Below are positions 1 through 64,000 of a DNA stretch of 64,000 bases, one piece after another; positions within the stretch are counted from its first letter, which is position 1; each line of letters begins with the position of its first letter. The DNA lies in assembly GCA_947177035.1 (NCBI GenBank), contig CAMWSS010000005.1:25411-89410 (forward strand), in the 5' to 3' direction. The notes below the pieces were generated by a model. The model did not search any database. It was not told where the DNA came from and saw nothing but the letters and a program-made list of their open reading frames with translations. This stretch comes from an uncultured Porphyromonadaceae bacterium. GTDB taxonomy: Bacteria; Bacteroidota; Bacteroidia; Bacteroidales; Muribaculaceae. Position numbers and translations under genes: made by a program.

Positions 1-1
1 A

Positions 2-502
2 GAGACGAAGATCGATAATACACGTTTTGCCAAGCTGCATTGCTTCTCACGCAGCGATTATTCGACAGTGCCGGTGCTGACGGTTCCGGTGGTTGAGGCC
101 GACGCGGTGTCGCGTCCGGTTAATCTGGCGGCTATTGTGGCCGATGCCGCTCCGAAGCCGGCCGACCGTCGGCAGGCGTCGCCGGCGGCTGCGGTTAATG
201 CCGGTTCACGCAACGGGCAGGGGCCGCAGGTGGTCGATCTGCATATTTCGGAGCTGGTCGATTCGACTTCGGGGCTGACTCCGACGGATATGCTGGCGCG
301 TCAGGTCGAGGAGTTTCACCGCCACATGAAGGCGCTGAAGAAGAAGCCGGGCGCAAGAATCATTTTTATTCACGGAAAGGGTGAGGGAGTGCTCCGTCAC
401 ACTATTCTGGATCAGCTTCACCGCTATTATCCCAAATGCGAGGCCCAGGACGCGTCGTTTCGTGAGTATGGGTTCGGTGCTACCCAGATCACCATACACT
501 GA
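2..502 (+). CDS. Smr-domain (DUF2027-like) protein, 5' truncated by window edge
   Basis: Open frame continues upstream of the listed ATG to base 2 (ETKIDNTRFAKLHCFSRSDYSTV...). C-terminal Smr signature: VVDLHISEL...IIFIHGKGEGVLR. Confidence 0.8.
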   Translation, partial: ETKIDNTRFAKLHCFSRSDYSTVPVLTVPVVEADAVSRPVNLAAIVADAAPKPADRRQASPAAAVNAGSRNGQGPQVVDLHISELVDSTSGLTPTDMLARQVEEFHRHMKALKKKPGARIIFIHGKGEGVLRHTILDQLHRYYPKCEAQDASFREYGFGATQITIH

Positions 503-1257
503 TGGAGACCGTCATCTTTTCCGGCATGGGCAATTCGCAGGCTGTCGGCGAGGCCCTGAAGGGGCTGCTTGCCGACGCCGGCACTGAGGCTGACATGCTG
601 TGGGTGTTTCCGGTCTATGCGTGGGGTGTGCCGCCGGTGCTTGTGCGCTATATAGAGGGACTTGATCTCACGGGCAGGGTGTGTCACATGGTGTGCACGT
701 TTGGCGACGAGGCCGGGCGCACAGACCGTCAGTGGCGCAGTCTGATCGCCGGCCGGGGCGGTATTCCCGGCGGTGTGTATGGCGTGAGGATGCCAAATAC
801 GTATGTGTGTCTGCCGTTTTTTGATGTGGATTCTCCGAGGGTGCGCCAGGCCAAGCTTGATGCAGCCGGAGAGCGCATCGAAGCCATTGCGCGGGCCATC
901 GCCTCGGGAAGCCGCGCGACAGATCTTTATTATGCCGGTCCGTTGCCCGGGTTGAAATCGCGTCTGATTTATCCGTGGTTTTTCCGTAATCAAATGAAGA
1001 TGGGCCGCTTTCACCACACGGCGGGGTGTACGGGATGCGGAGTGTGTGCGTCGGCGTGTCCGTCAGGTAACATTACGCGTGATGTCGACGGAGCGCCGCA
1101 GTGGGGAAGCGACTGCGCTTTCTGTCTGCGTTGCTATCATATATGTCCGCAGCACGCGGTGGCCTATGGGCGTCAGACTTCGGGCAAGGGCCAGTATCTG
1201 CATCCGAAGTTCCGTCCGAGTCGTTTCCCGGGCGGTGACGATGACGGTCAGAAGTAG
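502..1257 (+). CDS. EFR1-family ferredoxin/flavodoxin-like protein
   Basis: N-terminal flavodoxin-like FSGMGNSQAVGEAL; two 4Fe-4S motifs CTGCGVCASACP and CAFCLRCYHICP. Confidence 0.8.
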   Translation: METVIFSGMGNSQAVGEALKGLLADAGTEADMLWVFPVYAWGVPPVLVRYIEGLDLTGRVCHMVCTFGDEAGRTDRQWRSLIAGRGGIPGGVYGVRMPNTYVCLPFFDVDSPRVRQAKLDAAGERIEAIARAIASGSRATDLYYAGPLPGLKSRLIYPWFFRNQMKMGRFHHTAGCTGCGVCASACPSGNITRDVDGAPQWGSDCAFCLRCYHICPQHAVAYGRQTSGKGQYLHPKFRPSRFPGGDDDGQK

Positions 1258-1889
1258 GGATTGGTGCTTTCTTCGGCTCCGATTGTGGTGGCCGGGCCAT
1301 GGCCGGGGTAGACTATTGTGGCCGGAGGAAGCTTGATGATGCGGTTGCGTATCGAGTCGATGAGCTGGCTGTGGTTTCCTCCTGGCAGGTCGGTGCGTCC
1401 GATTCCTCCGTTGAACAGGGTGTCGCCGCTGAAGAGTATGCCCGATTCAGGCGCATAGAGCGAGATGCCGCCTGGAGTGTGGCCTGGGGTTTCGATCACG
1501 GTTATCACTTCGTGGCCGAGGCTCAGGCGGGTTGCGGAGTCGAGCGGGATGATCTGTTCGACTGCTTCAAAGTTGCCGGGAATGCCGAACATGCGAGCTT
1601 GTTGCGGCAGCTGGCGCCCGAGGGGCAGGTCGGCCGGATTGGCCGCCGGAGTCAGTTGCCAGCGGCGTGAGGCACGTCCGTTGCCGAATGAGTGGTCGAG
1701 GTGGAGGTGCGTGTTGACTATGTGGCGCACCGAGAGGTTGTTGCTGTCGATATATGAGGCGATTGATTCTTCTTCGGCATCGGTCACCATGCCGGGATCG
1801 ATGATCATGGCCTCACGGGTCTCGGGGTCGGACACTACATAAGTGTTGACGCCGAACATGTTTACCTGGAATCTATGGACTGTGAGCAT
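1248..1889 (-). CDS. MBL-fold metallo-hydrolase
   Basis: Metallo-beta-lactamase motifs NTHLHLDH, TPGHTPGG, FSGDTLF, YPGHGP. Confidence 0.9.
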   Translation of the reverse strand: MLTVHRFQVNMFGVNTYVVSDPETREAMIIDPGMVTDAEEESIASYIDSNNLSVRHIVNTHLHLDHSFGNGRASRRWQLTPAANPADLPLGRQLPQQARMFGIPGNFEAVEQIIPLDSATRLSLGHEVITVIETPGHTPGGISLYAPESGILFSGDTLFNGGIGRTDLPGGNHSQLIDSIRNRIIKLPPATIVYPGHGPATTIGAEESTNPYF

Positions 1890-1891
1890 TG

Positions 1892-2263
1892 TTATTTACG
1901 GAAAGCGAAGTAGACCGCTCCGATCAGTAGCAGAAAGGAGACGAAGTGGTTCCACTTGAAGTGAGTGCTTTTGAATGCGAGCACGCTGAAAATGATGAAC
2001 ACGGTGAGCGTTATCACTTCCTGGAGGACTTTGAGCTGGATCAGCGAGAAGGGGCCGCCGTTGCCGTCGAAGCCGATGCGGTTTGCCGGCACCTGGAAAC
2101 AGTATTCAAACAGAGCTATGCCCCATGAAATCAATATTATGGCGAACAGCGGCCAGTCGGACGAAATGCCTGATGACTGCATTCGCAGGTGGCCGTACCA
2201 GGCGAATGTCATGAATACGTTTGAGATGATGAGCAGCGCTATGGTGATCAGAGCCGGTTTCAT
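1892..2263 (-). CDS. DMT/DUF486-family small membrane protein
   Basis: Internal start MKPALITIALLIISNVFMTFAWYGHL gives a 123-aa four-helix protein; the longer ORF start overlaps rsmG. Confidence 0.8.
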   Translation of the reverse strand: MKPALITIALLIISNVFMTFAWYGHLRMQSSGISSDWPLFAIILISWGIALFEYCFQVPANRIGFDGNGGPFSLIQLKVLQEVITLTVFIIFSVLAFKSTHFKWNHFVSFLLLIGAVYFAFRK

Positions 2264-2886
2264 AGTGGGAGGTAGATCAGGCTTTTTGTCGAGAAGTATT
2301 CTTGGGTGAAGAAGTCGGAAAGCGGAATCTGAAGTGTGTCGAATCCTTTTGTCGCGGCTATCTCGTCGGTCAGGTCGCCGCCTTTGAGGCATATCAGTCC
2401 GTTGTGGAGGCGGTTGCGTTCGGTTGTCGGGGCGACCATGTGGCGCGAGGCTTTGACGAGTTCCGGCAGGGTCATGACGGCGCGGCTGACCACATAGTCG
2501 AACTTCTGGCGGCATTCGCCTGAGTCGCCGTGCTGGAACGTGCAGTTTTTAAGGCCTATTTCCGACGCGATTTCGGTGGCGACCTTTATTTTCTTTCCGA
2601 TGCGGTCAATCAGGTGGAACGAGCATTCCGGCCAAAGGATTGCCAGTGGTATTCCGGGAAATCCGCCTCCGCATCCGAGGTCGACAAAGCGTGTGCCTGA
2701 CCGCGGGGTGATGAATTTGCCGATGGCCATCGAGTGGAGCACGTGGTTGACATAGAGATTGTCAATGTCTCGCCGTGAAATCACGTTGATCTTTTCGTTC
2801 CACAGGGCGTAAAGGTTGCCCAGCGCGGCCAATTGGTCGCGCTGGGTTTCTGAGAGTTCAGGGAAGTATCGGAGAATGCTGTCCAT
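2260..2886 (-). CDS. rsmG: 16S rRNA (guanine527-N7)-methyltransferase
   Basis: GidB-like N-term LWNEKINVISRRDIDNLYVNHVLHSMAI and SAM motif FVDLGCGGGFPGIPLAI. Confidence 0.93.
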   Translation of the reverse strand: MDSILRYFPELSETQRDQLAALGNLYALWNEKINVISRRDIDNLYVNHVLHSMAIGKFITPRSGTRFVDLGCGGGFPGIPLAILWPECSFHLIDRIGKKIKVATEIASEIGLKNCTFQHGDSGECRQKFDYVVSRAVMTLPELVKASRHMVAPTTERNRLHNGLICLKGGDLTDEIAATKGFDTLQIPLSDFFTQEYFSTKSLIYLPL

Positions 2887-4425
2887 TTATCTGGGAAGAG
2901 TAACCTGGAAGTATTGGCTGGGAGTATGTTCCTTGAGGATGAATTCCTTCATCTGTTTTACGATTTCGGGATATTTTGCAGCCACGTTGTTGTCTTCGTG
3001 GATGTCTGTTGCGAGATCATAGAGTTCGCAGTTGCCCTGGCGGACGATCATTTTCCAGTCGCCCCAGCGCAGTCCCATCATGTTTGTTTCGTGGAATTCC
3101 CAGTAGAGATATTCGTGTTTCTGTTGTTCGCTGTCGCGACCGAGGATTGTGGGGTAGATCGAGATTCCGTCAAACCAGTCGTTTTCGATGGCGGGGTTTG
3201 AGTAGCGTTCGACGTAGTTTTCGATTCCTGCGATGTCGCAGAATGTGGGCATCAGGTCATAGAAGGCGAACTGGAGGTCGCTTGTGGAGGGCTGAACTGT
3301 GCCGGGCCAGCGGACGATGAATGGGATGCGTATGCCACCTTCGTGGGTGGAGCGTTTGGTGCCTTTGAGCAGTCCGTCGCGGTTGAAGAAAGTGGGGTCG
3401 GCACCGCCTTCTTCGTGAGGCCCGTTGTCGGAGGTGAAGATCACGACGGTGTTCTTGTCAAGACCTTTTTGCTCGAGCAGGTCAAGTATCTGTCCGACCT
3501 GCTGGTCGAGGCGGGTGATCATGCCGGCGAACTGTGCGTGGGCGTGGTCGGTCGGATTGTAGCGGCTGCCCTGGTCTCCGCCGAATATTTTTTCTTCGCA
3601 TTCGCAGAATTTGTCGACATAGGCCGTGTAGATAGAGTCTTCTGGCTGGCGCAGTTCCGCGTGGGGGAGAGTGTAGGTGAATATTCCCAGGAACGGTTTG
3701 TCGGCCGATTGCTTGTCGAGCCATTCCATGGCTTTTTCATGAATCAGGTCAGCGGAGTATTGGGCGCGGTTGTTGTAGTCGTCGCCATACATGTCGTGCT
3801 GTATGTTCTGTTCGAGGGTGACGCGTTTGACTCCGTCGTCTCCGCGCGAGCGGCTGTATTCGTTAAGGAAGTTGGGGTAATAGAGGTGGGCCTGGAACTG
3901 GCAGATGTATCCGTAGAATTCGTCGATACCACGTTTGTCGGGCGTGGAGACCGATCCTTCGTATCCTCCGGCCCATTTTCCGAACATGCCGGTTGTGTAT
4001 CCGTTGTCTTTGAAGATTTCGGGGATGATCACGTGGTCGGGGTCATATGGGTGCTGGCCGACGAGGGAGTAGTCGGTGTTGTTGCCATATTTCATGTTGA
4101 GGTTGCTGTTGTTCCAGTATTCCTTGTTGCCGCGCACGAGGGTGTGGCCGGAGTGCTGGCCCGTCATGAAGCATGCGCGCGAGGGAGCCGACACCGGGCT
4201 GCCGGCATAGGCCTGGGTGAAGCGTATTCCTTCGGAGGCCATGCGGTCGATGCGCGGTGTGGAGATGAATTGCTGTCCATAGCATCCGAGGTCTCCATAG
4301 CCCATGTCATCACACATGATGTAGATGATGTTTGGACGGGTGGATGATTCCTGTGCAGCCTGCGCGTTGGTTGATGCGGCAGCTGCGAGCGCGCCTATTG
4401 CGCTGAAAATTATATTATTGTTCAT
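2887..4425 (-). CDS. secreted sulfatase (arylsulfatase family)
   Basis: Signal peptide, NIIYIMCDDMGYGDLGCYG, sulfatase signature with Ser nucleophile SAPSRACFMTG. Confidence 0.93.
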   Translation of the reverse strand: MNNNIIFSAIGALAAAASTNAQAAQESSTRPNIIYIMCDDMGYGDLGCYGQQFISTPRIDRMASEGIRFTQAYAGSPVSAPSRACFMTGQHSGHTLVRGNKEYWNNSNLNMKYGNNTDYSLVGQHPYDPDHVIIPEIFKDNGYTTGMFGKWAGGYEGSVSTPDKRGIDEFYGYICQFQAHLYYPNFLNEYSRSRGDDGVKRVTLEQNIQHDMYGDDYNNRAQYSADLIHEKAMEWLDKQSADKPFLGIFTYTLPHAELRQPEDSIYTAYVDKFCECEEKIFGGDQGSRYNPTDHAHAQFAGMITRLDQQVGQILDLLEQKGLDKNTVVIFTSDNGPHEEGGADPTFFNRDGLLKGTKRSTHEGGIRIPFIVRWPGTVQPSTSDLQFAFYDLMPTFCDIAGIENYVERYSNPAIENDWFDGISIYPTILGRDSEQQKHEYLYWEFHETNMMGLRWGDWKMIVRQGNCELYDLATDIHEDNNVAAKYPEIVKQMKEFILKEHTPSQYFQVTLPR

Positions 4426-4439
4426 GATTCGTTTGAGGG

Positions 4440-6806
4440 TTAGATGGCGATTTTGAGGGTGGCAGTTCCGGATTCGGTCACAGCCTTGACCACGTATATG
4501 CCTGCTGACAGATGTGAGAGCGAGATGCTGTCGGCGCCGCTTGCCATGCCGGCCAGAGATCCGTCGGTGGTGAAGACGAGCAGGTGGAGAACGGGTTCTT
4601 TTGATTTGACGGTAACGGTTTTGTCGGCTTCGAGGGTCATTTCAACGCCCATGGCTTTGTTGGCGAGCGCGGCAGGGTTGATTCCGACCGTGGTGTCGAG
4701 GTTGGGCGAGAAGATGGCAGTGTAGTGGTCGGGGGTGTTTGACGGTTCGACGTGGAGTGTGGCTTCGGTCGAGACGTAACGGTGGCCGATCATCCAGCAG
4801 ACGAATGCCGCAGTGCCGTTGGGGGTGGCGTTGATGGTTTCGTCGTCGTCGTTGACGGTAGCGGTGCCTCGTCCGGGGTTATTGACGCTTACGGTGGGCA
4901 TGCGGAGGTCGTCGGCCGGATCTGTTTGTTTGAGGACGAAGTCGATGACCTGGCCGACAACGTCGTCTTCGGCACCCATCAGTCCGTTGGTGGTCAGACG
5001 CAGGCGCATGCGTTTGCCCGGGCATCCTTTGATATCGATCGATTCGCGGATCTCTTTGGCAGGAGTGAGCTGGCGGGTTTCTTCAAATATTCCGTCGCCG
5101 TCGGCGTCGAAGTAGAGGGCCATTTTCAGGTCATTGCCAGGCTCTTTGTTGAGGGTGATGCAGATGGTGGTGTTGCCGATGGCCAGCCGGTCGCGGGTGA
5201 CGATGGCGTATTTGTTGGAGGGGCGGGCTGTCACTGACGGGTTGCTGATTGAGGTTCCGCTGAGCACCGGCATGGGGTAGCGGAAGCCTTGGCTGTCGGC
5301 GGTGAAGCTGCTGACCCAGTAGTCGCCTGTGGAGCCGCAGGGAAGGTTGTAGATGCCGAGGGCACGGGTCAGTTCAGAGCGCAGAGCGCAGAAACGCAGT
5401 GCGTTTGTTCCGCCGATGACGAGGGTGTCACCCTTGGCGGTGTCGATGAAGCAGAATCCGCCGTTTCGGTTTTCGTGGACAGTGTATGTTGTGGCGTTGA
5501 GGGGGGCGTTGGTCGACGCGTTGACGATCTGATATCCGCCCTGGGCGTTGGAGGTGCCGACAAAGTACCATTTCTGGTCAGCGTCGGTCTGCGAGGGGGC
5601 CGCCCATGCCATGGCGTGGGTCAGTGCCATTCCGTCGGAGTCGCGCAGGATCTGGTAGAGGCTTGTGGGCGATCCGATGGCGCTTTCGGCTTTGAACGGG
5701 CACACTTCATAGAGGTTTGCGCTTTCGGTGAGTGTCCAGTATGATCCGACGTTGTTGATGCCGGTTGTCCATGTGATGATGCTTGACGAGGCTCCGTCTT
5801 TGTTGAGGCACCGAGCGCCAGATGTCTCCTTGTTGTAGTTGGCGCAGTCGGTCGACGACATCCACCAGCAGTCTTTGTTGTCGCCCGATGTCGATGCCGA
5901 TTTGTGGATGTAGTATTCGACCGGGGTGGCTGACATTTTTACTTTCGATGCCGATGACGGAGTCATGTTGCATGATCCGATATAGAGTCCTGAGACGCAG
6001 TTGCGGATGTAGTAGCAGTCTTCGTTGTCGGTCGGGATCAGTTCCCAGAAGATTTTTTTGTCGGTTGCATAGCTGTTGATGACGATTCCGCCGTCGGCTG
6101 CTTCACACATGTAGCTGGAAGTGTTGTTCTTCCATTTGATGGTGTAGGTGTTTCCGTCGCCTGAAGGGGGAGTGGGGGGTGTTGGCGGAGTCGGCTCTTC
6201 GCCGTCGGAGAAGAGTGAGATTTCGCTGAGTCCGAAGAAGCAGCCCTGGTTGTCGGAGCCTTTTGTCACGGTCAGGGTTATGTTCATCGGCGATGTGGCC
6301 GAGGTTGTGGCGCCGGTGGCGTTCCACTGTTTGTGGCGGTCTCCTCCGGGGTTGACTCCAGCGGCAATGTCGATGTCGCTGAGGGTCGCGAAGTTGTTGT
6401 TGCCGACAGCCACGTTTACGTTCCAGAGGCGGTTGACGCCGTCGGCCGCTTCCTGATAGCTGCCTCCGCCGTTGAGGGCATGGATGTCAAGGCCGACGTT
6501 GTTGAAGCTGAAGTCGGCGGGCAGTCCGCTGACGGTGAGCTGGAATGTGATTGTGGGAGAGGTGTTTCCGTTAATGTCGGGACACAATATAGCAGACGAG
6601 ATGGCGGATCCCGATGTCTTCATGCTGTGTGACATGGAGGTCAGTTCGGCGCTTGCGCCTGGAGCACCGTTGACAGTGACTGTCACGTTTGATGCCGTCG
6701 CTCCGGTGCGGTTGAATGTCAGAGTCACAGGTTCAGCGCTGTTTGCTGTCACTGTGGCGCCCATCATTGCGGCTCCAAGTCCTAATGATAAGATGAATTG
6801 GTTCAT
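4440..6806 (-). CDS. secreted multi-domain protein with N-terminal beta-sandwich-like module and C-terminal sorting-like domain
   Basis: Signal peptide; C-terminal LSHLSAGIYVVKAVTESGTATLKIAI resembles a T9SS-type sorting domain; N-term ~170 aa paralogous to the 6907..9210 product. Confidence 0.7.
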   Translation of the reverse strand: MNQFILSLGLGAAMMGATVTANSAEPVTLTFNRTGATASNVTVTVNGAPGASAELTSMSHSMKTSGSAISSAILCPDINGNTSPTITFQLTVSGLPADFSFNNVGLDIHALNGGGSYQEAADGVNRLWNVNVAVGNNNFATLSDIDIAAGVNPGGDRHKQWNATGATTSATSPMNITLTVTKGSDNQGCFFGLSEISLFSDGEEPTPPTPPTPPSGDGNTYTIKWKNNTSSYMCEAADGGIVINSYATDKKIFWELIPTDNEDCYYIRNCVSGLYIGSCNMTPSSASKVKMSATPVEYYIHKSASTSGDNKDCWWMSSTDCANYNKETSGARCLNKDGASSSIITWTTGINNVGSYWTLTESANLYEVCPFKAESAIGSPTSLYQILRDSDGMALTHAMAWAAPSQTDADQKWYFVGTSNAQGGYQIVNASTNAPLNATTYTVHENRNGGFCFIDTAKGDTLVIGGTNALRFCALRSELTRALGIYNLPCGSTGDYWVSSFTADSQGFRYPMPVLSGTSISNPSVTARPSNKYAIVTRDRLAIGNTTICITLNKEPGNDLKMALYFDADGDGIFEETRQLTPAKEIRESIDIKGCPGKRMRLRLTTNGLMGAEDDVVGQVIDFVLKQTDPADDLRMPTVSVNNPGRGTATVNDDDETINATPNGTAAFVCWMIGHRYVSTEATLHVEPSNTPDHYTAIFSPNLDTTVGINPAALANKAMGVEMTLEADKTVTVKSKEPVLHLLVFTTDGSLAGMASGADSISLSHLSAGIYVVKAVTESGTATLKIAI

Positions 6807-6841
6807 TTGTTTAATTTATTTGATGATTTCATAAATGAGAA

Positions 6842-6897
6842 AAAAATGTGGGACAGTGTCACATTCTGCATTTGTGATGATATTGCGACACTGTCCC
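6842..6897 (-). terminator. intrinsic terminator downstream of the 6907..9210 gene
   Basis: Perfect 11-bp inverted repeat gggacagtgtc (6850-6860)/gacactgtccc (6887-6897), followed on the minus strand by a T-run. Confidence 0.7.
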
Positions 6898-6906
6898 GAT
6901 ATTTTG

Positions 6907-9210
6907 TTATTTTACATATATTTTCTTGCCTCCTGTAATATATACCCCGGCCTGGCGTATGTTCAGGACATGACGTCCGGTCAGGTCAAATATGGCGTCT
7001 GCAGTTCTGTTGACGTCGGCGGACACGGATGATATTCCGGTTGTGGAAGTTTCGCCGTTGAGGTTAAGCAGCCATTGTTCGGGATATTGGCCTGTAGCGC
7101 TGTTGGCGAGTTCTATTATCGCGGTGTTGGGGGCTATGCTGTCGCCCTCTTTCAGCAGTGTCAGGCTTACGGTGTTGCCGGTCTCGGTGTCGCTGTAGAG
7201 CTGTGCTTCAGCGGCGGAGGGCATTATCGTGTAGTATGCTTTTTCTGGATCGGCGGGCACGAACGTGTAGGCTTCGTATGTGCCTTTGAATGTTCCGGCA
7301 TAGTCGCTGACAGCATCTGCGTCAGAATCGGCGATCACGAATTCCACGGTCTGTCCGTCAACCTTGATTATGAAGCCAGTGCCGGCGGCATACACAACGC
7401 CAGCATCGGCGGAAGAGACGGTCAATGCTTCATCGGTGATCTGCGCTACGTATACTTCAGCAGTTGTTTCTGAGAAGCTTACGGCTACCGGAGCTATGAA
7501 GGTGATAAATTCGGCAGAAGTGGATACCGGCAGGGCGTCGATGGCGCCGACAGTGACGTTATCCATAACGATGCCTACGTTTGCCGTCAGGTTGTAGTGG
7601 GCGATTTTGCTTTCTCCAAAGGTGAATGCAAGTGCGTTTTCGCTTTCAGTCCCATCTTGAGAAGCAGCCATATATCGGCCGGTTTCATAGTTGCAGAGAG
7701 CGTTGTCTTCGGTATAGTAATATTTGGTTCCGTTGACGGAAACGTAGCTGCCGGAGGCGGGAGTATTGAGCGAGAATGTCGCTGTGTTTTCTTCAAAACG
7801 TGCGATTTCTGAAGCTGCATTATTGTGGCTAAGCGTTGCCAACTGAACAGGTTCGCCACTGATAACAGTGTATTGTCCGTATCCGGTACCGGTCAGATAT
7901 CCGGCAGCCATTGCACGTGCGGCTTTGTCGGACAGGATGGATGCGTGCCAGGATGATTTGCGATAGGAAGCTGAGTTGGCGTTCGCAAACCAGCAGACGA
8001 TTTTGCCGGCATCGGAATTGCCGTGGTGCAGCGCATGTTTGTCGGCGTTGTTTTCTGCCGCTGCATAGATGCTGTTGACCAGTACCACGGCGCCTTTCAG
8101 TTGCGCTTCTGAGGCCTGAGAGCCTGCGGGAATATAGTCAAGGCTGTATTCGGCAGCCCCGCTTTCATCTGACGCTGTCGGGATCTGTTGTTCCTGTTCC
8201 CATGAGGCTGTTGATCCGAACCAGCGGCCGGTAGCTTCGTTTTCAAACTTGAAAGTGCGGCCTTCGGTGCGGTGTGCGCGCCAGATGCTTGATGCGTCAG
8301 GTGCATGAGTCGCATAGAGGCCGGAGGAATTTGAGGATATGAAACTTATTACGTGGTTTTCATTGGCTGAAAGACTGTTTTTGCGGAATACGAAGTTCCG
8401 GTTGTCAAGCGCGGCATAGAGAGCGTCTTCGGCTGCGTCAAACTGAGCTTTTTTCTCTTCAAGTTCGGCATCCCAGTCATCGGACTGATTGGCAAGGGTG
8501 ATTTCGGTAGCCGACGTTTCGGCGCCGTTCCAGAGATCAAGCATTGACAGACGCTTGGCGCGTGTGGCGGTATAGGTTTCAAATTCAGCCATGGCTATGC
8601 CTCTCGGATCGCTGAATGTGATGCTGCTCAGGCCGAAGAAGCATCCTCCGTTGGTGGTGCCTTTGGTGACGGTGATGGTCAGGTTCATTGTTGATGAAAC
8701 ACTGACTGCTGATTCAACAGTCGCGTTCCAGACTTTGTGGCGGTCTCCGCCAGGATTTACTCCGGCTGCAATGTCGATATTTGAGAATGTGTGGAAATCC
8801 TGATTGTCGATTTTTGTGTTGACATTCCATTGGCGCACCTGATTGTCGTTATGTTCCTGATAACCGTTGGCTCCATTTAGCGCGTGGATGTCATATCCTA
8901 TGTTTGTAAACGAATAGCCATCGGGAAGGCCGCTGACTGTCAGATCAAAAGTGATAGTCGGCGACGTGTTGGCATTGGCATTCGGGCAGAGAATTGACGA
9001 TGTTATTGATCCGGCAGTCGGTCTGAAGGCCGGCGAGCATGAGTTGAGTTGTGCTGTGACACCGTCGATGCCGCTGGCCGATACGGTGACTGAACTTGCG
9101 TCAGTGCCAGTTCTGTTGAATGACAGAGTCAGCGACTGGGCTGACGCCTGGGACACAATGCCTCCTCCAAGCATTGCGAATGCAATAAATGCTCCTAGTC
9201 CTTTTTTCAT
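6907..9210 (-). CDS. secreted protein with same N-terminal module as 4440..6806
   Basis: Signal peptide; shared N-terminus (LTLSFNRTG...IDIAAGVNPGGDRHK.WNAT...GCFFGLS.I); C-term FDLTGRHVLNIRQAGVYITGGKKIYVK. Confidence 0.7.
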   Translation of the reverse strand: MKKGLGAFIAFAMLGGGIVSQASAQSLTLSFNRTGTDASSVTVSASGIDGVTAQLNSCSPAFRPTAGSITSSILCPNANANTSPTITFDLTVSGLPDGYSFTNIGYDIHALNGANGYQEHNDNQVRQWNVNTKIDNQDFHTFSNIDIAAGVNPGGDRHKVWNATVESAVSVSSTMNLTITVTKGTTNGGCFFGLSSITFSDPRGIAMAEFETYTATRAKRLSMLDLWNGAETSATEITLANQSDDWDAELEEKKAQFDAAEDALYAALDNRNFVFRKNSLSANENHVISFISSNSSGLYATHAPDASSIWRAHRTEGRTFKFENEATGRWFGSTASWEQEQQIPTASDESGAAEYSLDYIPAGSQASEAQLKGAVVLVNSIYAAAENNADKHALHHGNSDAGKIVCWFANANSASYRKSSWHASILSDKAARAMAAGYLTGTGYGQYTVISGEPVQLATLSHNNAASEIARFEENTATFSLNTPASGSYVSVNGTKYYYTEDNALCNYETGRYMAASQDGTESENALAFTFGESKIAHYNLTANVGIVMDNVTVGAIDALPVSTSAEFITFIAPVAVSFSETTAEVYVAQITDEALTVSSADAGVVYAAGTGFIIKVDGQTVEFVIADSDADAVSDYAGTFKGTYEAYTFVPADPEKAYYTIMPSAAEAQLYSDTETGNTVSLTLLKEGDSIAPNTAIIELANSATGQYPEQWLLNLNGETSTTGISSVSADVNRTADAIFDLTGRHVLNIRQAGVYITGGKKIYVK

Positions 9211-9427
9211 GATGATTGGTTTAATATGAGATTATTAATGCTTTGATCCAATGGTTTATTTCAATTTTTAAATTTTGCAAAAATAGTAAAAAAGGTTATA
9301 TTATTTCGTTATCTCTATGTTAAAATATGTTAATAATAGAAAATAGGCAACAGAGACGGCCCGATGTCAATGGGGTCATCTCTGTTGAATCGATAAAGTC
9401 TTGGCCAGGCTTTTTTCTGTATTTATT

Positions 9428-10639
9428 TTATTCGGGAGTCGAGAATATCACTATGCGATTCCAGTTGTTTGTTCCATAGGGCTGTACAGACGAGCCTTCG
9501 GCTGATTTTGTCAGACGTGACGGAGCGATGCCATAGTCGTTGACAAGGATGTCGAAGACAGCCTGTGCACGACGCTCGGAAAGTTTCTGGTTGTAGGCCG
9601 ACGATCCGGTGTTTTTGTCGGCATAGCCGGTGATCACGATGTTGGCGTCGGGGTTTGCTTTCATGTATTCGGCCACGTTGTAGACGTTGACCATTTCCAT
9701 TGCGGACACTTTGGCCGAGTTAAGCGAGAAGCGAACAGTGCTCATGAGCGGAGCGTTGACCACGACTGTCTCAGTGACCTGTGTCACTTCGGGGCAGGGG
9801 AGCTGGGCCTGGGCTTCGGCGAGAGCCGCTCCGGTGGCCGCCAGTTCGCCGCGCAGGTCGTTGACCTGTCCGTTGAGGTTGGCTATGTAGGCGTCGTATG
9901 CGCATGGGTCGTATTCCTGGAATGAGCGTCCGCCGATGTTGACAGTCAGTCCGCCGGTGGCTCTGAAGTCGATGTCGATGGGGCGTCCTTCGACTATGTC
10001 ATTGTAGTTGTCGCCGGCAAACACGGCGCGTCCTTCGAGGAATAGGTCGACATATTTGCAGAGCCGGAATTTGAGTTGCAGGCCGGCGCTGACGGGCAGT
10101 GACCAGACGTTGGTCTTGTGGTGGCCGGTGCGGTCACGCACGTTGACTTCGCCCGAAGGGCGGAAGTTCCAGTTGTATGCTCCGCCGAGACCGATGAACG
10201 GGATGACGCTTACCGGCCTTGAGAGGTTGACACCGGCGATGGAGTTACACATGTCCCACATCAGGTCGAGGTTGAGGTTTGTGCTGTACCAGGAGTAGGC
10301 GCTCTGGTCTTCAAGGTGTTCGTGGGGGTTTGTGTAGAATGCGCTGAAGCGGAATGCGAAGTGGGGTGAGAACCAGCGGCCGACCGCGAGGTTATAGGCT
10401 GCGCCGACTTTCACGTCGTTTGTCTGGTATCCTTCCATCACGGGGATGTTGATTCCGGCGCCGGCCTGAATGAACCAGCCATCGCGCCATGAGCTGAAGT
10501 ATCGGGGTTTGCATGGCGATTCCACCACGGTGACTGATTCCTGTTCGGTCACCATCACGGTTTCCTGCGCCGTGATTCCCTCGGAGGCGATGACAGAGCC
10601 GCAGATTGCGGCGGCGGAGATAAGAACGCGATGTTTCAT
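9428..10639 (-). CDS. OmpA-family outer membrane protein
   Basis: N-term beta-barrel; C-term OmpA peptidoglycan-binding domain ITGYADKNTGSSAYNQKLSERRAQAV. Confidence 0.88.
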   Translation of the reverse strand: MKHRVLISAAAICGSVIASEGITAQETVMVTEQESVTVVESPCKPRYFSSWRDGWFIQAGAGINIPVMEGYQTNDVKVGAAYNLAVGRWFSPHFAFRFSAFYTNPHEHLEDQSAYSWYSTNLNLDLMWDMCNSIAGVNLSRPVSVIPFIGLGGAYNWNFRPSGEVNVRDRTGHHKTNVWSLPVSAGLQLKFRLCKYVDLFLEGRAVFAGDNYNDIVEGRPIDIDFRATGGLTVNIGGRSFQEYDPCAYDAYIANLNGQVNDLRGELAATGAALAEAQAQLPCPEVTQVTETVVVNAPLMSTVRFSLNSAKVSAMEMVNVYNVAEYMKANPDANIVITGYADKNTGSSAYNQKLSERRAQAVFDILVNDYGIAPSRLTKSAEGSSVQPYGTNNWNRIVIFSTPE

Positions 10640-10803
10640 AGTTGCTGTCTGAGGTGAGTTAGAGAAGTTAGTTGAGTAAGAAGTTGAAAGTTGTTTTTGT
10701 TGTTTTTATGCTTTAATAACATACTCCGCTTCTTGAAAGTTCATCTCATGGCAAAAAGAGGCAGGAGAGTGTTGCGCTGATGCGTCACACTCTCCTGCCG
10801 GAG

Positions 10804-10875
10804 TACCCCCGTAGGGAATCAAACCCTAATCTGATGAACCGGAATCATCTATTCTATTCGTTGAACTACAGGGGC
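10804..10875 (-). tRNA. tRNA-Arg (anticodon CCG)
   Basis: Cloverleaf folds by eye on minus strand; acceptor GCCCCTG/CGGGGGT, anticodon arm GATGA-TTCCGGT-TCATC, T-arm GGGTTTGATTCCC. Confidence 0.9.
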
Positions 10876-10891
10876 GTCGTTAATTCGGATG

Positions 10892-10923
10892 CAAAGTTAG
10901 TCAAAGTTGCCGATATTTCCAAA
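10892..10923 (-). promoter_or_regulatory. Bacteroidales-type promoter for tRNA-Arg
   Basis: Minus strand TTTG-N20-TAACTTTG (CAAAGTTA 10892-10899; CAAA 10920-10923). Confidence 0.7.
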
Positions 10924-11268
10924 TTTTTGTTTGCGGGATTTGTCGTTGTGGCGAGAGAGGGTGCGGTTGATTATGCTGTCGTAGCCGAGCATCATCGCGG
11001 TGCAGGCGGCGGCGATCACCGCAACAGGCACGGTGACTGACATTGAGAAGGCCGGCATGGTGATGCTGGCCAAGGCGCGGGCGATGATGTAGCCCGCAAG
11101 GCCGAGTATGGCGGCGGCGACCAGACCGATGGCCACTCTGTTGGCTATGCGGCGCCGTCGGGCGCGTCGGGCGATTCGCTTCATGACGGCGGCGGAGAAG
11201 CCTGGTGCCGGCTGGAATCGGGGGCCGGAGCTCAGGTTGTGGATGGCGTTCTGGAGATTAGTCTTCAT
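10897..11268 (-). CDS. small membrane protein downstream of sigma factor (possible anti-sigma-like)
   Basis: Two hydrophobic segments after a basic stretch (RRARRRRIANRV); overlaps the sigma factor gene. Confidence 0.55.
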   Translation of the reverse strand: MKTNLQNAIHNLSSGPRFQPAPGFSAAVMKRIARRARRRRIANRVAIGLVAAAILGLAGYIIARALASITMPAFSMSVTVPVAVIAAACTAMMLGYDSIINRTLSRHNDKSRKQKFGNIGNFD

Positions 11269-11806
11269 GAGTTATTAACGTGTAGAGTTTGCGCCGGGTT
11301 CGCATCAGTTTGACTTTTACGTTGCTGAGGGTCAGTCCGGTCACCTGGGCCACTTCGGCCAGGGGGAGATTGCTGAAATAGTGCAGGGTGATGAGCGCCC
11401 GTTCGTCGGGGGCGAGGCGTTCGATCGCTCTGGAGAGTGCGGCTTCGCGGTCGGCGTCGGCCGGAGAGTCAAGCAGGGAGTCGACGTCGGCGTCGGCCAC
11501 GTCGGCAGCCAGGGTCTCGTCGATTGTCACTGCGGGCATGTGGCGGCGGCGCGTGTGGGATATCGCGGTGGTGTAGGCTATGCGATAGATCCATGTGGCC
11601 ACCGAGCTGTCGCCGCGGAAGTCGGCCAGACGGTCAAATGCTTTTATAAATGTGTCCTGAGCCAGTTCCTCGACGTCTTCCCTGCATGGCACGATGCGTG
11701 CGATCAGAGCGAAAACTCTTTGCGAGTAGTTGCGCACGATCCAGTCGAACCGTTCGGTGCGGCCGGCCACGACATCTTTTATTATCTGGCGTTCGAGTTG
11801 ATCCAT
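11258..11806 (-). CDS. RNA polymerase ECF-type sigma-70 factor
   Basis: Region 2 (DVEELAQDTFIKAFDRLADFRGDSSVATWIYRIAYTTAISHTRRR) and region 4 (LITLHYFSNLPLAEVAQVTGLTLSNVKVKLMRTRRKL). Confidence 0.92.
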   Translation of the reverse strand: MDQLERQIIKDVVAGRTERFDWIVRNYSQRVFALIARIVPCREDVEELAQDTFIKAFDRLADFRGDSSVATWIYRIAYTTAISHTRRRHMPAVTIDETLAADVADADVDSLLDSPADADREAALSRAIERLAPDERALITLHYFSNLPLAEVAQVTGLTLSNVKVKLMRTRRKLYTLITHED

Positions 11807-11922
11807 TCTGACCGTTTAGACGCATGGCAGGAAAATCGGTTACATGGTGTAACCTTTTTTTGAGATGGGCGTCAAAACGGGTGCAAAGAAACTTAAAAAC
11901 CATTAATTAACCAAATCTCATT

Positions 11923-12336
11923 ATGGACCTCACCCCTGTTTTTGTTACCGCCACTATTTTCGGCGTGCTCTACAAAGTCATTGAACTGCTCGTGCGCCGC
12001 AAGGAACGTCTCCGGCTGATCGAAAAAATCACTGAGCTTCCTCCTGAACTGCTGGTCGACAAGCTGCCCGGCCTAAAGAGTATGCAGAGTCTGCTCAACA
12101 GCGACGCCGACACCGATTTCGGCAGTTCTAAATTCGTCACCCTGCGCTGGGGATGCCTCATCTGCGGCATCGGTCTGGGCATGCTTATAGGCGGTATCTA
12201 CATGGCCTGCAATCCTGACATCGCGTCCTGGCGCACCCGCGACATGATCGTTGGCGGCAGCATATTGCTTTCGGGCGCTGTCGGCCTGATCACGGCCTTT
12301 GTCCTGGAGTATAACATGCGTCGCAAAAAGGATTGA
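11923..12336 (+). CDS. DUF6249-like small membrane protein
   Basis: Three hydrophobic segments and basic C-terminus; ATG after AT-rich leader. Confidence 0.6.
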   Translation: MDLTPVFVTATIFGVLYKVIELLVRRKERLRLIEKITELPPELLVDKLPGLKSMQSLLNSDADTDFGSSKFVTLRWGCLICGIGLGMLIGGIYMACNPDIASWRTRDMIVGGSILLSGAVGLITAFVLEYNMRRKKD

Positions 12337-12360
12337 CGTGCATTTTATCACTCATCTTCG

Positions 12361-12401
12361 CACCGGATGCGCCGTATCGTCGGATCCGGTGATTTTTTTT
12401 T
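12361..12401 (+). terminator. intrinsic terminator
   Basis: caccggat/atccggtg stem followed by a nine-T run. Confidence 0.75.
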
Positions 12402-12430
12402 GGCCGGTTGGCGAAAACTTTTTAACTTTG
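12399..12430 (+). promoter_or_regulatory. Bacteroidales-type promoter upstream of nagB-like gene
   Basis: TTTG (12399-12402)-N20-TAACTTTG (12423-12430); -33 box overlaps the upstream terminator T-tract. Confidence 0.75.
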
Positions 12431-12474
12431 CATCATATTAATAACCCCTCACATATCATAATCAATTATTTTCC

Positions 12475-14460
12475 ATGAGAACTAATCTCAGCTCTAAAAT
12501 CAAGCTCGACAGCATTCCCAAGCGCTATTATGCGCCGGATGACGAGATCGAAGCCGCAGCTCTTACTCGGGAGGAGAAAATCGATACCCGAATTTATGAA
12601 ACAGTAGCCGAGGGCAGCGAGGGCATCGCCCAGCACCTGATCAACGCGATGAAACGCGCCGAGGCCAAGAAGGGCAAATTCGTGCTCGGCATCGGAGCCG
12701 GCGGCAGCACCGCGCCGGTCTATTCAGCGCTGATCGACCTTTATAAGGCCGGAAAGGTGAGCTTCAAGAATACGGTGGTCTACAACCTGACAGAGTTCTA
12801 TAATGAAGGCTTGACAGACGGTCCGTCGACCATGGCCAGCCTGCGTGAGAACTTTTTGGATCACGTTGACGTGCCGGCAGAAAATATCCATAGTTTCAAT
12901 GTGGGTCTTGACCGCACCAAGGTGGCCGAAGGTTGCCGCGAATATGAGATGCAGATCGAGAACGAGGGCGGTCTTGATCTGGCCCTTCCGCAGGTAGGTT
13001 CTCATGGCGCAGTCGGTTTCAATGAACCCGGCGCTTCGATTTCAAGCATCTGCCGCCTGGTGCTTCTGACCGCAGAGCAGCGTCAGAGCGTGGCTTCGAG
13101 CTATAAGGTAGACACCCCTCCGACCACCGCTCTGACCATGGGTATGAACACGATCCTCAAGGCCAAGCGCATCATCACCATGGCATGGGGCGAAAATCGT
13201 GCGGAAGTTGTGGCTCAGGCTGTTGAAGGCCCGATGACGCCCAATGTGCCCGCGTCGCTGCTCCAGTCGCATCCGCACACGACTCTGGTCGTGGACGTGA
13301 CTGCCGCCGAGAATCTGACCCGCATTTCGCATCCGTGGATGGTGACCAACTGCGAGTGGAACGATAAGCTGATACGCCGTGCCATCGTCTGGCTCTGCCA
13401 GCAGACCGGCAAGCCTATCCTGAAGCTGACCAACCAGGATTACAGCGATCACGGTCTTGGCGAACTGCTCACGATCTATGGCTCGGGCTATAATGTCAAC
13501 ATCAAGGTGTTCAACGAGCTACAGCACACTATCACCGGCTGGCCCGGCGGCAAACCCAATGCCGACGACACTTATCGTCCGGAGCGCGCAAATCCGTATC
13601 CGAAGCGTGTGATCGTGTTCTCGCCTCATCCCGACGATGACGTGATTTCGATGGGCGGCACGTTCAAGCGCCTTGTGGATCAGGGCCATGACGTGCATGT
13701 GGCTTATGAAACTTCGGGCAATATCGCCGTTGGCGACGAGGATATGATGCGTTATATCATGCTGAATGATTATATCGCTCCGATCTTTGGCTTCGATAAT
13801 GATAATTTCAAGCAGAAGAGCAAGGAAATCAATGAGTACGTGGCCAACAAGCAGCCCGGCGACATGGACAGCGCCGATATCCGCACGATCAAGACCATGA
13901 TCCGCCAGGCCGAGGCCCGCACCGCCTGCAAGTGGATGGGCGTGAAGCCGGAGAATGTGCACTTCCTGCGTCTGCCCTTCTATGAGACTGGCGCCATCAA
14001 GAAAGGCGATCTGACTGAGAAGGATATCGCAATTGTGCGTGAGCTGATTCTGAGCGTGAAGCCTCACCAGATTTTCGTTGCCGGTGACCTGGCCGATCCT
14101 CATGGCACTCACCGTGTGTGCACGGACGCCGTTCTGGCCGTGATCGACGAGTTCAAGGACGAGGATTGGATGCAGGATTGCCGCATCTGGATGTATCGCG
14201 GCGCATGGGCAGAGTGGGAGATCGACCATATCGAGATGGCCGTGCCTATTTCGCCTGAGGAGCTTCGCTTCAAGCGCAATTCGATTCTGAAGCATCAGAG
14301 CCAGATGGAGAATGCTCCTTTCCTTGGCGATGACGACCGTCTGTTCTGGCAGCGTGCCGAGGAGCGCAACCGCGCCACCGCGAAGCTGTATGAGTCGCTT
14401 GGCCTGGCCAGCTATGAGGCCATGGAGGCGTTTGTGCAGTATCACCCGATACGCGACTGA
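12475..14460 (+). CDS. nagB: NagB-like (glucosamine-6-phosphate deaminase family) domain fused to PIG-L/LmbE deacetylase-like domain
   Basis: NagB-family N-terminal half (GFNEPGASISS, ALTMGMNTILKAKRI) and LmbE motif VFSPHPDDDVISMGGTF in the C-terminal half. Confidence 0.85.
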   Translation: MRTNLSSKIKLDSIPKRYYAPDDEIEAAALTREEKIDTRIYETVAEGSEGIAQHLINAMKRAEAKKGKFVLGIGAGGSTAPVYSALIDLYKAGKVSFKNTVVYNLTEFYNEGLTDGPSTMASLRENFLDHVDVPAENIHSFNVGLDRTKVAEGCREYEMQIENEGGLDLALPQVGSHGAVGFNEPGASISSICRLVLLTAEQRQSVASSYKVDTPPTTALTMGMNTILKAKRIITMAWGENRAEVVAQAVEGPMTPNVPASLLQSHPHTTLVVDVTAAENLTRISHPWMVTNCEWNDKLIRRAIVWLCQQTGKPILKLTNQDYSDHGLGELLTIYGSGYNVNIKVFNELQHTITGWPGGKPNADDTYRPERANPYPKRVIVFSPHPDDDVISMGGTFKRLVDQGHDVHVAYETSGNIAVGDEDMMRYIMLNDYIAPIFGFDNDNFKQKSKEINEYVANKQPGDMDSADIRTIKTMIRQAEARTACKWMGVKPENVHFLRLPFYETGAIKKGDLTEKDIAIVRELILSVKPHQIFVAGDLADPHGTHRVCTDAVLAVIDEFKDEDWMQDCRIWMYRGAWAEWEIDHIEMAVPISPEELRFKRNSILKHQSQMENAPFLGDDDRLFWQRAEERNRATAKLYESLGLASYEAMEAFVQYHPIRD

Positions 14461-14492
14461 TCTTCTTTAGTGTAAGACAGACCGAAACATTG

Positions 14493-14530
14493 AAGCGGGG
14501 GCGCGTGTCGGCGTCCCCGCTTATTTTTTT
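14493..14530 (+). terminator. intrinsic terminator after nagB-like gene
   Basis: aagcgggg...ccccgctt stem followed by attttttt. Confidence 0.8.
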
Positions 14531-14547
14531 AACAGATATATAATAAT

Positions 14548-15135
14548 ATGGAGTATTCGTTTCATTCTGAGAATATCAATCAGAGGCAGCTGGGCGAGGT
14601 GACGGAGTGTCTGCGCCGCGGCGGCGTGATTGTGTATCCGACTGACACGCATCACGCTCTTGGTTGCGATGCGTTGAATGTGTCGGCGATCGCGGCGTTG
14701 TGTAAGCTCAAGGGGATCAATCCCGAGAAGCAGACTCTGTCGATTGTGTGTGCGTCGTTGAGCCAGGCGTCGGTCTATGCCCGGATTGATAATCGGGCGT
14801 TTGCCATCATGCGTGCCAATCTGCCCGGTCCGTTCACGTTTATTTTGCCTGTGGCTCCGACTTTGCCGAAGGCGTTCAAGGGCAGGCGTCAGGTCGGGGT
14901 GCGCATTCCTGCCGCTCCGATAGCCATGGCTCTTGCCGAGGATCTCGGGGGGCCGTTGTTGAGCGGTTCGATCGGTGATTCCGATCCGTATGCCTATGAG
15001 CATGCTGTGTCAGCGATCGTGACCGATGCCGGGGTTGATGCTGATGAGGCGCGAAGCAGTTCGGCGATTGTTGATCTGACGGATTCGTCGGATCCGGTGA
15101 TCGTGAGGGAGGGGCCGGTAGAGTTGTTAGTGTAG
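14548..15135 (+). CDS. L-threonylcarbamoyladenylate synthase (Sua5/YciO/YrdC family)
   Basis: GGVIVYPTDTHHALGCDA, KGINPEKQTLSIVC, LPGPFTFILP motifs. Confidence 0.9.
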   Translation: MEYSFHSENINQRQLGEVTECLRRGGVIVYPTDTHHALGCDALNVSAIAALCKLKGINPEKQTLSIVCASLSQASVYARIDNRAFAIMRANLPGPFTFILPVAPTLPKAFKGRRQVGVRIPAAPIAMALAEDLGGPLLSGSIGDSDPYAYEHAVSAIVTDAGVDADEARSSSAIVDLTDSSDPVIVREGPVELLV

Positions 15136-17337
15136 GGCGTCGATCGTCGAGGGTTGCGCCACGAGCCAGAGCACGTCGCCGGCGTGGAATTCCGTGTCGG
15201 CTTCGGGGGCGATGTATTCTCGTCCGCGCTGGATCGCCACGATCAGGGCGCGGAATGAGTTGCGCAGGTCGGCCGATGCGACTGTCTGGCCGATAAGCGG
15301 CGATTTGCCTGAGAGTTGCACGTGGTCGAATCTGACTTCTTCGGCGGGTGAAGAGTAGGCGCTTTCGTTTTCGCCGGCTTCCATCAGCGGGGTGATGCGC
15401 TGTATCTGTTCTTCGGTGCCGATTATGCCGACGTTGTCGCCCGGGTAGAGTCTTTCGTTTCCGCCGGGCACGGGGATCATGCATCCGCCGCGCTGTATGG
15501 ACGCGATGTTGATTCCGTAGCGGCGGCGCACGTTGCTGAAACTTAGGCGTTCGCCGACGAAGGGGCAGTCATAGCCGACTTGCACGAAGGCCATGTGTAT
15601 GTCGCTGACCAGGTTGTTGTTGGCTCCGGAGCGTCGCAGTTCGCGTTCGTTGAGGTTGTTGAGGAATTTTGATTCGATGCGCGCCAGGCGGTGGTGTACG
15701 CGTCGGGAGATGAAGATGGATCCGAGTGCGAATGTCGCGCCGCCGAGGGTGATGCCGATTGCCCAGCCGAAGGAGTTGCCGATTACGTAGACCACGAAGC
15801 CCATGGCGATCATCAGGCGGAAGAGGCTCATGACGATGAGGGGCAGGTCGAAGCGTGCGTTGGCTTCGCGGAGGCGTTTTCGTTCGGTTGCTTTTGATGC
15901 CGGGTAGGTGAGGGCCAGGAGGAAGGGCGACATGGCCGCGAGGGTTATGACGCAGGTGAGGAGCCGGCCTGTCCAGCCCTGGATGTAGGCCGCGATGAAT
16001 GTGGCGAGATATGATTTGCAGAGTATGGTTATTGCGGTTAGCACGATTCCGTAGAGGAGTATGCGCCAGATGTAGCGTCGCAGGACGCTTTTCCAGAGTG
16101 TTTTTGTTTCGCTTTCGGCGCGTGCGGTGGCCGAGTAGCGGTCGATGAGGAAGCGGAGTCGTCGCGGGAGGTGTTTTTCGGAGAATTCGCAGACGGGTTC
16201 GGAGAGGCGGATGAAGTAGGGGGTGGTGAAGGTGGTGAGCACGGAGACAGCCACGACGATGGGGTAGATGTTGGAGTCGAGCACTCCGAGGCTCATGCCG
16301 AGGGTGGCGATGATGAAGGAGAATTCTCCGATCTGAGTGAGCGCGAAGCCTGAGCGGATGGCCACTCTGAGTGTCTGGCCGGTGACGAGCATGCCGAATG
16401 TGCCGAATGTGATCATTCCGGTTATGACGGCGAGCGAGATGACGAGTATCGGTTGCCAGTAGTTTGCGATCACCGAGGGGTTGACCATCATGCCGACGGA
16501 TATGAAGAATACGGCGCCGAACAGGTCTTTGATCGGGGAGATTACGTGTTCGATCCGTTCGGCCATGCTTGTGCCGGCGATTATTGAGCCCATGACGAAT
16601 GCTCCGAGCGCGAGCGAGAAGCCGCAGAGCACCGAGAAGACTGCCATGCCGAGGCAGAGGGCCATGGAGATCACGAGCAGGGTTTCGTCGGTCAGGTGGC
16701 GGCGGATCATGTTGAGGGCAGAGGGGAGCATGTATGTGCCGACCAGGAACCATATTATGAGGAAGAATGCGAGTTTGGCGATGCTGTAGAGCATTTCGCC
16801 TCCTTCGACTGTCTGGTTGATGGCGATCGAGGAGAGGATCACCATCATGACGACGGCGAAGAGGTCTTCGACGATGAGCACGGCGAGTACTTGCGATGCA
16901 AACCGGCGGTGGCGCAGCCCGAGGTCGGTGAGTGCCTTGAGTATGATGGTTGTGGATGACATGGAGATCATGCCTCCGAGGAAGAGGCTGTTGATCTGGG
17001 AGAATCCGAGCAGGCGGCCTATGGCGCATCCGGTGGCCATCATGCCTATGATTATGATCAGCGCGGTTACGATGGCCGATCCTCCGGCGCTGAGCAGTTT
17101 TTTGAAGCTGAATTCGAGGCCGAGCGAGAACAGGAGCACGACGATGCCGATTTCGGCCCAGAAGTCGATGTTGTCGGCATGGGCGACTGTCGGCAGGTAT
17201 GTGAAGTTGGGGCTTGCCAGAAATCCGGCGACTATGTAGCCGAGGACAACCGGTTGCCGGATCCATTTGAACAGGACGGTGACGATGGCTCCGAGGATGA
17301 GGATGAACGCGAGGTCTGTTATCAGGTCTTCGATCAT
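15127..17337 (-). CDS. CPA2-type cation:proton antiporter with C-terminal TrkA-C-like domains
   Basis: ~12 TM helices, LGYIVAGFLASPN, LFSLGLEFS; C-term regulatory domain (ERLYPGDNVGIIGTEEQIQ). Confidence 0.88.
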   Translation of the reverse strand: MIEDLITDLAFILILGAIVTVLFKWIRQPVVLGYIVAGFLASPNFTYLPTVAHADNIDFWAEIGIVVLLFSLGLEFSFKKLLSAGGSAIVTALIIIIGMMATGCAIGRLLGFSQINSLFLGGMISMSSTTIILKALTDLGLRHRRFASQVLAVLIVEDLFAVVMMVILSSIAINQTVEGGEMLYSIAKLAFFLIIWFLVGTYMLPSALNMIRRHLTDETLLVISMALCLGMAVFSVLCGFSLALGAFVMGSIIAGTSMAERIEHVISPIKDLFGAVFFISVGMMVNPSVIANYWQPILVISLAVITGMITFGTFGMLVTGQTLRVAIRSGFALTQIGEFSFIIATLGMSLGVLDSNIYPIVVAVSVLTTFTTPYFIRLSEPVCEFSEKHLPRRLRFLIDRYSATARAESETKTLWKSVLRRYIWRILLYGIVLTAITILCKSYLATFIAAYIQGWTGRLLTCVITLAAMSPFLLALTYPASKATERKRLREANARFDLPLIVMSLFRLMIAMGFVVYVIGNSFGWAIGITLGGATFALGSIFISRRVHHRLARIESKFLNNLNERELRRSGANNNLVSDIHMAFVQVGYDCPFVGERLSFSNVRRRYGINIASIQRGGCMIPVPGGNERLYPGDNVGIIGTEEQIQRITPLMEAGENESAYSSPAEEVRFDHVQLSGKSPLIGQTVASADLRNSFRALIVAIQRGREYIAPEADTEFHAGDVLWLVAQPSTIDALH

Positions 17338-18053
17338 TGCAGTTGGTTGGAAAGCGTTATCGAATCGGTTGGCAGCAGGGCTGACAGTTCGCCGAACAGT
17401 TTGATGTAGTTGAGCGATTCGCGGCTGAGCACGATGAGGTTGAGGCGCGTTGTGTGTTCGACGTAGTCATAGTCGACGTATTCGTTGACCAGTCGGACGT
17501 CGTGGCGCGACAGGACTGTGCGATAGGGTTCGATGTCGGTTACTATGGCCCGGACTTTCATCCGGATGATGCGGCTTTCGGAGCCCATGGCGTGGCGGCG
17601 TTCGACTCCTTCGAGTGTGACCAGGATTATGAGAATCAGCAGTGTGGCGGTGATTGAGAGAAGGTAGAGTCCGACTCCGACAGCGAGTCCGATTGTCGAT
17701 ACCATCCAGATTCCGGCGGCAGTGGTCAGTCCGCGGACAGATCCTTTCATCTGTATGATTGCTCCGGCTCCGAGGAAGCCGACGCCGGTTATGACTTGTG
17801 CGGCTATTCGTCCGGGGTCGCCGTTTTTGAGGCCCATGTAGGCCTGGCAGATGTAGATGCTGACGATCATTGCGAGTGTCGCCCCCATGGAGATGAGGGC
17901 GAATGTGCGCAGTCCGGCGGGTTGTCCTTTGCGTTTCCGCTCATAGCCGACGATTGATCCGAGGGTCAGGCTGACGAAGAGTTTGAAGATGGCTTGGGCG
18001 GTGGATATTTCTACCGCTGTCATGTCGAGCCATAGCTGCGTGGCCCAGTTCAT
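17334..18053 (-). CDS. MgtC/SapB-family membrane protein
   Basis: GSIVGYERKRKGQPAGLRTFALISMGATL, GVGFLGAGAIIQ, VRGLTTAAGIW. Confidence 0.92.
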   Translation of the reverse strand: MNWATQLWLDMTAVEISTAQAIFKLFVSLTLGSIVGYERKRKGQPAGLRTFALISMGATLAMIVSIYICQAYMGLKNGDPGRIAAQVITGVGFLGAGAIIQMKGSVRGLTTAAGIWMVSTIGLAVGVGLYLLSITATLLILIILVTLEGVERRHAMGSESRIIRMKVRAIVTDIEPYRTVLSRHDVRLVNEYVDYDYVEHTTRLNLIVLSRESLNYIKLFGELSALLPTDSITLSNQLQ

Positions 18054-19000
18054 TTTTTAAGTTGGAAGTCGAGTGAGCAGAGCCGGTAGTTGTCGGCGAA
18101 GAGTTCTACTTTGTATGTGCCGGGGTTGAGGGCTGTGTTGTTGTCCCAGTAGATTGTGATTCCGCTGATTTCGGCTCCTTCGTATTCGATGTCTTTCTGG
18201 GCAGTGGCTTCGACTCGTCCGTTGTCGTAGGGGAATGTTATGCCGTTGCCTTGCAGGAGGTTGCCTTCGGGCGAGGTTATGCGCAGGAAGATGCTTTTGC
18301 GTCCGACAGGGGTGGAGTTGTTTTGCGGGATGGTGAAGGAGACGGCCAGTTGTTTTGCTTTGGTGATGTTTTTTTCGCGTTTTCCGTTGCTTTTGAGGGC
18401 CTGGATGCTGACTGCGGTGACGTTGAGTTTTTCGGCCAGTTCCATGCGTTGTGTCAGTTCTTTGTTGACTTTGGTCTGTGACTGGACCTGGCTTTCGAGC
18501 CGGTTGGCTTTTGACGCGAGGGTCTGGTTTTCGGTGCGCAGTTGCTGGTTTTCCTGGTTCAGGTCAGCGATCTGTTCGACATAGTGCTTCATGATTCCGC
18601 GCAGTGTGGCGATTTCTTTCTGGAGCTGGGCGATGCGTTCGCTCGAGAGGCGGTCGCGGCGTTTGAGTTCGGCGGTGAGTTCTTCGACTTTGTTTTTTGC
18701 GGCTTCGTATTCGGCGCGGATCGAGTCGTTGTGGAAGAGTTGTACCTGGCCTTCGTGTTGCTGGAACGATGAGTTCAGTTCTTCGTATTGGTTGGCCAGT
18801 TCGAGTTGCTGGTTTTCAAGCATGAGCTCTTCGGTGCGCAACATGGCTTCGTCGAGTTTTTTGTTCTGCTGGAATATGAAGACACCGAGTCCCATGATAA
18901 ATGCCGCGATCACTGCTGCGGCAACTGCCAGATAGGCGCGTTTTTTGTCGCGTCCGCCGGTTGCGGATGGATTGTCCGAGTGGTTGTATTGCTCTGTCAT
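18050..19000 (-). CDS. single-pass membrane protein with long coiled coil
   Basis: One N-terminal TM segment, ~150 aa Glu/Gln-rich coiled coil, C-terminal beta domain; overlaps 17334..18053 gene by 4 bp. Confidence 0.65.
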   Translation of the reverse strand: MTEQYNHSDNPSATGGRDKKRAYLAVAAAVIAAFIMGLGVFIFQQNKKLDEAMLRTEELMLENQQLELANQYEELNSSFQQHEGQVQLFHNDSIRAEYEAAKNKVEELTAELKRRDRLSSERIAQLQKEIATLRGIMKHYVEQIADLNQENQQLRTENQTLASKANRLESQVQSQTKVNKELTQRMELAEKLNVTAVSIQALKSNGKREKNITKAKQLAVSFTIPQNNSTPVGRKSIFLRITSPEGNLLQGNGITFPYDNGRVEATAQKDIEYEGAEISGITIYWDNNTALNPGTYKVELFADNYRLCSLDFQLKK

Positions 19001-19168
19001 AATTTATTAAACAAGCTCTTTGTCGGGGTTGTTTTTTAGTGGCTACAAAAATATGAAATAATCCCGATTTATGCAAATCGGCGTGAACCGTCGGCGTGGT
19101 GTGGGCGTTGTTATGTCAGAACAGTGAAATCAACTAACTTTCAACTTATATTTATATTATCCTGCGTT

Positions 19169-19654
19169 ATGAAAAAATTGTTACTCTCGCTTATCGCTTT
19201 GCCGATGATGGCTTTCGGTTTCACGTCTTGTAGCGATGAGGACGATCTGCCTGAAGCCAAGATCGAGGTTAGGATTTCGGGCGGCGTGCATAATCCTGAC
19301 GACAACAGGATTTATGTGACCGAAGGCGAGCAGCTGGTGTTTGAGAGTCTGACCGCCATTCCGACCAATGGCAAGAAGACTACTCTCGGTTTCACCACGT
19401 ATTATATCCAGGGGATTCCTTTTGCCCAGACTTATACGGTGCCTTTCGGGGCCACGCTTGACACTGAGGGCATGAATCCCGGCGAGTATGTGGTGCAGAT
19501 CAAGTCGGAGCTTTATCAGATCGACAAGTCGGCCGCGTTTGTGCTCATTTCGTATGAGCTGGTGATTGAGCCTGCCGACGGCGACGGTTCGGATGTTCCT
19601 CCTTCCGGAAGTTATGTGGCCACGCCTGCCCATTCGGAGATCGGCGCTCAGTAA
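19169..19654 (+). CDS. lipoprotein of unknown function
   Basis: Internal start MKKLLLSLIALPMMAFGFTSCSDEDD with lipobox. Confidence 0.7.
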   Translation: MKKLLLSLIALPMMAFGFTSCSDEDDLPEAKIEVRISGGVHNPDDNRIYVTEGEQLVFESLTAIPTNGKKTTLGFTTYYIQGIPFAQTYTVPFGATLDTEGMNPGEYVVQIKSELYQIDKSAAFVLISYELVIEPADGDGSDVPPSGSYVATPAHSEIGAQ

Positions 19655-19689
19655 TTGACTTTGTTGTGCATTCTCCTCTCTTGTGATGA

Positions 19690-19719
19690 AGGCGATCCCT
19701 GCCGTGGCAGGGGTCGCCT
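19690..19719. terminator. bidirectional intrinsic terminator between convergent genes
   Basis: aggcgatccctgcc-gt-ggcaggggtcgcct hairpin (one G.T/bulge-like position). Confidence 0.65.
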
Positions 19720-19759
19720 TTGTGTGGTGTTGTGCCGTCTTGTTGTCTGGCGATGCGGG

Positions 19760-20497
19760 TTATTCGTGCCAGTAGGGATAGGTGATGCGGGCGAGGTAGA
19801 GGGCGTGGGGCGGCATGGAGGTGCCGGCGGCGCATCGGTCGCGGGCGTCGATGATGGCGCGGAATCCGTCGGTTGAGAGTTTTCCGCGGCCGACGTCGAC
19901 GAGGGTTCCGACGATGGCGCGGACCATGTTGCGGAGGAAGCGGTCGGCGGTGATTGTGAATGTCATTCCTCCGGTCAGGGGGTCGGGAGCCCATCTGGCG
20001 TGGGTTACGTGGCAGATGTTTGTGCGGGCGTCGGAGTGGAGTTTGGCGAATGATGTGAAGTCGGTGATCTGGGGTAGGATGGCGGCGGCGCGGTTCATCG
20101 CTTCGTAGTCGAGCGGTCGGACGGGGCGCCAGGCCAGGTCGTTGAGGAATGGAGATCTGGCGGTGAGGGCGCGGTAGTGGTAGGTGCGCGATGTGGCGTC
20201 GAACCGGGCGTGGGCCTGGGGGTGGACTTCGGTGACTGAGTATATGGCTATGTCGTTGCCGCAGATTGAGTTGAGGGCGCGCACTGACGGGGGGGCCGGC
20301 GCGTCGAAGTGTGCCACCATCATCGATGCGTTGACGCCGGCGTCGGTGCGTCCGGCGCCGACGATCGGGGTGGGGCGTCGGGTCAGTTTGGTCAGGGCGT
20401 CTTCGATGACGGACTGGACGGTTGTCTGGCCTGGTTGTATCTGCCATCCGTGGAATGGGGCGCCACGGTAGGCGAGGTGGAGGAAGTAGCGGGGCAT
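19760..20497 (-). CDS. truA: tRNA pseudouridine(38-40) synthase
   Basis: MPRYFLHLAYRGAPFHGWQIQPGQTTVQ; catalytic-Asp motif GRTDAGVNA. Confidence 0.93.
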   Translation of the reverse strand: MPRYFLHLAYRGAPFHGWQIQPGQTTVQSVIEDALTKLTRRPTPIVGAGRTDAGVNASMMVAHFDAPAPPSVRALNSICGNDIAIYSVTEVHPQAHARFDATSRTYHYRALTARSPFLNDLAWRPVRPLDYEAMNRAAAILPQITDFTSFAKLHSDARTNICHVTHARWAPDPLTGGMTFTITADRFLRNMVRAIVGTLVDVGRGKLSTDGFRAIIDARDRCAAGTSMPPHALYLARITYPYWHE

Positions 20498-22395
20498 CAG
20501 TCTTTTTCGAGGTAGGTGTAGCCGTAGAGTCCGGAGCGGTAGTTGCTGAGGAATTCGCGGCCTTCTTCGGGGGAGATTTTGCCGGCTTTCATTGATGCGG
20601 TGACCCATGTTTCGACGTTGCGGACCAGTTTTTTGGGGTTGAACTGGACGTAGTCGAGGACTTCGGCGACTGTTTCGCCGTCGATTATCTGGTCGATTTC
20701 GTATCGGTCTTTGTAGACGTCGATGTGGACGGCGTTGGTGTCGCCGAAGAGGTTGTGCATGTCGCCGAGTATTTCCTGGTATGCTCCGACGAGGAATACT
20801 CCTATGTAGTATGGTTCGTTGGGTTTGAGGGTGTGGACGGGCAGTGATGCGCTCATGCCTGATGAGGTGATGAAGTGGGTGATCTTGCCGTCGCTGTCGC
20901 AGGTCATGTCCTGTATGGTTGCCTGTCGGGTCGGTTTTTCGTCGAGCCGGCTGATCGGCATGATGGGGAATACCTGGTCGATTGCCCAGGAGTCGGGGAG
21001 TGACTGGAAGAGGGAGAAGTTGCAGAAGTATTTGTCGGGGATCATTTTTGCGACTTTTCGCAGTTCTTCCGGTGGGTGCTTCATTGATGAGGCCATTTCG
21101 CTGACTTCGCGTGCGATGCTCCAGAAGAGTTTTTCGATTTTTGCTCTGGTGCGCAGGTCGGCGAGTCCGAGGCTGAAGAGGTCGAGTGCTTCTTCGCGGA
21201 TCTGGAGTGCGTCGTGCCAGCTTTCAAAGAGGTTCTGCTGGTCGAGTTTGTCCCAGATTGAGTATAGTTCGCGTGCCAGTTCGTGGTCTTCGGGTGGGAT
21301 CTGTTCGTTGTCGTTCCATTGTGGCAGTGATGCCGATTCGAGGACTTCGAAGATGAGCACGGAGTGGTGGGCGGAGAGAGAGCGTCCGCTTTCGGTGATG
21401 ATGTTAGGCTGGGGAAGGTCGTTTTTGACGCAGGCGTCGACCAGAGCGCTGATTGCGTCGTTAGCGTATTCCTGGATGGAATAGTTCATTGAGCTTTCGC
21501 TGGATGAGGAGCGGGTGCCGTCGTAGTCGACGCCGAGTCCGCCGCCGATGTCGACGAAGTCGATGTTGAAGCCCATTTTTGTGAGCTGGATGTAGAACTG
21601 GACTGCTTCGCGGAGGGCGTTTTTGATGCGGCGTATTTTGGTGATCTGGCTTCCGATGTGGAAGTGGATGAGTTTGAGCGATCCGGTCATTCGGTTGCGT
21701 TCGAGGAAGTCGACCGCTTCGAGCAGTTCGCTGGAGTTGAGTCCGAATTTGCTTTGGTCGCCGCCGCTTTCTTCCCATTTTCCGGATCCGGAGCTTGAGA
21801 GTTTTATGCGAATGCCGATGTTTGGGGTGATCTGGAGCCTTTTTGCGATGCGGGCTATGATTCTGAGTTCGTTGAGTTTTTCAACGACGAGGAATATGCG
21901 TCGTCCCATTTTTTGGGCGAGCAGGGCGAGTTCGACGTAGTTTTCGTCTTTGTATCCGTTGCAGATAATGAGGGCGTTTTCGTCGATGTTTGTGGCGAGG
22001 ACGGCGTGGAGTTCGGGTTTTGATCCGGCTTCGAGTCCGATGTTGAATTTTTTGCCGTGGCTGACGATTTCTTCGACTACTTCGCGGATCTGGTTTACTT
22101 TGATGGGGTAGATTATGTAGTTCTGGGCTTTGTAGTCATAGTCGGCGGCAGCTTGTTTGAAGCAGCGCGAGATTTTTTCGACACGGTTGTCGAGTATGTC
22201 GGGGAAGCGGAGCAGGACAGGGGCGCCGATGTCGCGCACCTGGAGTTCGTCCATTACGTCTTTGAGGTCGACCGATGCATATCCCTCGCGGGGAGTCACG
22301 GCCACGTGTCCGCGTTCGTTGATTGAAAAGTATTTCAGCCCCCAGCCGGCAATGTTGTATAGCTCGGTGCTGTCTTCAATACGCCATTTTCTCAT
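20497..22395 (-). CDS. speA: biosynthetic arginine decarboxylase
   Basis: PLP-binding YPIKVNQ, GLEAGSKPEL, FVDIGGGLGVDYDG; ~630 aa. Confidence 0.95.
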   Translation of the reverse strand: MRKWRIEDSTELYNIAGWGLKYFSINERGHVAVTPREGYASVDLKDVMDELQVRDIGAPVLLRFPDILDNRVEKISRCFKQAAADYDYKAQNYIIYPIKVNQIREVVEEIVSHGKKFNIGLEAGSKPELHAVLATNIDENALIICNGYKDENYVELALLAQKMGRRIFLVVEKLNELRIIARIAKRLQITPNIGIRIKLSSSGSGKWEESGGDQSKFGLNSSELLEAVDFLERNRMTGSLKLIHFHIGSQITKIRRIKNALREAVQFYIQLTKMGFNIDFVDIGGGLGVDYDGTRSSSSESSMNYSIQEYANDAISALVDACVKNDLPQPNIITESGRSLSAHHSVLIFEVLESASLPQWNDNEQIPPEDHELARELYSIWDKLDQQNLFESWHDALQIREEALDLFSLGLADLRTRAKIEKLFWSIAREVSEMASSMKHPPEELRKVAKMIPDKYFCNFSLFQSLPDSWAIDQVFPIMPISRLDEKPTRQATIQDMTCDSDGKITHFITSSGMSASLPVHTLKPNEPYYIGVFLVGAYQEILGDMHNLFGDTNAVHIDVYKDRYEIDQIIDGETVAEVLDYVQFNPKKLVRNVETWVTASMKAGKISPEEGREFLSNYRSGLYGYTYLEKD

Positions 22396-22470
22396 TTCTT
22401 GTAGGTCAGAGAGTGAAAGAAAGTATAGTATAAAGTTAAAAAAAAGAAGAGTGTTGGTTGTTGAGGTCGT

Positions 22471-23177
22471 TTATCTGTTGTGGGGCGGCAGAGATGAGGC
22501 AATCGCTTCCCGGCTGAGTTCGATGATCTGGGGGTTGTCGGGGTCGATGGGTTTGTGGATTGTGAGTGTAATCCGTCCCCAGCGCGGCACTTTTGCGGTG
22601 CGCGGCATTATGTCGAAGGCTCCGTCGATTGTGACCGGGACAACCGGAAGGTTGAATTCACGGGCCAGGTTGTAGGCTCCACGTTTGAATCGGCCCATTC
22701 GGCCGGTGAGGGTGCGTGCGCCTTCGGGGAATATGACGAGGCTCATTTTTTTTGCAAGTTGATTTTCGGCGGCAGCCATTGTCGCGGCTATTCCGTGTGC
22801 GGTTGTGTCGACAAAGATGTGGCCGGCGCGTTTGCAGGCCCATCCGACGAGGGGGATTTTCTCGAGGCTGCGTTTCATCATCCATCTGAAGTTGTGGCCG
22901 AGGTATCCGTAGATCGCGAAGATGTCGTATGCACCCTGGTGGTTGGCCACGAATACGTAGTCTTTGGTCTGGTTGATGTTTTCTTGTCCGCGCACTTCTA
23001 CTTTGACCAGTGTGAGCGCACACATGATTCTGGCCCAGATGCGAGGGGGGTGGTAGCCCCACCATTTGCCGCCGAATATGGTGCATCCGGCGGCGGTTGT
23101 CAGTGCGGTCAATGCTGTGGCTGCCAGAGCCAATGGCAGCATAACGCATAGTTGGTAAATACGATAGATCACAATCA
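22471..23177 (-). CDS. lysophospholipid (1-acyl-glycerol-3-phosphate) acyltransferase family
   Basis: Start at MIVIYRIYQ; motifs NHQGAYD and FPEGARTLTG. The longer ORF start runs antisense through tRNA-Gln and is not used. Confidence 0.88.
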
Positions 23178-23198
23178 TAGGCGCAAAATTAGCGAAAA

Positions 23199-23231
23199 AT
23201 TTGCAAATTAAAAAAAAACGGCGTAACTTTG
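23199..23231 (+). promoter_or_regulatory. Bacteroidales-type promoter for tRNA-Gln
   Basis: TTTG (23199-23202)-N21-TAACTTTG (23224-23231). Confidence 0.7.
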
Positions 23232-23272
23232 CTGCCGCTTTAGGCGACACGGATGCGCCTGGGCGATATGAT

Positions 23273-23343
23273 TGTCTTATGGTGTAATGGTAGCACTGCA
23301 GTTTTTGGTTCTGCCTGTCTTGGTTCGAATCCAGGTAAGACAA
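23273..23343 (+). tRNA. tRNA-Gln (anticodon TTG)
   Basis: Acceptor TGTCTTA/TAAGACA perfect, D-arm GGTGTAATGGTAGCAC, T-arm TGGTTCGAATCCA. Confidence 0.9.
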
Positions 23344-23355
23344 CGCAAGTTGACA

Positions 23356-23390
23356 GAGTCGAGATCATTGATCTCGACTCTTCTTTTTAT
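23356..23390 (+). terminator. intrinsic terminator after tRNA-Gln
   Basis: gagtcgagat-cattg-atctcgactc stem plus T-rich tail. Confidence 0.8.
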
Positions 23391-23515
23391 GTCTATGGCT
23401 GTGTCCGATTGTGTGGAGGCCGGGTGCATGTGGTGTCAGGCCGTGGGGCTGTGCGTTTGATGAAAAAGTGATAAAAAATGTTAAAACGCCGCTCTCTTTA
23501 TAAGAGATTTATTTT

Positions 23516-23539
23516 TCAATTTCTCTTTATAAGAGAGTG
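23516..23539. repeat. left 24-bp inverted repeat (IR-L) of a putative invertible promoter element
   Basis: tcaatttctctttataagagagtg; exact reverse complement of 23734-23757. Confidence 0.9.
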
Positions 23540-23733
23540 GCGTTTTCAATACTGCAAATATACTCAAATTATTGGAAACAGTAAAATTAAATACTGTATA
23601 TTATTTTATACGACATTACCACAAACAACCCCAAAACAGACAAATTTTAAACATCGGCGGCATACTGACTAATCATGCGATGTTTTTATAAATTGATTAT
23701 CAGAGCATCTAATACTCCGGTCAACCACACTGA
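23540..23733. promoter_or_regulatory. putative invertible promoter segment (194 bp between perfect IRs)
   Basis: Bracketed by perfect 24-bp IRs directly upstream of upxY-like gene; TATATTTG -7-like box on minus strand at 23555-23562. Confidence 0.72.
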
Positions 23734-23757
23734 CACTCTCTTATAAAGAGAAATTGA
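23734..23757. repeat. right 24-bp inverted repeat (IR-R)
   Basis: cactctcttataaagagaaattga; 24/24 match to reverse complement of IR-L. Confidence 0.9.
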
Positions 23758-23941
23758 GGATAGGGATATTGTAATCCTGATCACAAAATTTGGAAAAAGC
23801 ACGTTGCCTGCCTCAGGCCGTTGGCTGTTTCTTTTGGCTTCGGTCTGCGTAACAGCCTGTGTATTAGTTGCATGGGTAGTTAAGCAGGAGTTGGAGGATT
23901 GTCCAAGACAGATTGGCGCTTAATCGAAATACGATTGAAAT

Positions 23942-24484
23942 ATGTCTGAAAACACAACAGGTAAACACTGGTTTGTGATGCGTGATCTTCGTCGCAGATC
24001 GGCCAAGGTTCTGGCTATACATGAGCTTGCTGATGCCGGTTTTGAGGTGTTTACGCCGATGGCAGAAATGCTGTTGAATGTCAATGGCAGGAAGATTCGC
24101 CGTTTGTTGCCGGTGATTCAGGACCTTCTGTTTGTGCATTCGGTCAAGGAGGATCTTGACCGTTTTGTGGAGGTGAAGCCTAATTTGCAGTATCGTTACA
24201 GCCACGGACGGAGTGTCAATGAGCCGACCATTGTCCGTCATGATGAGATGGAGCGGTTTATCAAAGCAGTCAGCAGTTCCGATGCTCCGAGGTATTATAT
24301 GCCAGGCGAGATCACTCCGTCGATGTATGGCCGTCGGGTCAGGATAGTTGGCGGTCCGCTCGATAATTATGAGGGCTGTCTTCTGTCTGTTCGCGGCATG
24401 AGGACTCGTCGTCTGATTGTCGAGATTTCGGGTCTGGTGTCGGCGTCGGTCGAGGTCAACCCCGATTTCATAGAGTTTGTCTGA
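23942..24484 (+). CDS. UpxY-family (NusG-like) transcription antiterminator
   Basis: KHWFVMRDLRRRSAKVLAIHELADAGFEVFTPM..., KOW-like VRIVGGPLDNYEGCLLSVRG; first gene of a capsule locus. Confidence 0.88.
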   Translation: MSENTTGKHWFVMRDLRRRSAKVLAIHELADAGFEVFTPMAEMLLNVNGRKIRRLLPVIQDLLFVHSVKEDLDRFVEVKPNLQYRYSHGRSVNEPTIVRHDEMERFIKAVSSSDAPRYYMPGEITPSMYGRRVRIVGGPLDNYEGCLLSVRGMRTRRLIVEISGLVSASVEVNPDFIEFV

Positions 24485-24493
24485 TCTGCAATT

Positions 24494-26050
24494 ATGGATG
24501 CTTTTCAAAAGAGTGCCACTGCAAGAATAGCCCGCAATACGTTGTTCTTATATGGACGGATGTTGCTGGGTATGTTTGTTTCATTATATACATCAAGATT
24601 GGTGCTTAATGCGTTGGGCGTTGAGGATTTTGGCATTTATGGAGTAGTTGGCGGTCTTGTATCAATGATGTCACTCTTTTCGTCGTCGCTTTCAGCATCA
24701 ATTTCGCGGTTTATGACCTATGAGTTGGGGCGTGGTGATTTTTCGAAGTTGAAAATGGTGTTTGCAACCTCAGTGTTGATACAGATAGCGATATGCTGTG
24801 TTGTGCTATTGATCGGTGAGTCAGTGGGGTTGTGGTTTATGAACGTGAAGATGGTTATTCCATCAGAGCGTATTGTTGCGGCCAATTGGATATATCAGGC
24901 TTCGATAGTCACTTTTATTGTTGGTTTAATCGGATGTCCGTTCAATGCAGTCATTGTGGCTCATGAAAAGATGGATGTATATGCTTATCTGGGGATTGCA
25001 GATGTGTTTGTCCGGTTGGCCATAGCCATATTTATTGCGTATAGTCCGTTGGTATTTGACCGTTTGATAGTTTATTCTGTGCTTTTGATGTTTGTCAGTG
25101 TAGGCATACAGTGTTGTTATTGGTTTTATTGTTTTGTTCATTTTCAAGAAACACGTACTTCACTTCGTTTTGACCGACAGTGTTGGAAGGAGATGGCTGG
25201 TTTTGCAGGATGGAACACTATTGGGTGTGCGGCAGGAGTGCTTAAAGATCAAGGAGTGAATGTATTGCTCAATCTATTTTTTGGTCCGGTTGTGAATACA
25301 GCTCGAGCAATCTCTACTCAGGTGTCTGGTGCAATCGGTGTTTTTTCGGGAAATTTCATGACAGCATTGAATCCTCAAATAATCAAAGGATATGCTTCGG
25401 GCGATATTGGTTATGCGTTTTATCTGGTTAGTCAAGGTGCACGATTCGGGTTTTATATAATGATGGTTCTTGTCATCCCGATTTATATTGTAACGCCTTT
25501 TATTCTTGATTTGTGGCTTGGCAAATATCCAGATAATACGATTGTTTTTTTGAGGTTAACTTTGATCAGTTGTTTAATTGATGTATTGTCCAGTACACTG
25601 ATAACATTGCAGGTGGCAACAGGTCGAATTCGTAATTATCAGATTGTTGTAGGAGGTCTGTTATTGCTTAATTTTCCGCTATCGTATATTGTGTTGAAGT
25701 CAGGTTTTTCGCCGTTCTCAGTATATGTGGTTGCTGTTATGGTTGGTGTCTGTTGTCTTGTGGCGCGTTTGATGTTTTTACGCAGTATGGTTGGGTTTTC
25801 TGTGGTGACATATTTTCGCAAAGTACTGGTAAATGTATTTGTTACTGTCATTGTTGCTTCGATGCCAGTTGCATTGGCAAGTATTGTTTGGACACCAGAT
25901 ACCTTTTTTAAACTGAGTCTGATTGCAGTTGTCAGTTGTGTTTCATCGGTTTTGTCGATCTTGTTTGTCGGTTGCAATAAAAGTGAAAGACGTTTTATTT
26001 TTGATAAAATCAGAACTGTTAGAGCGAAGTTTTCACGCATTTCGGCATGA
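24494..26050 (+). CDS. polysaccharide flippase (Wzx-like)
   Basis: 12-14 hydrophobic segments; LNALGVEDFGIYGVVGGLV typical of polysaccharide exporters. Confidence 0.88.
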   Translation: MDAFQKSATARIARNTLFLYGRMLLGMFVSLYTSRLVLNALGVEDFGIYGVVGGLVSMMSLFSSSLSASISRFMTYELGRGDFSKLKMVFATSVLIQIAICCVVLLIGESVGLWFMNVKMVIPSERIVAANWIYQASIVTFIVGLIGCPFNAVIVAHEKMDVYAYLGIADVFVRLAIAIFIAYSPLVFDRLIVYSVLLMFVSVGIQCCYWFYCFVHFQETRTSLRFDRQCWKEMAGFAGWNTIGCAAGVLKDQGVNVLLNLFFGPVVNTARAISTQVSGAIGVFSGNFMTALNPQIIKGYASGDIGYAFYLVSQGARFGFYIMMVLVIPIYIVTPFILDLWLGKYPDNTIVFLRLTLISCLIDVLSSTLITLQVATGRIRNYQIVVGGLLLLNFPLSYIVLKSGFSPFSVYVVAVMVGVCCLVARLMFLRSMVGFSVVTYFRKVLVNVFVTVIVASMPVALASIVWTPDTFFKLSLIAVVSCVSSVLSILFVGCNKSERRFIFDKIRTVRAKFSRISA

Positions 26051-27156
26051 ATGAAATTGTGAAAAAGGATAGATGTTGCGGATGTTCGGCCTGTTACTCG
26101 GTGTGTGTGGTCGGCTGCATAAATATGGTGCCGGATTCAGAGGGGTTTATGCATCCTGAAATTTCAGAGGATTTATGTATTGACTGTGGGCTGTGTCGGA
26201 AGGTTTGTCCAGTGTTAAATGTGATGGAGAGTGGCAATGTTGTGGGTACAGTGTATGCGGCTGTGTCGTCGTCAGGCGAATCTGTGAGAGCACATAGCTC
26301 TTCTGGTGGTGTTTTCACGGAATTGTCGCGTGTGGTGCTGGCTCATGGCGGAGTGGTTTTTGGTGTGCGTTTTGACTGTACGATGAAGGCGGTGCATGAT
26401 TTTACAGAAGATGAAGCTGGGCTGGATGCGTTCAGAGGTTCAAAATATGTCCAGAGCAGCGTCGGAGAGTCGTTCGGTCAAGTAAGGTCTTTTTTAGAAG
26501 GAGGCCGAAGGGTGTTGTTTAGTGGTACACCATGTCAGATTTCGGGCCTGAAGAGATATTTGAGACGAGAATACGACAATTTGTTGACTGTGGAAGTTGT
26601 GTGTCATGGAGTCCCATCTCCTGTAGTGCTTGGACATTACATAGATAGCATTTATGGATCAGTCGATGATGTATGTTTCCGGGACAAAGCGACTGGTTGG
26701 AAAAATTATAGTGTCAGGTTCGGCAATTATAGACAATGTTATAAAGATAACTATTTTATGCGTGTTTTTTTGGATGACTTGTCATTGCGTCCGTCTTGTT
26801 ATTCTTGTCCGTCTAAATCTGGAATTTCGGGGGCTGATATTACACTTGGTGATTTCTGGGGAATAGAACGATTAAATTCAGTAATTGATGATGACCGTGG
26901 GATATCGTTGGTGGTTGTCAGAACTTCGCGTGGAGCAGACGTGTTGCATGAGTCGCAGATCTCATTATTGGCTGAATATCCAGCATCAGTGTTAAAATAT
27001 AATCCTTCTTTCAGCCAATCGGCAAAGCGTCCTGTACATAGGGATATTTTTATGAAGGAATGTGTAGCAAAAGGCTTCATGAAAGCTTATGATATGATTT
27101 ATCCTCCGTCGCTCATTACTCAGATAAGGCGGCGTTTGAAATTATTGTTAAAGTGA
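26047..27156 (+). CDS. F420 hydrogenase/dehydrogenase beta-subunit-like 4Fe-4S protein
   Basis: CCGCSACYSVCVVGCI and CIDCGLCRKVCPV; FSGTPCQISGLKRYL; DITLGDFWGIE. Confidence 0.88.
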   Translation: MNEIVKKDRCCGCSACYSVCVVGCINMVPDSEGFMHPEISEDLCIDCGLCRKVCPVLNVMESGNVVGTVYAAVSSSGESVRAHSSSGGVFTELSRVVLAHGGVVFGVRFDCTMKAVHDFTEDEAGLDAFRGSKYVQSSVGESFGQVRSFLEGGRRVLFSGTPCQISGLKRYLRREYDNLLTVEVVCHGVPSPVVLGHYIDSIYGSVDDVCFRDKATGWKNYSVRFGNYRQCYKDNYFMRVFLDDLSLRPSCYSCPSKSGISGADITLGDFWGIERLNSVIDDDRGISLVVVRTSRGADVLHESQISLLAEYPASVLKYNPSFSQSAKRPVHRDIFMKECVAKGFMKAYDMIYPPSLITQIRRRLKLLLK

Positions 27157-28286
27157 AAGTCGGAATACTCACACTGCCGCCTCATTTCAATTATGGTGGA
27201 GTTATCCAGAACTGGGCTATGCATCAGTTATTACTGGAAATGGGGCATACTCCTGAAACAATATTTTTGGTCAGAAGCATTGCTAAAGCGTCGCTGCTGG
27301 TCAAGTTACGTCGTTGTGCTTCTTTTTTGAAACGTATTGTGACACGGATTCTGCTTCGTGATGACCGAATCATGATACGTAATCCTTTCAGAAGTGATTA
27401 TAATCCGGAATATATGGACGAGCGTTTTGTCGCAAGCTTGTCGCAAAGTCCGAAAATTGATTCGATGTCGAAGCTGCAAGGATTGATTGCTGCAAGTGAA
27501 TATCAGGCTTTTGTTGTTGGCAGCGATCAGGTGTGGCGGCAGGAATATTCTCCACGTATCGAGACTTTTTTTCTTGATTTTCTTGCAGATGATGATTTGG
27601 CTAAAAAAATTGCCTATTCAGTGTCATTTGGAAAGAAATGCAATTATATCGCATCGGATAAAATGCCGTTGTGTCGTGAATTGATAAAGCGTTTTGATGC
27701 AGTTTCTGTTCGTGAGGACGAAGGATTGGATATATTGAAAAATGATTTTGGATACGATAAGGCAATCAAGACTCTTGACCCGACACTTTTGATATCGCCA
27801 TCGGTTTATGACGGGCTGATAAAGCAGTCGGACAGAGCTGTTGCTGAACGATATATTGCAGCTTATATACTTGATGTAGAGTCCTGGAAAACGGAAATCT
27901 GTGGAGAGTCCGCAGAAAGATTAGGTTGTGGAATAAAATGGGAGTCTGTTATTTTTCAAGGCAGAAAACCTCTGACGATCAGTCAATGGCTTGCAATGAT
28001 TGCAGATTCTGAATTTGTGGTGACAGATTCATTCCATGGGTGTATTTTCTCTATAATTTTCAGAAAGCCATTTATCACAATCGTCAATAATGAGCGAGGC
28101 CGAAGCAGATTTGTGTCATTGTTGGGAACGCTTGGTCTTGAAGGTCGAATGGTTTGCTCCAGTGAGGAGTATACAAAAAGAAAATCAGAACTGTTTAGCC
28201 CTATAGATTATTCCAAAGTTGAGATTATTCTTACGCATCAGATAGAGATCAGTCGAAAATTTTTAAGCAATGCACTCAATGACTGA
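27153..28286 (+). CDS. polysaccharide pyruvyl transferase family protein
   Basis: GTG start; VGILTLPPHFNYGGVIQNWAMHQ, VVGSDQVWR, DSFHGCIFSIIFRKPF. Confidence 0.9.
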   Translation: MKVGILTLPPHFNYGGVIQNWAMHQLLLEMGHTPETIFLVRSIAKASLLVKLRRCASFLKRIVTRILLRDDRIMIRNPFRSDYNPEYMDERFVASLSQSPKIDSMSKLQGLIAASEYQAFVVGSDQVWRQEYSPRIETFFLDFLADDDLAKKIAYSVSFGKKCNYIASDKMPLCRELIKRFDAVSVREDEGLDILKNDFGYDKAIKTLDPTLLISPSVYDGLIKQSDRAVAERYIAAYILDVESWKTEICGESAERLGCGIKWESVIFQGRKPLTISQWLAMIADSEFVVTDSFHGCIFSIIFRKPFITIVNNERGRSRFVSLLGTLGLEGRMVCSSEEYTKRKSELFSPIDYSKVEIILTHQIEISRKFLSNALND

Positions 28287-29247
28287 TAGTTTGACAGGAA
28301 TGGATAAAGTGAGTATTATTGTCCCAGTGTATGGTGTCGAGCGTTATTTGTCGGAATGTGTGGATAGTCTGATAGATCAGACATATTGTAATATCGAGAT
28401 TATTCTGGTTGATGATGGAAGTCTTGATTGCTGTGGAAAAATCTGTGATGAATATGCTGAAAAAGATAAGCGTATAGTAGTTATTCATAAGCCTAATGGA
28501 GGAGTCTGTTCTGCTCGAAATGCTGGCCTTGCAGTGGCAACGGGTGAATGGATAATGTATGTTGACGGCGATGATTATGTGAATCATGAACTGGTTGGCA
28601 AGCTTGTTGCTAAGGCTTACGCTGAAAATGCAGACATTGTTGTTGCTGATTTTTATTTTGCTTTTCCATGCCAGATAAATGAAAGATATGGTTCTTATTC
28701 ATGGAACAAGCAAGGAATGGACGGCCTTGCCGAATATATATCGACAGTATGGACAGTGCTGTGGGGCAGTATTCATCGACGGAGGCTATATGAGTCCACA
28801 GGGTTCAGATGTCCGGAAAAAATAACTTATTGTGAAGATTTCCATTTGATGGTAAGGCTGTGTTTTGAGGCGAAACAGATAGCTAAAGTCAAAGAGGCTC
28901 TATATTATTATAGGCAACAGGAATCCAGTGTCATGCATAATCTGGATAAGAAGAGTGAGCATGACGAGCAGTGGGTATATAGTGACATTATTCGGTTTTT
29001 CAAGGAGCGTGGCGTTTATGAGCGCTTTAAGCGTCAGATGGCGTGGAGGTCTTTGAAGGCGGCACAGGAAATGGTTTTGGATACTGCTTTTTTTGATGAT
29101 TTTAGAGATTATAATCCGGATAAAGGTCCTTATATATGGTCGTGCCCGTTTATCGGACTGAAATTAAAATTGTTAATGTGGCTAATGACACATAGGTTGA
29201 CTTTTTTTGCAAGGGTTCTGGTGAATATTAGAAAGGTTGTTCGGTGA
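28270..29247 (+). CDS. glycosyltransferase family 2
   Basis: VSIIVPVYGVERYLSECVDSLIDQTYCNIEIILVDDGS, VDGDDYV. Confidence 0.92.
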   Translation: MHSMTDSLTGMDKVSIIVPVYGVERYLSECVDSLIDQTYCNIEIILVDDGSLDCCGKICDEYAEKDKRIVVIHKPNGGVCSARNAGLAVATGEWIMYVDGDDYVNHELVGKLVAKAYAENADIVVADFYFAFPCQINERYGSYSWNKQGMDGLAEYISTVWTVLWGSIHRRRLYESTGFRCPEKITYCEDFHLMVRLCFEAKQIAKVKEALYYYRQQESSVMHNLDKKSEHDEQWVYSDIIRFFKERGVYERFKRQMAWRSLKAAQEMVLDTAFFDDFRDYNPDKGPYIWSCPFIGLKLKLLMWLMTHRLTFFARVLVNIRKVVR

Positions 29248-29272
29248 TGAGAACGATTATATCAAAAGGAAA

Positions 29273-30253
29273 ATGATTTCGATAATAGTTCCTATATATA
29301 ATGCCGAGAAATATATCAGGCGCTGTATTGAATCGATACTTTGCCAGACGTATTGCGATTTTGAACTGCTGGTTGTTGATGACGGTTCAGATGATTCATC
29401 GCATGCAATTTGTGACGAGTATGCGAAACAGGATCATAGGGTAAGGGTCCTGCATAAGCGTAACGGAGGAGTCAGTTCTGCTCGTAATCTTGGCCTTGAT
29501 AATGCCAGCGGTGAATGGGTTGCATTTTGTGATGCAGATGATTATGTGTCGCCCTTGTATTTGGAGAATCTTTATCGGGCGACAGATAATTCGGACATAG
29601 ATCTTGTTTTAAATTATGCTATTGTTCATAATGGCGGAGAGATAAAAGAAGAATTATATCCGTCAAGAGTGGTGGATTTATCGGATGTAGGATCTCTTTT
29701 CTTTGAGAATGATTTGATCTGGCACACATCTCCATGGAGTAAGCTTTTTAGACGTAATATTATAGAATGTGAACGCTTGAGATTTGCCGAGGGGGTCAAT
29801 ATTGGAGAGGATGCAGTTTTTCTGTATACCTATATGCTCCATTGCCGGAAAATTCGAACGGTTTGTACATGTGACTATAATTATATGATCAATAGCGCTT
29901 CCGGATCGCTTACCCAACGTATTAATTCTTTCGCGTCAGAACTAAAGGGACTTGAGGCAATAACCGAAGCAGTGGAACGTATAAAGGCAATATGTCCGCA
30001 ATCTACTGTCTTGGAGTCCAAATTTGGATGGCTCACTGGTTGTTACAAAAGACGTACATTGTTGGCTCTGTATCATGAAAAGATGCGTAAGGACGATCGA
30101 ATTGCCTATCTTGTAGCAACTGATTTTACGGACTATTTTGCGCATTGTGTGGAAGATTCTGTGCAAGGCCGATTGTATCAATGGCTTTTAAAATCAGGTA
30201 ATTATAAAATGTATGATTTGGTAAGATACTTAATAAAGAAGATCAAATCATGA
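29273..30253 (+). CDS. glycosyltransferase family 2
   Basis: ISIIVPIYNAEKYIRRCIESILCQTYCDFELLVVDDGS; start chosen at MISIIVP. Confidence 0.92.
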   Translation: MISIIVPIYNAEKYIRRCIESILCQTYCDFELLVVDDGSDDSSHAICDEYAKQDHRVRVLHKRNGGVSSARNLGLDNASGEWVAFCDADDYVSPLYLENLYRATDNSDIDLVLNYAIVHNGGEIKEELYPSRVVDLSDVGSLFFENDLIWHTSPWSKLFRRNIIECERLRFAEGVNIGEDAVFLYTYMLHCRKIRTVCTCDYNYMINSASGSLTQRINSFASELKGLEAITEAVERIKAICPQSTVLESKFGWLTGCYKRRTLLALYHEKMRKDDRIAYLVATDFTDYFAHCVEDSVQGRLYQWLLKSGNYKMYDLVRYLIKKIKS

Positions 30254-31209
30254 ATTATACTGCAGTTATACGCACCCTTGGCAGGGCAGGAGAGAAGTAT
30301 CAGCGGTTGCTTGATTCTTTGTGTGGGCAGACAATACGGCCGGCAAGGATTCTGGTGTATATTGCCGACGGGTATCCTCTGCCGGCTGAAACTTGTGGCA
30401 GGGAGGAGTATATTTATGTCAGGAAAGGCATGGTCGCTCAGCGTGCGTTGCGTTATGATGAAGTGGAGACGGAGTATATTCTGTTTGTCGATGATGATGT
30501 TTGTTTGCCTGTGGATGGTGTTGAAAAATTGTTTGGTGAGCTGAGGCGCCATGATGCCGATGTGGTTGCTCCAGATGTGTTTGACAATGCTTCGCGGGGA
30601 TTGATGTCGGAAATCATGATGATGCTTTCCGGCAGGATGCGCGCACGGCGCGGTGACAGGAAGTGGGCGTATAAGGTGATGGCCACAGCCGGATATTCAT
30701 ATAATAAATCACCGGAAAACGGAGCTTATCTGTCGCAGACAAATGCGGGGCCTTGTTTCTTGTGTCGGAAATCGGATTTTTTGAAAATCAGATTTGAAGA
30801 TGAGGTATGGCTGGACAGGATCGGCTATGCGATTGGCGATGATCAGATAATGTTTTATAAAATGTATCTTGCCGGGTTGAAATCGCTGACGGTTTTCGGG
30901 ACCGGAATAGAGCATCTTGATGCCGGAGGGAATCTTGGCAATAAAGAGAAGGAGCTTATGCTGATTGAGGGCGATTATTTTTTCAGGAAGGTGTTTTGGC
31001 ACCGGTTTCTGCAGTTGCCTGAGCGCAATTGGCGTAAGCGTATGTGGAACGCCGTGTGCATCAATTACTTCTATCTGTTCGGTTTCGTTGTTTCATGGCT
31101 AAAGGGTGAGCGTGATGTCCTCAGGGTTAAACGTGCTGGACTCGCTTCTGCCAGATCTTTTTTAAAGAGTGATCAATATGCATCACTGCCCAAAGTCGAG
31201 AAGATATGA
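30250..31209 (+). CDS. glycosyltransferase (GT2/GT-A-like)
   Basis: YTAVIRTLGRAGEKYQRLLDSLCGQTIRPARILVYIADG, LFVDDDV. Confidence 0.85.
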   Translation: MNYTAVIRTLGRAGEKYQRLLDSLCGQTIRPARILVYIADGYPLPAETCGREEYIYVRKGMVAQRALRYDEVETEYILFVDDDVCLPVDGVEKLFGELRRHDADVVAPDVFDNASRGLMSEIMMMLSGRMRARRGDRKWAYKVMATAGYSYNKSPENGAYLSQTNAGPCFLCRKSDFLKIRFEDEVWLDRIGYAIGDDQIMFYKMYLAGLKSLTVFGTGIEHLDAGGNLGNKEKELMLIEGDYFFRKVFWHRFLQLPERNWRKRMWNAVCINYFYLFGFVVSWLKGERDVLRVKRAGLASARSFLKSDQYASLPKVEKI

Positions 31210-32147
31210 CTGTTGTCCCTATAGTTTTTGCGTTTGACAACAGGCTCACTATGCCTGCTGCCGTCACGTTGACTTCGTTGATGATGAATGCCCGTGAAGA
31301 TACATTTTATGATATCTTCATCCTTCATTCTGAGAAAGAGCGTATCGACAAAGATATGCTGTCAAAAGTAACTGATCGATATTCCAATTGTCGGATCTCT
31401 TATCGAACGGTTGGTAACGTTTTTGATGATGCGTTTGAAATCAGAGGAATAACCACGCCGGCATATTACCGGTTGCTGATTCCTCGACTGATTCCCGAAT
31501 ATGACAAGGTTATCTATTCCGATGCCGATATAATCTTTCGTCGGGATCTGACGGAAGTCTATTCAATCGATCTTGGGGTTGATTATGTTGCAGGAGTCAA
31601 GGATCCGGGGCTGAATCTTACTGCTGATGGTATAAAATATCTGGATACATTGCCTGGCGTTACATTTGGGAAATATATCAACTCCGGTTTCTTGATCATT
31701 AATTCCAGACAGATCAATCAGGATGGCGTTGTTGACAAACTGGTTGCTACAGCTAAAGGGCAATGGAAATATCAGGATCAAGATACTATAAATATGGTGT
31801 GTGCTGATCGGATCAAGTTCATACCGCCGGCGTATAATATGTCAGACTATGTGTTTCTATATGGTTTGAACAATCAGTCTGAATGGACTCAACTATATTC
31901 ACCAGCTGATTTTATCGCCGGAACAGTAAATGGCAATATCCATTACAACGGCCACAAACCGTGGAAAAAATGGTGTGTGAATTTCGACATCTGGTGGGAA
32001 TATTACCGCAAGTCGCCGGTGTTTGACCAGAAGTTTTACTTCGATTTCTATTATAGCCGGCTCAACGAGCTGGATCAGTTGCCGCTGCTTAAGCGCATAA
32101 AAATTCTTGTCCGCTATTTTGTGTATGGCCGCAGAAAGAATCCCTAA
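31206..32147 (+). CDS. glycosyltransferase family 8
   Basis: PIVFAFDNRLTMPAAVTLTSLM, VIYSDADIIFRRDL, YINSGFLIIN, HYNGHKPWK. Confidence 0.92.
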   Translation: MTVVPIVFAFDNRLTMPAAVTLTSLMMNAREDTFYDIFILHSEKERIDKDMLSKVTDRYSNCRISYRTVGNVFDDAFEIRGITTPAYYRLLIPRLIPEYDKVIYSDADIIFRRDLTEVYSIDLGVDYVAGVKDPGLNLTADGIKYLDTLPGVTFGKYINSGFLIINSRQINQDGVVDKLVATAKGQWKYQDQDTINMVCADRIKFIPPAYNMSDYVFLYGLNNQSEWTQLYSPADFIAGTVNGNIHYNGHKPWKKWCVNFDIWWEYYRKSPVFDQKFYFDFYYSRLNELDQLPLLKRIKILVRYFVYGRRKNP

Positions 32148-33117
32148 GGTGTCGGTCATCGCGCCTGTCTATGGAGTGGAGCGCTTTATTGGCCGGGCTG
32201 TGGAGTCGATGATGGCTCAGACGCTGGATGACGTGGAGTTTATCTTTGTAGACGATTGCACGCCCGATGGCAGCGTCAGTGTGCTGCGCGACGTCGTGGT
32301 CCGCTATCCAGAGCGGCAGGTGAGGATTCTGCGTCATGACGTCAACCGTGGACTGCCTGCCGCACGCAACACCGGTCTGGACGTTGCGCGTGGCGAATAC
32401 ATATTTCATTGGGACAGCGATGACTTTGCCGAGCCGGATATGCTTGAGCGGCTCTATGCTGAAGCCGCGGCCATGGGGCGTGACTATGTGTGGTGCGACT
32501 GGTTTCTTACGTTCAGCACCAATTCGCGGGTGATGCGTCAGCCGTCGGCCGCGACTCCGCGCGAGGCGCTCTCCATAGTTCTGGCCGGCGGCATGAAATA
32601 TAATGTGTGGAACAAGCTGGTTGCCCGCAAGCTGTATGATGAAACCGGTATCCGTTTTCCCGAATCACGAGCCATGGGCGAGGATATGACGATGATAAAA
32701 CTGCTGGCCAAGGCCCGCAGCGTGGGTCACGTCGACTGTCCGCTCTATCATTATATACGGACAAACAGCGGAGCCATGACCCAGATTTATTCGCCGCGTC
32801 ATTTGGAGGAATTGCGCCGGAATACTGCCGATGTGTGTGATTATCTCCAGACTGAAATATCTGGTGCTGCCATAGATCGTGAAATCAACTGGTTCAAATT
32901 GAACGTCAAGTTGCCGTTTCTGTTCAGCGGACGCAAGGCTGACATGAAGTTGTGGCGGCAGTGGTTTCCCGAGTCCAACGGGAGCATCATGAGCAACAGG
33001 CGCCAGGCGTTGCGCACACGCGTTCTGCAATGGACGGCGGCGCATCGGCTCGGAGTTGTGAATGATCTATACAATATTCTTGTTTTCAGGATTATTTATG
33101 GTGTGATATACAGATGA
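32125..33117 (+). CDS. glycosyltransferase family 2
   Basis: KVSVIAPVYGVERFIGRAVESMMAQTLDDVEFIFVDDCTPDGS, WDSDDF; start at MAAERIPK. Confidence 0.92.
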   Translation: MAAERIPKVSVIAPVYGVERFIGRAVESMMAQTLDDVEFIFVDDCTPDGSVSVLRDVVVRYPERQVRILRHDVNRGLPAARNTGLDVARGEYIFHWDSDDFAEPDMLERLYAEAAAMGRDYVWCDWFLTFSTNSRVMRQPSAATPREALSIVLAGGMKYNVWNKLVARKLYDETGIRFPESRAMGEDMTMIKLLAKARSVGHVDCPLYHYIRTNSGAMTQIYSPRHLEELRRNTADVCDYLQTEISGAAIDREINWFKLNVKLPFLFSGRKADMKLWRQWFPESNGSIMSNRRQALRTRVLQWTAAHRLGVVNDLYNILVFRIIYGVIYR

Positions 33118-34442
33118 AGGCACTGAATCCGCTTTTAATTCTGGTGGCTGTGGTGATCACGAGCTGCTACTTTTTCCCGTTTGTTTTGGCCGCATTTCCG
33201 GTAGCCAATTCCAAGATGATTCTTGCCGCGGTCGGGCTGGTCATGCTTGGGGTGGAGCTGGTGTATAAAAGCAATGCGGTTGTGGATCACGATTTTCTGA
33301 AGCTGTCGCTCTGGGCATTCTGTATCTCGCTGATGGCATATTTCAGCATGATGTTCAACAATACTCCGGATGATGAGTTCACGACGTATTTCATGTCGAT
33401 GTGGGTGTGGCTTGGCGGGGCATATGCTGCGGTTTCTTTTATCAAATGGGTGCATGGCGGGGTGTCTGTCCCACTGGTTGTCAACTATCTGTTGGCGGTC
33501 TGTGTCATACAGTGTGTATTGGCTGTTGTTTTCGACAACAGCCAGGCGGCATCTGATTGGGCCGACAGGACTTTTTCCGGCGAAGGATATATGGGCAACA
33601 CCGACAGCCGCATGCATGGAATAGGCTGTTCGTTAGACGTGGCCGGCTTCCGTTTCGCATCGGTGATCTGCATGGCGGCATTCATGGCAACGTATTTCAG
33701 ATCAGCCAGATCCTTGTTTCCGGACTATGTATATATTGCCGCGATATGTTTCATAAGCGTTGTCGGCAATATGATTTCGCGTTCCACTGTGACGGGTTCG
33801 TGTATCGGCATGGCGTTTATCATTTGCTACGGAGTGTTCATGAAAAGGGACGTAAGGCTGTCGGCTATGCTTGTGGCGTTCGTGGTTGTGGTGGCGGCGG
33901 CCTGCGTGTCGCTCTACAGTGTCAGCGACTCTTTCAGAGATAATTTCCGGTTCGGATTCGAAGGCTTTTTCTCTCTTGCCGAGACGGGCCAGTGGCATAC
34001 AAGTTCCAACGAAATTCTGAAGAACATGGTCGTATGGCCCGACAACCTGAAAACGTGGGTGATCGGCGATGGATATATCAACAATCCCCTCGACAAGACG
34101 CTGGATTCGTTTGACCCATATTATACAGGACCGGCCTATGGCGGTTATTACAAGGGCACCGATATCGGCTATCTGCGCTATATCTTCTATTTTGGCGTGT
34201 TGGGCCTCGCGGCATTCTCGCTGTTTTTCATCAACGCGTGCGGAGTGTGCGTCCGCCGGTTCGGTGCATTCAGATGGATGTTTGTCATGATCCTTGCCAT
34301 GAATTTCATTCAGTGGTTCAAAGTGTCGTCAGACCTGTTTGTGGTGTTTGCCCTGTTTCTGTGTATCTCGGCCAGGGAAAACGATGATTATATGACGCGT
34401 GGCCTGCTGGCGGGCGGGGCGCGAAAAATGAACTGTCAGTGA
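33114..34442 (+). CDS. O-antigen/EPS polymerase (Wzy-like)
   Basis: ~10 TM segments with a large periplasmic loop, located between GT genes. Confidence 0.75.
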   Translation: MKALNPLLILVAVVITSCYFFPFVLAAFPVANSKMILAAVGLVMLGVELVYKSNAVVDHDFLKLSLWAFCISLMAYFSMMFNNTPDDEFTTYFMSMWVWLGGAYAAVSFIKWVHGGVSVPLVVNYLLAVCVIQCVLAVVFDNSQAASDWADRTFSGEGYMGNTDSRMHGIGCSLDVAGFRFASVICMAAFMATYFRSARSLFPDYVYIAAICFISVVGNMISRSTVTGSCIGMAFIICYGVFMKRDVRLSAMLVAFVVVVAAACVSLYSVSDSFRDNFRFGFEGFFSLAETGQWHTSSNEILKNMVVWPDNLKTWVIGDGYINNPLDKTLDSFDPYYTGPAYGGYYKGTDIGYLRYIFYFGVLGLAAFSLFFINACGVCVRRFGAFRWMFVMILAMNFIQWFKVSSDLFVVFALFLCISARENDDYMTRGLLAGGARKMNCQ

Positions 34443-35569
34443 AAATCGTCTACTGTCATTGCTCGGTGTATAATCCGGGCGGAATGGAGCGGGTGTTGCT
34501 CAACAAGGTCAGATGGCTGGCCGGAGCGGGCCACGAAGTGATCGTCGTTACTACCGACCAGCAGGGTAGGGCGCCGTTCTATGCGTTCCCTCCCGAGGTC
34601 AGGATGGAGGATCTCGACATCAACTATTCGGTCGACAACAACAAGCCGCTAAGTCAGCGCATTCTGTCGTATCTGCGCAAACGCCGCCTGCATCGCAGCC
34701 GCCTCACGCAGCTGCTGATGGCCGAGCGCCCCGACATCACGGTGTCGCTCTATCCGTCGGAGTCATCGTTTATTCCCGATATAAAAGACGGCAGCAAGAA
34801 GGTGCTTGAACTTCATTTCAACCGCTACTTCCGGCTTCAATATGGCCGCGGCGGGCTGACCGGTCTGATCGACCGCTTCCGCAGCCGGAGAGACGTGGCT
34901 CTGGCGTCGCGTTTCGACCGTTTTGTCGTGCTTACGGAAGAAGACAGGAAATACTGGGGCGATATGCCGGCGATATCCGTCATCCCCAATGCCGCGCTGC
35001 CCATGCCAGAGGTGAGCGACTGTTCGGCCAGAAGAGTGATCGCGGTGGGCCGTCTTGACTATCAGAAAGGGTTTGACCGGCTCATCAAGGCATGGGATGT
35101 CGTGAAGCGCAGTTCCATCTCCGACGGATGGCGCCTTGACATATTCGGCCAGGGCGAGTGGCGCGATATGCTCGCCGGAATGATCGCTTCCAGAGGTTTG
35201 TCGGACTCCGTGGCGCTCAGACGGCCCACTTCCGGCATAGCCCGGGAATATGCCGGAAGCTCCATGCTGGTCATGACTTCACACTTCGAGGGTTTCCCGA
35301 TGGTCATGATCGAGGCGATGTCGGCCGGACTGCCGGTGGTGACGTTCGGTTATAAATGCGGCCCTGCCGACATCATCGCCGACGGAGAAGACGGAATCAT
35401 CGTGCCCGACGGCGACATCGAGGCGCTGGCCGCCGCCATGCTGTCGCTTATGGCCGACGACTGCCGCCGCAGGGCAATGGGACAGAAGGCCCGCGGGGTG
35501 GTCGGCCGATATTCTGAAGACGCCGTGATGGCGCGCTGGACATCGTTGTTTGAAGATCTCGTAAAGTAA
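34439..35569 (+). CDS. glycosyltransferase family 4
   Basis: GGMERVLLNKVRWLA; IAVGRLDYQKGFDRLIKAW; SHFEGFPMVMIEAMSAGLPVV. Confidence 0.93.
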   Translation: MKIVYCHCSVYNPGGMERVLLNKVRWLAGAGHEVIVVTTDQQGRAPFYAFPPEVRMEDLDINYSVDNNKPLSQRILSYLRKRRLHRSRLTQLLMAERPDITVSLYPSESSFIPDIKDGSKKVLELHFNRYFRLQYGRGGLTGLIDRFRSRRDVALASRFDRFVVLTEEDRKYWGDMPAISVIPNAALPMPEVSDCSARRVIAVGRLDYQKGFDRLIKAWDVVKRSSISDGWRLDIFGQGEWRDMLAGMIASRGLSDSVALRRPTSGIAREYAGSSMLVMTSHFEGFPMVMIEAMSAGLPVVTFGYKCGPADIIADGEDGIIVPDGDIEALAAAMLSLMADDCRRRAMGQKARGVVGRYSEDAVMARWTSLFEDLVK

Positions 35570-36813
35570 TGAAGGAAAAGGGTAGGATAGTTCAGATAAA
35601 TCCGGTGTTGCGCATCAGCACATCCACCGGCCGCATAATGCAGGAAATAGGGGCGCTTGCCGTGAGTGAGGGCTGGCGCAACTGGTGTGCCTATGGCAAA
35701 GGCCGTGATGGCCTGCGCGCATGTGCCACCGAGACGATTCCTGTCGGCGGCCGGTGGAGCACTGCGGCCCACGGCCTGCTCACGCGTGCGTTTGACCGCC
35801 ACGGACTGGGTTCGGCCGCCGCAACTCGCCGCTTTGTCAGGACGCTTCAGGAAATCTCCCCCGACATAGTCCACATCCACAACATCCACGGATATTTCCT
35901 CAATTACCCGATCCTTTTCGACTATCTCGCCAATAGCGACGTGAAGGTGGTCTGGACCGTACACGACTGCTGGCTCTACACCGGCCACTGCTATCATTAC
36001 TCATTTGCCGGATGCGACAGGTGGCAGAGCGGCTGCGGCGACTGCCCGCAGCGCGGTGAGTTCCCGCGCAGCGTCATCGCCGACCGTTCGCGCCGCAATT
36101 TCATCGACAAGAAAAAATACTTCACATCGGTGCCCGCCGACCGCATGGTCATCGTCACCGTGTCGGAGTGGATGCGCGGCGAGATGTCGCGCTCCTTCCT
36201 CCGCGACTATCCCTTCAGGGTGATCCACAACGGCATCGACACTTCGGTGTTCCGCCCCTGTGGCGGCGGCGACGTGCGCGCCCGCCTCGGCATCGCCCCT
36301 GACAAAAAGATAATTCTTGGCCTGGCCAGCGTGTGGAGCGCTGAAAAAGGCCTCGGCGACTTCATCAGCCTCTCGCGCCTGCTCGCCCCCGACGAAACGA
36401 TCGTGATGGTGGGAGTCGACCCGAAAACCGCCCGGAAACTGCCGCCGGCGATTCATTGCATACGCCGCACCGAAAACATCGATATGCTGGCGCAGCTCTA
36501 CTCCGAGGCCACGGCGTTTGTCAACCCCACGTGGCAGGACAACTATCCCACCGTCAATCTCGAAGCGATATCATGCGGGACTCCGGTGGTGACATATCGC
36601 ACTGGCGGAAGCATCGAGGCGATCACCCCTGACACCGGCCTTGTGGTCGACCAAGGAGATGTCGGCGGATTGCTTGATGCCGTCAGGAAAATAGAGGCGC
36701 TCGGCAAGGAACGGTTCACACATCCGTGCCGCCAATACGCGCTTGCCAACTTTCGCAAGGAAGACCGCTATGAGGAATACTTGCGACTCTATGAAAAACT
36801 GCTCACACATTAG
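35569..36813 (+). CDS. glycosyltransferase family 4
   Basis: HIHNIHGYFLNYPILFDYL; GLASVWSAEKGLGDF; NPTWQDNYPTVNLEAISCGTPVVTY. Confidence 0.92.
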   Translation: MKEKGRIVQINPVLRISTSTGRIMQEIGALAVSEGWRNWCAYGKGRDGLRACATETIPVGGRWSTAAHGLLTRAFDRHGLGSAAATRRFVRTLQEISPDIVHIHNIHGYFLNYPILFDYLANSDVKVVWTVHDCWLYTGHCYHYSFAGCDRWQSGCGDCPQRGEFPRSVIADRSRRNFIDKKKYFTSVPADRMVIVTVSEWMRGEMSRSFLRDYPFRVIHNGIDTSVFRPCGGGDVRARLGIAPDKKIILGLASVWSAEKGLGDFISLSRLLAPDETIVMVGVDPKTARKLPPAIHCIRRTENIDMLAQLYSEATAFVNPTWQDNYPTVNLEAISCGTPVVTYRTGGSIEAITPDTGLVVDQGDVGGLLDAVRKIEALGKERFTHPCRQYALANFRKEDRYEEYLRLYEKLLTH

Positions 36814-36827
36814 TAAATATAGTAGAT

Positions 36828-37937
36828 ATGAGGATATTACAGATAGGAAAATTCTGGCCCGTGCTGGGTGGCGTGGAGAAGGTCATGCTTGACCTCACGC
36901 GCGGTCTGTCTGCAAGGAATATCGAGTGCGACATGCTGTGTGCGGCCGCCGATGGCGCTCCGCGTGTATTCGCGCTGAATTCCTGCGGCAATGTGATCGC
37001 CGTCCGCACTCTGCTGAAGGCCAGCGGAACGATGATCGCGCCGCAGATGGTGTCGGTGTTGCGACGCATAGCCCCGCGCTATGATATAATCCACGTCCAC
37101 CATCCCGACCCGATGGCCGCTCTGGCTCTGTTTCTGAGCGGATACAAAGGGAAGGTCGTGCTTCACTGGCATTCCGATATTCTGCGCCAGCGCCTGCTGC
37201 TCAAGGCCTACCGGCCGCTTCAGCGATGGCTGCTGCGCCGGGCCGACAGGGTGATATGCACTTCGCCACGCTATGCCGAAGGCTCCGGGGCGCTCCGCAG
37301 TGTGGCCGACAAACTCGAGTGCGTGCCGATCGGCGTGGCTCCGGTCATTCCTGACCCCGATGCGGTCGATCAAGTGCGCCGGCAGACCCGCGGCAAGCGG
37401 ATCATCTTCTCGCTCGGACGCATGGTCCCTTACAAAGGCTTCGACAGTCTGATCGCTGCCGCCAGCCGCCTCCCCGACGACTATCTTGTCGTGATCGCCG
37501 GCTCCGGACCGCTGCACCAGAGCCTGAGCCGGCTCGTCGACCAACACGGACTGGCCGGAAAAGTGATCATGCCGGGGCGCATCTCCGACCGCGAGCGCGA
37601 CGCATGGATCGGGGCGGCTTCAGTGTTCTGCCTTCCGTCGGTCGAGAAGACCGAAGCCTATGGCGTGGTGCTCGTCGAGTCCATGTCGGCGGGGCTTCCT
37701 GTCGTGGCCACCGAGATTCCCGGTTCGGGCACTTCGTGGGTCAACGCCCACGGCGTCTCGGGGCTGAACGTGCCATGCTCCGCGCCCGACAAACTGGCCG
37801 AGGCCCTGATCAAGGTGGCCGACGGCGTGCACTCCGCCGAATTCCGCGTCAACGCGCGCCGGCGCTGGGAACGCATGTTCACCATCGATGCGTTCATCGA
37901 CAATATCACAGCTCTGTATCTTAATCTCGCTATTTAA
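36828..37937 (+). CDS. glycosyltransferase family 4
   Basis: IGKFWPVLGGVEKVMLDLTRGL; FSLGRMVPYKGFDSLI; EAYGVVLVESMSAGLPVVATEIPGSG. Confidence 0.93.
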   Translation: MRILQIGKFWPVLGGVEKVMLDLTRGLSARNIECDMLCAAADGAPRVFALNSCGNVIAVRTLLKASGTMIAPQMVSVLRRIAPRYDIIHVHHPDPMAALALFLSGYKGKVVLHWHSDILRQRLLLKAYRPLQRWLLRRADRVICTSPRYAEGSGALRSVADKLECVPIGVAPVIPDPDAVDQVRRQTRGKRIIFSLGRMVPYKGFDSLIAAASRLPDDYLVVIAGSGPLHQSLSRLVDQHGLAGKVIMPGRISDRERDAWIGAASVFCLPSVEKTEAYGVVLVESMSAGLPVVATEIPGSGTSWVNAHGVSGLNVPCSAPDKLAEALIKVADGVHSAEFRVNARRRWERMFTIDAFIDNITALYLNLAI

Positions 37938-37954
37938 ACCAAACACATCCCACA

Positions 37955-38683
37955 ATGAATTTTGACGTCAACAATTCCACCACGGCAAGTCAGGTCAACG
38001 TGTGTGACCCCTCCGGTTGCAACGACATGTGCCGAATCAATCCGGTCGACGTGTCATCGCGTCGCCGGGAGCGTCTTAATCCCTTCAGGCTCTCAGCTTC
38101 GCAGAAAATCGTCAAACGCACGTTCGACGTCATCATCGCCATCATGGCCCTCATTCTCTTCTCGCCGATAATCCTGATCATCGCTCTGATAATCTGGCTC
38201 AACGACTTCCACAGCCCAATTTTCTCGCAAACAAGGGTAGGACTCGCCGGCAAAGAGTTCACGATCTATAAATTCCGCTCCATGCGCATCGACTCCGAGT
38301 GCGACGGTGTGCCGCGGCTTTGCTGCGACAACGACTCGCGCCTCACCCGCATCGGCGCCTTCCTGCGCGACCATCACCTCGACGAATTCCCTCAGCTCTG
38401 GAATGTGCTCCGGGGCGACATGAGCGTGGTGGGCCCCCGGCCGGAGCGACCGTTTTTCACCGACAAGATAATAGCCAGCTTCCCTGACTATTGCCTCCTG
38501 TTCCACATCCGTCCGGGGCTGTTTTCCGACGCCACGCTCCGCAATGGCTACACCGAAACCATCGGCCAGATGGTGCGGCGCGCCGAGATGGATCTGGAAT
38601 ATCTCCGCAATTACAGTTTTTTCCGCGACATCAAGATAATCTGGCAGACTTCTGTCTCGATCATCAGCGGCAAAAAATTCTGA
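37955..38683 (+). CDS. priming sugar transferase (undecaprenyl-phosphate sugar phosphotransferase)
   Basis: KRTFDVIIAIMALI, SPIFSQTRVGLAGKEFTIYKFRSM, HLDEFPQLWNVLRGDMSVVGPRPE. Confidence 0.95.
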   Translation: MNFDVNNSTTASQVNVCDPSGCNDMCRINPVDVSSRRRERLNPFRLSASQKIVKRTFDVIIAIMALILFSPIILIIALIIWLNDFHSPIFSQTRVGLAGKEFTIYKFRSMRIDSECDGVPRLCCDNDSRLTRIGAFLRDHHLDEFPQLWNVLRGDMSVVGPRPERPFFTDKIIASFPDYCLLFHIRPGLFSDATLRNGYTETIGQMVRRAEMDLEYLRNYSFFRDIKIIWQTSVSIISGKKF

Positions 38684-38690
38684 CACGCAA

Positions 38691-38969
38691 ATGAAACTCA
38701 AAACCAATCTGAAACTCCGTGAGGTCGCCGACCGCTACATGCTGGTCGACGTTTCCGACTCCGACGCCAACATAACCGACGTCTACACCCTCAACTCCAC
38801 CGCGGCCTTCGTCTGGCGCGCCGCGGCATCCGCCCCCTGCGTGCCGTCGCCGCAGCAACTGGCCGATATGCTCTGCGCCGACTATGACGTTGACCCGGAG
38901 GTGGCTCTGGCCGACGTGTCGCGCCTGCTGTCGGTGTGGCGGGAATCAGGACTCATTGTTCCCGACTGA
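38691..38969 (+). CDS. PqqD-like small protein
   Basis: VYTLNSTAAFVW......LADMLCADYDVDPEVALADVSRLLSVWRESGLI matches PqqD fold pattern. Confidence 0.75.
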   Translation: MKLKTNLKLREVADRYMLVDVSDSDANITDVYTLNSTAAFVWRAAASAPCVPSPQQLADMLCADYDVDPEVALADVSRLLSVWRESGLIVPD

Positions 38970-39029
38970 CCTCAGTCACCTCCACCACCACTATTGCGAC
39001 CTTCTCCTGTCTCTTCGATTTCCACTCGG

Positions 39030-40142
39030 ATGCAAAGGCAAATGAAGCCATATGATTCGCCGGCCGAACAGGCATTCTTCGAACTGGTGCGCTGCGGCAT
39101 GCTCGACTCGGAGCCTGACGCGGCACTCTTTGCCGCGCTCGGAGCCGAAGGGTGGAGTGCCGTCTCCGACATGGCCCGGCGCCAGACCGTCAGCGGCATC
39201 TGCTACTCGGCCTTCTGCCGCCTGCCGGGCGGCCTTCTGCCCCCCCACGAGCTGCTCACGCGGTGGGTGGCACGCGTCAACGCCATCGAAACGGCCAACC
39301 GCAGAATGTCGGCGGCCCTTGTCAGGCTGGTCGAGGTCATGCGCGCCTCAGGCCTTAGCCCCATTGTCCAGAAGGGACTGTCGGTGTCGCGTTTCTACCC
39401 TGCGCCCGAACTGCGTGAGTGCGGCGACATTGACCTGTGGCTCCCTGCCGCGCAATTTGCCCGCGGGGTCGCCGTCGCCGCCGGCTTCGATCCCAACCTC
39501 AGACGCAACCCCGACAGCAGCGTCTCGTTCGTCTGCGGAGGCTTCATCGTCGAGCTACACAAGAGCCTGGTCAACATTTCCAGACCGCGTGCGGCGCGAC
39601 GCCTTGACGCCATCATCGGGCGCATGTGTGCCGCCGGAACCGGCCATTCTCCCGTTCCGTCGCCTCCTCCGATGCTCGAGCTGCTGCTCATCGCCGTCCA
39701 CATCATGCGCCACGCCTTCGGCACCGGTGTCGGACTGCGGCAGATCTGCGACTATATCTGCGCATGCCGTGCACTGGCGGGAGCCTACTCGCCCGACGAA
39801 TTCGCCGCAACCTGCCGCGAGCTCGGCATCTCGCGCTGGATCGCCATGCTCAACAGGCTGTCGGCCCTCTACTTCGGCGTTCCTGCCGAAATCCTTCCTC
39901 CCTCGGGACTCGACGGTGCCGACGCCGGCGCCATCTCCCCTGTGCCTCTGATGGAGATTATCCGCCAAGGCGGTAACTTCGGACACCATCTGCCCGGCCG
40001 CTCAGACAAAAAAGGCTTGCGCCACAGCAAGCTCCACACCGCCGCAATGTTTGTCAGGCGTGCGCGTTTCGCCGCATCCGTTGCTCCCGCCGAAGCCATG
40101 TGGGCATTCATCCGCCTCGCCTTCGGCCAGATATATTGCTGA
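39030..40142 (+). CDS. nucleotidyltransferase-like protein (NTP_transf_5-type)
   Basis: IVQKGLSVSRFYPAPELRECGDIDLWLP (G..DIDL NTase signature). Confidence 0.75.
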   Translation: MQRQMKPYDSPAEQAFFELVRCGMLDSEPDAALFAALGAEGWSAVSDMARRQTVSGICYSAFCRLPGGLLPPHELLTRWVARVNAIETANRRMSAALVRLVEVMRASGLSPIVQKGLSVSRFYPAPELRECGDIDLWLPAAQFARGVAVAAGFDPNLRRNPDSSVSFVCGGFIVELHKSLVNISRPRAARRLDAIIGRMCAAGTGHSPVPSPPPMLELLLIAVHIMRHAFGTGVGLRQICDYICACRALAGAYSPDEFAATCRELGISRWIAMLNRLSALYFGVPAEILPPSGLDGADAGAISPVPLMEIIRQGGNFGHHLPGRSDKKGLRHSKLHTAAMFVRRARFAASVAPAEAMWAFIRLAFGQIYC

Positions 40143-40145
40143 AAA

Positions 40146-41066
40146 ATGACTCCCGACCTCCGACTCCGCATCGGGCCTCTGGGCCTCCGCCTCGCCGGCA
40201 TGCCCTGGACTCCCGCCACGATTCCCGCCAACTTCCGTCCGTTTCTCGACGCGGCCGACGACCCCGCCGCGACACAGCTTGCCGTCGACTGCTCCGGATG
40301 CCTCCCGGCCATTCCGGCCGACGCTCCGCTCTCGTCGTCGTGCAACGACCTGGGCCGTGCCGAACTGTTTCGTGCCGCCGACGGCCGCTCTTGGCTTGTG
40401 GCGCTCACTCCCGCTCCGGGCCATCCCGCCCGGGTCATGATCATCGACCCCTCGCTTGCCTCGGCGCGCCTGTGGCTCCTCTCCCCCTCCGACCCCTGGG
40501 CCGACTTTGTCATCGACTCCATGTCGCGCATCTTCTTCTCTCAGTTTGCCGCCTCGCGCGGCGCCCTGATGCTCCACGCCTCGGCCGTTGCCTGCTCGGA
40601 CCGCGCCTTCCTCTTCATGGGCCGGAGCGGAACCGGCAAGAGCACCCACTCGCGCCTGTGGCTCAGCGAATTCCCCGGCTCGCAACTGATCAACGACGAC
40701 TGCCCGCTCGTGGCGCCTGCCGCCTCGGGCTGCGGCTTCAACGTCTGCGGCACCCCCTGGAGCGGCAAAACGCCATGCTGGCGCCGCGTCTCGGTCGCCC
40801 TGGCCGGGGTGGCCCGGCTCCGTCAGGCGCCCGCCAACCGCTTCATCCCAACATCGGGCGTCGACTCCTTCGTCGCCTTCATTCCAGGCATGTCGGTCAT
40901 CACCTCCGACCGCGCTCTCTATGCCGCGGCTTCGTCAACAGCCCTGAACCTGCTTGACTCCGTCGCGGCCGGCATCCTCGAATGCCTCCCCGACCGGCAG
41001 GCCGCCCTGCTGTGCCGCCAGTCACTCGACAGAACTCACTCATCAATCACCATTTCAAACAAATGA
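40146..41066 (+). CDS. HprK-like (HPr kinase-related) P-loop protein
   Basis: Walker A FLFMGRSGTGKSTHSRLW; LINDDCPLV; LMLHASAV typical of HprK-related kinases. Confidence 0.75.
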   Translation: MTPDLRLRIGPLGLRLAGMPWTPATIPANFRPFLDAADDPAATQLAVDCSGCLPAIPADAPLSSSCNDLGRAELFRAADGRSWLVALTPAPGHPARVMIIDPSLASARLWLLSPSDPWADFVIDSMSRIFFSQFAASRGALMLHASAVACSDRAFLFMGRSGTGKSTHSRLWLSEFPGSQLINDDCPLVAPAASGCGFNVCGTPWSGKTPCWRRVSVALAGVARLRQAPANRFIPTSGVDSFVAFIPGMSVITSDRALYAAASSTALNLLDSVAAGILECLPDRQAALLCRQSLDRTHSSITISNK

Positions 41067-41857
41067 AATCATTTAAAAACACTTGTTACGCACTGCTCAT
41101 TCTGCTTTGCGCCGCCATGCTCGGAGGCTGCCGTTCGCAGAAAGACTACCTCTATCTGGCCGATATGACCGATGAGCAGGGCTATGCCGTCACCCACCGT
41201 TACCAGCCGCGCATCCAGCGCAACGACCGGCTCAAGATCACCGTCAGCTGCAAAAACCCCGAACTGGCCGTGCCATTCAACGTCACCCCAGGCGCCCTCA
41301 AGGTCACCGAAACCGGTAAAGTGGGCAGCAGCGCCGAGATCCAGTCATATCGCGTCGACAACGACGGCGACATCAACTTCCCCGTCCTCGGCAAACTCTA
41401 CATTGCCGGACTCACACTGACCGACGCCGAAGAGATGATCCGCTCGCGCATCATCGACGGAAACTACATCAAAGACCCGATCGTCTCCATCGAGTTCAAA
41501 AACTTCCACTACACGGTGCTCGGCGCCGCGGCCGGAAACGGCACATACACCTCCGACGGCGACCAGGTCACCATTCTCGAGGCCATTGCCCAGGCCGGCG
41601 ACCTCGCCTCAAACGCCGACCTCGGCAAAATCGCCGTGATCCGCGAGGAGGGAAACACCCGCACGGTCCACACCGTCGACATCCGCAGCTCCGACATCTT
41701 CAACTCGCCTGCATTCTACCTTGCCCAAAACGACATTGTCTACGTCCGTCCCAAACGCCCAAAAAGCGAAAACAAAGCCAACTTCCTGCAGTGGCTCACC
41801 GTGGCCCTCTCTGTAGTCACCGCCACAACATCCGTGATCTGGGTCACGAAACGATAA
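41063..41857 (+). CDS. polysaccharide export lipoprotein (Wza-like)
   Basis: Lipobox LCAAMLGGC; SLBB/export domain INFPVLGKLYIAGLTLTDAEEMI; YVRPK; C-terminal TM. Confidence 0.92.
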   Translation: MKSFKNTCYALLILLCAAMLGGCRSQKDYLYLADMTDEQGYAVTHRYQPRIQRNDRLKITVSCKNPELAVPFNVTPGALKVTETGKVGSSAEIQSYRVDNDGDINFPVLGKLYIAGLTLTDAEEMIRSRIIDGNYIKDPIVSIEFKNFHYTVLGAAAGNGTYTSDGDQVTILEAIAQAGDLASNADLGKIAVIREEGNTRTVHTVDIRSSDIFNSPAFYLAQNDIVYVRPKRPKSENKANFLQWLTVALSVVTATTSVIWVTKR

Positions 41858-41890
41858 CCTTTTCCACATATATATTCCATTCTTAAACCA

Positions 41891-44296
41891 GTGTCAATGT
41901 CACCCGACAATCAACCCCGATTCTCAAAAGGGCCCAACCTTGCCGACATTCTCCTCTACCTGCTCTCGAAGTGGCCGTGGTATCTGCTTTCACTGCTGAT
42001 CTGCCTCTCCTTCGCGTGGTATCGCTCGGCAACCGCCCCGCAGGTCTTCTATGCTCAGACCAAAGTGATCATCAAAGACCCGTCGAACAAGACGTCGACC
42101 GGCGGTTTTGACCGCTACGACAATTCCATCAACCGCGTCAACGTCACCAATGAGATCCTCCAGTTCCGGTCAAAACGCCTGCTGCAGGAAGTGGTGGGAC
42201 GAACGCGGGCCGACGTGCGCTACACAACGCGCCGCGGACTCCGCACCGTCAACATCTATGGCGAGACCCCCGTCGAGATCATATTCCCGACGATCAGTCC
42301 CCGAGCCGGAATCGCCTTCTCCCTCACTCCGGTCGACTCCGTCTCGGCCCGCATCACGGTGGTCCGCGACGACCAGGAGAGCCACACGTCAGTGCCATAT
42401 GGCTCCGTCTGCAAAATCGAAGACACAGACATCATCGTCAACAAAACCCGCGACATGTCGCCTCAATGGTATGGCCGCGAGATCCGGATTGTCAAAGTGC
42501 CCGAATTCCAGGCCGTCAACGAACTTTCATCCCACCTGGGCATACGCCAGGAGGAAAAAGACGGAACCATCATCAACATCGCCGTCACCTCAGGCTCGCG
42601 CGAACTCGACATCAGGATTCTCGACACAATAATCGAGGTCTACAACGAAGAGTCCATCAACGACAAGAACCAGGTGGCAGTCAACACCGCCAAATTCATC
42701 GACGAGCGACTCCGCATCATCGGAAGCGAGCTCGGCGGAGTGGAAAACGAACTCGAATCCTACAGGCGCGACAATCAGGTGGTCAACATCGGTTCGATGA
42801 CCGCGCGCTACATGAACGAGTCTGCCCGCTACAACGCCGACGCCCTTCTCTATGACACACAGCTCCGCATCGCCACCTTCATCAAGGAATACCTGACCGA
42901 TCCAGCCCGCGCCAACGACCTGATCCCGACCAACCTCGGTGTCAACGACCAGGCCATCGAGAGCCAGATCTCACACTATAACTCCGTCAAACTCCAGCGC
43001 GACAGGCTCATCGGCGAAAGCTCCGAAGCCAACCCCGTCATCGAGGAGCTGACAAACACCATGCAGGAACTGCGCAAAAACATTCTCAGCGGAGTCGACA
43101 ACATCATCACCTCCGTAAAGGTCAAGCGCAGCGACGCCCGCGAATATGAAGGAGCCGCCGAATCGCGCATTGCCTCCATTCCCCGCAAGGAGCGCGAAAT
43201 CCTCTCCATCGAGCGCCAGCAGAAAATCAAGGAGTCGCTCTATCTCTTCCTGCTCAACCGCCGCGAAGAAAACGCCCTCTCGCAGGCTATGGCCGACAAC
43301 AACGCCCGCATCATCGACGGACCCGAAGGCAGCGTGGTCATGATCTCCCCGCGCCGCGACCGCATCATGATGCTCGGCGGACTGGCCGGTGCCTTCATCC
43401 CGACAGTAATCCTGCTGCTCGCTGCATTCATGAACACCAAAGTCCGCGGACGCCGCGACATCAAAGAGGCCGTCTCGGTGCCGTTTCTCGGCGAAGTGCC
43501 CTTCAACGCAATGATGAACCGCAAACGCCGTTCGCTGCTGACCGGACCGAAAGCCCATGCCGACCGCCAGCAACTGATGCAATCGCTGACCGGCGACGCT
43601 TTCCGCATCGTCATGGCCAACATCGCCATGATGACAAAAAGCAACGGACGCGACGCCAAAGTGCTGATGACAACCTCATTCCGCGAAGGCGCCGGCAAAA
43701 CATACTCCACCATCAACATTGCCGAAGCCATCGCCGCCGGAAGCAAGCGGGTGGTCCTCGTTGACCTCGACATACGCAAAGGCACGCTCTCAAGGCGCGA
43801 AAACATGGCCGCAAACAAAATCGGAATCACAAACTATCTCTATGACGACACCGTGACCGTCGACGACATAATCGAGCGTCGCGACGGACGCCCCGACATA
43901 ATCCCGTCGGGAATCGTGCCGCCAAACCCCGTCGAACTGCTCAACAGCCCAAGGCTCGACGCACTCTTTGCCGAACTGCGCCGGCGATATGACTTCATTG
44001 TCGTCGACTCGGTGCCGGTCGGCATGGTGGCCGACGCCACTGTCAGCTGCCGCATTTCCGATCTCACCCTCTTCATTGTCAGGGTCGGCAGTCTCGACCG
44101 TCGCCAGCTCCCCGAAATCCAGGCCCTCTATGACGAAGGCTCGCTCGGACGCTTCGGCATAATCCTCAACGGCGTTTCGCTCAACAGCGGCCAAGGCTAT
44201 GGCTATGGTTACGGCTATGGCTATGGCTACGGATATGGTTATGGCTATGGTTACGGCCACAAACACAAGCGCCGCCGCTTTCGTCTGAAATTCTAA
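41891..44296 (+). CDS. polysaccharide co-polymerase/BY-kinase (Wzc-like)
   Basis: Wzz N-term, Walker A-like TSFREGAGKTYSTINIA, VVLVDLDIRKGTLS, DFIVVDSVPVG; Tyr-rich (GY)10 tail. Confidence 0.93.
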   Translation: MSMSPDNQPRFSKGPNLADILLYLLSKWPWYLLSLLICLSFAWYRSATAPQVFYAQTKVIIKDPSNKTSTGGFDRYDNSINRVNVTNEILQFRSKRLLQEVVGRTRADVRYTTRRGLRTVNIYGETPVEIIFPTISPRAGIAFSLTPVDSVSARITVVRDDQESHTSVPYGSVCKIEDTDIIVNKTRDMSPQWYGREIRIVKVPEFQAVNELSSHLGIRQEEKDGTIINIAVTSGSRELDIRILDTIIEVYNEESINDKNQVAVNTAKFIDERLRIIGSELGGVENELESYRRDNQVVNIGSMTARYMNESARYNADALLYDTQLRIATFIKEYLTDPARANDLIPTNLGVNDQAIESQISHYNSVKLQRDRLIGESSEANPVIEELTNTMQELRKNILSGVDNIITSVKVKRSDAREYEGAAESRIASIPRKEREILSIERQQKIKESLYLFLLNRREENALSQAMADNNARIIDGPEGSVVMISPRRDRIMMLGGLAGAFIPTVILLLAAFMNTKVRGRRDIKEAVSVPFLGEVPFNAMMNRKRRSLLTGPKAHADRQQLMQSLTGDAFRIVMANIAMMTKSNGRDAKVLMTTSFREGAGKTYSTINIAEAIAAGSKRVVLVDLDIRKGTLSRRENMAANKIGITNYLYDDTVTVDDIIERRDGRPDIIPSGIVPPNPVELLNSPRLDALFAELRRRYDFIVVDSVPVGMVADATVSCRISDLTLFIVRVGSLDRRQLPEIQALYDEGSLGRFGIILNGVSLNSGQGYGYGYGYGYGYGYGYGYGYGHKHKRRRFRLKF
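44195..44254 (+). repeat. in-frame hexanucleotide repeat (GGN-TAY)x10 encoding (GY)10
   Basis: Read directly: ggctat/ggttac/ggatat variants, 10 units of 6 bp at the 3' end of the wzc-like gene. Confidence 0.95.
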
Positions 44297-44337
44297 AATA
44301 AACACATAAAATCTAACTAACTAAACAACACAGAGCT

Positions 44338-44541
44338 ATGAAAGGTAAAAAAATCTATCAGCAGCCAGAAACCGTTGTGACCCGCGTGGAGCTTGAAAGC
44401 CCCATCTGCAGCGGCTCGACCGAAATCGAGGCAACGTCGCCCGGAGCAACAACCACGTCTCAGAAAATCAATGATTCTTTCAGTTCCGACAACAGTTTCG
44501 GTGATGGAACAGGCTGGGATAATGTAACTATCGGTAACTAA
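44338..44541 (+). CDS. 67-aa leader-like peptide
   Basis: ATG after A-rich upstream; MKGKKIYQQPETVVTRVELESPICSGS resembles common Bacteroidales KK-x-Y-x-x-P small peptides. Confidence 0.6.
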   Translation: MKGKKIYQQPETVVTRVELESPICSGSTEIEATSPGATTTSQKINDSFSSDNSFGDGTGWDNVTIGN

Positions 44542-44555
44542 TAACCCCAACAAAT

Positions 44556-46895
44556 ATGAAAAATAATAAACTTTATGCCCTTTTCGGAGTCGCTTGCGTT
44601 CTGACTCTCGGCGCCTGCTCCGACGATGATATCATCAAAGGGTCTCATGCCGGCACCGGACAGGAGGTCAACTTCGGCGCCCAGCTTGACAGATCCAAGT
44701 CAAGAACAACATATGGCGAAGAAACAAACGGCGCTTTCCCCATCTACTGGAACACCGAGGACCAGGGTTTCGACAAAATCTTTATCTCCGCACCCAATGC
44801 TCTGAAAGGCCGCAACCAGGCTTTCTTCTCAGTGCGTCCCGTCGAGGACAAGACCGCTCCGGCTGCTGTCGTGAAGATCGGCGAAAGCGGTATCCAGTGG
44901 GGCGACCAGGCTACCAAATTCTACGGTTTCTATCCCGGCAACGAAAACTTCAACCTCTCGGCTGCCGACAATACCGTGACCGCCACCCTTCCCGGTAACC
45001 AGACCATCACCTTTGACTATAAGCTCGACCCCAATGAAACGTCGGGACATGTGTATAAGACCAATCCCGATATGTCGTGCGTAATGATGGTGGCCCAGAC
45101 TGGCGATATCGAGCCGACCGATCGAGCGATCGGTCTGCAGTTTGAGCCGCTCTCCACCGTGATCGACGTGACGGTATCTGGTCCTACAAGAGACAATGTG
45201 ACCAATCCATATCACGTCACATCGGTGTCGGTAATTTCTGACAATGCTGCCATCTGCGGTAAATTCACCTATGATTACGACACAAAGACAGTCACTCCCG
45301 ATCCTGCTCCCGGTGACTCGATGATTACAGTCCGCACCATGGGTCTGGATTCTCAGGGCAACTATGTGGGTGTTCCACTGCGCACCGGTCAGACGTTGAA
45401 CGTGAAAATCAGCATGCTCCCATATACCGATGTCGAAAAGATCAACCTTAAGGTCCAGGTGACCACCGCCGACTCCAAAATCTGGACAAAGACCCTTGAA
45501 ACCGCTAATCTTGCCGCCGGTCAGATAAACCCTGTAACTCTTCCGCAACTTGTTGCAAGTGCAGCCAAGCTGGATTACTCGCGCTGGATCTCCCAGCTTG
45601 ACCCTCGTATCTACATCAGCGAGGTATCGCTCCCCGGCTCCGCACTTGCCTTCAACATCAACGGCTATATGGCCCCGGGTAATGAGAATCAGTGCACACA
45701 GTTCGGATCGATTGACCAGCAGTTTGCAGCTGGCATACGTGCCTTCCAGGGACATATCTGGATGGGCGGAGACGGTCAGTTGGTGTTCACAACCTCAAAC
45801 GGTAACAACACAAACATTACATTGAGGCGCGTTTGCTCGCGTCTGCAGGAAGAAATGGAAAAATCCCATTCTCATGGCTTCTGTGTGCTTCTGCTCTCGG
45901 ACTATGAAATAGCTGGTTCAGGTTATACGTTAAATGATGTTTATGATCGCTTACAGGACGTGACCGCTGAGCTTCAGCAACAAAACATCCTTGCTCCGGA
46001 CATCACGCCTCAAACGACCATTGCAGATGTCCGAGGCAAGATTATCCTCAAACTGCAGCTGAATGCTAGTGTGATAGACACTGGCAACGGTTTGCAAACT
46101 CATCCTAAGCGAACCAATACTGCCTTGGAAGACCTGCAAACTATATGGCAAAACCTTGCGATCAGTGGATCCGAGCAGACCAAAGCATTATTCAATATCT
46201 GGACACCAGCTGCTGGCTCTAATGTGTTCTATTCACCTATGACATTTGGCACTATCGGTACATATACATTCACTCCCGCAAGTCGAGATTTGTTATATAA
46301 TTATACACGGGCTGTTATCACTCCGATAACGCCAGGTATCGCTGTGGAGTCTGCAAAATACTGGGCTTCAGTCGCAGGTGCAAGGGAGATAGGTAATCTA
46401 AACATCACAAGCACTAATAATATTGATATGAGCAACGCTAACAAGATGTGGTATATATATAATGAGCAGGCTAATGCAGGAAACAACATCAGCCAATGTA
46501 AGACGAATATAACAAACATGGTAAACGCGATCCCCGCCACCTATACCGGTAAGTTATATAACAAATTCTATATGACTTGGGTCGGAGGAGCAGGTTCCAA
46601 CCATGGCAGATCTGTGAAGAATCAGCTGAACGCAGATTGGTTGAGCAAGACAGAAACGGCAAGCAAAGTGGGTGAGAATTATCCTCTCGGATGGGTTCTG
46701 TTCAATGATGTCACCGACCATTTCAACGATACAATTGCAGGTGATAAATTGACACAAAAATGCATCGAGCGTGTGATCAACCAGAACACCAAGGAAGGAT
46801 TTATTCTTGAGCGCGACCGCACCCAGACAATCACTCCCGCGGTAGCGCCTACCGGCGACGTGAAGGGCACTAAGCCTGCCGGCCCGATTTTCTGA
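44556..46895 (+). CDS. fimbrillin-like lipoprotein fused to PI-PLC-like domain
   Basis: Lipobox VLTLGACSDDD; fimbrillin-type N-term; RWISQLDPRIYISEVSLPGSALAF...QQFAAGIRAFQGHI aligns to PI-PLC X-domain pattern. Confidence 0.7.
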   Translation: MKNNKLYALFGVACVLTLGACSDDDIIKGSHAGTGQEVNFGAQLDRSKSRTTYGEETNGAFPIYWNTEDQGFDKIFISAPNALKGRNQAFFSVRPVEDKTAPAAVVKIGESGIQWGDQATKFYGFYPGNENFNLSAADNTVTATLPGNQTITFDYKLDPNETSGHVYKTNPDMSCVMMVAQTGDIEPTDRAIGLQFEPLSTVIDVTVSGPTRDNVTNPYHVTSVSVISDNAAICGKFTYDYDTKTVTPDPAPGDSMITVRTMGLDSQGNYVGVPLRTGQTLNVKISMLPYTDVEKINLKVQVTTADSKIWTKTLETANLAAGQINPVTLPQLVASAAKLDYSRWISQLDPRIYISEVSLPGSALAFNINGYMAPGNENQCTQFGSIDQQFAAGIRAFQGHIWMGGDGQLVFTTSNGNNTNITLRRVCSRLQEEMEKSHSHGFCVLLLSDYEIAGSGYTLNDVYDRLQDVTAELQQQNILAPDITPQTTIADVRGKIILKLQLNASVIDTGNGLQTHPKRTNTALEDLQTIWQNLAISGSEQTKALFNIWTPAAGSNVFYSPMTFGTIGTYTFTPASRDLLYNYTRAVITPITPGIAVESAKYWASVAGAREIGNLNITSTNNIDMSNANKMWYIYNEQANAGNNISQCKTNITNMVNAIPATYTGKLYNKFYMTWVGGAGSNHGRSVKNQLNADWLSKTETASKVGENYPLGWVLFNDVTDHFNDTIAGDKLTQKCIERVINQNTKEGFILERDRTQTITPAVAPTGDVKGTKPAGPIF

Positions 46896-46908
46896 TTGAA
46901 GCAACAGG

Positions 46909-46923
46909 GGGTCTATAAGACCC
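46909..46923. repeat. hairpin gggtct-ata-agaccc
   Basis: Perfect 6-bp stem read from sequence. Confidence 0.7.
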
Positions 46924-46937
46924 GATATGATCAGCGA

Positions 46938-46954
46938 CCCTACATTGCGTAGGG
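46938..46954. repeat. hairpin ccctac-attgc-gtaggg
   Basis: Perfect 6-bp stem read from sequence. Confidence 0.7.
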
Positions 46955-47002
46955 GTTAAGTGGCAACGCGCCCAGGTGTGTCCAGGTTATCCAGAACTAT
47001 GA

Positions 47003-47023
47003 CATACTACATACTACATACTA
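47003..47023. repeat. tandem repeat (catacta)x3
   Basis: Three exact 7-bp units. Confidence 0.9.
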
Positions 47024-47173
47024 CTACTTAATATGTCCCCGGATGCGCCGGGGCGCGTTGCTTTTCTCTTTCGTCACTCTACCCGCCTTCATCATGAACG
47101 GAGGCGGATCACACGATGGGCGCTCAGTCACCCATCCGGTCATTTACTTTTTTTCACAACCAAACCTCACTTT

Positions 47174-49705
47174 ATGGACAAACTTTTTTCAACGGTTGTT
47201 TCCGGCTTCATAGGAGTTGGCGCAATGCTTGCTCTCGGAGCTTGCTCGGCAGACGAATCTGTTGGCCGCCGGATTGGAAACACCGTAATCGAAGCCACCG
47301 CCGAGGCTGCCGGGAACGGCGACACTGATTCCCGTGCCGCCGTGGATCCCATCGAATACACTTCGGGTCAGATCGGCATCAACTGGCTTCCGCAGGACAT
47401 GGTCGGAGTCTATGGCGACAAGGGCACGGCCAATGCTCCGTTCTTGAATCTGAATACCATAGAAACTTCGTCAACTTCATTCTCTGGTTCGCTTGCCGAC
47501 GGCGAAAAGCCTCGCTATGCCTATTTCCCTTACAGCACCATGGCCGGCAGCGATTATCGTGCCGTCATGGGAAATCTGCCGTCAACCCAGTATTATTCGG
47601 CAGCCACTCGCGAGGTGAAATGCGACTGGAAAGTCGGCACGCCGGTTGACGGTTCGGTCGGCCGGTTCAGGTTTCAAAACATCTTTGTATTCCTTAAGCT
47701 CGAAGTCAGCGCCGCAGGCACCGCCATTGATGGCGAGCGTCTGAAGTCGGTGAAGCTCAGCATTGACGGCAAGCAGCTCAGCGGCGACTTTACGTGCGAT
47801 CTCTCCAACGGACTTTGTCTCTTCTCTCCCACAACCTCAACCCGCAGCGCCGATGATTCGTCAGCGGCAGTGGAGTGGACCGACACTCCAGCTCTCGGCC
47901 GTGAGACTGTGACCGGCTATGTGAACTGCGCTCCGGTCGACGGACTCGCCGGCAAGAGCATCAGCGTGGAAATCACCACCGACCGCCACATAGCCACTTT
48001 TGAAGTGCCGCTCAAGGTTGACAGACTCGACGCAAACTATTATTACACCGTGCCGCTCACTCTGAGCCGCTTTGCCGACGGATGGACTCTTGTCGACAAC
48101 CCCGATTCGCCGGTTGAGGAGAATGCCGCGTGGGTGCCCGGCCTGCAGAGCCGTCTGGCCTGCGCCAACACGGTGTTTGCCATTCCCGGCCGGCCGTTCA
48201 TGCACAAGATCCGCGTGCCCCAGAGCCAGTCGCAGACGGCCCACGCCGTGGTGCCGGTGAAGGACGGTGTGATCCGCGCATATAATCTTCCGGAGGGCCT
48301 GAGGTGGAACGCCGACCGCTGTCTGGTGGAGGGCACCGCGCCCGCCGCTCCCGGCGAATATGTCTATTCGGTGGAATTTGAGATCGGAGGCCAGACCTAC
48401 AGCGAGGGCATCCGCCTCTCCGTCAGCAACAACCTGCACCAGCCGACTCCCCACATGGGCTGGCAGAGCTGGAACGTGCTGGAAACCAAGGTGGACGAAG
48501 CCTCGATTATGGGAGTGGCCGACGCGCTGGCCGGCAACGGATGGGCCGATGCCGGCTACAATTGGCTGGGCATTGACGACTGCTGGCAGAGCACCGACGG
48601 TTTTCGTGACGAAAACGGAGTGCCCGTGGTGAACAGGACCAAATTCCCCAACGGTCTGGCATACGTAGCCAGCTACATACACTCCAGAAATCTGAAAGCC
48701 GGCATATATTCCGACGCCGGCACACATACCTGCGCCAACGGCAGCCAGGGCGGAGGCACTCTGCTGGGCGCATATGGCTATGAAAGCCAGATGGCCTTGG
48801 CCTTTACTGAATGGGGCTTCGACAAACTGAAGGAAGACTGGTTCTGGGAAAAACAGGGCAACCCGTTGGGTGTGGACCCTAACAGTTCGGCTGCGGCCCA
48901 CGAACTCTATGGCAGGATGGGCGCCGGCATTCAGGCTGCCGGAAACCGGATTCTGCTGTCGATGTGTGAATGGGGCACCCACGAGCCATGGAGATGGGCT
49001 GCCGAGGTGGGCGGCTCGTCATGGCGCATGAGCTATGACCATCGCGACGGATGGATGGGCCAGAACGGAACCACCGGATTTAATAAGCCTGCGCCCAACA
49101 ACCCGACAGTCAATCTCAATGGCATCGGACTCAAAAACACTATCGACCTGATGCGTAATCTCTGGTCATATACCGGCATCAATCGCTTCAACGACGCCGA
49201 TATGCTGGTGGTGGGCATACGTGGCGGCGGCACTTCGTCAAACGACATGCTTTACAGCCCTAAAGGCTCCATGGGCGATGCGGAATATGAGACGGAATTC
49301 GCCATGTGGTGTATGTATGGCTCGCCGCTGCTGCTCACTCTCGACGTGCGCAGATCAGACATCAATTCCCACGACGTGGCTCTGCTGAAAAACGAGGAGC
49401 TTATAGCCATCAACCAGGATCCGATGGGACAGGGCGCCGAGTGGGTCAAGACCGAGGGCGAGATGGATTATTATATGAAGGATCTGGCCGACGGCGACGT
49501 GGCTCTGGCTGTGGTCAACCTCGGCGACAAGGATGGCACATATGTCATGGACATCGCCGCTTTCGAGGCTCTTGATGCTGATGCGGCCTATCGGGTCCGC
49601 GACCTGATCGCCCGCACCGACGCCGGCACATTGTCGGCTTCGGCTCCGCTGACCGGCAATCTCAACGGACACGCAACCTTCATTGTCAGACTGACCAAAA
49701 ACTAA
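47174..49705 (+). CDS. fimbrillin-like lipoprotein fused to GH27-type alpha-galactosidase-like domain
   Basis: Start at MDKLFSTVVSGFIGVGAMLALGACSAD (lipobox); GH27 motifs TPHMGWQSWNVLE, GIDDCWQ, FDKLKEDWFW, RFNDADMLVVG. Confidence 0.82.
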   Translation: MDKLFSTVVSGFIGVGAMLALGACSADESVGRRIGNTVIEATAEAAGNGDTDSRAAVDPIEYTSGQIGINWLPQDMVGVYGDKGTANAPFLNLNTIETSSTSFSGSLADGEKPRYAYFPYSTMAGSDYRAVMGNLPSTQYYSAATREVKCDWKVGTPVDGSVGRFRFQNIFVFLKLEVSAAGTAIDGERLKSVKLSIDGKQLSGDFTCDLSNGLCLFSPTTSTRSADDSSAAVEWTDTPALGRETVTGYVNCAPVDGLAGKSISVEITTDRHIATFEVPLKVDRLDANYYYTVPLTLSRFADGWTLVDNPDSPVEENAAWVPGLQSRLACANTVFAIPGRPFMHKIRVPQSQSQTAHAVVPVKDGVIRAYNLPEGLRWNADRCLVEGTAPAAPGEYVYSVEFEIGGQTYSEGIRLSVSNNLHQPTPHMGWQSWNVLETKVDEASIMGVADALAGNGWADAGYNWLGIDDCWQSTDGFRDENGVPVVNRTKFPNGLAYVASYIHSRNLKAGIYSDAGTHTCANGSQGGGTLLGAYGYESQMALAFTEWGFDKLKEDWFWEKQGNPLGVDPNSSAAAHELYGRMGAGIQAAGNRILLSMCEWGTHEPWRWAAEVGGSSWRMSYDHRDGWMGQNGTTGFNKPAPNNPTVNLNGIGLKNTIDLMRNLWSYTGINRFNDADMLVVGIRGGGTSSNDMLYSPKGSMGDAEYETEFAMWCMYGSPLLLTLDVRRSDINSHDVALLKNEELIAINQDPMGQGAEWVKTEGEMDYYMKDLADGDVALAVVNLGDKDGTYVMDIAAFEALDADAAYRVRDLIARTDAGTLSASAPLTGNLNGHATFIVRLTKN

Positions 49706-49737
49706 CCTAATAATTTTTATAACCAAAAACCAATCAG

Positions 49738-50937
49738 ATGAAAAAGTTTTTATTGACAGCGTTGGCCGCGGTTTCGTCCGTTGGCGTTTTCGCGCAGTAT
49801 TCTTCTGACGCGGTTGTGACAGAGTCGGAGGTGCTGACCACCTTTAAGACCGACTTCAAGAGCAACTGGTTTGTCAGTGTCGGGGCTGGCCCGCAGATCT
49901 TTTTCGGAGACCACGACCGCCAGATGAAGTTTGGCGACCGCCTGTCGCCCGCGCTCGACGTGGCCGTGGGCAAGTGGTTCTCGCCGACAATCGGCGCCCG
50001 GCTCATGTATAGCGGCCTGTACGTCAACGGCGCCACCCAGACCTGGGGCGACCTGAAGCACGGCGGCATCTACAACACCGGCAAGGAAGTGCCCGGAAAG
50101 TTCACCCACGCCTATGGCTATCTGGCCAAGCAGAAAATCAACTGCCTGACGCTCCACGCCGACATGATGTTTGATCTCACGAACATGATCGGCGGATATA
50201 ACCCGTCGCGCGTGTATGGCTGCGCTCCTTATATCGGTGTGGGCTGGGGACACGTCTACAGCGATCCGACGCAGAATGCCGTCATTGGCAATGTCGGCGT
50301 GTTCAACATGTTTCATGTGAGCAAGGCGGTCGACGTCAACATCGACCTGCGCGCCATGATCGCCAGCGATGACTTTGACGGCGAGATGGGCGGCCGCAAT
50401 TTCGACGGTATGTTCTCCGTGTCGGCCGGCATCACCTACCGCTTCGCGCCGCGCGGCTGGAAGACCCGCATGGTCAAGGTGGTTGAGTTTGACAATGACG
50501 CCGTCAACGACCTGCGCCGCCAGGTGGCCGATCTGATCGCCGCCAACGAGAAACTGGAGAAGGAGAAGGCCGGCACCATCGTGCAGCACAACACCGTGAT
50601 GAACGCCAACGGCAATTATATCATCTACTTCCCGATCAACGTCAGCTCGCTCTCCAACGCCGACCGCGCTCAGCTTGAGATGGTGGCCGAGATGATCAGG
50701 AAGTCGGGCGCCGAAACCCGCTTCTCGGTGATCGGCTATGCCGACAAAGCCACCGGCAGTCCTGAAATCAACGAGGTGCTGAGCCGCGAGCGCGCCATCT
50801 CCGTTAAAGAATATCTGGTCAATGAATTCGGCATATCGGCCGACCGCCTCGACGCTTCGTGGAGCGGCGGTGTGGACAATATGTTCTTCAACGATCCTTC
50901 TCTTAGCCGCGTAGTGATCATTACTGAAAAGAAATAA
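49738..50937 (+). CDS. OmpA-family outer membrane protein
   Basis: Signal peptide; beta-barrel; C-term VIGYADKATGSPEINEVLSRERAISVKEYL. Confidence 0.88.
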   Translation: MKKFLLTALAAVSSVGVFAQYSSDAVVTESEVLTTFKTDFKSNWFVSVGAGPQIFFGDHDRQMKFGDRLSPALDVAVGKWFSPTIGARLMYSGLYVNGATQTWGDLKHGGIYNTGKEVPGKFTHAYGYLAKQKINCLTLHADMMFDLTNMIGGYNPSRVYGCAPYIGVGWGHVYSDPTQNAVIGNVGVFNMFHVSKAVDVNIDLRAMIASDDFDGEMGGRNFDGMFSVSAGITYRFAPRGWKTRMVKVVEFDNDAVNDLRRQVADLIAANEKLEKEKAGTIVQHNTVMNANGNYIIYFPINVSSLSNADRAQLEMVAEMIRKSGAETRFSVIGYADKATGSPEINEVLSRERAISVKEYLVNEFGISADRLDASWSGGVDNMFFNDPSLSRVVIITEKK

Positions 50938-50970
50938 TCCATCCTACAAGACAGACCGTTATGCGGCATC

Positions 50971-51011
50971 AGCCCCCTGCGAACGTGAGTTCGCAGGGGG
51001 CTGACTCTTTT
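50971..51011 (+). terminator. strong intrinsic terminator
   Basis: Perfect 14-bp stem agccccctgcgaac-gtga-gttcgcagggggct followed by ctcttttt. Confidence 0.9.
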
Positions 51012-51040
51012 TGTGTGGTAGCGTGTGGGAGGAGGTGCAG

Positions 51041-52522
51041 TTATCTGTAGTGATGGTCGACCTGCGGACGGGTCGTGACATAGTCGGGCATGCACTGGCC
51101 TGTGCGCGCTCCGATGTAGGTCGGGTCGGAGATGTAGAACGTGCGTCCGTCGAAGCTGTAGGAGTCGCCGCCGATCGGTTCGGTCAGGCACACTGCCGCG
51201 CTTTCGTGGCCGGGATAGGTGATCATCTGGTTCTCGACTCCGAGGGCGTTCCAGAGCAGGTAGGTGTAGAACACGGCGCGGTCTTCGCAGTCGCACTGCG
51301 GATAGAAGAGCATCTCTTCAAAGAAGTATGGCTTCTCGAATCCGTGGGCCTGGTCGTCGGTGGCATAGCTGAAGGCCGACTGGGTGAAGCGCAGCAGGGC
51401 GTCGACCGCCTCGAGCTGTGGCCTGCCGGCCAGCTGGGACTTGATCTGGCCGACGATGTCGGCGCGCAGTTCAGGCTCGAGCACGGTCGAGGCATAGTCG
51501 GTCATCTCCATCTGCGGATAGCGGTAGAGCATCGGGAAGAGGTTGGCGTTGACGTTGCCGTTGAGTTGGATTCCGCCGAATTCCAGATGGAAGGGGTGGG
51601 GCTTGTAGGGGATGGCGGGAGCCTGGGCGAAGCGCAGGTCGAGCTCGCGTCCGGTCCTGGCGCCATCGGGGAGGCGGCAGGTGGTGATGGACGTTGACGG
51701 GTCGAGGTTGTCGCTGTCGGCAAAGATGAAGAAGCGGGTGCCGTCGATGCGCATGTAGGGGCGGCCATAGACGGTCTGGGTGAAGGGGAGCAGCAGCAGT
51801 CCGTCGCCGGTGGCCGTCATGCCCAGTCGGGCTCCGAAGCCCATGTGGGTGAGCAGGAAGTGGCTCAGCGCCATCCGGGCCGTGGAGTGGTGGCCGGAGT
51901 AGCGGGCGTTGACATAGCCGCGCACCAGGTCAAAGGTGAGATAGTCGTTGAAGCGGTGTGAGGCGGCCAGGGTCTGAAGGTGTGAGCACAGGGCGCGGGC
52001 CTGGCTGTCGGAGTCGAGCTCGCGCCACAGTGAGGCGAATTCTTTTTCGGAGCCGAGGCGCCGGGGCACGCTCAGGTCGGTCTGCGGCAGGCTGAACGTC
52101 ATGCCATGGAAGTCAAACGTTTCTTCGGGCGCAGGCTCCGGGGCAGGCCGGGGGGTCTGAGGTTCGGGCGCCGCCGCCGGAGGGGCGGGCGCGGGCTGGT
52201 CATCGTCGGCTATGGCCCGGGGGGCCGGAAGGTCGCCGCCGCGCGTCGGGGCGTCGGTTTGCCGCGGGGCCACGGGCGCCTTGTCGGGCTTCGGGGTTTC
52301 GTCGCGTTCGATGCCTTTGAAGCGGTCGTATTCCACCCATGCGTTTTCGAGAAAGCGGGCATAGTCCTTGAGCACGTTTTCGCGAAACGACGCATAGTCG
52401 CTGAGCACGCTCTGGCGGAATTCGCTGAACGACTGCCGGCTGCCGGTGCCGTCGGAGCCGTTGGCGGCGGCGACGGCGGTCAGCAGCATCATGGCGGCCG
52501 TTGTTGGTCGGAGCGGATTCAT
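51041..52522 (-). CDS. secreted transglutaminase-like cysteine-peptidase-fold protein
   Basis: C-term YPQCDCEDRAVFYTYLLWNALGVENQMITYPGHESAAV.....YISDPTYIGA is consistent with transglutaminase-like Cys/His/Asp triad. Confidence 0.65.
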   Translation of the reverse strand: MNPLRPTTAAMMLLTAVAAANGSDGTGSRQSFSEFRQSVLSDYASFRENVLKDYARFLENAWVEYDRFKGIERDETPKPDKAPVAPRQTDAPTRGGDLPAPRAIADDDQPAPAPPAAAPEPQTPRPAPEPAPEETFDFHGMTFSLPQTDLSVPRRLGSEKEFASLWRELDSDSQARALCSHLQTLAASHRFNDYLTFDLVRGYVNARYSGHHSTARMALSHFLLTHMGFGARLGMTATGDGLLLLPFTQTVYGRPYMRIDGTRFFIFADSDNLDPSTSITTCRLPDGARTGRELDLRFAQAPAIPYKPHPFHLEFGGIQLNGNVNANLFPMLYRYPQMEMTDYASTVLEPELRADIVGQIKSQLAGRPQLEAVDALLRFTQSAFSYATDDQAHGFEKPYFFEEMLFYPQCDCEDRAVFYTYLLWNALGVENQMITYPGHESAAVCLTEPIGGDSYSFDGRTFYISDPTYIGARTGQCMPDYVTTRPQVDHHYR

Positions 52523-52533
52523 CGCGTGGTCGG

Positions 52534-53166
52534 TCAGAAGCCTTTGCGCACGAAGTCGGAGATGGATGAGGCATGGCGCTGGGCGGCCTCGCTCTCTTTC
52601 AGGGCGTTCTCCATGGCGCGCACGCGGGCTTTGGATGCGGCGCTTTCGTTGACGATGAAGAAGGTCTGCATCTCGAAGACGCCGTTGCCCATGTCGCGGA
52701 TAATCGAGAAGCTTTCGCTCATTTCATTTTTGATCTCTTTTTCGACCAGGCGCTCATAGGCGGCATAGAAGTGGTCGAACTCCTCGGCTGCGCTCTCGTC
52801 GGAGCCATTGGCGGCCATGTCGGAGACCACGCGGCCCTTGAGGGTGGAGCCGGCTTCGTTGGAGTAGTTGACGCAGGCGTTGTTGACGGCCTGCTGGTGG
52901 CCGATGTTTTTGGACTTGAAGTTGCCGGCCACGCCAACGACTTCGTGGCCGTCTTCGGCCATTGAGATCAGGCTGGTGTAGTGGCGGTTGAGCGCGCCTT
53001 CGAGGGTGCTTGACGAGCCGAAGATTTTCCAGCCTTCTTTTTTGTATTCCTTGAGTTTTGCTTTGGTCTCTTTGTTGATCTGTTTCTGTTGCTGTTTGGT
53101 CAGTTCTGCGGCCGATGCGCCGAGGGTGAGGCAGAGGGCCATGAGAAGGAGCATGAATTTCTTCAT
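52534..53166 (-). CDS. secreted protein of unknown function
   Basis: Signal peptide MKKFMLLLMALCLTLGASA; ARVRAMENALKESEAAQ; in-operon spacing. Confidence 0.65.
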   Translation of the reverse strand: MKKFMLLLMALCLTLGASAAELTKQQQKQINKETKAKLKEYKKEGWKIFGSSSTLEGALNRHYTSLISMAEDGHEVVGVAGNFKSKNIGHQQAVNNACVNYSNEAGSTLKGRVVSDMAANGSDESAAEEFDHFYAAYERLVEKEIKNEMSESFSIIRDMGNGVFEMQTFFIVNESAASKARVRAMENALKESEAAQRHASSISDFVRKGF

Positions 53167-53253
53167 AGGTCAGTAGATTTTAATTGTTGTTTTTTTTATG
53201 TGTGAATTTTGTTGTCTGATGGGAGAGGGAGGAGAGGGAGGCGGAGACGCGTG

Positions 53254-54129
53254 TCAGTTGCCGTGGATGACGAGGTTGAACACTTTCATGCCCATTTTCC
53301 GGTCGGCGCGGCGCACTTTTGAGAGCCATCGCACGAAGTCGCTGTAGGTCAGCGAGCGTGGCAGCGACGTGTCGGCCGAGGCATGGTCGATGGCTTTGGT
53401 GAATTCGTTGGGCGAGAAGAGTACATAGAGCCGGTTGTGTTCGATGGCTTTGTCGGTGACCATGGTCAGTTCGTCGGGGACTCCGAGGCTTTTGTCGGCT
53501 TTGTCGGCGCTGAAAAACACGTATTCGCGTCCGTGTCTGACCGGCACTTTGCCCGAGGTCGAGGAAGAGTAGGGGAGCAGGGTCATGACGTCGTCGCCCA
53601 CGGTGAGATATACGGTCAGGAATCCGTCGTCCGGCGCCGAGAAGCTGAGAAAGAGATCGTCGCCCGAGCGGAAGTCGGTGTCGGCATGGCGGGGCGTGGT
53701 GCCGTTGCGCAGCACCGTGGCGTTGAAGTCGGCGGCAAGGTTGGAGAGGGCGCGTGCCTTGATGCGCACCTTGCAGCGCACGATGTAGAGTCCGTCGGAG
53801 TCGAGCTCGGTTGAAAACTGCGGTTCTCCGTCGTCGGCGATCCATTCGCCGTTGACTTCCGAGGCCGAGAGCGACGAGAAGAATGTCTGCTCGCCCGAGC
53901 GGTCGGCCACGTCGCGCTGCACGGTGGTCTGGCTGATCACTGTGCCGAACTCGCGCGCCAGGGCGTTGATGCGGGCGGCTTCGAGGGCTTTCTGGCGGGC
54001 CATGGCGGGAGAGTCGTCGCTCTCGCCATAGTATGTGGCTTCGCCGTCGATGGTGACCACGTTTTGCGCCTGAGCCGCGCCGACGCCACTCAGGATCATG
54101 GCCAGGGTGATGATCAGGGCTTTAATCAT
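53254..54129 (-). CDS. secreted DUF4384-like protein
   Basis: Start at MIKALIITLAMILSGVGAAQA overlapping upstream stop; GDDLFLSFSAPDDGFLTVYLTVGDDVMTLLPYSS typical DUF4384 pattern. Confidence 0.75.
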   Translation of the reverse strand: MIKALIITLAMILSGVGAAQAQNVVTIDGEATYYGESDDSPAMARQKALEAARINALAREFGTVISQTTVQRDVADRSGEQTFFSSLSASEVNGEWIADDGEPQFSTELDSDGLYIVRCKVRIKARALSNLAADFNATVLRNGTTPRHADTDFRSGDDLFLSFSAPDDGFLTVYLTVGDDVMTLLPYSSSTSGKVPVRHGREYVFFSADKADKSLGVPDELTMVTDKAIEHNRLYVLFSPNEFTKAIDHASADTSLPRSLTYSDFVRWLSKVRRADRKMGMKVFNLVIHGN

Positions 54130-56792
54130 GGACGGAATTTTTTTGTGCGCCACAGTTCCGACATGGCTCCCGAGGTGGTGGCTGTCGGGGTCTGGGGCTT
54201 GGAGTTGATGAAGTTGCTCTGGCGTTTCACGTTTTCGATCACATAGTCGCTCAGTTCCTTCAGGGTTGTGTTTCCTTTTGTGTCTTTGAGTTTTTTGAGC
54301 AGATAGTATGTGAAGAGTCCGTGGTTTTTCTCGGCATAGGGCAGGGCCGTTTCGTTGCCTGAGGCGGCCGAGAGCACGAGCATATTGCCCTTTGGCGCGG
54401 TTTCTTTGGGTTTGATGACCACGGCGCGAGCCTGGGTGAGCATGTCGCCGTCCTGCTGGCGTTGCGCGCCGCTGAAGCATGCGTCGATGAACACTGCCAC
54501 CGACTTGGCGTTGAGGTCGCCCAGTTCGGCATAGAGCCTCGAGAGCGGATAGCAGGTTTCGCTGACGGTTGCGTCGCCGTCGACCGGCAGAATGTAGGCG
54601 TCGCGGGTGCGCTCGTCGGGCATTCCGTGGCCGGCATAGTAGACGATCACGTCGGCGTTTCCGCCAAGGGCGTCGACGCGGTTTCTGAGGTCGGAGACCG
54701 CGCGCAGGGTGTTGGCCAGAGTGGCGTTTTCGAGCAGTGTGACGTTGCGCGCGGGCATGCCCATGACGCTCCGGCAATATTCGGCGAAGGTGGTTCCGTC
54801 GTTGTTGGCCGACGCCACGTCGGGCACGTTGGCATATTCTTCGTTGGCGATGATCAGGGCAACGGAGTTTTCGGCCTTTTTGCTGCTGACGGGGATGTTT
54901 TCGTCGACGTCGCTCTTTTTCTGGATCGTCACCTTGCGGGTGTTGCGGGCGGTTGCCTGCCCGTTGTTGCGTCCGCGCAGAATCGAGTTGAAGTCAATGT
55001 CGATTTCGGGATATGAGTTGTAGGCCAGGGCTTTGTCGTTGTCGTATGTGTAGGTTTTGCCTCCGGGGGTCACGAATGTGATCGAGGCGATGCGCACTCC
55101 GGTCTCGTCGATGAAGTATCGCGGGCTTCTGAAGCTGATGCCTGCGAAGGTGGCTTTGAAGGTTTCGGCTTCGTTGTCCTTCAGCGGCACTTTGACGTAG
55201 ACAGGACCATAGTCGGTGTCGATCATGAACACTTCGTTGGTCGCGTCGTAAGGCTCGAGTCTGAGATTGTTGAGGCGGAGTTTCTGTGCATACATGTCGA
55301 GGTATTCCTCGGCGCATTTCCGGCTCAGACGGTCGTATTCGGCGATCATCGTGTTGTCGTTGACGCGCTTGCGGTAATCGTCGAGCGGTTCAAACTCTTT
55401 TTTTGCCGACCATTTACCGAGCGCTTCGGTGATGTATTCGCGGGCGTATTCCGAATATATCGGGGCTTCCGCTCCGGTTCCAGAGGTGAGGTCGGTGAGT
55501 CCGGAGGTGGCGAAATTTTTGCCGCCGCTCTCTGAATAGCTCATCATCGGCGGCATGAACATGTCGCCCAGCGGGTCGTGGCCGAGCGCGGTGAGGCGTT
55601 CGTTGATGCGTCCGAAGGCTTCCTTGTCTTCCAGACACAGGTAGCATACTCCGAGCGATTTCATATATTTGACGGCCATCGGGTCGGTGTCGAGCACCTG
55701 GCGGAACTGCACAGCGGCGGCGTCGAAGTAGTTTTTGGCTTGCCGCCGCATGCGCCTGGCAGCTTTTTCGTCGTTTTCGTTGATTGCGCGGTTGAAGTAT
55801 CCGACGGCCATGTTGTAATAGTTCATGCCCAGGTGCTTGGCGACGCTCAGCGAGTTGGGCTTCAGTTCGCCGAGGGTGGAAAAGACGTCGATGGCCGCTT
55901 TGTAGTCGTTGCGGTCTTCGTGGAGCTGTCCCTGGAGGGTGAGCAGGCGCTCGTCGCGCGGCTTGAGCGCGAGAGCCTTGTTCAGGAATTCCTGAAGATA
56001 TTGCGCGTGGCCTCCGTCGACACACGCCTGCACGCCGATCATCGGCAGCATGTCGTTGGTCGGATACAGCTCGGTGCCGGTCAGCATTGTCGAGATGGCC
56101 AGCGGGTAGTTTTTGGCGTTTAGGCAGGCTTGTCCCATGAAGAGATAGACCTGTTCGCGCCGCTCGGTGGCTCCTGATGAGAAGAACAGCTTGAAATATT
56201 CGATGGCTTTTTCCCATTCCTTGCCGTTGTAGGCCGATGAGGCCGCGATGTAGGTAATGAACGGGAATACCTGCGGGTTGCGGTTCCACGTCTCGCCCGC
56301 GAACTGCGGAAGCATCTGTATGTCAAGGTAGGCGCGGGCATACTTGTTGAGTTCTTCCTGCTGGCTTTGTCCGGAGTAGAAGAATGCGCCTTTGAACAGT
56401 TCGGTGTCGATGTCGCGGAGAATCTCCTTGCACTGTGCGTATCCGCGCGAGCCTTCTTCCTGCTGAATGAGTGCGTCGGCCGTCATTTCATAGCAGCGGT
56501 ATGCTTCGGGATATATGGTCTCGTTGGCTTCGCCGGCGAATTTCATTAGCTGGATGGCCTTGAACGCCTCGCCACACAGAGTGGCCAGGGAGTCGGGCGT
56601 GATTATCGCTGCCGAGTCGGCCGCAAGGAATTCAGCCGAGTCGGCTGTTTCGGTCATGTCGGTCTGAGCGGCGCCGGAACCGGGCAGCAGCAGCGCCTCG
56701 GGCGCCGGCTCCTGATTGGATGTCAGGGCCGACGCGCTTCCGATGGCTGTCAGAGTGAAGAGAATGTAGATTGCGTTTTTTCTAAATCTCAT
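54126..56792 (-). CDS. caspase-family (C14) protease with TPR-like N-terminal region
   Basis: VALIIANEEYANVPDV, His motif DVIVYYAGHGMPDE, Cys motif VAVFIDACFSGA; helical repeats upstream. Confidence 0.92.
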   Translation of the reverse strand: MRFRKNAIYILFTLTAIGSASALTSNQEPAPEALLLPGSGAAQTDMTETADSAEFLAADSAAIITPDSLATLCGEAFKAIQLMKFAGEANETIYPEAYRCYEMTADALIQQEEGSRGYAQCKEILRDIDTELFKGAFFYSGQSQQEELNKYARAYLDIQMLPQFAGETWNRNPQVFPFITYIAASSAYNGKEWEKAIEYFKLFFSSGATERREQVYLFMGQACLNAKNYPLAISTMLTGTELYPTNDMLPMIGVQACVDGGHAQYLQEFLNKALALKPRDERLLTLQGQLHEDRNDYKAAIDVFSTLGELKPNSLSVAKHLGMNYYNMAVGYFNRAINENDEKAARRMRRQAKNYFDAAAVQFRQVLDTDPMAVKYMKSLGVCYLCLEDKEAFGRINERLTALGHDPLGDMFMPPMMSYSESGGKNFATSGLTDLTSGTGAEAPIYSEYAREYITEALGKWSAKKEFEPLDDYRKRVNDNTMIAEYDRLSRKCAEEYLDMYAQKLRLNNLRLEPYDATNEVFMIDTDYGPVYVKVPLKDNEAETFKATFAGISFRSPRYFIDETGVRIASITFVTPGGKTYTYDNDKALAYNSYPEIDIDFNSILRGRNNGQATARNTRKVTIQKKSDVDENIPVSSKKAENSVALIIANEEYANVPDVASANNDGTTFAEYCRSVMGMPARNVTLLENATLANTLRAVSDLRNRVDALGGNADVIVYYAGHGMPDERTRDAYILPVDGDATVSETCYPLSRLYAELGDLNAKSVAVFIDACFSGAQRQQDGDMLTQARAVVIKPKETAPKGNMLVLSAASGNETALPYAEKNHGLFTYYLLKKLKDTKGNTTLKELSDYVIENVKRQSNFINSKPQTPTATTSGAMSELWRTKKFRP

Positions 56793-56812
56793 TGTGGGAG
56801 TGTAGGGTTAAT

Positions 56813-58939
56813 TTAAAAAGCGTCGACGAAGGTAAGCTCGGTTGTGATGCGCCGGAACTGGCTTCCTTTTCCTTCGGCCACGTTGATGTCGATGCGGTAT
56901 GAGGTGCGCATGTCCTGCAGTTCTTTGATATTCTCCTGCAGGAATCCTTTCACGCCTTGCGCGCGCAGGAATGCGAGCTGTTCGTTCTGGGTTATGCGTC
57001 CTTTGGGCGTCACGGTGATTCCGGTCATGTCGCCGTTGTTGTAGACCGGTTCGTCGATGAATTCGCCATAGATTCCGTCGTAGATGATGCGTCCGACGAT
57101 GGGGCTTGAGTCTGCTGTGCCTGAAATTCTGACGTTGAGCTTTTTGCCGGCCGCGATGTAGCGTGCCAGTTCGCCGTCGAGCGATTTCTTGACGAGTTCG
57201 AGCATGGATTTGGCCGCGCCCGACTGTTCGATGCGGTATTTTCCGGGTCCGAAGTCTTCCTGGGCGGTGAATCCGGGATCTACTTCATAGGTGAATCTGA
57301 CTTTGTAGTTGAGGATTTTGTTGCCGTTGGCATCATAGTCAGGCTCGACTTCGGTTGCCACGGTTATGTTTGTGTGGTCGGAAATGACGTTCTGGCTTTT
57401 TGCCTCTTCGACCACCTGCTCCTGGATTTCGCGCAGTTTCAGTTCTTCCATCTGCTGCTGCTGGATGAGTTCGAGCGACACGATATCTTCCTCTTCATCG
57501 TTCTGCATGAAGTTGAGGGGTACGCGGTCAACGTTGTCGTATATGTAGGTCTTGCCGTCGGCGGCGTTCAGCACTTCGGCATATATCAGCTCGAATTTGT
57601 CGCCGCTCGTCACGGTGTATTTCGCATTGGTGAATGTGAGGTCTTCGGGGTTGGTGAACGCTGTGATGTCGCTTTGCGGCACAGGCAGGTATATGGCAGG
57701 CATGTTGTTGAAGTCCACCTCAAGCAGTCCGTGGCGCTCGTCGTATTGTCCGAGGGTGATTTCGGCCATTGCAACCATGTCGGGCGCGAGTCTTGTGGCC
57801 GCTTCGTCCTCGAGCAGCCGGCGGTGTGCCGCGCGCGTCTCGTCGTTGACACGGAGCTGGTATTCTTCAAGTGTTTCTCCTGGCATCATCTTGAGCCATT
57901 CGTTCATCTTGCGGTTGACTTCGTCGTCGATGAGTTTGGTATAATAAGGAGTCAGGTGATACATGCGCTTCACGTCCATTGCCTTGTGGGTGGTGTAGGC
58001 CAGCAGGGTGTTCTTGCGGCTGTCGGGGAGGAAGAGCACGTCTTTCAGTTTGCCGTCGGGCACGCTGACAATCTCGCGGTCTTCTTCCGGGTCAAGAAGG
58101 TTTACGATGACGATGTCGGTCGGCGATTTTGCCACGGCAATGTATTTGCTGTCGAAGTTATATGACGCCGACATGCCGTCGCCAAGGTCTTCGACCGTGT
58201 TCTTGATCATGAATGTGCGCGTGTCGTATATGCTGAGCATGCCGTCGTCGGTCAGTACGGCAAACTCAGTGTCGTCGTCGGAGAACAGGATCTCTTTTAC
58301 TCCGCCTTCGAAGTCCCATTTGTGGCGCACTGATTTGTCTTCAAAATTATAGACTGTGACGTTGGCGCCGTCGGTTGTGGCCAGGTGGTAGCGGTTGCTG
58401 CTGAGGGTCATGTCTGTTACCCTGTGTTCGAGCGGCATTTCGTCAACCATCTTGAACGATCTGGAGTCGATGGTGCGCAGCACGGAGTCGGCAGTGGCCA
58501 GCAGGATGTTGAGCGCATCAGGCGTGTAGCAAGCCGCTGTCGGCGATCCGAGTTTCTTGGTGTTGTGTTTATATAGCCGGTGGTTTGGCCGGTCAGTGCC
58601 ATAGACTTTGGCGTTTGTACGTCCTTTTTTGTTGACTGTCACCACTATGTAGTTGAAGCCGGCAGGATTTATGTCCAGATCTATGATGCGGTCGCCGGCG
58701 ACGGCGATATTTTTACCGCGGATTGTGTAGACGTTGGCTCCGGCATAGGGGTAGGCCACAGTGCTGAATCGGGCAAGTCCGTCGGGCGAGTCAGGCAGTT
58801 TGAATCGGTATTCCGAGTGGGTGGCAACTGCTCTTTCTTCTTTGTCGAATGTTGCGGCGTAGGTCGGAAGCATAGAGGCCAGAGCCAGTCCCAAGGGAAG
58901 TGTGTGCCGGATCATGTTCAGCGTTAGTTTCGGTGTCAT
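56813..58939 (-). CDS. secreted WD40/beta-propeller-like protein
   Basis: Signal peptide; repeated short beta segments (VYNFEDKSVRHKWDFEGGVKEILFSDDDTEFAVLTDDGMLSIYD). Confidence 0.65.
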   Translation of the reverse strand: MTPKLTLNMIRHTLPLGLALASMLPTYAATFDKEERAVATHSEYRFKLPDSPDGLARFSTVAYPYAGANVYTIRGKNIAVAGDRIIDLDINPAGFNYIVVTVNKKGRTNAKVYGTDRPNHRLYKHNTKKLGSPTAACYTPDALNILLATADSVLRTIDSRSFKMVDEMPLEHRVTDMTLSSNRYHLATTDGANVTVYNFEDKSVRHKWDFEGGVKEILFSDDDTEFAVLTDDGMLSIYDTRTFMIKNTVEDLGDGMSASYNFDSKYIAVAKSPTDIVIVNLLDPEEDREIVSVPDGKLKDVLFLPDSRKNTLLAYTTHKAMDVKRMYHLTPYYTKLIDDEVNRKMNEWLKMMPGETLEEYQLRVNDETRAAHRRLLEDEAATRLAPDMVAMAEITLGQYDERHGLLEVDFNNMPAIYLPVPQSDITAFTNPEDLTFTNAKYTVTSGDKFELIYAEVLNAADGKTYIYDNVDRVPLNFMQNDEEEDIVSLELIQQQQMEELKLREIQEQVVEEAKSQNVISDHTNITVATEVEPDYDANGNKILNYKVRFTYEVDPGFTAQEDFGPGKYRIEQSGAAKSMLELVKKSLDGELARYIAAGKKLNVRISGTADSSPIVGRIIYDGIYGEFIDEPVYNNGDMTGITVTPKGRITQNEQLAFLRAQGVKGFLQENIKELQDMRTSYRIDINVAEGKGSQFRRITTELTFVDAF

Positions 58940-58999
58940 TGTGTGAGTTGAAATAAGTGTGTGGTGTAAAATATATGTGTGGTGTATGTTGGTTGTCGG

Positions 59000-59857
59000 T
59001 CAGAGTATTCTCAAGTATAGCGGGAAGTCGCCGCCCGGGTCTCCCGGCACCGCATTTCCGTCGATCAGGCTGTTGAGTTTCGTGAGCAGTTCGTCTACTT
59101 CAAAATAGTAGTTTGTCATCACCAGAATGTGGTTTTCCGCGCGAGTCAGTCCGGAGTTCTGGCTTCTGGCGATTGACTGGTCGGGTTGCAACGCATAGCT
59201 TCCGACCGGCTGCCCCAGTTCTGAAATGCAGATAACCCCGTCGTCACCAAACTTGATCACGTTGAAATAGATCGGAAACGCCAGTGTGTTTTCCACCGAA
59301 AAAAGTATTCCGTTTCCGTCGTTGCGGCTGTTGCGTATGGTTACCGGAGATTTCATGGCGTCGAGATCCTGGAGTGAATTTGACAGCATGGCATAAAGCC
59401 TTTGGCTGAGAAGGTCGACATCGACCTGCACCCGCTCGGCGTCAGGGTCATATGTTGACAGGGCGCGTGTCACTTTCCCTTTTTCGATGAAAATCACTCC
59501 GCTACCCGAGTCGGCGGTTTTTCCCATTCGGATTTTGTCATGGACGGTGCCCGAGTTTGACCTGGCTTTCTTCTTTGCGTCAAACATGATTCGTGTCACC
59601 GTCATCTGTCCGGGGGTACGTGCGCTGTATATCTGGCTGTCGATTGAATCGAGCACATCGATCGACGAATCGTCGCCGATGATTATCAGGTCGGCCGGTT
59701 TGATCTCCATGCCAGCTGTGGCGGTGACGGTTTTTGACCCTTGTCTGAGTTTGACATTTCCGCTTACAGACTTGACGGAATAGTGTGCCGACGCCTGAGC
59801 CAGTCCGAGAATAATGGCCGCAAGCATAGCGCAGAGGTGTTTAATGTGGCTATTCAT
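59000..59857 (-). CDS. secreted FecR-like domain protein
   Basis: Start at MNSHIKHLCAMLAAIILG; SVKSVSGNVKLRQGSKTVTATAGMEIKPADLIIIGDDSSIDVLD. Confidence 0.7.
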   Translation of the reverse strand: MNSHIKHLCAMLAAIILGLAQASAHYSVKSVSGNVKLRQGSKTVTATAGMEIKPADLIIIGDDSSIDVLDSIDSQIYSARTPGQMTVTRIMFDAKKKARSNSGTVHDKIRMGKTADSGSGVIFIEKGKVTRALSTYDPDAERVQVDVDLLSQRLYAMLSNSLQDLDAMKSPVTIRNSRNDGNGILFSVENTLAFPIYFNVIKFGDDGVICISELGQPVGSYALQPDQSIARSQNSGLTRAENHILVMTNYYFEVDELLTKLNSLIDGNAVPGDPGGDFPLYLRIL

Positions 59858-61098
59858 GTTGTGTGTCGGTTGTGTGCGGCATTGCTCCGGCCGCGGTTTT
59901 TGAAGTGTGTGAACAGATTTTGAAAAATATAGCTGCTCCCGATCCATACGTCGCAGGCAAAGAGAGCGAATGTGAGCATGAGCAGAGAGAACGAGAAGTC
60001 GATTATGACACGGTGGTCAACAAACATAGAGTAGCCGATGCGTATTATAAGGTATAGCACCAGCACCTGAACCATGCGGAGCACCAGACCTTTGATCTGC
60101 ACCCGCAACGATAGGCTGGCCATGGCCAGCAGGAAGCACAGCAGGAAGGCCAGCCCGAGATTCAGCCATGAGGCGGCCACGGTGTAATAGTTGCCGTTTA
60201 GAATGGTGCTGATGGCATAGGCATGTATCATCACTCCCGACATTTTGTCGGACACCGGAGTGCGGTGCATGTCGCCAATCTCGTTCATAGCTCCGACCAC
60301 CACTACTTTTCCTTCCACTTCGGCCGGCCTGTCGGGCAGTTCCTGCCATGGAATCACATTGAAGGTGCGGCTGGGAAAGTCGATGGTCTCGGTTTTGTTT
60401 CCGCGGGATTCGAGGAGTCTGACGGCGCCTGCATCGGCTTTTCGAGCCAGAGCCACTGCAAATGGGCTGATTGTTTTGCCGAACTGGCCTTGAAATATGA
60501 CCGGGAAGTCGCGGATCGTGCTTCCGTCGGATTTTGACGGCAGATTGACTGCGCCATGTGTGATTATGTCATGGTGCGTGTTGTAGAAAAACGAGTAGTC
60601 GTCGACCATAAAAGTGTCTTTCTGTCCCGGCATGGCGCAGAGACCGACGGCCAGCACAAGGTCTGGGCAATTTTCAATGGCATGGAGCAGGCGGCTGTCG
60701 TCGGCATGAGGCTCGTTGAACGTCACGTCGATTCCGACTGCCGCCGGATTCATGACGGAGAGCATCTCGATTATGTCGGTCACGTCGTCGCGGCTCGTAT
60801 TGTCAATGTCGACGATCACAATCTTGTCGTCGAGCGCGCGCACCGGGCGAGAGTCGGCTATTATATTGTAGAAATCCGTCAAGTTGAAGTCCTTTGTGTC
60901 GGAATTAGACATGAGGGTTCCCGCCGAAAAGCTGAACGGCTGGGCCAGCACGAAAGACAATAGGAACGCGAGAGTTGCAATGCCGGCAGCTTTCAGCGCA
61001 CGTCTCCACCCTTCGCCATTGAGTCTACTGAAAATGGCGGAGAGATTTGTGTGTGATTTATGTGTGTGTGGCCTGTCCATAACTATGGCATTATTCAA
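59854..61098 (-). CDS. CHASE2-domain membrane protein
   Basis: KIVIVDIDNTSRDD..., MNPAAVGIDVTFNEPHADDSRLLHAI, GKVVVVGAMNEIGDMHRTPVSDKMSGVMIHAYAISTILNG, three C-terminal TM. True start may be MDRPHTH (61080). Confidence 0.88.
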   Translation of the reverse strand: MNNAIVMDRPHTHKSHTNLSAIFSRLNGEGWRRALKAAGIATLAFLLSFVLAQPFSFSAGTLMSNSDTKDFNLTDFYNIIADSRPVRALDDKIVIVDIDNTSRDDVTDIIEMLSVMNPAAVGIDVTFNEPHADDSRLLHAIENCPDLVLAVGLCAMPGQKDTFMVDDYSFFYNTHHDIITHGAVNLPSKSDGSTIRDFPVIFQGQFGKTISPFAVALARKADAGAVRLLESRGNKTETIDFPSRTFNVIPWQELPDRPAEVEGKVVVVGAMNEIGDMHRTPVSDKMSGVMIHAYAISTILNGNYYTVAASWLNLGLAFLLCFLLAMASLSLRVQIKGLVLRMVQVLVLYLIIRIGYSMFVDHRVIIDFSFSLLMLTFALFACDVWIGSSYIFQNLFTHFKNRGRSNAAHNRHTT

Positions 61099-61102
61099 TG
61101 CG

Positions 61103-61134
61103 CAAAGTTACGGAATGTTAACTGATCTGCCAAA
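61103..61134 (-). promoter_or_regulatory. Bacteroidales-type promoter of CHASE2-caspase operon
   Basis: Minus strand TTTG-N20-TAACTTTG (CAAAGTTA 61103-61110; CAAA 61131-61134). Confidence 0.78.
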
Positions 61135-61373
61135 TTAAGAAAAGAAAATCTGTCGAAATTGATGTGTCTCAAGTTTTCAGGGAAAATCAGGTAGAAGATT
61201 TTTAATAAAGGTTGCGATATGCAATCCGCGCAGACCATTGTGAAAATACCTGACGCGACAGTCTGAAGCCAGGCTCAATCATGAGTCTTTTGCCTCACGA
61301 TTGCGGTGGAGGTTGAACTTTCTTGTGATCCTCCTGGATTAGTCGGGTTTTATCAGATTCAGACGGAATATTG

Positions 61374-61865
61374 TCAGCTAACCAGCCCGGCACCGATTTT
61401 ATGGGAGAACATCCCCGGATTGGTGTCGCTCACGACGCTCGCCCTTTCAAAGATGGCTTTCAGGGGTGTTGATATATCGGCAGAATAAGTAGGAGAGCCT
61501 ATGATAAGCACATCAGCCGCCGTCATTTTGTCATATAGGTCGCAAAATATATCATTGCGCCACACGCAGTTTCTCTTACCGGCACAGGCGAAGCAAGCTT
61601 TGCAGGGGTTTATTGTTACCCCTGCAAGATTGATTTTTTCGATATCATGTCCTGACTGCGCAAGTTCCGCAACGACAAGGTCTATCATGTCTCCGGTGTT
61701 GCTTTCCTTACGCGCGCTCCCGTTTATTGCAAGTATCTTCATACGTCGTTTTGTATTCCGGTCTATAACGTTTGCGGCCTCTGCAATTCCGGTGGCCGAA
61801 AGCGCTGTACCTGCTGCAATCAGACCGATTCTCTTTATTGCATCGCGTCGGTTCATTACACTCAT
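61374..61865 (-). pseudogene. NADPH-dependent FMN reductase-like flavoprotein, probably C-terminally truncated
   Basis: ILAINGSARKESNTGDMIDLV, NPCKACFACAGKRNC, IGSPTYSADISTPLKAI, then stops at KIGAGLVS*, where homologues normally continue. Confidence 0.55.
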
Positions 61866-63043
61866 TTATATGACTCGGCGAATATATTTATGATGTCTTG
61901 GTCAGACATCTGCACGCGGTCACTGGTAAACATTATGCCCATCACTTCGCGCGTGTTACGCATAAGCGTTTCAAATTCAGAAGGCTTAATGCCGTAGTCC
62001 GACATTTTTAGGTCGGCAACTCCGCACGCCTCCTGCAATTCCACGAGGGCTGTTATGAAATCCTCTGGCTTGTCGGCTTCGGATTTACCAAGCAGACGGG
62101 CAAGCTCTATAAAACGGTCGTCGCATCCATGATTTTGTATGAAATAACTGAAATATGCCTTGCTTATCATTATCAGACCGGCTCCGTGAGGCAGATTGGG
62201 GTGATATGCCGACAGTGCGTGTTCAAGACCATGTTCACTCGTCAAAAGTGTAAGGCACATAACTGCTCCTGACAAGGTATTGGCAAATGCCACCCTCGTG
62301 CGGGCTTCGAGGTCGTTGCCGTCCGCCACAGCACGTGGCAAATATTCCGCGATATTGCGTATTGCCTCCCGTGCGTTCATGTCACTTGCGAGATTCGCGG
62401 TGTTGGCTATAAAGCCTTCAACGCTGTGAAATAACGCATCGAATCCTTGAAAAGCTGTGAATTCGGGAGGAACCGAAAGCATTAGCTCCGGGTCAACAAT
62501 GGCGAGAACGGGAAAAAGTCCGGGGTGCATTATAAATGCCTTTTCGTTTGTGTCCTCTTTGGTAATTACACCGCTGTTGTCCGTTTCAGAACCCGTGCCG
62601 GCGGTTGTTGTAATTGCAATTATTGGCAACGGTTTTTGTGTAACAGCTTTTCCTTTGCCTGAACCGACCGCCACATAGTCCCAAAGGGTGCCGTCGTTGG
62701 TGGCAAGCAAAGCTATGGCTTTCGCACAGTCCATGACACTGCCTCCACCGAGGGCCACCAGAAAATCGGCATTGAAGTTTTTGGCGGCATCGGCACCTGC
62801 CGAGGTGTTGTCGACTGTCGGATTAGGTACTACTCCATCAAAAACGGAAGTTGTAATGCCGGCCTTGTGCAATTGTTCTTCGGTTCGGGCAAGGTAACCG
62901 TTGGCGCGTGTCGATTTGCCGTTTGAAATTATGATTAATGCCCTTTTTCCGGGGAAGGTTTGTTTATGAAGATTGTTAAGCTGCCCGGCACCGAAAAGGA
63001 TGCGGGTAGGAATGTACTGGTTGTATTGAAGTTTTGTGTTCAT
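61862..63043 (-). CDS. iron-containing alcohol dehydrogenase
   Basis: FLVALGGGSVMDCAKAIA, TTAGTGSETDNSGVI, EHGLEHALSAYHPNLPHGAGL. Confidence 0.93.
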   Translation of the reverse strand: MNTKLQYNQYIPTRILFGAGQLNNLHKQTFPGKRALIIISNGKSTRANGYLARTEEQLHKAGITTSVFDGVVPNPTVDNTSAGADAAKNFNADFLVALGGGSVMDCAKAIALLATNDGTLWDYVAVGSGKGKAVTQKPLPIIAITTTAGTGSETDNSGVITKEDTNEKAFIMHPGLFPVLAIVDPELMLSVPPEFTAFQGFDALFHSVEGFIANTANLASDMNAREAIRNIAEYLPRAVADGNDLEARTRVAFANTLSGAVMCLTLLTSEHGLEHALSAYHPNLPHGAGLIMISKAYFSYFIQNHGCDDRFIELARLLGKSEADKPEDFITALVELQEACGVADLKMSDYGIKPSEFETLMRNTREVMGIMFTSDRVQMSDQDIINIFAESYK

Positions 63044-63090
63044 TGTTTATATTGTTTATATTGTTTATTTCATAAATCAGTTGTCCGTTA

Positions 63091-63933
63091 TCAGTACCAG
63101 TCATGTTTTTCGTTTCGGTTCAGGGCTGCGATGCGACTCATTTCCTCATCACTCAGCTCAAAGTCGAATATAGAGATGTTTTCTTTCATGTGCGCGGGGT
63201 TGCTTGAGCCTGGTATGACCACGACTCCACGCTGCAAGTCCCATCTTAATATAACCTGGGCGACAGATTTATTGTGGGAGTCGGCGATTTCTTTCAAAAC
63301 CGGGTCGTTGAGCAACTCTTTCTGGTGACCTCTGCCACCGAGAGGATACCATGCCTCGACAGCTATCCCAAGGTCTTGGATATGAGGTACAACATCAGTA
63401 TCCTGATAATATGGGTGCAACTCGTTCTGTACCAGCACAGGCTTTATATTGACCTGTTTTATAAATTCATCGATCTCGTTGATATAGTAACACGACACGC
63501 CGATAGAACGGATTTTGCCTTGCGCGACATACTTCTCCATAGCCTTGTATGCCTTCACGTCATCCGTGCCGGGATGATGCAGGAGCATCAGATCCACATA
63601 TCCGATGTCGAGTTTGCGCAGACATTCCTCTATCGCGGCTTCCGGGTTGGAATATTGGTTGGGGTAAATCTTGGTGGCTACAAAGATTTCTTCGCGCGGC
63701 ACGCCTGATTCCCTTACTCCTTTGCCGACCTCAACTTCGTTCCCGTACATGTGAGCCGTGTCGATTTTTCTGAAACCGAGGGCAATGGCTGATTTTACGG
63801 AATTGACACATACGTCACCTGTCAGGCTATAAGTGCCAAGACCTACAATCGGCATATCGTAACCGCTACTCAGTCGTATTGTCGGAGCCTGTCCGTTTTT
63901 ACCTTTTGAAAGTGGGAAATTCGCGTAATCCAT
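63091..63933 (-). CDS. aldo/keto reductase
   Basis: MPIVGLGTYSL, GFRKIDTAHMYGNEVEVGKGVRESG, YVDLMLLHHPG, VVIPGSSNPAHMKENISIFDFELSDEEM. Confidence 0.94.
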   Translation of the reverse strand: MDYANFPLSKGKNGQAPTIRLSSGYDMPIVGLGTYSLTGDVCVNSVKSAIALGFRKIDTAHMYGNEVEVGKGVRESGVPREEIFVATKIYPNQYSNPEAAIEECLRKLDIGYVDLMLLHHPGTDDVKAYKAMEKYVAQGKIRSIGVSCYYINEIDEFIKQVNIKPVLVQNELHPYYQDTDVVPHIQDLGIAVEAWYPLGGRGHQKELLNDPVLKEIADSHNKSVAQVILRWDLQRGVVVIPGSSNPAHMKENISIFDFELSDEEMSRIAALNRNEKHDWY

Positions 63934-64000
63934 ATTGTTGTCTTTATTAAGACCCCGTTCCCCAATATTTGTTAACGCTGGGGTCGCATATCTCTGAGTG

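Follow-up and report, generated by a model that had tools for sequence, protein, structure and literature searches.

A predicted invertible promoter upstream of the upxY capsule operon in a Muribaculaceae genome and its candidate tyrosine recombinase

The stretch of DNA analyzed here (64 kb, referred to as the window) belongs to an uncultured member of the Muribaculaceae and contains a capsule locus (Table 1). The first gene of the capsule operon, described as UpxY-like in the initial annotation, encodes a bona fide UpxY transcription antiterminator, its product scoring 126.5 bits against the NF033644 model (curated cut-off of 100). In addition to the functions listed in Table 1, the polysaccharide operon encodes a membrane protein that resembles a flippase and has no Pfam match. 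The capsule operon also ends with a small PqqD-like protein, encoded beside the sugar transferase (window 38691-38969). The DNA between the tRNA-Gln gene and upxY contains the elements that are the subject of this report, and the repeat-bracketed segment in it is intergenic, in agreement with its earlier description as non-coding.

Table 1. Features of the capsule locus and of the cassette upstream of upxY (window coordinates)
Feature	Position	Strand	Remarks
tRNA-Gln, upstream neighbor	23273-23344	+	
Terminator-like hairpin	23483-23546	-	third core and left arm, then T-rich tract; -27.7 kcal/mol, z -6.2
Third copy of the 15-bp core	23493-23507	+	direct to left-arm core, inverted to right-arm core
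Left arm of the cassette	23516-23539	+	24 nt; core TCTCTTTATAAGAGA at 23522-23536
Predicted invertible interior	23540-23733		non-coding
-7 promoter box TATATTTG (TAnnTTTG)	23562-23555	-	points away from upxY
Right arm of the cassette	23734-23757	+	exact reverse complement of left arm; core at 23737-23751
Leader upstream of upxY	23758-23941	+	
upxY, transcription antiterminator	23942-24484	+	first capsule-operon gene; NF033644
Polysaccharide operon	24494-38683	+	FrhB-like protein, pyruvyl transferase, glycosyltransferases, sugar transferase
Wzc-like protein	41891-44296	+	GNVR and AAA domains

Upstream of upxY, two arms of 24 nt each are 100% complementary and lie 194 nt apart, which confirms the perfect inverted repeats noted initially in their coordinates, length, complementarity and gap. 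This is the longest exact inverted repeat in the window (loop of 60-1000) and it is far beyond chance, as no repeat longer than 16 bp arose in 30 simulated windows of 64 kb that kept the dinucleotide transitions, or when the AT-rich local region was simulated 5000 times. Both arms of the original description are real, but a third copy of the core, located outside the left arm, had been overlooked. The part that is common to other cassettes is just the 15-bp core class TCTCT-N5-AGAGA, represented in the window by TCTCTTTATAAGAGA, and the shared repeat of a cassette is sometimes no longer than this; the functional site is the 15-bp core. An exact search revealed no further copy of the window core elsewhere in the genome. 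By itself this result would have agreed in part with what the initial annotation regarded as evidence against a switch, but when the N5 spacer was relaxed the core class gave two more inverted pairs.

The only Bacteroidota-type promoter motif (TAnnTTTG) between tRNA-Gln and upxY, TATATTTG, is placed inside the cassette near one arm and is accompanied by a weak -33 element. The promoter points outward across the left arm, toward the terminator-like hairpin that is found directly downstream of it in this orientation. Although the third core is direct to that of the left arm, the hairpin is possible since the flanks of the third core complement the left arm. With its sole promoter facing this hairpin and not upxY, the cassette is predicted to be OFF in the assembled orientation.

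The genome sequence was read in the neighborhood of its recombinases, its UpxY genes and the cores. A TCTCTTATNNAGAGA pair on contig C16 (C16 cassette) precedes a second UpxY-like gene (68 bits, under the 100-bit cut-off) which is accompanied by glycosyltransferases and a weak Wzy_C match, and its promoter box, TAACTTTG, points at the UpxY-like gene, that is, ON. Another pair, with the core TCTCTTGGCAAGAGA (C9 cassette, on contig C9; L255, 1501-1676), appears only after relaxing TCTCTTATNNAGAGA to TCTCT-N5-AGAGA and is located between manC, which encodes mannose-1-phosphate guanylyltransferase, and a divergent gene for a putative lipoprotein. Since its TAACTTTG box faces the lipoprotein gene, a flip may toggle transcription between two operons. 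A lone core at position 19630 of contig C2, with an outward TAAATTTG promoter facing a third UpxY gene, had no detectable second arm, and this capsule locus possibly represents a relic-like switch locked ON. In the congeners G010 and G005, no long inverted repeats were found upstream of the UpxY homologs.

Possible signs of inversion come from the assemblies of two relatives. In G304, contigs C34 and C30 have an overlap of 141 bp and separate precisely where, past the core, the left and right outer flanks cease to be alike, and in G101 two contigs are identical over their first 119 bp, a core included, and then diverge. An assembler would yield breaks like these if an interior end were joined to both flanks, and they fit the coexistence of both orientations, other causes of graph branching also being possible. 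Between genomes, no homologous cassettes in opposite orientation were found, the few comparable ones having the same orientation, and at the window locus inversion is predicted from the sequence. It is unlikely that the window cassette is a relic, a former inverton that is now locked OFF in this lineage. The single assembly shows no inverted form at this locus and the C2 capsule locus, with its single core and ON-directed outward promoter, looks like such a locked relic, but the window arms are identical over 24 bp and not just over the core of 15 bp, hinting at an exchange in the recent past, and the genome encodes an intact candidate invertase (C43).

In the initial annotation, capsule promoters of Bacteroides were described as flipped by serine (Mpi) or tyrosine recombinases, and the invertase of the window cassette was expected to act in trans, no recombinase gene being present in the window. 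No match to serine recombinases (PF00239) was detected in the genome (99.8% complete), which leaves no Mpi in this organism, while five tyrosine recombinases are encoded, one of XerC type, one of XerD type and three, designated C16, C62 and C43 after the contigs that encode them, with arm-binding, SAM-like and integrase domains. Evidence to choose among these came from relatives. Of 40 loci from relatives, 16 have a recombinase immediately beside the core pair, and all 16 enzymes are relatives of C43 (42-63% identity to C43 and 24-30% to C16); in a phylogenetic tree C43 groups with these cassette-adjacent enzymes and both C16 and C62 fall outside. In the reverse test, starting from C43-like genes with enough flank, a core pair was present just 3' of the gene in 13/50 cases and 5' in none (0/50). 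C43-like genes are also enriched in the genomes with cassettes (31/35, vs 235/399 overall; Fisher p 7e-5), the remaining 4/35 having no C43-like match, and the genome with the closest relative of C43 (84%, G010) does not contain the TCTCTTATNNAGAGA motif. The C43 protein (416 aa) retains the Arg, Lys, Arg, His and Tyr that are catalytic in the recombinase family. The first His of HxxR is replaced by a Tyr in C43 and likewise in its relatives. In the genome of the window no cassette adjoins the C43 gene, so that the enzyme would act in trans. Altogether, the tyrosine and trans parts of the initial proposal are supported and the serine alternative is not, and C43, identified by family-wide adjacency, is likely the trans-acting invertase of the window cassette.

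That the cassette is invertible and served instead by C16 is quite improbable, and this enzyme, a candidate by virtue of adjoining the second cassette (at ~430 bp) with its integrase domains intact, was dropped as the motif-adjacent recombinases elsewhere are all C43 relatives. None of the 16 recombinases adjacent to the site class in other genomes is on the C16 branch, the C16 protein is 97% identical to one from another genus whose genome has no TCTCTTATNNAGAGA motif, and its gene adjoins tRNA-Met and two HTH_17 genes, a setting like that of a mobile-element integrase.

The TCTCTTATNNAGAGA motif was detected in 86 of 399 genomes of the family, distributed in 15 of 30 genera, mostly as inverted pairs among those listed. 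A set of 60 distinct cassettes was compared, drawn from the genome of the window, relatives in the family and named Bacteroidales records, and including one locus of Phocaeicola sartorii (L221). The N5 spacer was identical within each of the 60 inverted pairs, with 20 different spacers across pairs, in comparison to a mean of 5.4 identical pairs (maximum of 13) after random re-pairing of spacers; five neighboring core pairs with unlike spacers appear to be adjacent or unpaired sites. The sites are inverted palindromes with a matched central spacer, as in promoter invertons of tyrosine recombinases. It is a general feature of tyrosine recombinase biochemistry that the crossover region needs a matched spacer, and the pattern observed, matched within pairs and variable between them, fits such a region and would not be expected at a transposon end or regulator site. 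It is hardly credible that the repeats are the ends of a MITE or operator/terminator hairpins instead of recombination sites, since the left arm and the third core do form a terminator-like hairpin but no target-site duplication occurs outside the window arms and the exact repeat is single-copy in the genome, unlike a MITE, and for regulator sites spacers matched within pairs yet varying between pairs would be needless.

Promoters are also a consistent element of the class. An outward TAnnTTTG box at 35 nt or less from an arm was present in 57 of the 60 cassettes, at both ends in only one (shuffle expectation, 3.2), and its distance to the arm was nearly always 12-20 nt, with one case at 0. 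The genes beside the cassettes (n = 47) encode UpxY (8), DUF3575 proteins (7), Mfa1-type fimbrial subunits (4), SusC/RagA (2) and radical SAM peptide maturases (2), among others, which points to several surface functions as predicted targets of these cassettes. Four loci of relatives (L186, L188, L152 and L215) show two neighboring cassettes or three cores beside one recombinase. In P. sartorii, which is outside the Muribaculaceae, the core pair (L221, 6283-6492) is located 3' of a C43-like recombinase (60% identity) and is followed by a gene for a 453-aa putative lipoprotein.

Based on this evidence, the segment 23516-23757 is very probably an inverton that switches the upxY capsule operon by means of a trans-acting tyrosine recombinase, for which C43 is the likeliest candidate. 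This reading is built on sequence, namely the repeats, the motif and direction of the promoter, the hairpin, the site class, the spacer pattern and the adjacency of recombinases in relatives, and the original suggestion of an invertible capsule promoter before upxY gains support from the identity of UpxY, the outward promoter, the family-wide site class and the candidate recombinase. According to the model, the recombinase would cut within TCTCT-N5-AGAGA cores having identical N5 and the DNA between two inverted cores would flip. In the assembled (OFF) state the single TAnnTTTG promoter would fire away from upxY into the hairpin. Recombination between the left and right arms would turn the promoter toward upxY (ON), with one core in a leader that, as flipped in silico, extends ~216 nt before the ATG, and recombination between the third core and the right arm would also result in an ON state, with two cores left in a leader of ~245 nt. 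A broader proposal, to which we give slightly less than even credence, is that a small regulon of promoter switches, spread over the genome, is under the control of one solitary tyrosine recombinase and comprises the two UpxY polysaccharide loci and the divergent manC/lipoprotein pair. The shared arms would bring the enzyme to each cassette, private 5-bp spacers would prevent recombination across cassettes, and the third site of the window would allow three states: OFF into the terminator, ON with one leader site and ON with two.

Invertible promoters upstream of upxY are likewise found in the Mpi capsule promoters of Bacteroides fragilis, and in Mpi-like ones of B. intestinalis, and there, as proposed here, one enzyme serves distant capsule loci. 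Mpi is a serine recombinase with arms of sequence ARACGTTCGTN (PMC8375218), while the window arms lack this sequence and carry the TCTCT-N5-AGAGA core, in a genome in which no serine recombinase was found; the window cassette is therefore not a member of the Mpi system, though it would work alike. The closest system in behavior is that of Tsr19 (BF2766) of B. fragilis. This tyrosine recombinase inverts two promoters, one local and the other distant (IVp-I and IVp-II), the local region having repeats duplicated at one end, and transcription is lower when extra repeat copies separate the promoter from the gene (PMC4747536, PMC3090145). By analogy, this suggests that the third core at the window locus may grade expression. 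In contrast to Tsr19, C43 is not encoded beside a cassette, and two UpxY loci are among the targets predicted for it. A study of the hCom2 community of human gut strains (2025) linked inverton groups to neighboring invertase groups, including promoter invertons near UpxY whose neighboring tyrosine invertase genes are so oriented that the promoter cannot drive them (PMC11892184), a logic similar to the one described here. The TCTCT/AGAGA sequence is absent from the text of that article, and it is possible that the window site class overlaps one of the hCom2 inverton groups. In the open-access literature searched, no paper was found that deals with invertible promoters in Muribaculaceae, or with recombinases and capsular polysaccharide in this family. 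The arrangement is of a known kind, and no description of the TCTCT-N5-AGAGA site or of its likely enzyme was found in that literature.

With the site class, its spacer rule and a candidate enzyme in hand, it would be possible to predict from sequence where Muribaculaceae phase-vary their capsules, fimbriae and SusC-type proteins, and to test directly how a single invertase can act on several switches and yet keep them separate.

Follow-up and report, generated by a model that had tools for sequence, protein, structure and literature searches.

Linear polyphosphorylated peptides (LPP) have been described from the lpp cluster of Paenibacillus alginolyticus and were stated to be restricted to Bacillota (Popov et al., 2026; PMC13381572). 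Their precursors carry YxxP leaders, phosphates are introduced on Ser3 in an LppK-dependent manner, and the peptides are cleaved by a SipW-like peptidase; no nucleotidyltransferase (NTase) activity was seen (PMC13381572). The biological role of LPP is unknown, and a capsule neighbourhood is frequent (PMC13381572). YxxP is the motif bound by the PqqD-type proteins of lasso and LPP pathways. Pseudomycoidin is phosphoglycosylated by a kinase together with an NTase (PMC8498205). No description of a comparable gene set in Bacteroidota was found in the open-access literature searched. The window considered here, a stretch of 64,000 nucleotides from an uncultured bacterium of the Muribaculaceae, harbors such genes within a capsule locus (Table 1), where they are likely the cytoplasmic part of an LPP-like RiPP pathway.

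Architecture and active sites of the trio

Positions 38691-41066 comprise a gene for a PqqD/RRE domain protein, a gene for a PF14907 NTase and a gene for a kinase of the HprK/PEPCK fold, packed between the priming sugar transferase (Bac_transf) upstream and Wza, then Wzc, downstream. The intergenic gaps amount to 7 bp (Bac_transf-PqqD), 72 bp (PqqD-NTase) and 3 bp (NTase-kinase), and the kinase gene overlaps wza by 4 bp, a spacing that is operon-like. In the loci of relatives, the order GT2-Wzy-GT4-Bac_transf-PqqD-NTase-HprK-Wza-Wzc recurs, with a short ORF after wzc. As this gene order is kept in dozens of Bacteroidota loci, the arrangement of the trio is not due to chance.

Table 1. Features of the capsule locus in the window, and peptide genes of genome G050; roles given as proposed are inferred
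Feature	Position	Strand	Basis
GT4 glycosyltransferase	36828..37937	+	Pfam; homologue fused to PqqD in two relatives
Bac_transf priming sugar transferase	37955..38683	+	PF02397, 194.5 bits
PqqD-like protein, discrete RiPP recognition element, 92 aa, proposed YxxP-leader binder	38691..38969	+	PF05402
PF14907 nucleotidyltransferase, 366 aa, proposed second-step phosphopeptide modifier	39042..40142	+	PF14907
HprK-like kinase, 306 aa, proposed peptide Ser kinase	40146..41066	+	AlphaFold2, Foldseek, motifs
Wza-like export lipoprotein	41063..41857	+	PF02563, 68.8 bits
Wzc-like co-polymerase/autokinase, trio-linked group	41897..44296	+	domain matches and Wzc identity comparison
YxxP-leader peptide, 67 aa, proposed precursor	44338..44541	+	conservation, dN/dS, co-occurrence
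Lipoprotein paired with the peptide	44556..46895	+	lipobox, 14-bp spacing, AlphaFold2 model
Second lipoprotein of the locus, GH27-type (Melibiase_2) domain	47174..49705	+	PF16499, 117.5 bits
OmpA-family outer membrane protein, end of locus	49738..50937	+	PF00691, 51.7 bits; present in relatives
Peptides of the dispersed pairs of G050	L194:7894-8094, L195:5201-5458, L196:6082-6291		

Regarding the PqqD protein, PF05402 is matched at 57 bits (cut-off 23.4), and the three significant solved PDB relatives of the family profile are TfuB1, TbiB1 and LppB (9x8z), all leader-binding proteins of lasso and LPP pathways. Within the family N35 and D75 are invariant and Y65 is near-invariant; these residues align with N33, D70 and Y60 of LppB, by which the YxxP leader is held at its Tyr and its Pro kink in structure 9x8z (PMC13381572). 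Because they map to leader-contact residues, the PqqD protein is expected to bind a YxxP leader, although binding itself is inferred. The NTase matches PF14907 at 133.6 bits (cut-off 31.2) and displays a GDIDL motif; alternative in-frame starts exist at 39030 and 38994. Residues K111 and G112, G128, D129 and D131 (GDxD), and E171 and H173 (E-x-H) are invariant in 26 aligned relatives, from which the catalytic residues are inferred to be intact; the reaction is likewise an inference. The kinase bears the P-loop GRSGTGKST, and its sequence matches remain sub-threshold (PEPCK_ATP 17.3 bits, HprK_rel_B 20.1 bits). An AlphaFold2 model built on an alignment of 52 sequences (pLDDT 95.6) matches ATP-PEPCK and HPr kinase/phosphorylase structures in Foldseek, and H144, the P-loop and N183, D184 and D185 are invariant in the 52 sequences. 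Searching the PDB by phmmer with the single kinase and NTase sequences returned chance matches only. An earlier sequence-only reading had proposed a PqqD-fold protein, an NTase with the G.DIDL signature and a GRSGTGKST HprK-like protein flanked by the priming transferase and Wza, all of which held in full; its two fold assignments were upheld by profile search (PqqD) and by AlphaFold2 with Foldseek (kinase), without contradiction.

The YxxP peptide and its association with the trio

Directly after wzc, 3.3 kb downstream of the trio, lies a 67-aa ORF that reads MKGKKIYQQPETVVTRVELESPICSGS, followed by a Ser/Thr/Gly/Asp-rich tail. Its N-terminus has a YxxP motif, with Y7 at 44356-44358 and P10 at 44365-44367, and the predicted phosphosite is Ser27 (44416-44418), phosphorylation being inferred. 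Four positions show no variation across 25 capsule-type peptides, namely the YxxP Tyr and Pro, Y+10 (Val) and Y+13 (Glu); a Ser occupies Y+20 in 22 of them. Mean identity is 46% in the leader and 22% in the core. In every pair compared dN is lower than dS (0.07/0.51, 0.10/0.24 and 0.42/1.53), which supports a genuine protein-coding gene. A bare YxxP regular expression gives mostly noise, and a profile was therefore used for the peptide search.

Counting each locus once, 27 trio-bearing capsule loci can be read for 4 kb or more after wzc, and 23 of them have the peptide downstream of wzc. Four loci (L135, L136, L182 and L071) have no peptide within 4 kb of wzc; the genome of L071 has three copies elsewhere. 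Strong peptide matches were obtained in 11 of 149 genomes of the family, every one of them belonging to the 13 that have a capsule-locus trio, and in the remaining two of these 13 the contig stops about 0.4-0.5 kb past wzc; none of the 136 genomes without a capsule-type trio gives a strong match. Wzc is present in 148 of the 149 genomes and strong matches appear only alongside the trio, so that the peptide cannot be regarded as a general neighbour of wzc. At the level of the order (295 genomes), the kinase is found in 18 genomes, a YxxP peptide (broader model) in 14 and both in 11 (Fisher p 3.5e-13; leaving out the four genomes from which training peptides were taken, 1.2e-8). These p values are not corrected for genome relatedness; the pattern is nevertheless patchy over many families.

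More than one precursor can be found in some genomes, with five peptide matches in G359 and four in G156. G050 has three peptide-lipoprotein pairs dispersed away from the trio, with a common leader and differing cores (Table 1). By analogy, a single enzyme set would serve several precursors in trans, as is the logic of RiPP pathways. These observations bear on a regulatory reading, in which the peptide, or Wzc or another capsule protein, is phosphorylated through PqqD and the kinase as a switch tuning capsule synthesis, without any mature exported product. The operon position beside Wza and Wzc speaks for it, and HprK/P kinases are regulatory in their classical role. However, variable cores on one leader, several precursors per genome, the S26 peptidase and ABC exporter discussed below and the pairing with lipoproteins better fit a secreted product, and the same enzyme sets exist outside capsule loci; this reading is therefore considered very unlikely. 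The sequence-only reading had offered two roles, modification of a peptide or regulation of polysaccharide assembly. It had missed the substrate, for which a candidate is now located, and the first role is well supported by the conserved peptide, the co-occurrence and the precedent of Paenibacillus, in which this enzyme set phosphorylates a YxxP peptide (PMC13381572), with the chemistry inferred; for the second no support was found, and it is not excluded. The lack of any peptide partner would have counted as refutation; as far as this can be computed, it does not apply, a YxxP partner having been found.

Peptidase, exporter and relation to known families

Of the 13 capsule-type genomes, 12 have a SipW-like S26 peptidase, whose gene usually adjoins an ABC exporter gene at a distance of 6-8 kb downstream from the peptide. 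In the genome of the window, the S26 and ABC genes are adjacent on contig C39 (4642-6836), outside the window, and the Ser and His motifs of S26 are kept; the window therefore contains part of a complete set. A supposed loss of peptidase and exporter in the capsule type thus proved wrong. G117, which is near-complete and has both trio and peptide, yielded no S26. In Bacteroidota outside capsule loci, HprK-S26-PqqD-(NTase)-ABC sets exist, some with YxxP peptides, and in L160 and L179 (Sphingobacterium) a full S26-PqqD-NTase-ABC-HprK block lies between a glycosyltransferase and wza. In the HprK tree, a single group (98/96) contains all capsule-type members and adjoins the Sphingobacterium/L160 group. 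A contig labelled Rickettsiales (L116) carries a Bacteroidota-type capsule trio that groups with Bacteroides mediterraneensis in this tree, and is likely mis-binned. A distinct cluster was observed at L081:4343-10403 and L082:8971-17397 (of genomes G089 and G022), with three radical-SAM-like proteins, PqqD, and HprK-like and NTase-like proteins surrounding a 46-52 aa YxxP peptide whose core consists of YTSLY repeats; it appears to be a separate RiPP type.

The likeness to LPP extends to the PqqD-type RRE, HprK-like kinase and NTP transferase of the window, to the S26 peptidase and MsbA-type ABC exporter on C39 or downstream in relatives, to a YxxP-leader precursor with a variable core, to the absence of any macrolactam cyclase seen and to the capsule neighbourhood. 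Unlike LPP, the host lineage is Bacteroidota, not Bacillota, the trio is built into the capsule operon, and S26 and ABC are unlinked in the genome of the window. Compared with the LPP consensus YxxPxVLxHQxIxFETxxS, the system of the window has YxxP, hydrophobic-x-hydrophobic-E and Ser, but lacks VLxHQ and FET, and the candidate Ser stands two residues farther from the Tyr. Further differences are the pairing of the peptide with a fimbrillin-like lipoprotein and the occurrence of PqqD-glycosyltransferase fusions. The system is not filed as a strict member of LPP, given the incomplete agreement of its precursor with the consensus, the separate location of S26 and ABC in this genome and the lack of a placement in an RRE tree.

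With pseudomycoidin and paeninodin the locus shares a PqqD-type B1 and a kinase acting, by inference in the window and together with an NTase in pseudomycoidin, on a Ser of a leader-bearing peptide (PMC8498205); it differs in its linear precursor and in a candidate Ser that is near the leader rather than C-terminal. The lasso B2 leader protease (PF13471) has no match in the genome, and no asparagine-synthetase-like macrolactam cyclase was seen among the ORFs of the locus, to which this last statement is limited. A lasso-peptide cluster was rejected on the missing B2 family. It can also be asked whether the trio is a degenerate lasso cluster, the remnant of a paeninodin-like system minus cyclase and B2 protease. 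In its favor, the structural relatives of PqqD are lasso B1 proteins and LppB, and kinase and NTase occur in paeninodin-type clusters. Against it, PF13471 is unmatched, the active-site residues are intact, and the capsule type without cyclase makes up a single HprK group spanning many families, a pattern that is not decay; this possibility is all but excluded. HPr-rel-A (TIGR04352/TIGR04353) and HprK-related kinase B (TIGR04355) also combine an HprK-like kinase with a PqqD-like partner. Filing under HPr-rel-A was rejected (17.6 vs 200 bits for TIGR04352, 20.8 vs 35 bits for TIGR04353), and with 20.1 vs 200 bits the kinase is far below the curated cut-off of TIGR04355.

Capsule wiring, paired lipoproteins and proposed pathway

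A lipobox protein starts at most 150 bp from 27 of 33 peptides, compared with 252 of 1544 background ORFs. In the window, the paired lipoprotein has a moderate-quality AlphaFold2 model (pLDDT 65.5) that matches PI-PLC and Bacteroides fimbrial proteins, predicting a fimbrillin-like N-domain and a C-domain of PI-PLC fold. The His of the LPGTHDS-type site is the usual catalytic His of PI-PLC. Here the site reads LPGSALAF, the usual His being gone, and the protein is therefore probably not catalytic. The next lipoprotein of the locus has a GH27-type alpha-galactosidase domain; relatives have a fimbrillin-like lipoprotein in that position.

The preferred explanation can be summarized as follows. 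PqqD would grip the YxxP leader of the peptide and present it to the HprK-like kinase, which would phosphorylate, once or several times, a conserved Ser close to the border of leader and core (most likely Ser27). The NTase would then extend this phosphate by a sugar or nucleotidyl group, for which pseudomycoidin is the reported example; capsule sugar nucleotides might serve as donors. The SipW-like S26 peptidase would cut off the leader and the ABC exporter carry the product out, where it may act together with the paired fimbrillin-like lipoprotein, within the capsule or close to it. What is directly established are the genes, the fold of the kinase, the conserved active-site and YxxP-contact residues, the leader motif, the genomic association and the presence of S26 and ABC elsewhere in the genome. 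Peptide binding, its phosphorylation and further modification, removal of the leader, export and the surface role are inferred from homologues, without biochemistry. The NTase step is the weakest, since LppN showed no activity in the published system (PMC13381572). Counting against an LPP-like pathway are the partial match of the leader to the Bacillota consensus, the unlinked S26 and ABC of this genome, the absence of S26 in G117 and the four peptide-less loci.

The wiring into the capsule locus allows another reading. Two genomes encode a single protein in which the capsule GT4 carries PqqD at its C-terminus (476 aa in L060, 480 aa in L076), and Pfam recognizes both domains in the one from L060. 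Trio-linked Wzc proteins form a distinct group, being 45-100% identical to that of the window, against at most 41% for the other listed Wzc copies. The C-terminus of Wzc (about 44215-44296 in the window) consists of strictly alternating Gly-Tyr, about ten repeats, also seen in relatives and unlike the typical irregular tyrosine cluster. In a capsule-conjugate, the phosphopeptide would be an acceptor extended by capsule glycosyltransferases or joined to polysaccharide, in a single peptide-capsule-lipoprotein surface assembly, and capsule export proteins would aid transport of the product. The fusions, the fixed position of the trio between the priming enzyme and wza, which it overlaps, and the distinct Wzc group favor it. 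However, most relatives possess an S26 peptidase and an ABC exporter of their own, making capsule export unnecessary, the fusions are two of dozens, and there is no direct evidence for a peptide-glycan bond, so that a conjugate appears unlikely. An equally doubtful, bolder version, suggested by the existence of the PqqD-GT4 fusions, is that a phosphorylated and glycosylated peptide forms a structural partner of the capsule in gut Bacteroidota: a capsule glycosyltransferase receives the peptide from PqqD, the phosphate provided by kinase and NTase serves for sugar attachment, and the exported peptide links polysaccharide with the fimbrillin-like/pseudo-PLC lipoprotein. If true, bacteria would have a new form of peptide-polysaccharide-lipoprotein assembly, and LPP-type peptides would gain a function.

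Returning to the LPP-like pathway, the enzyme set itself is known from LPP; what is new is the Bacteroidota lineage, the wiring into the capsule operon, including PqqD-GT4 fusions, and the frequent pairing of peptide and lipoprotein. The set is widespread in Bacteroidota, including the cultured gut commensals Bacteroides mediterraneensis, B. caecigallinarum, Marseilla massiliensis and Muribaculaceae Isolate-110. With named precursors, a predicted phosphosite and partner protein, and genomes carrying several precursors, both the role of these peptides and the unknown reaction of the NTase become directly testable.
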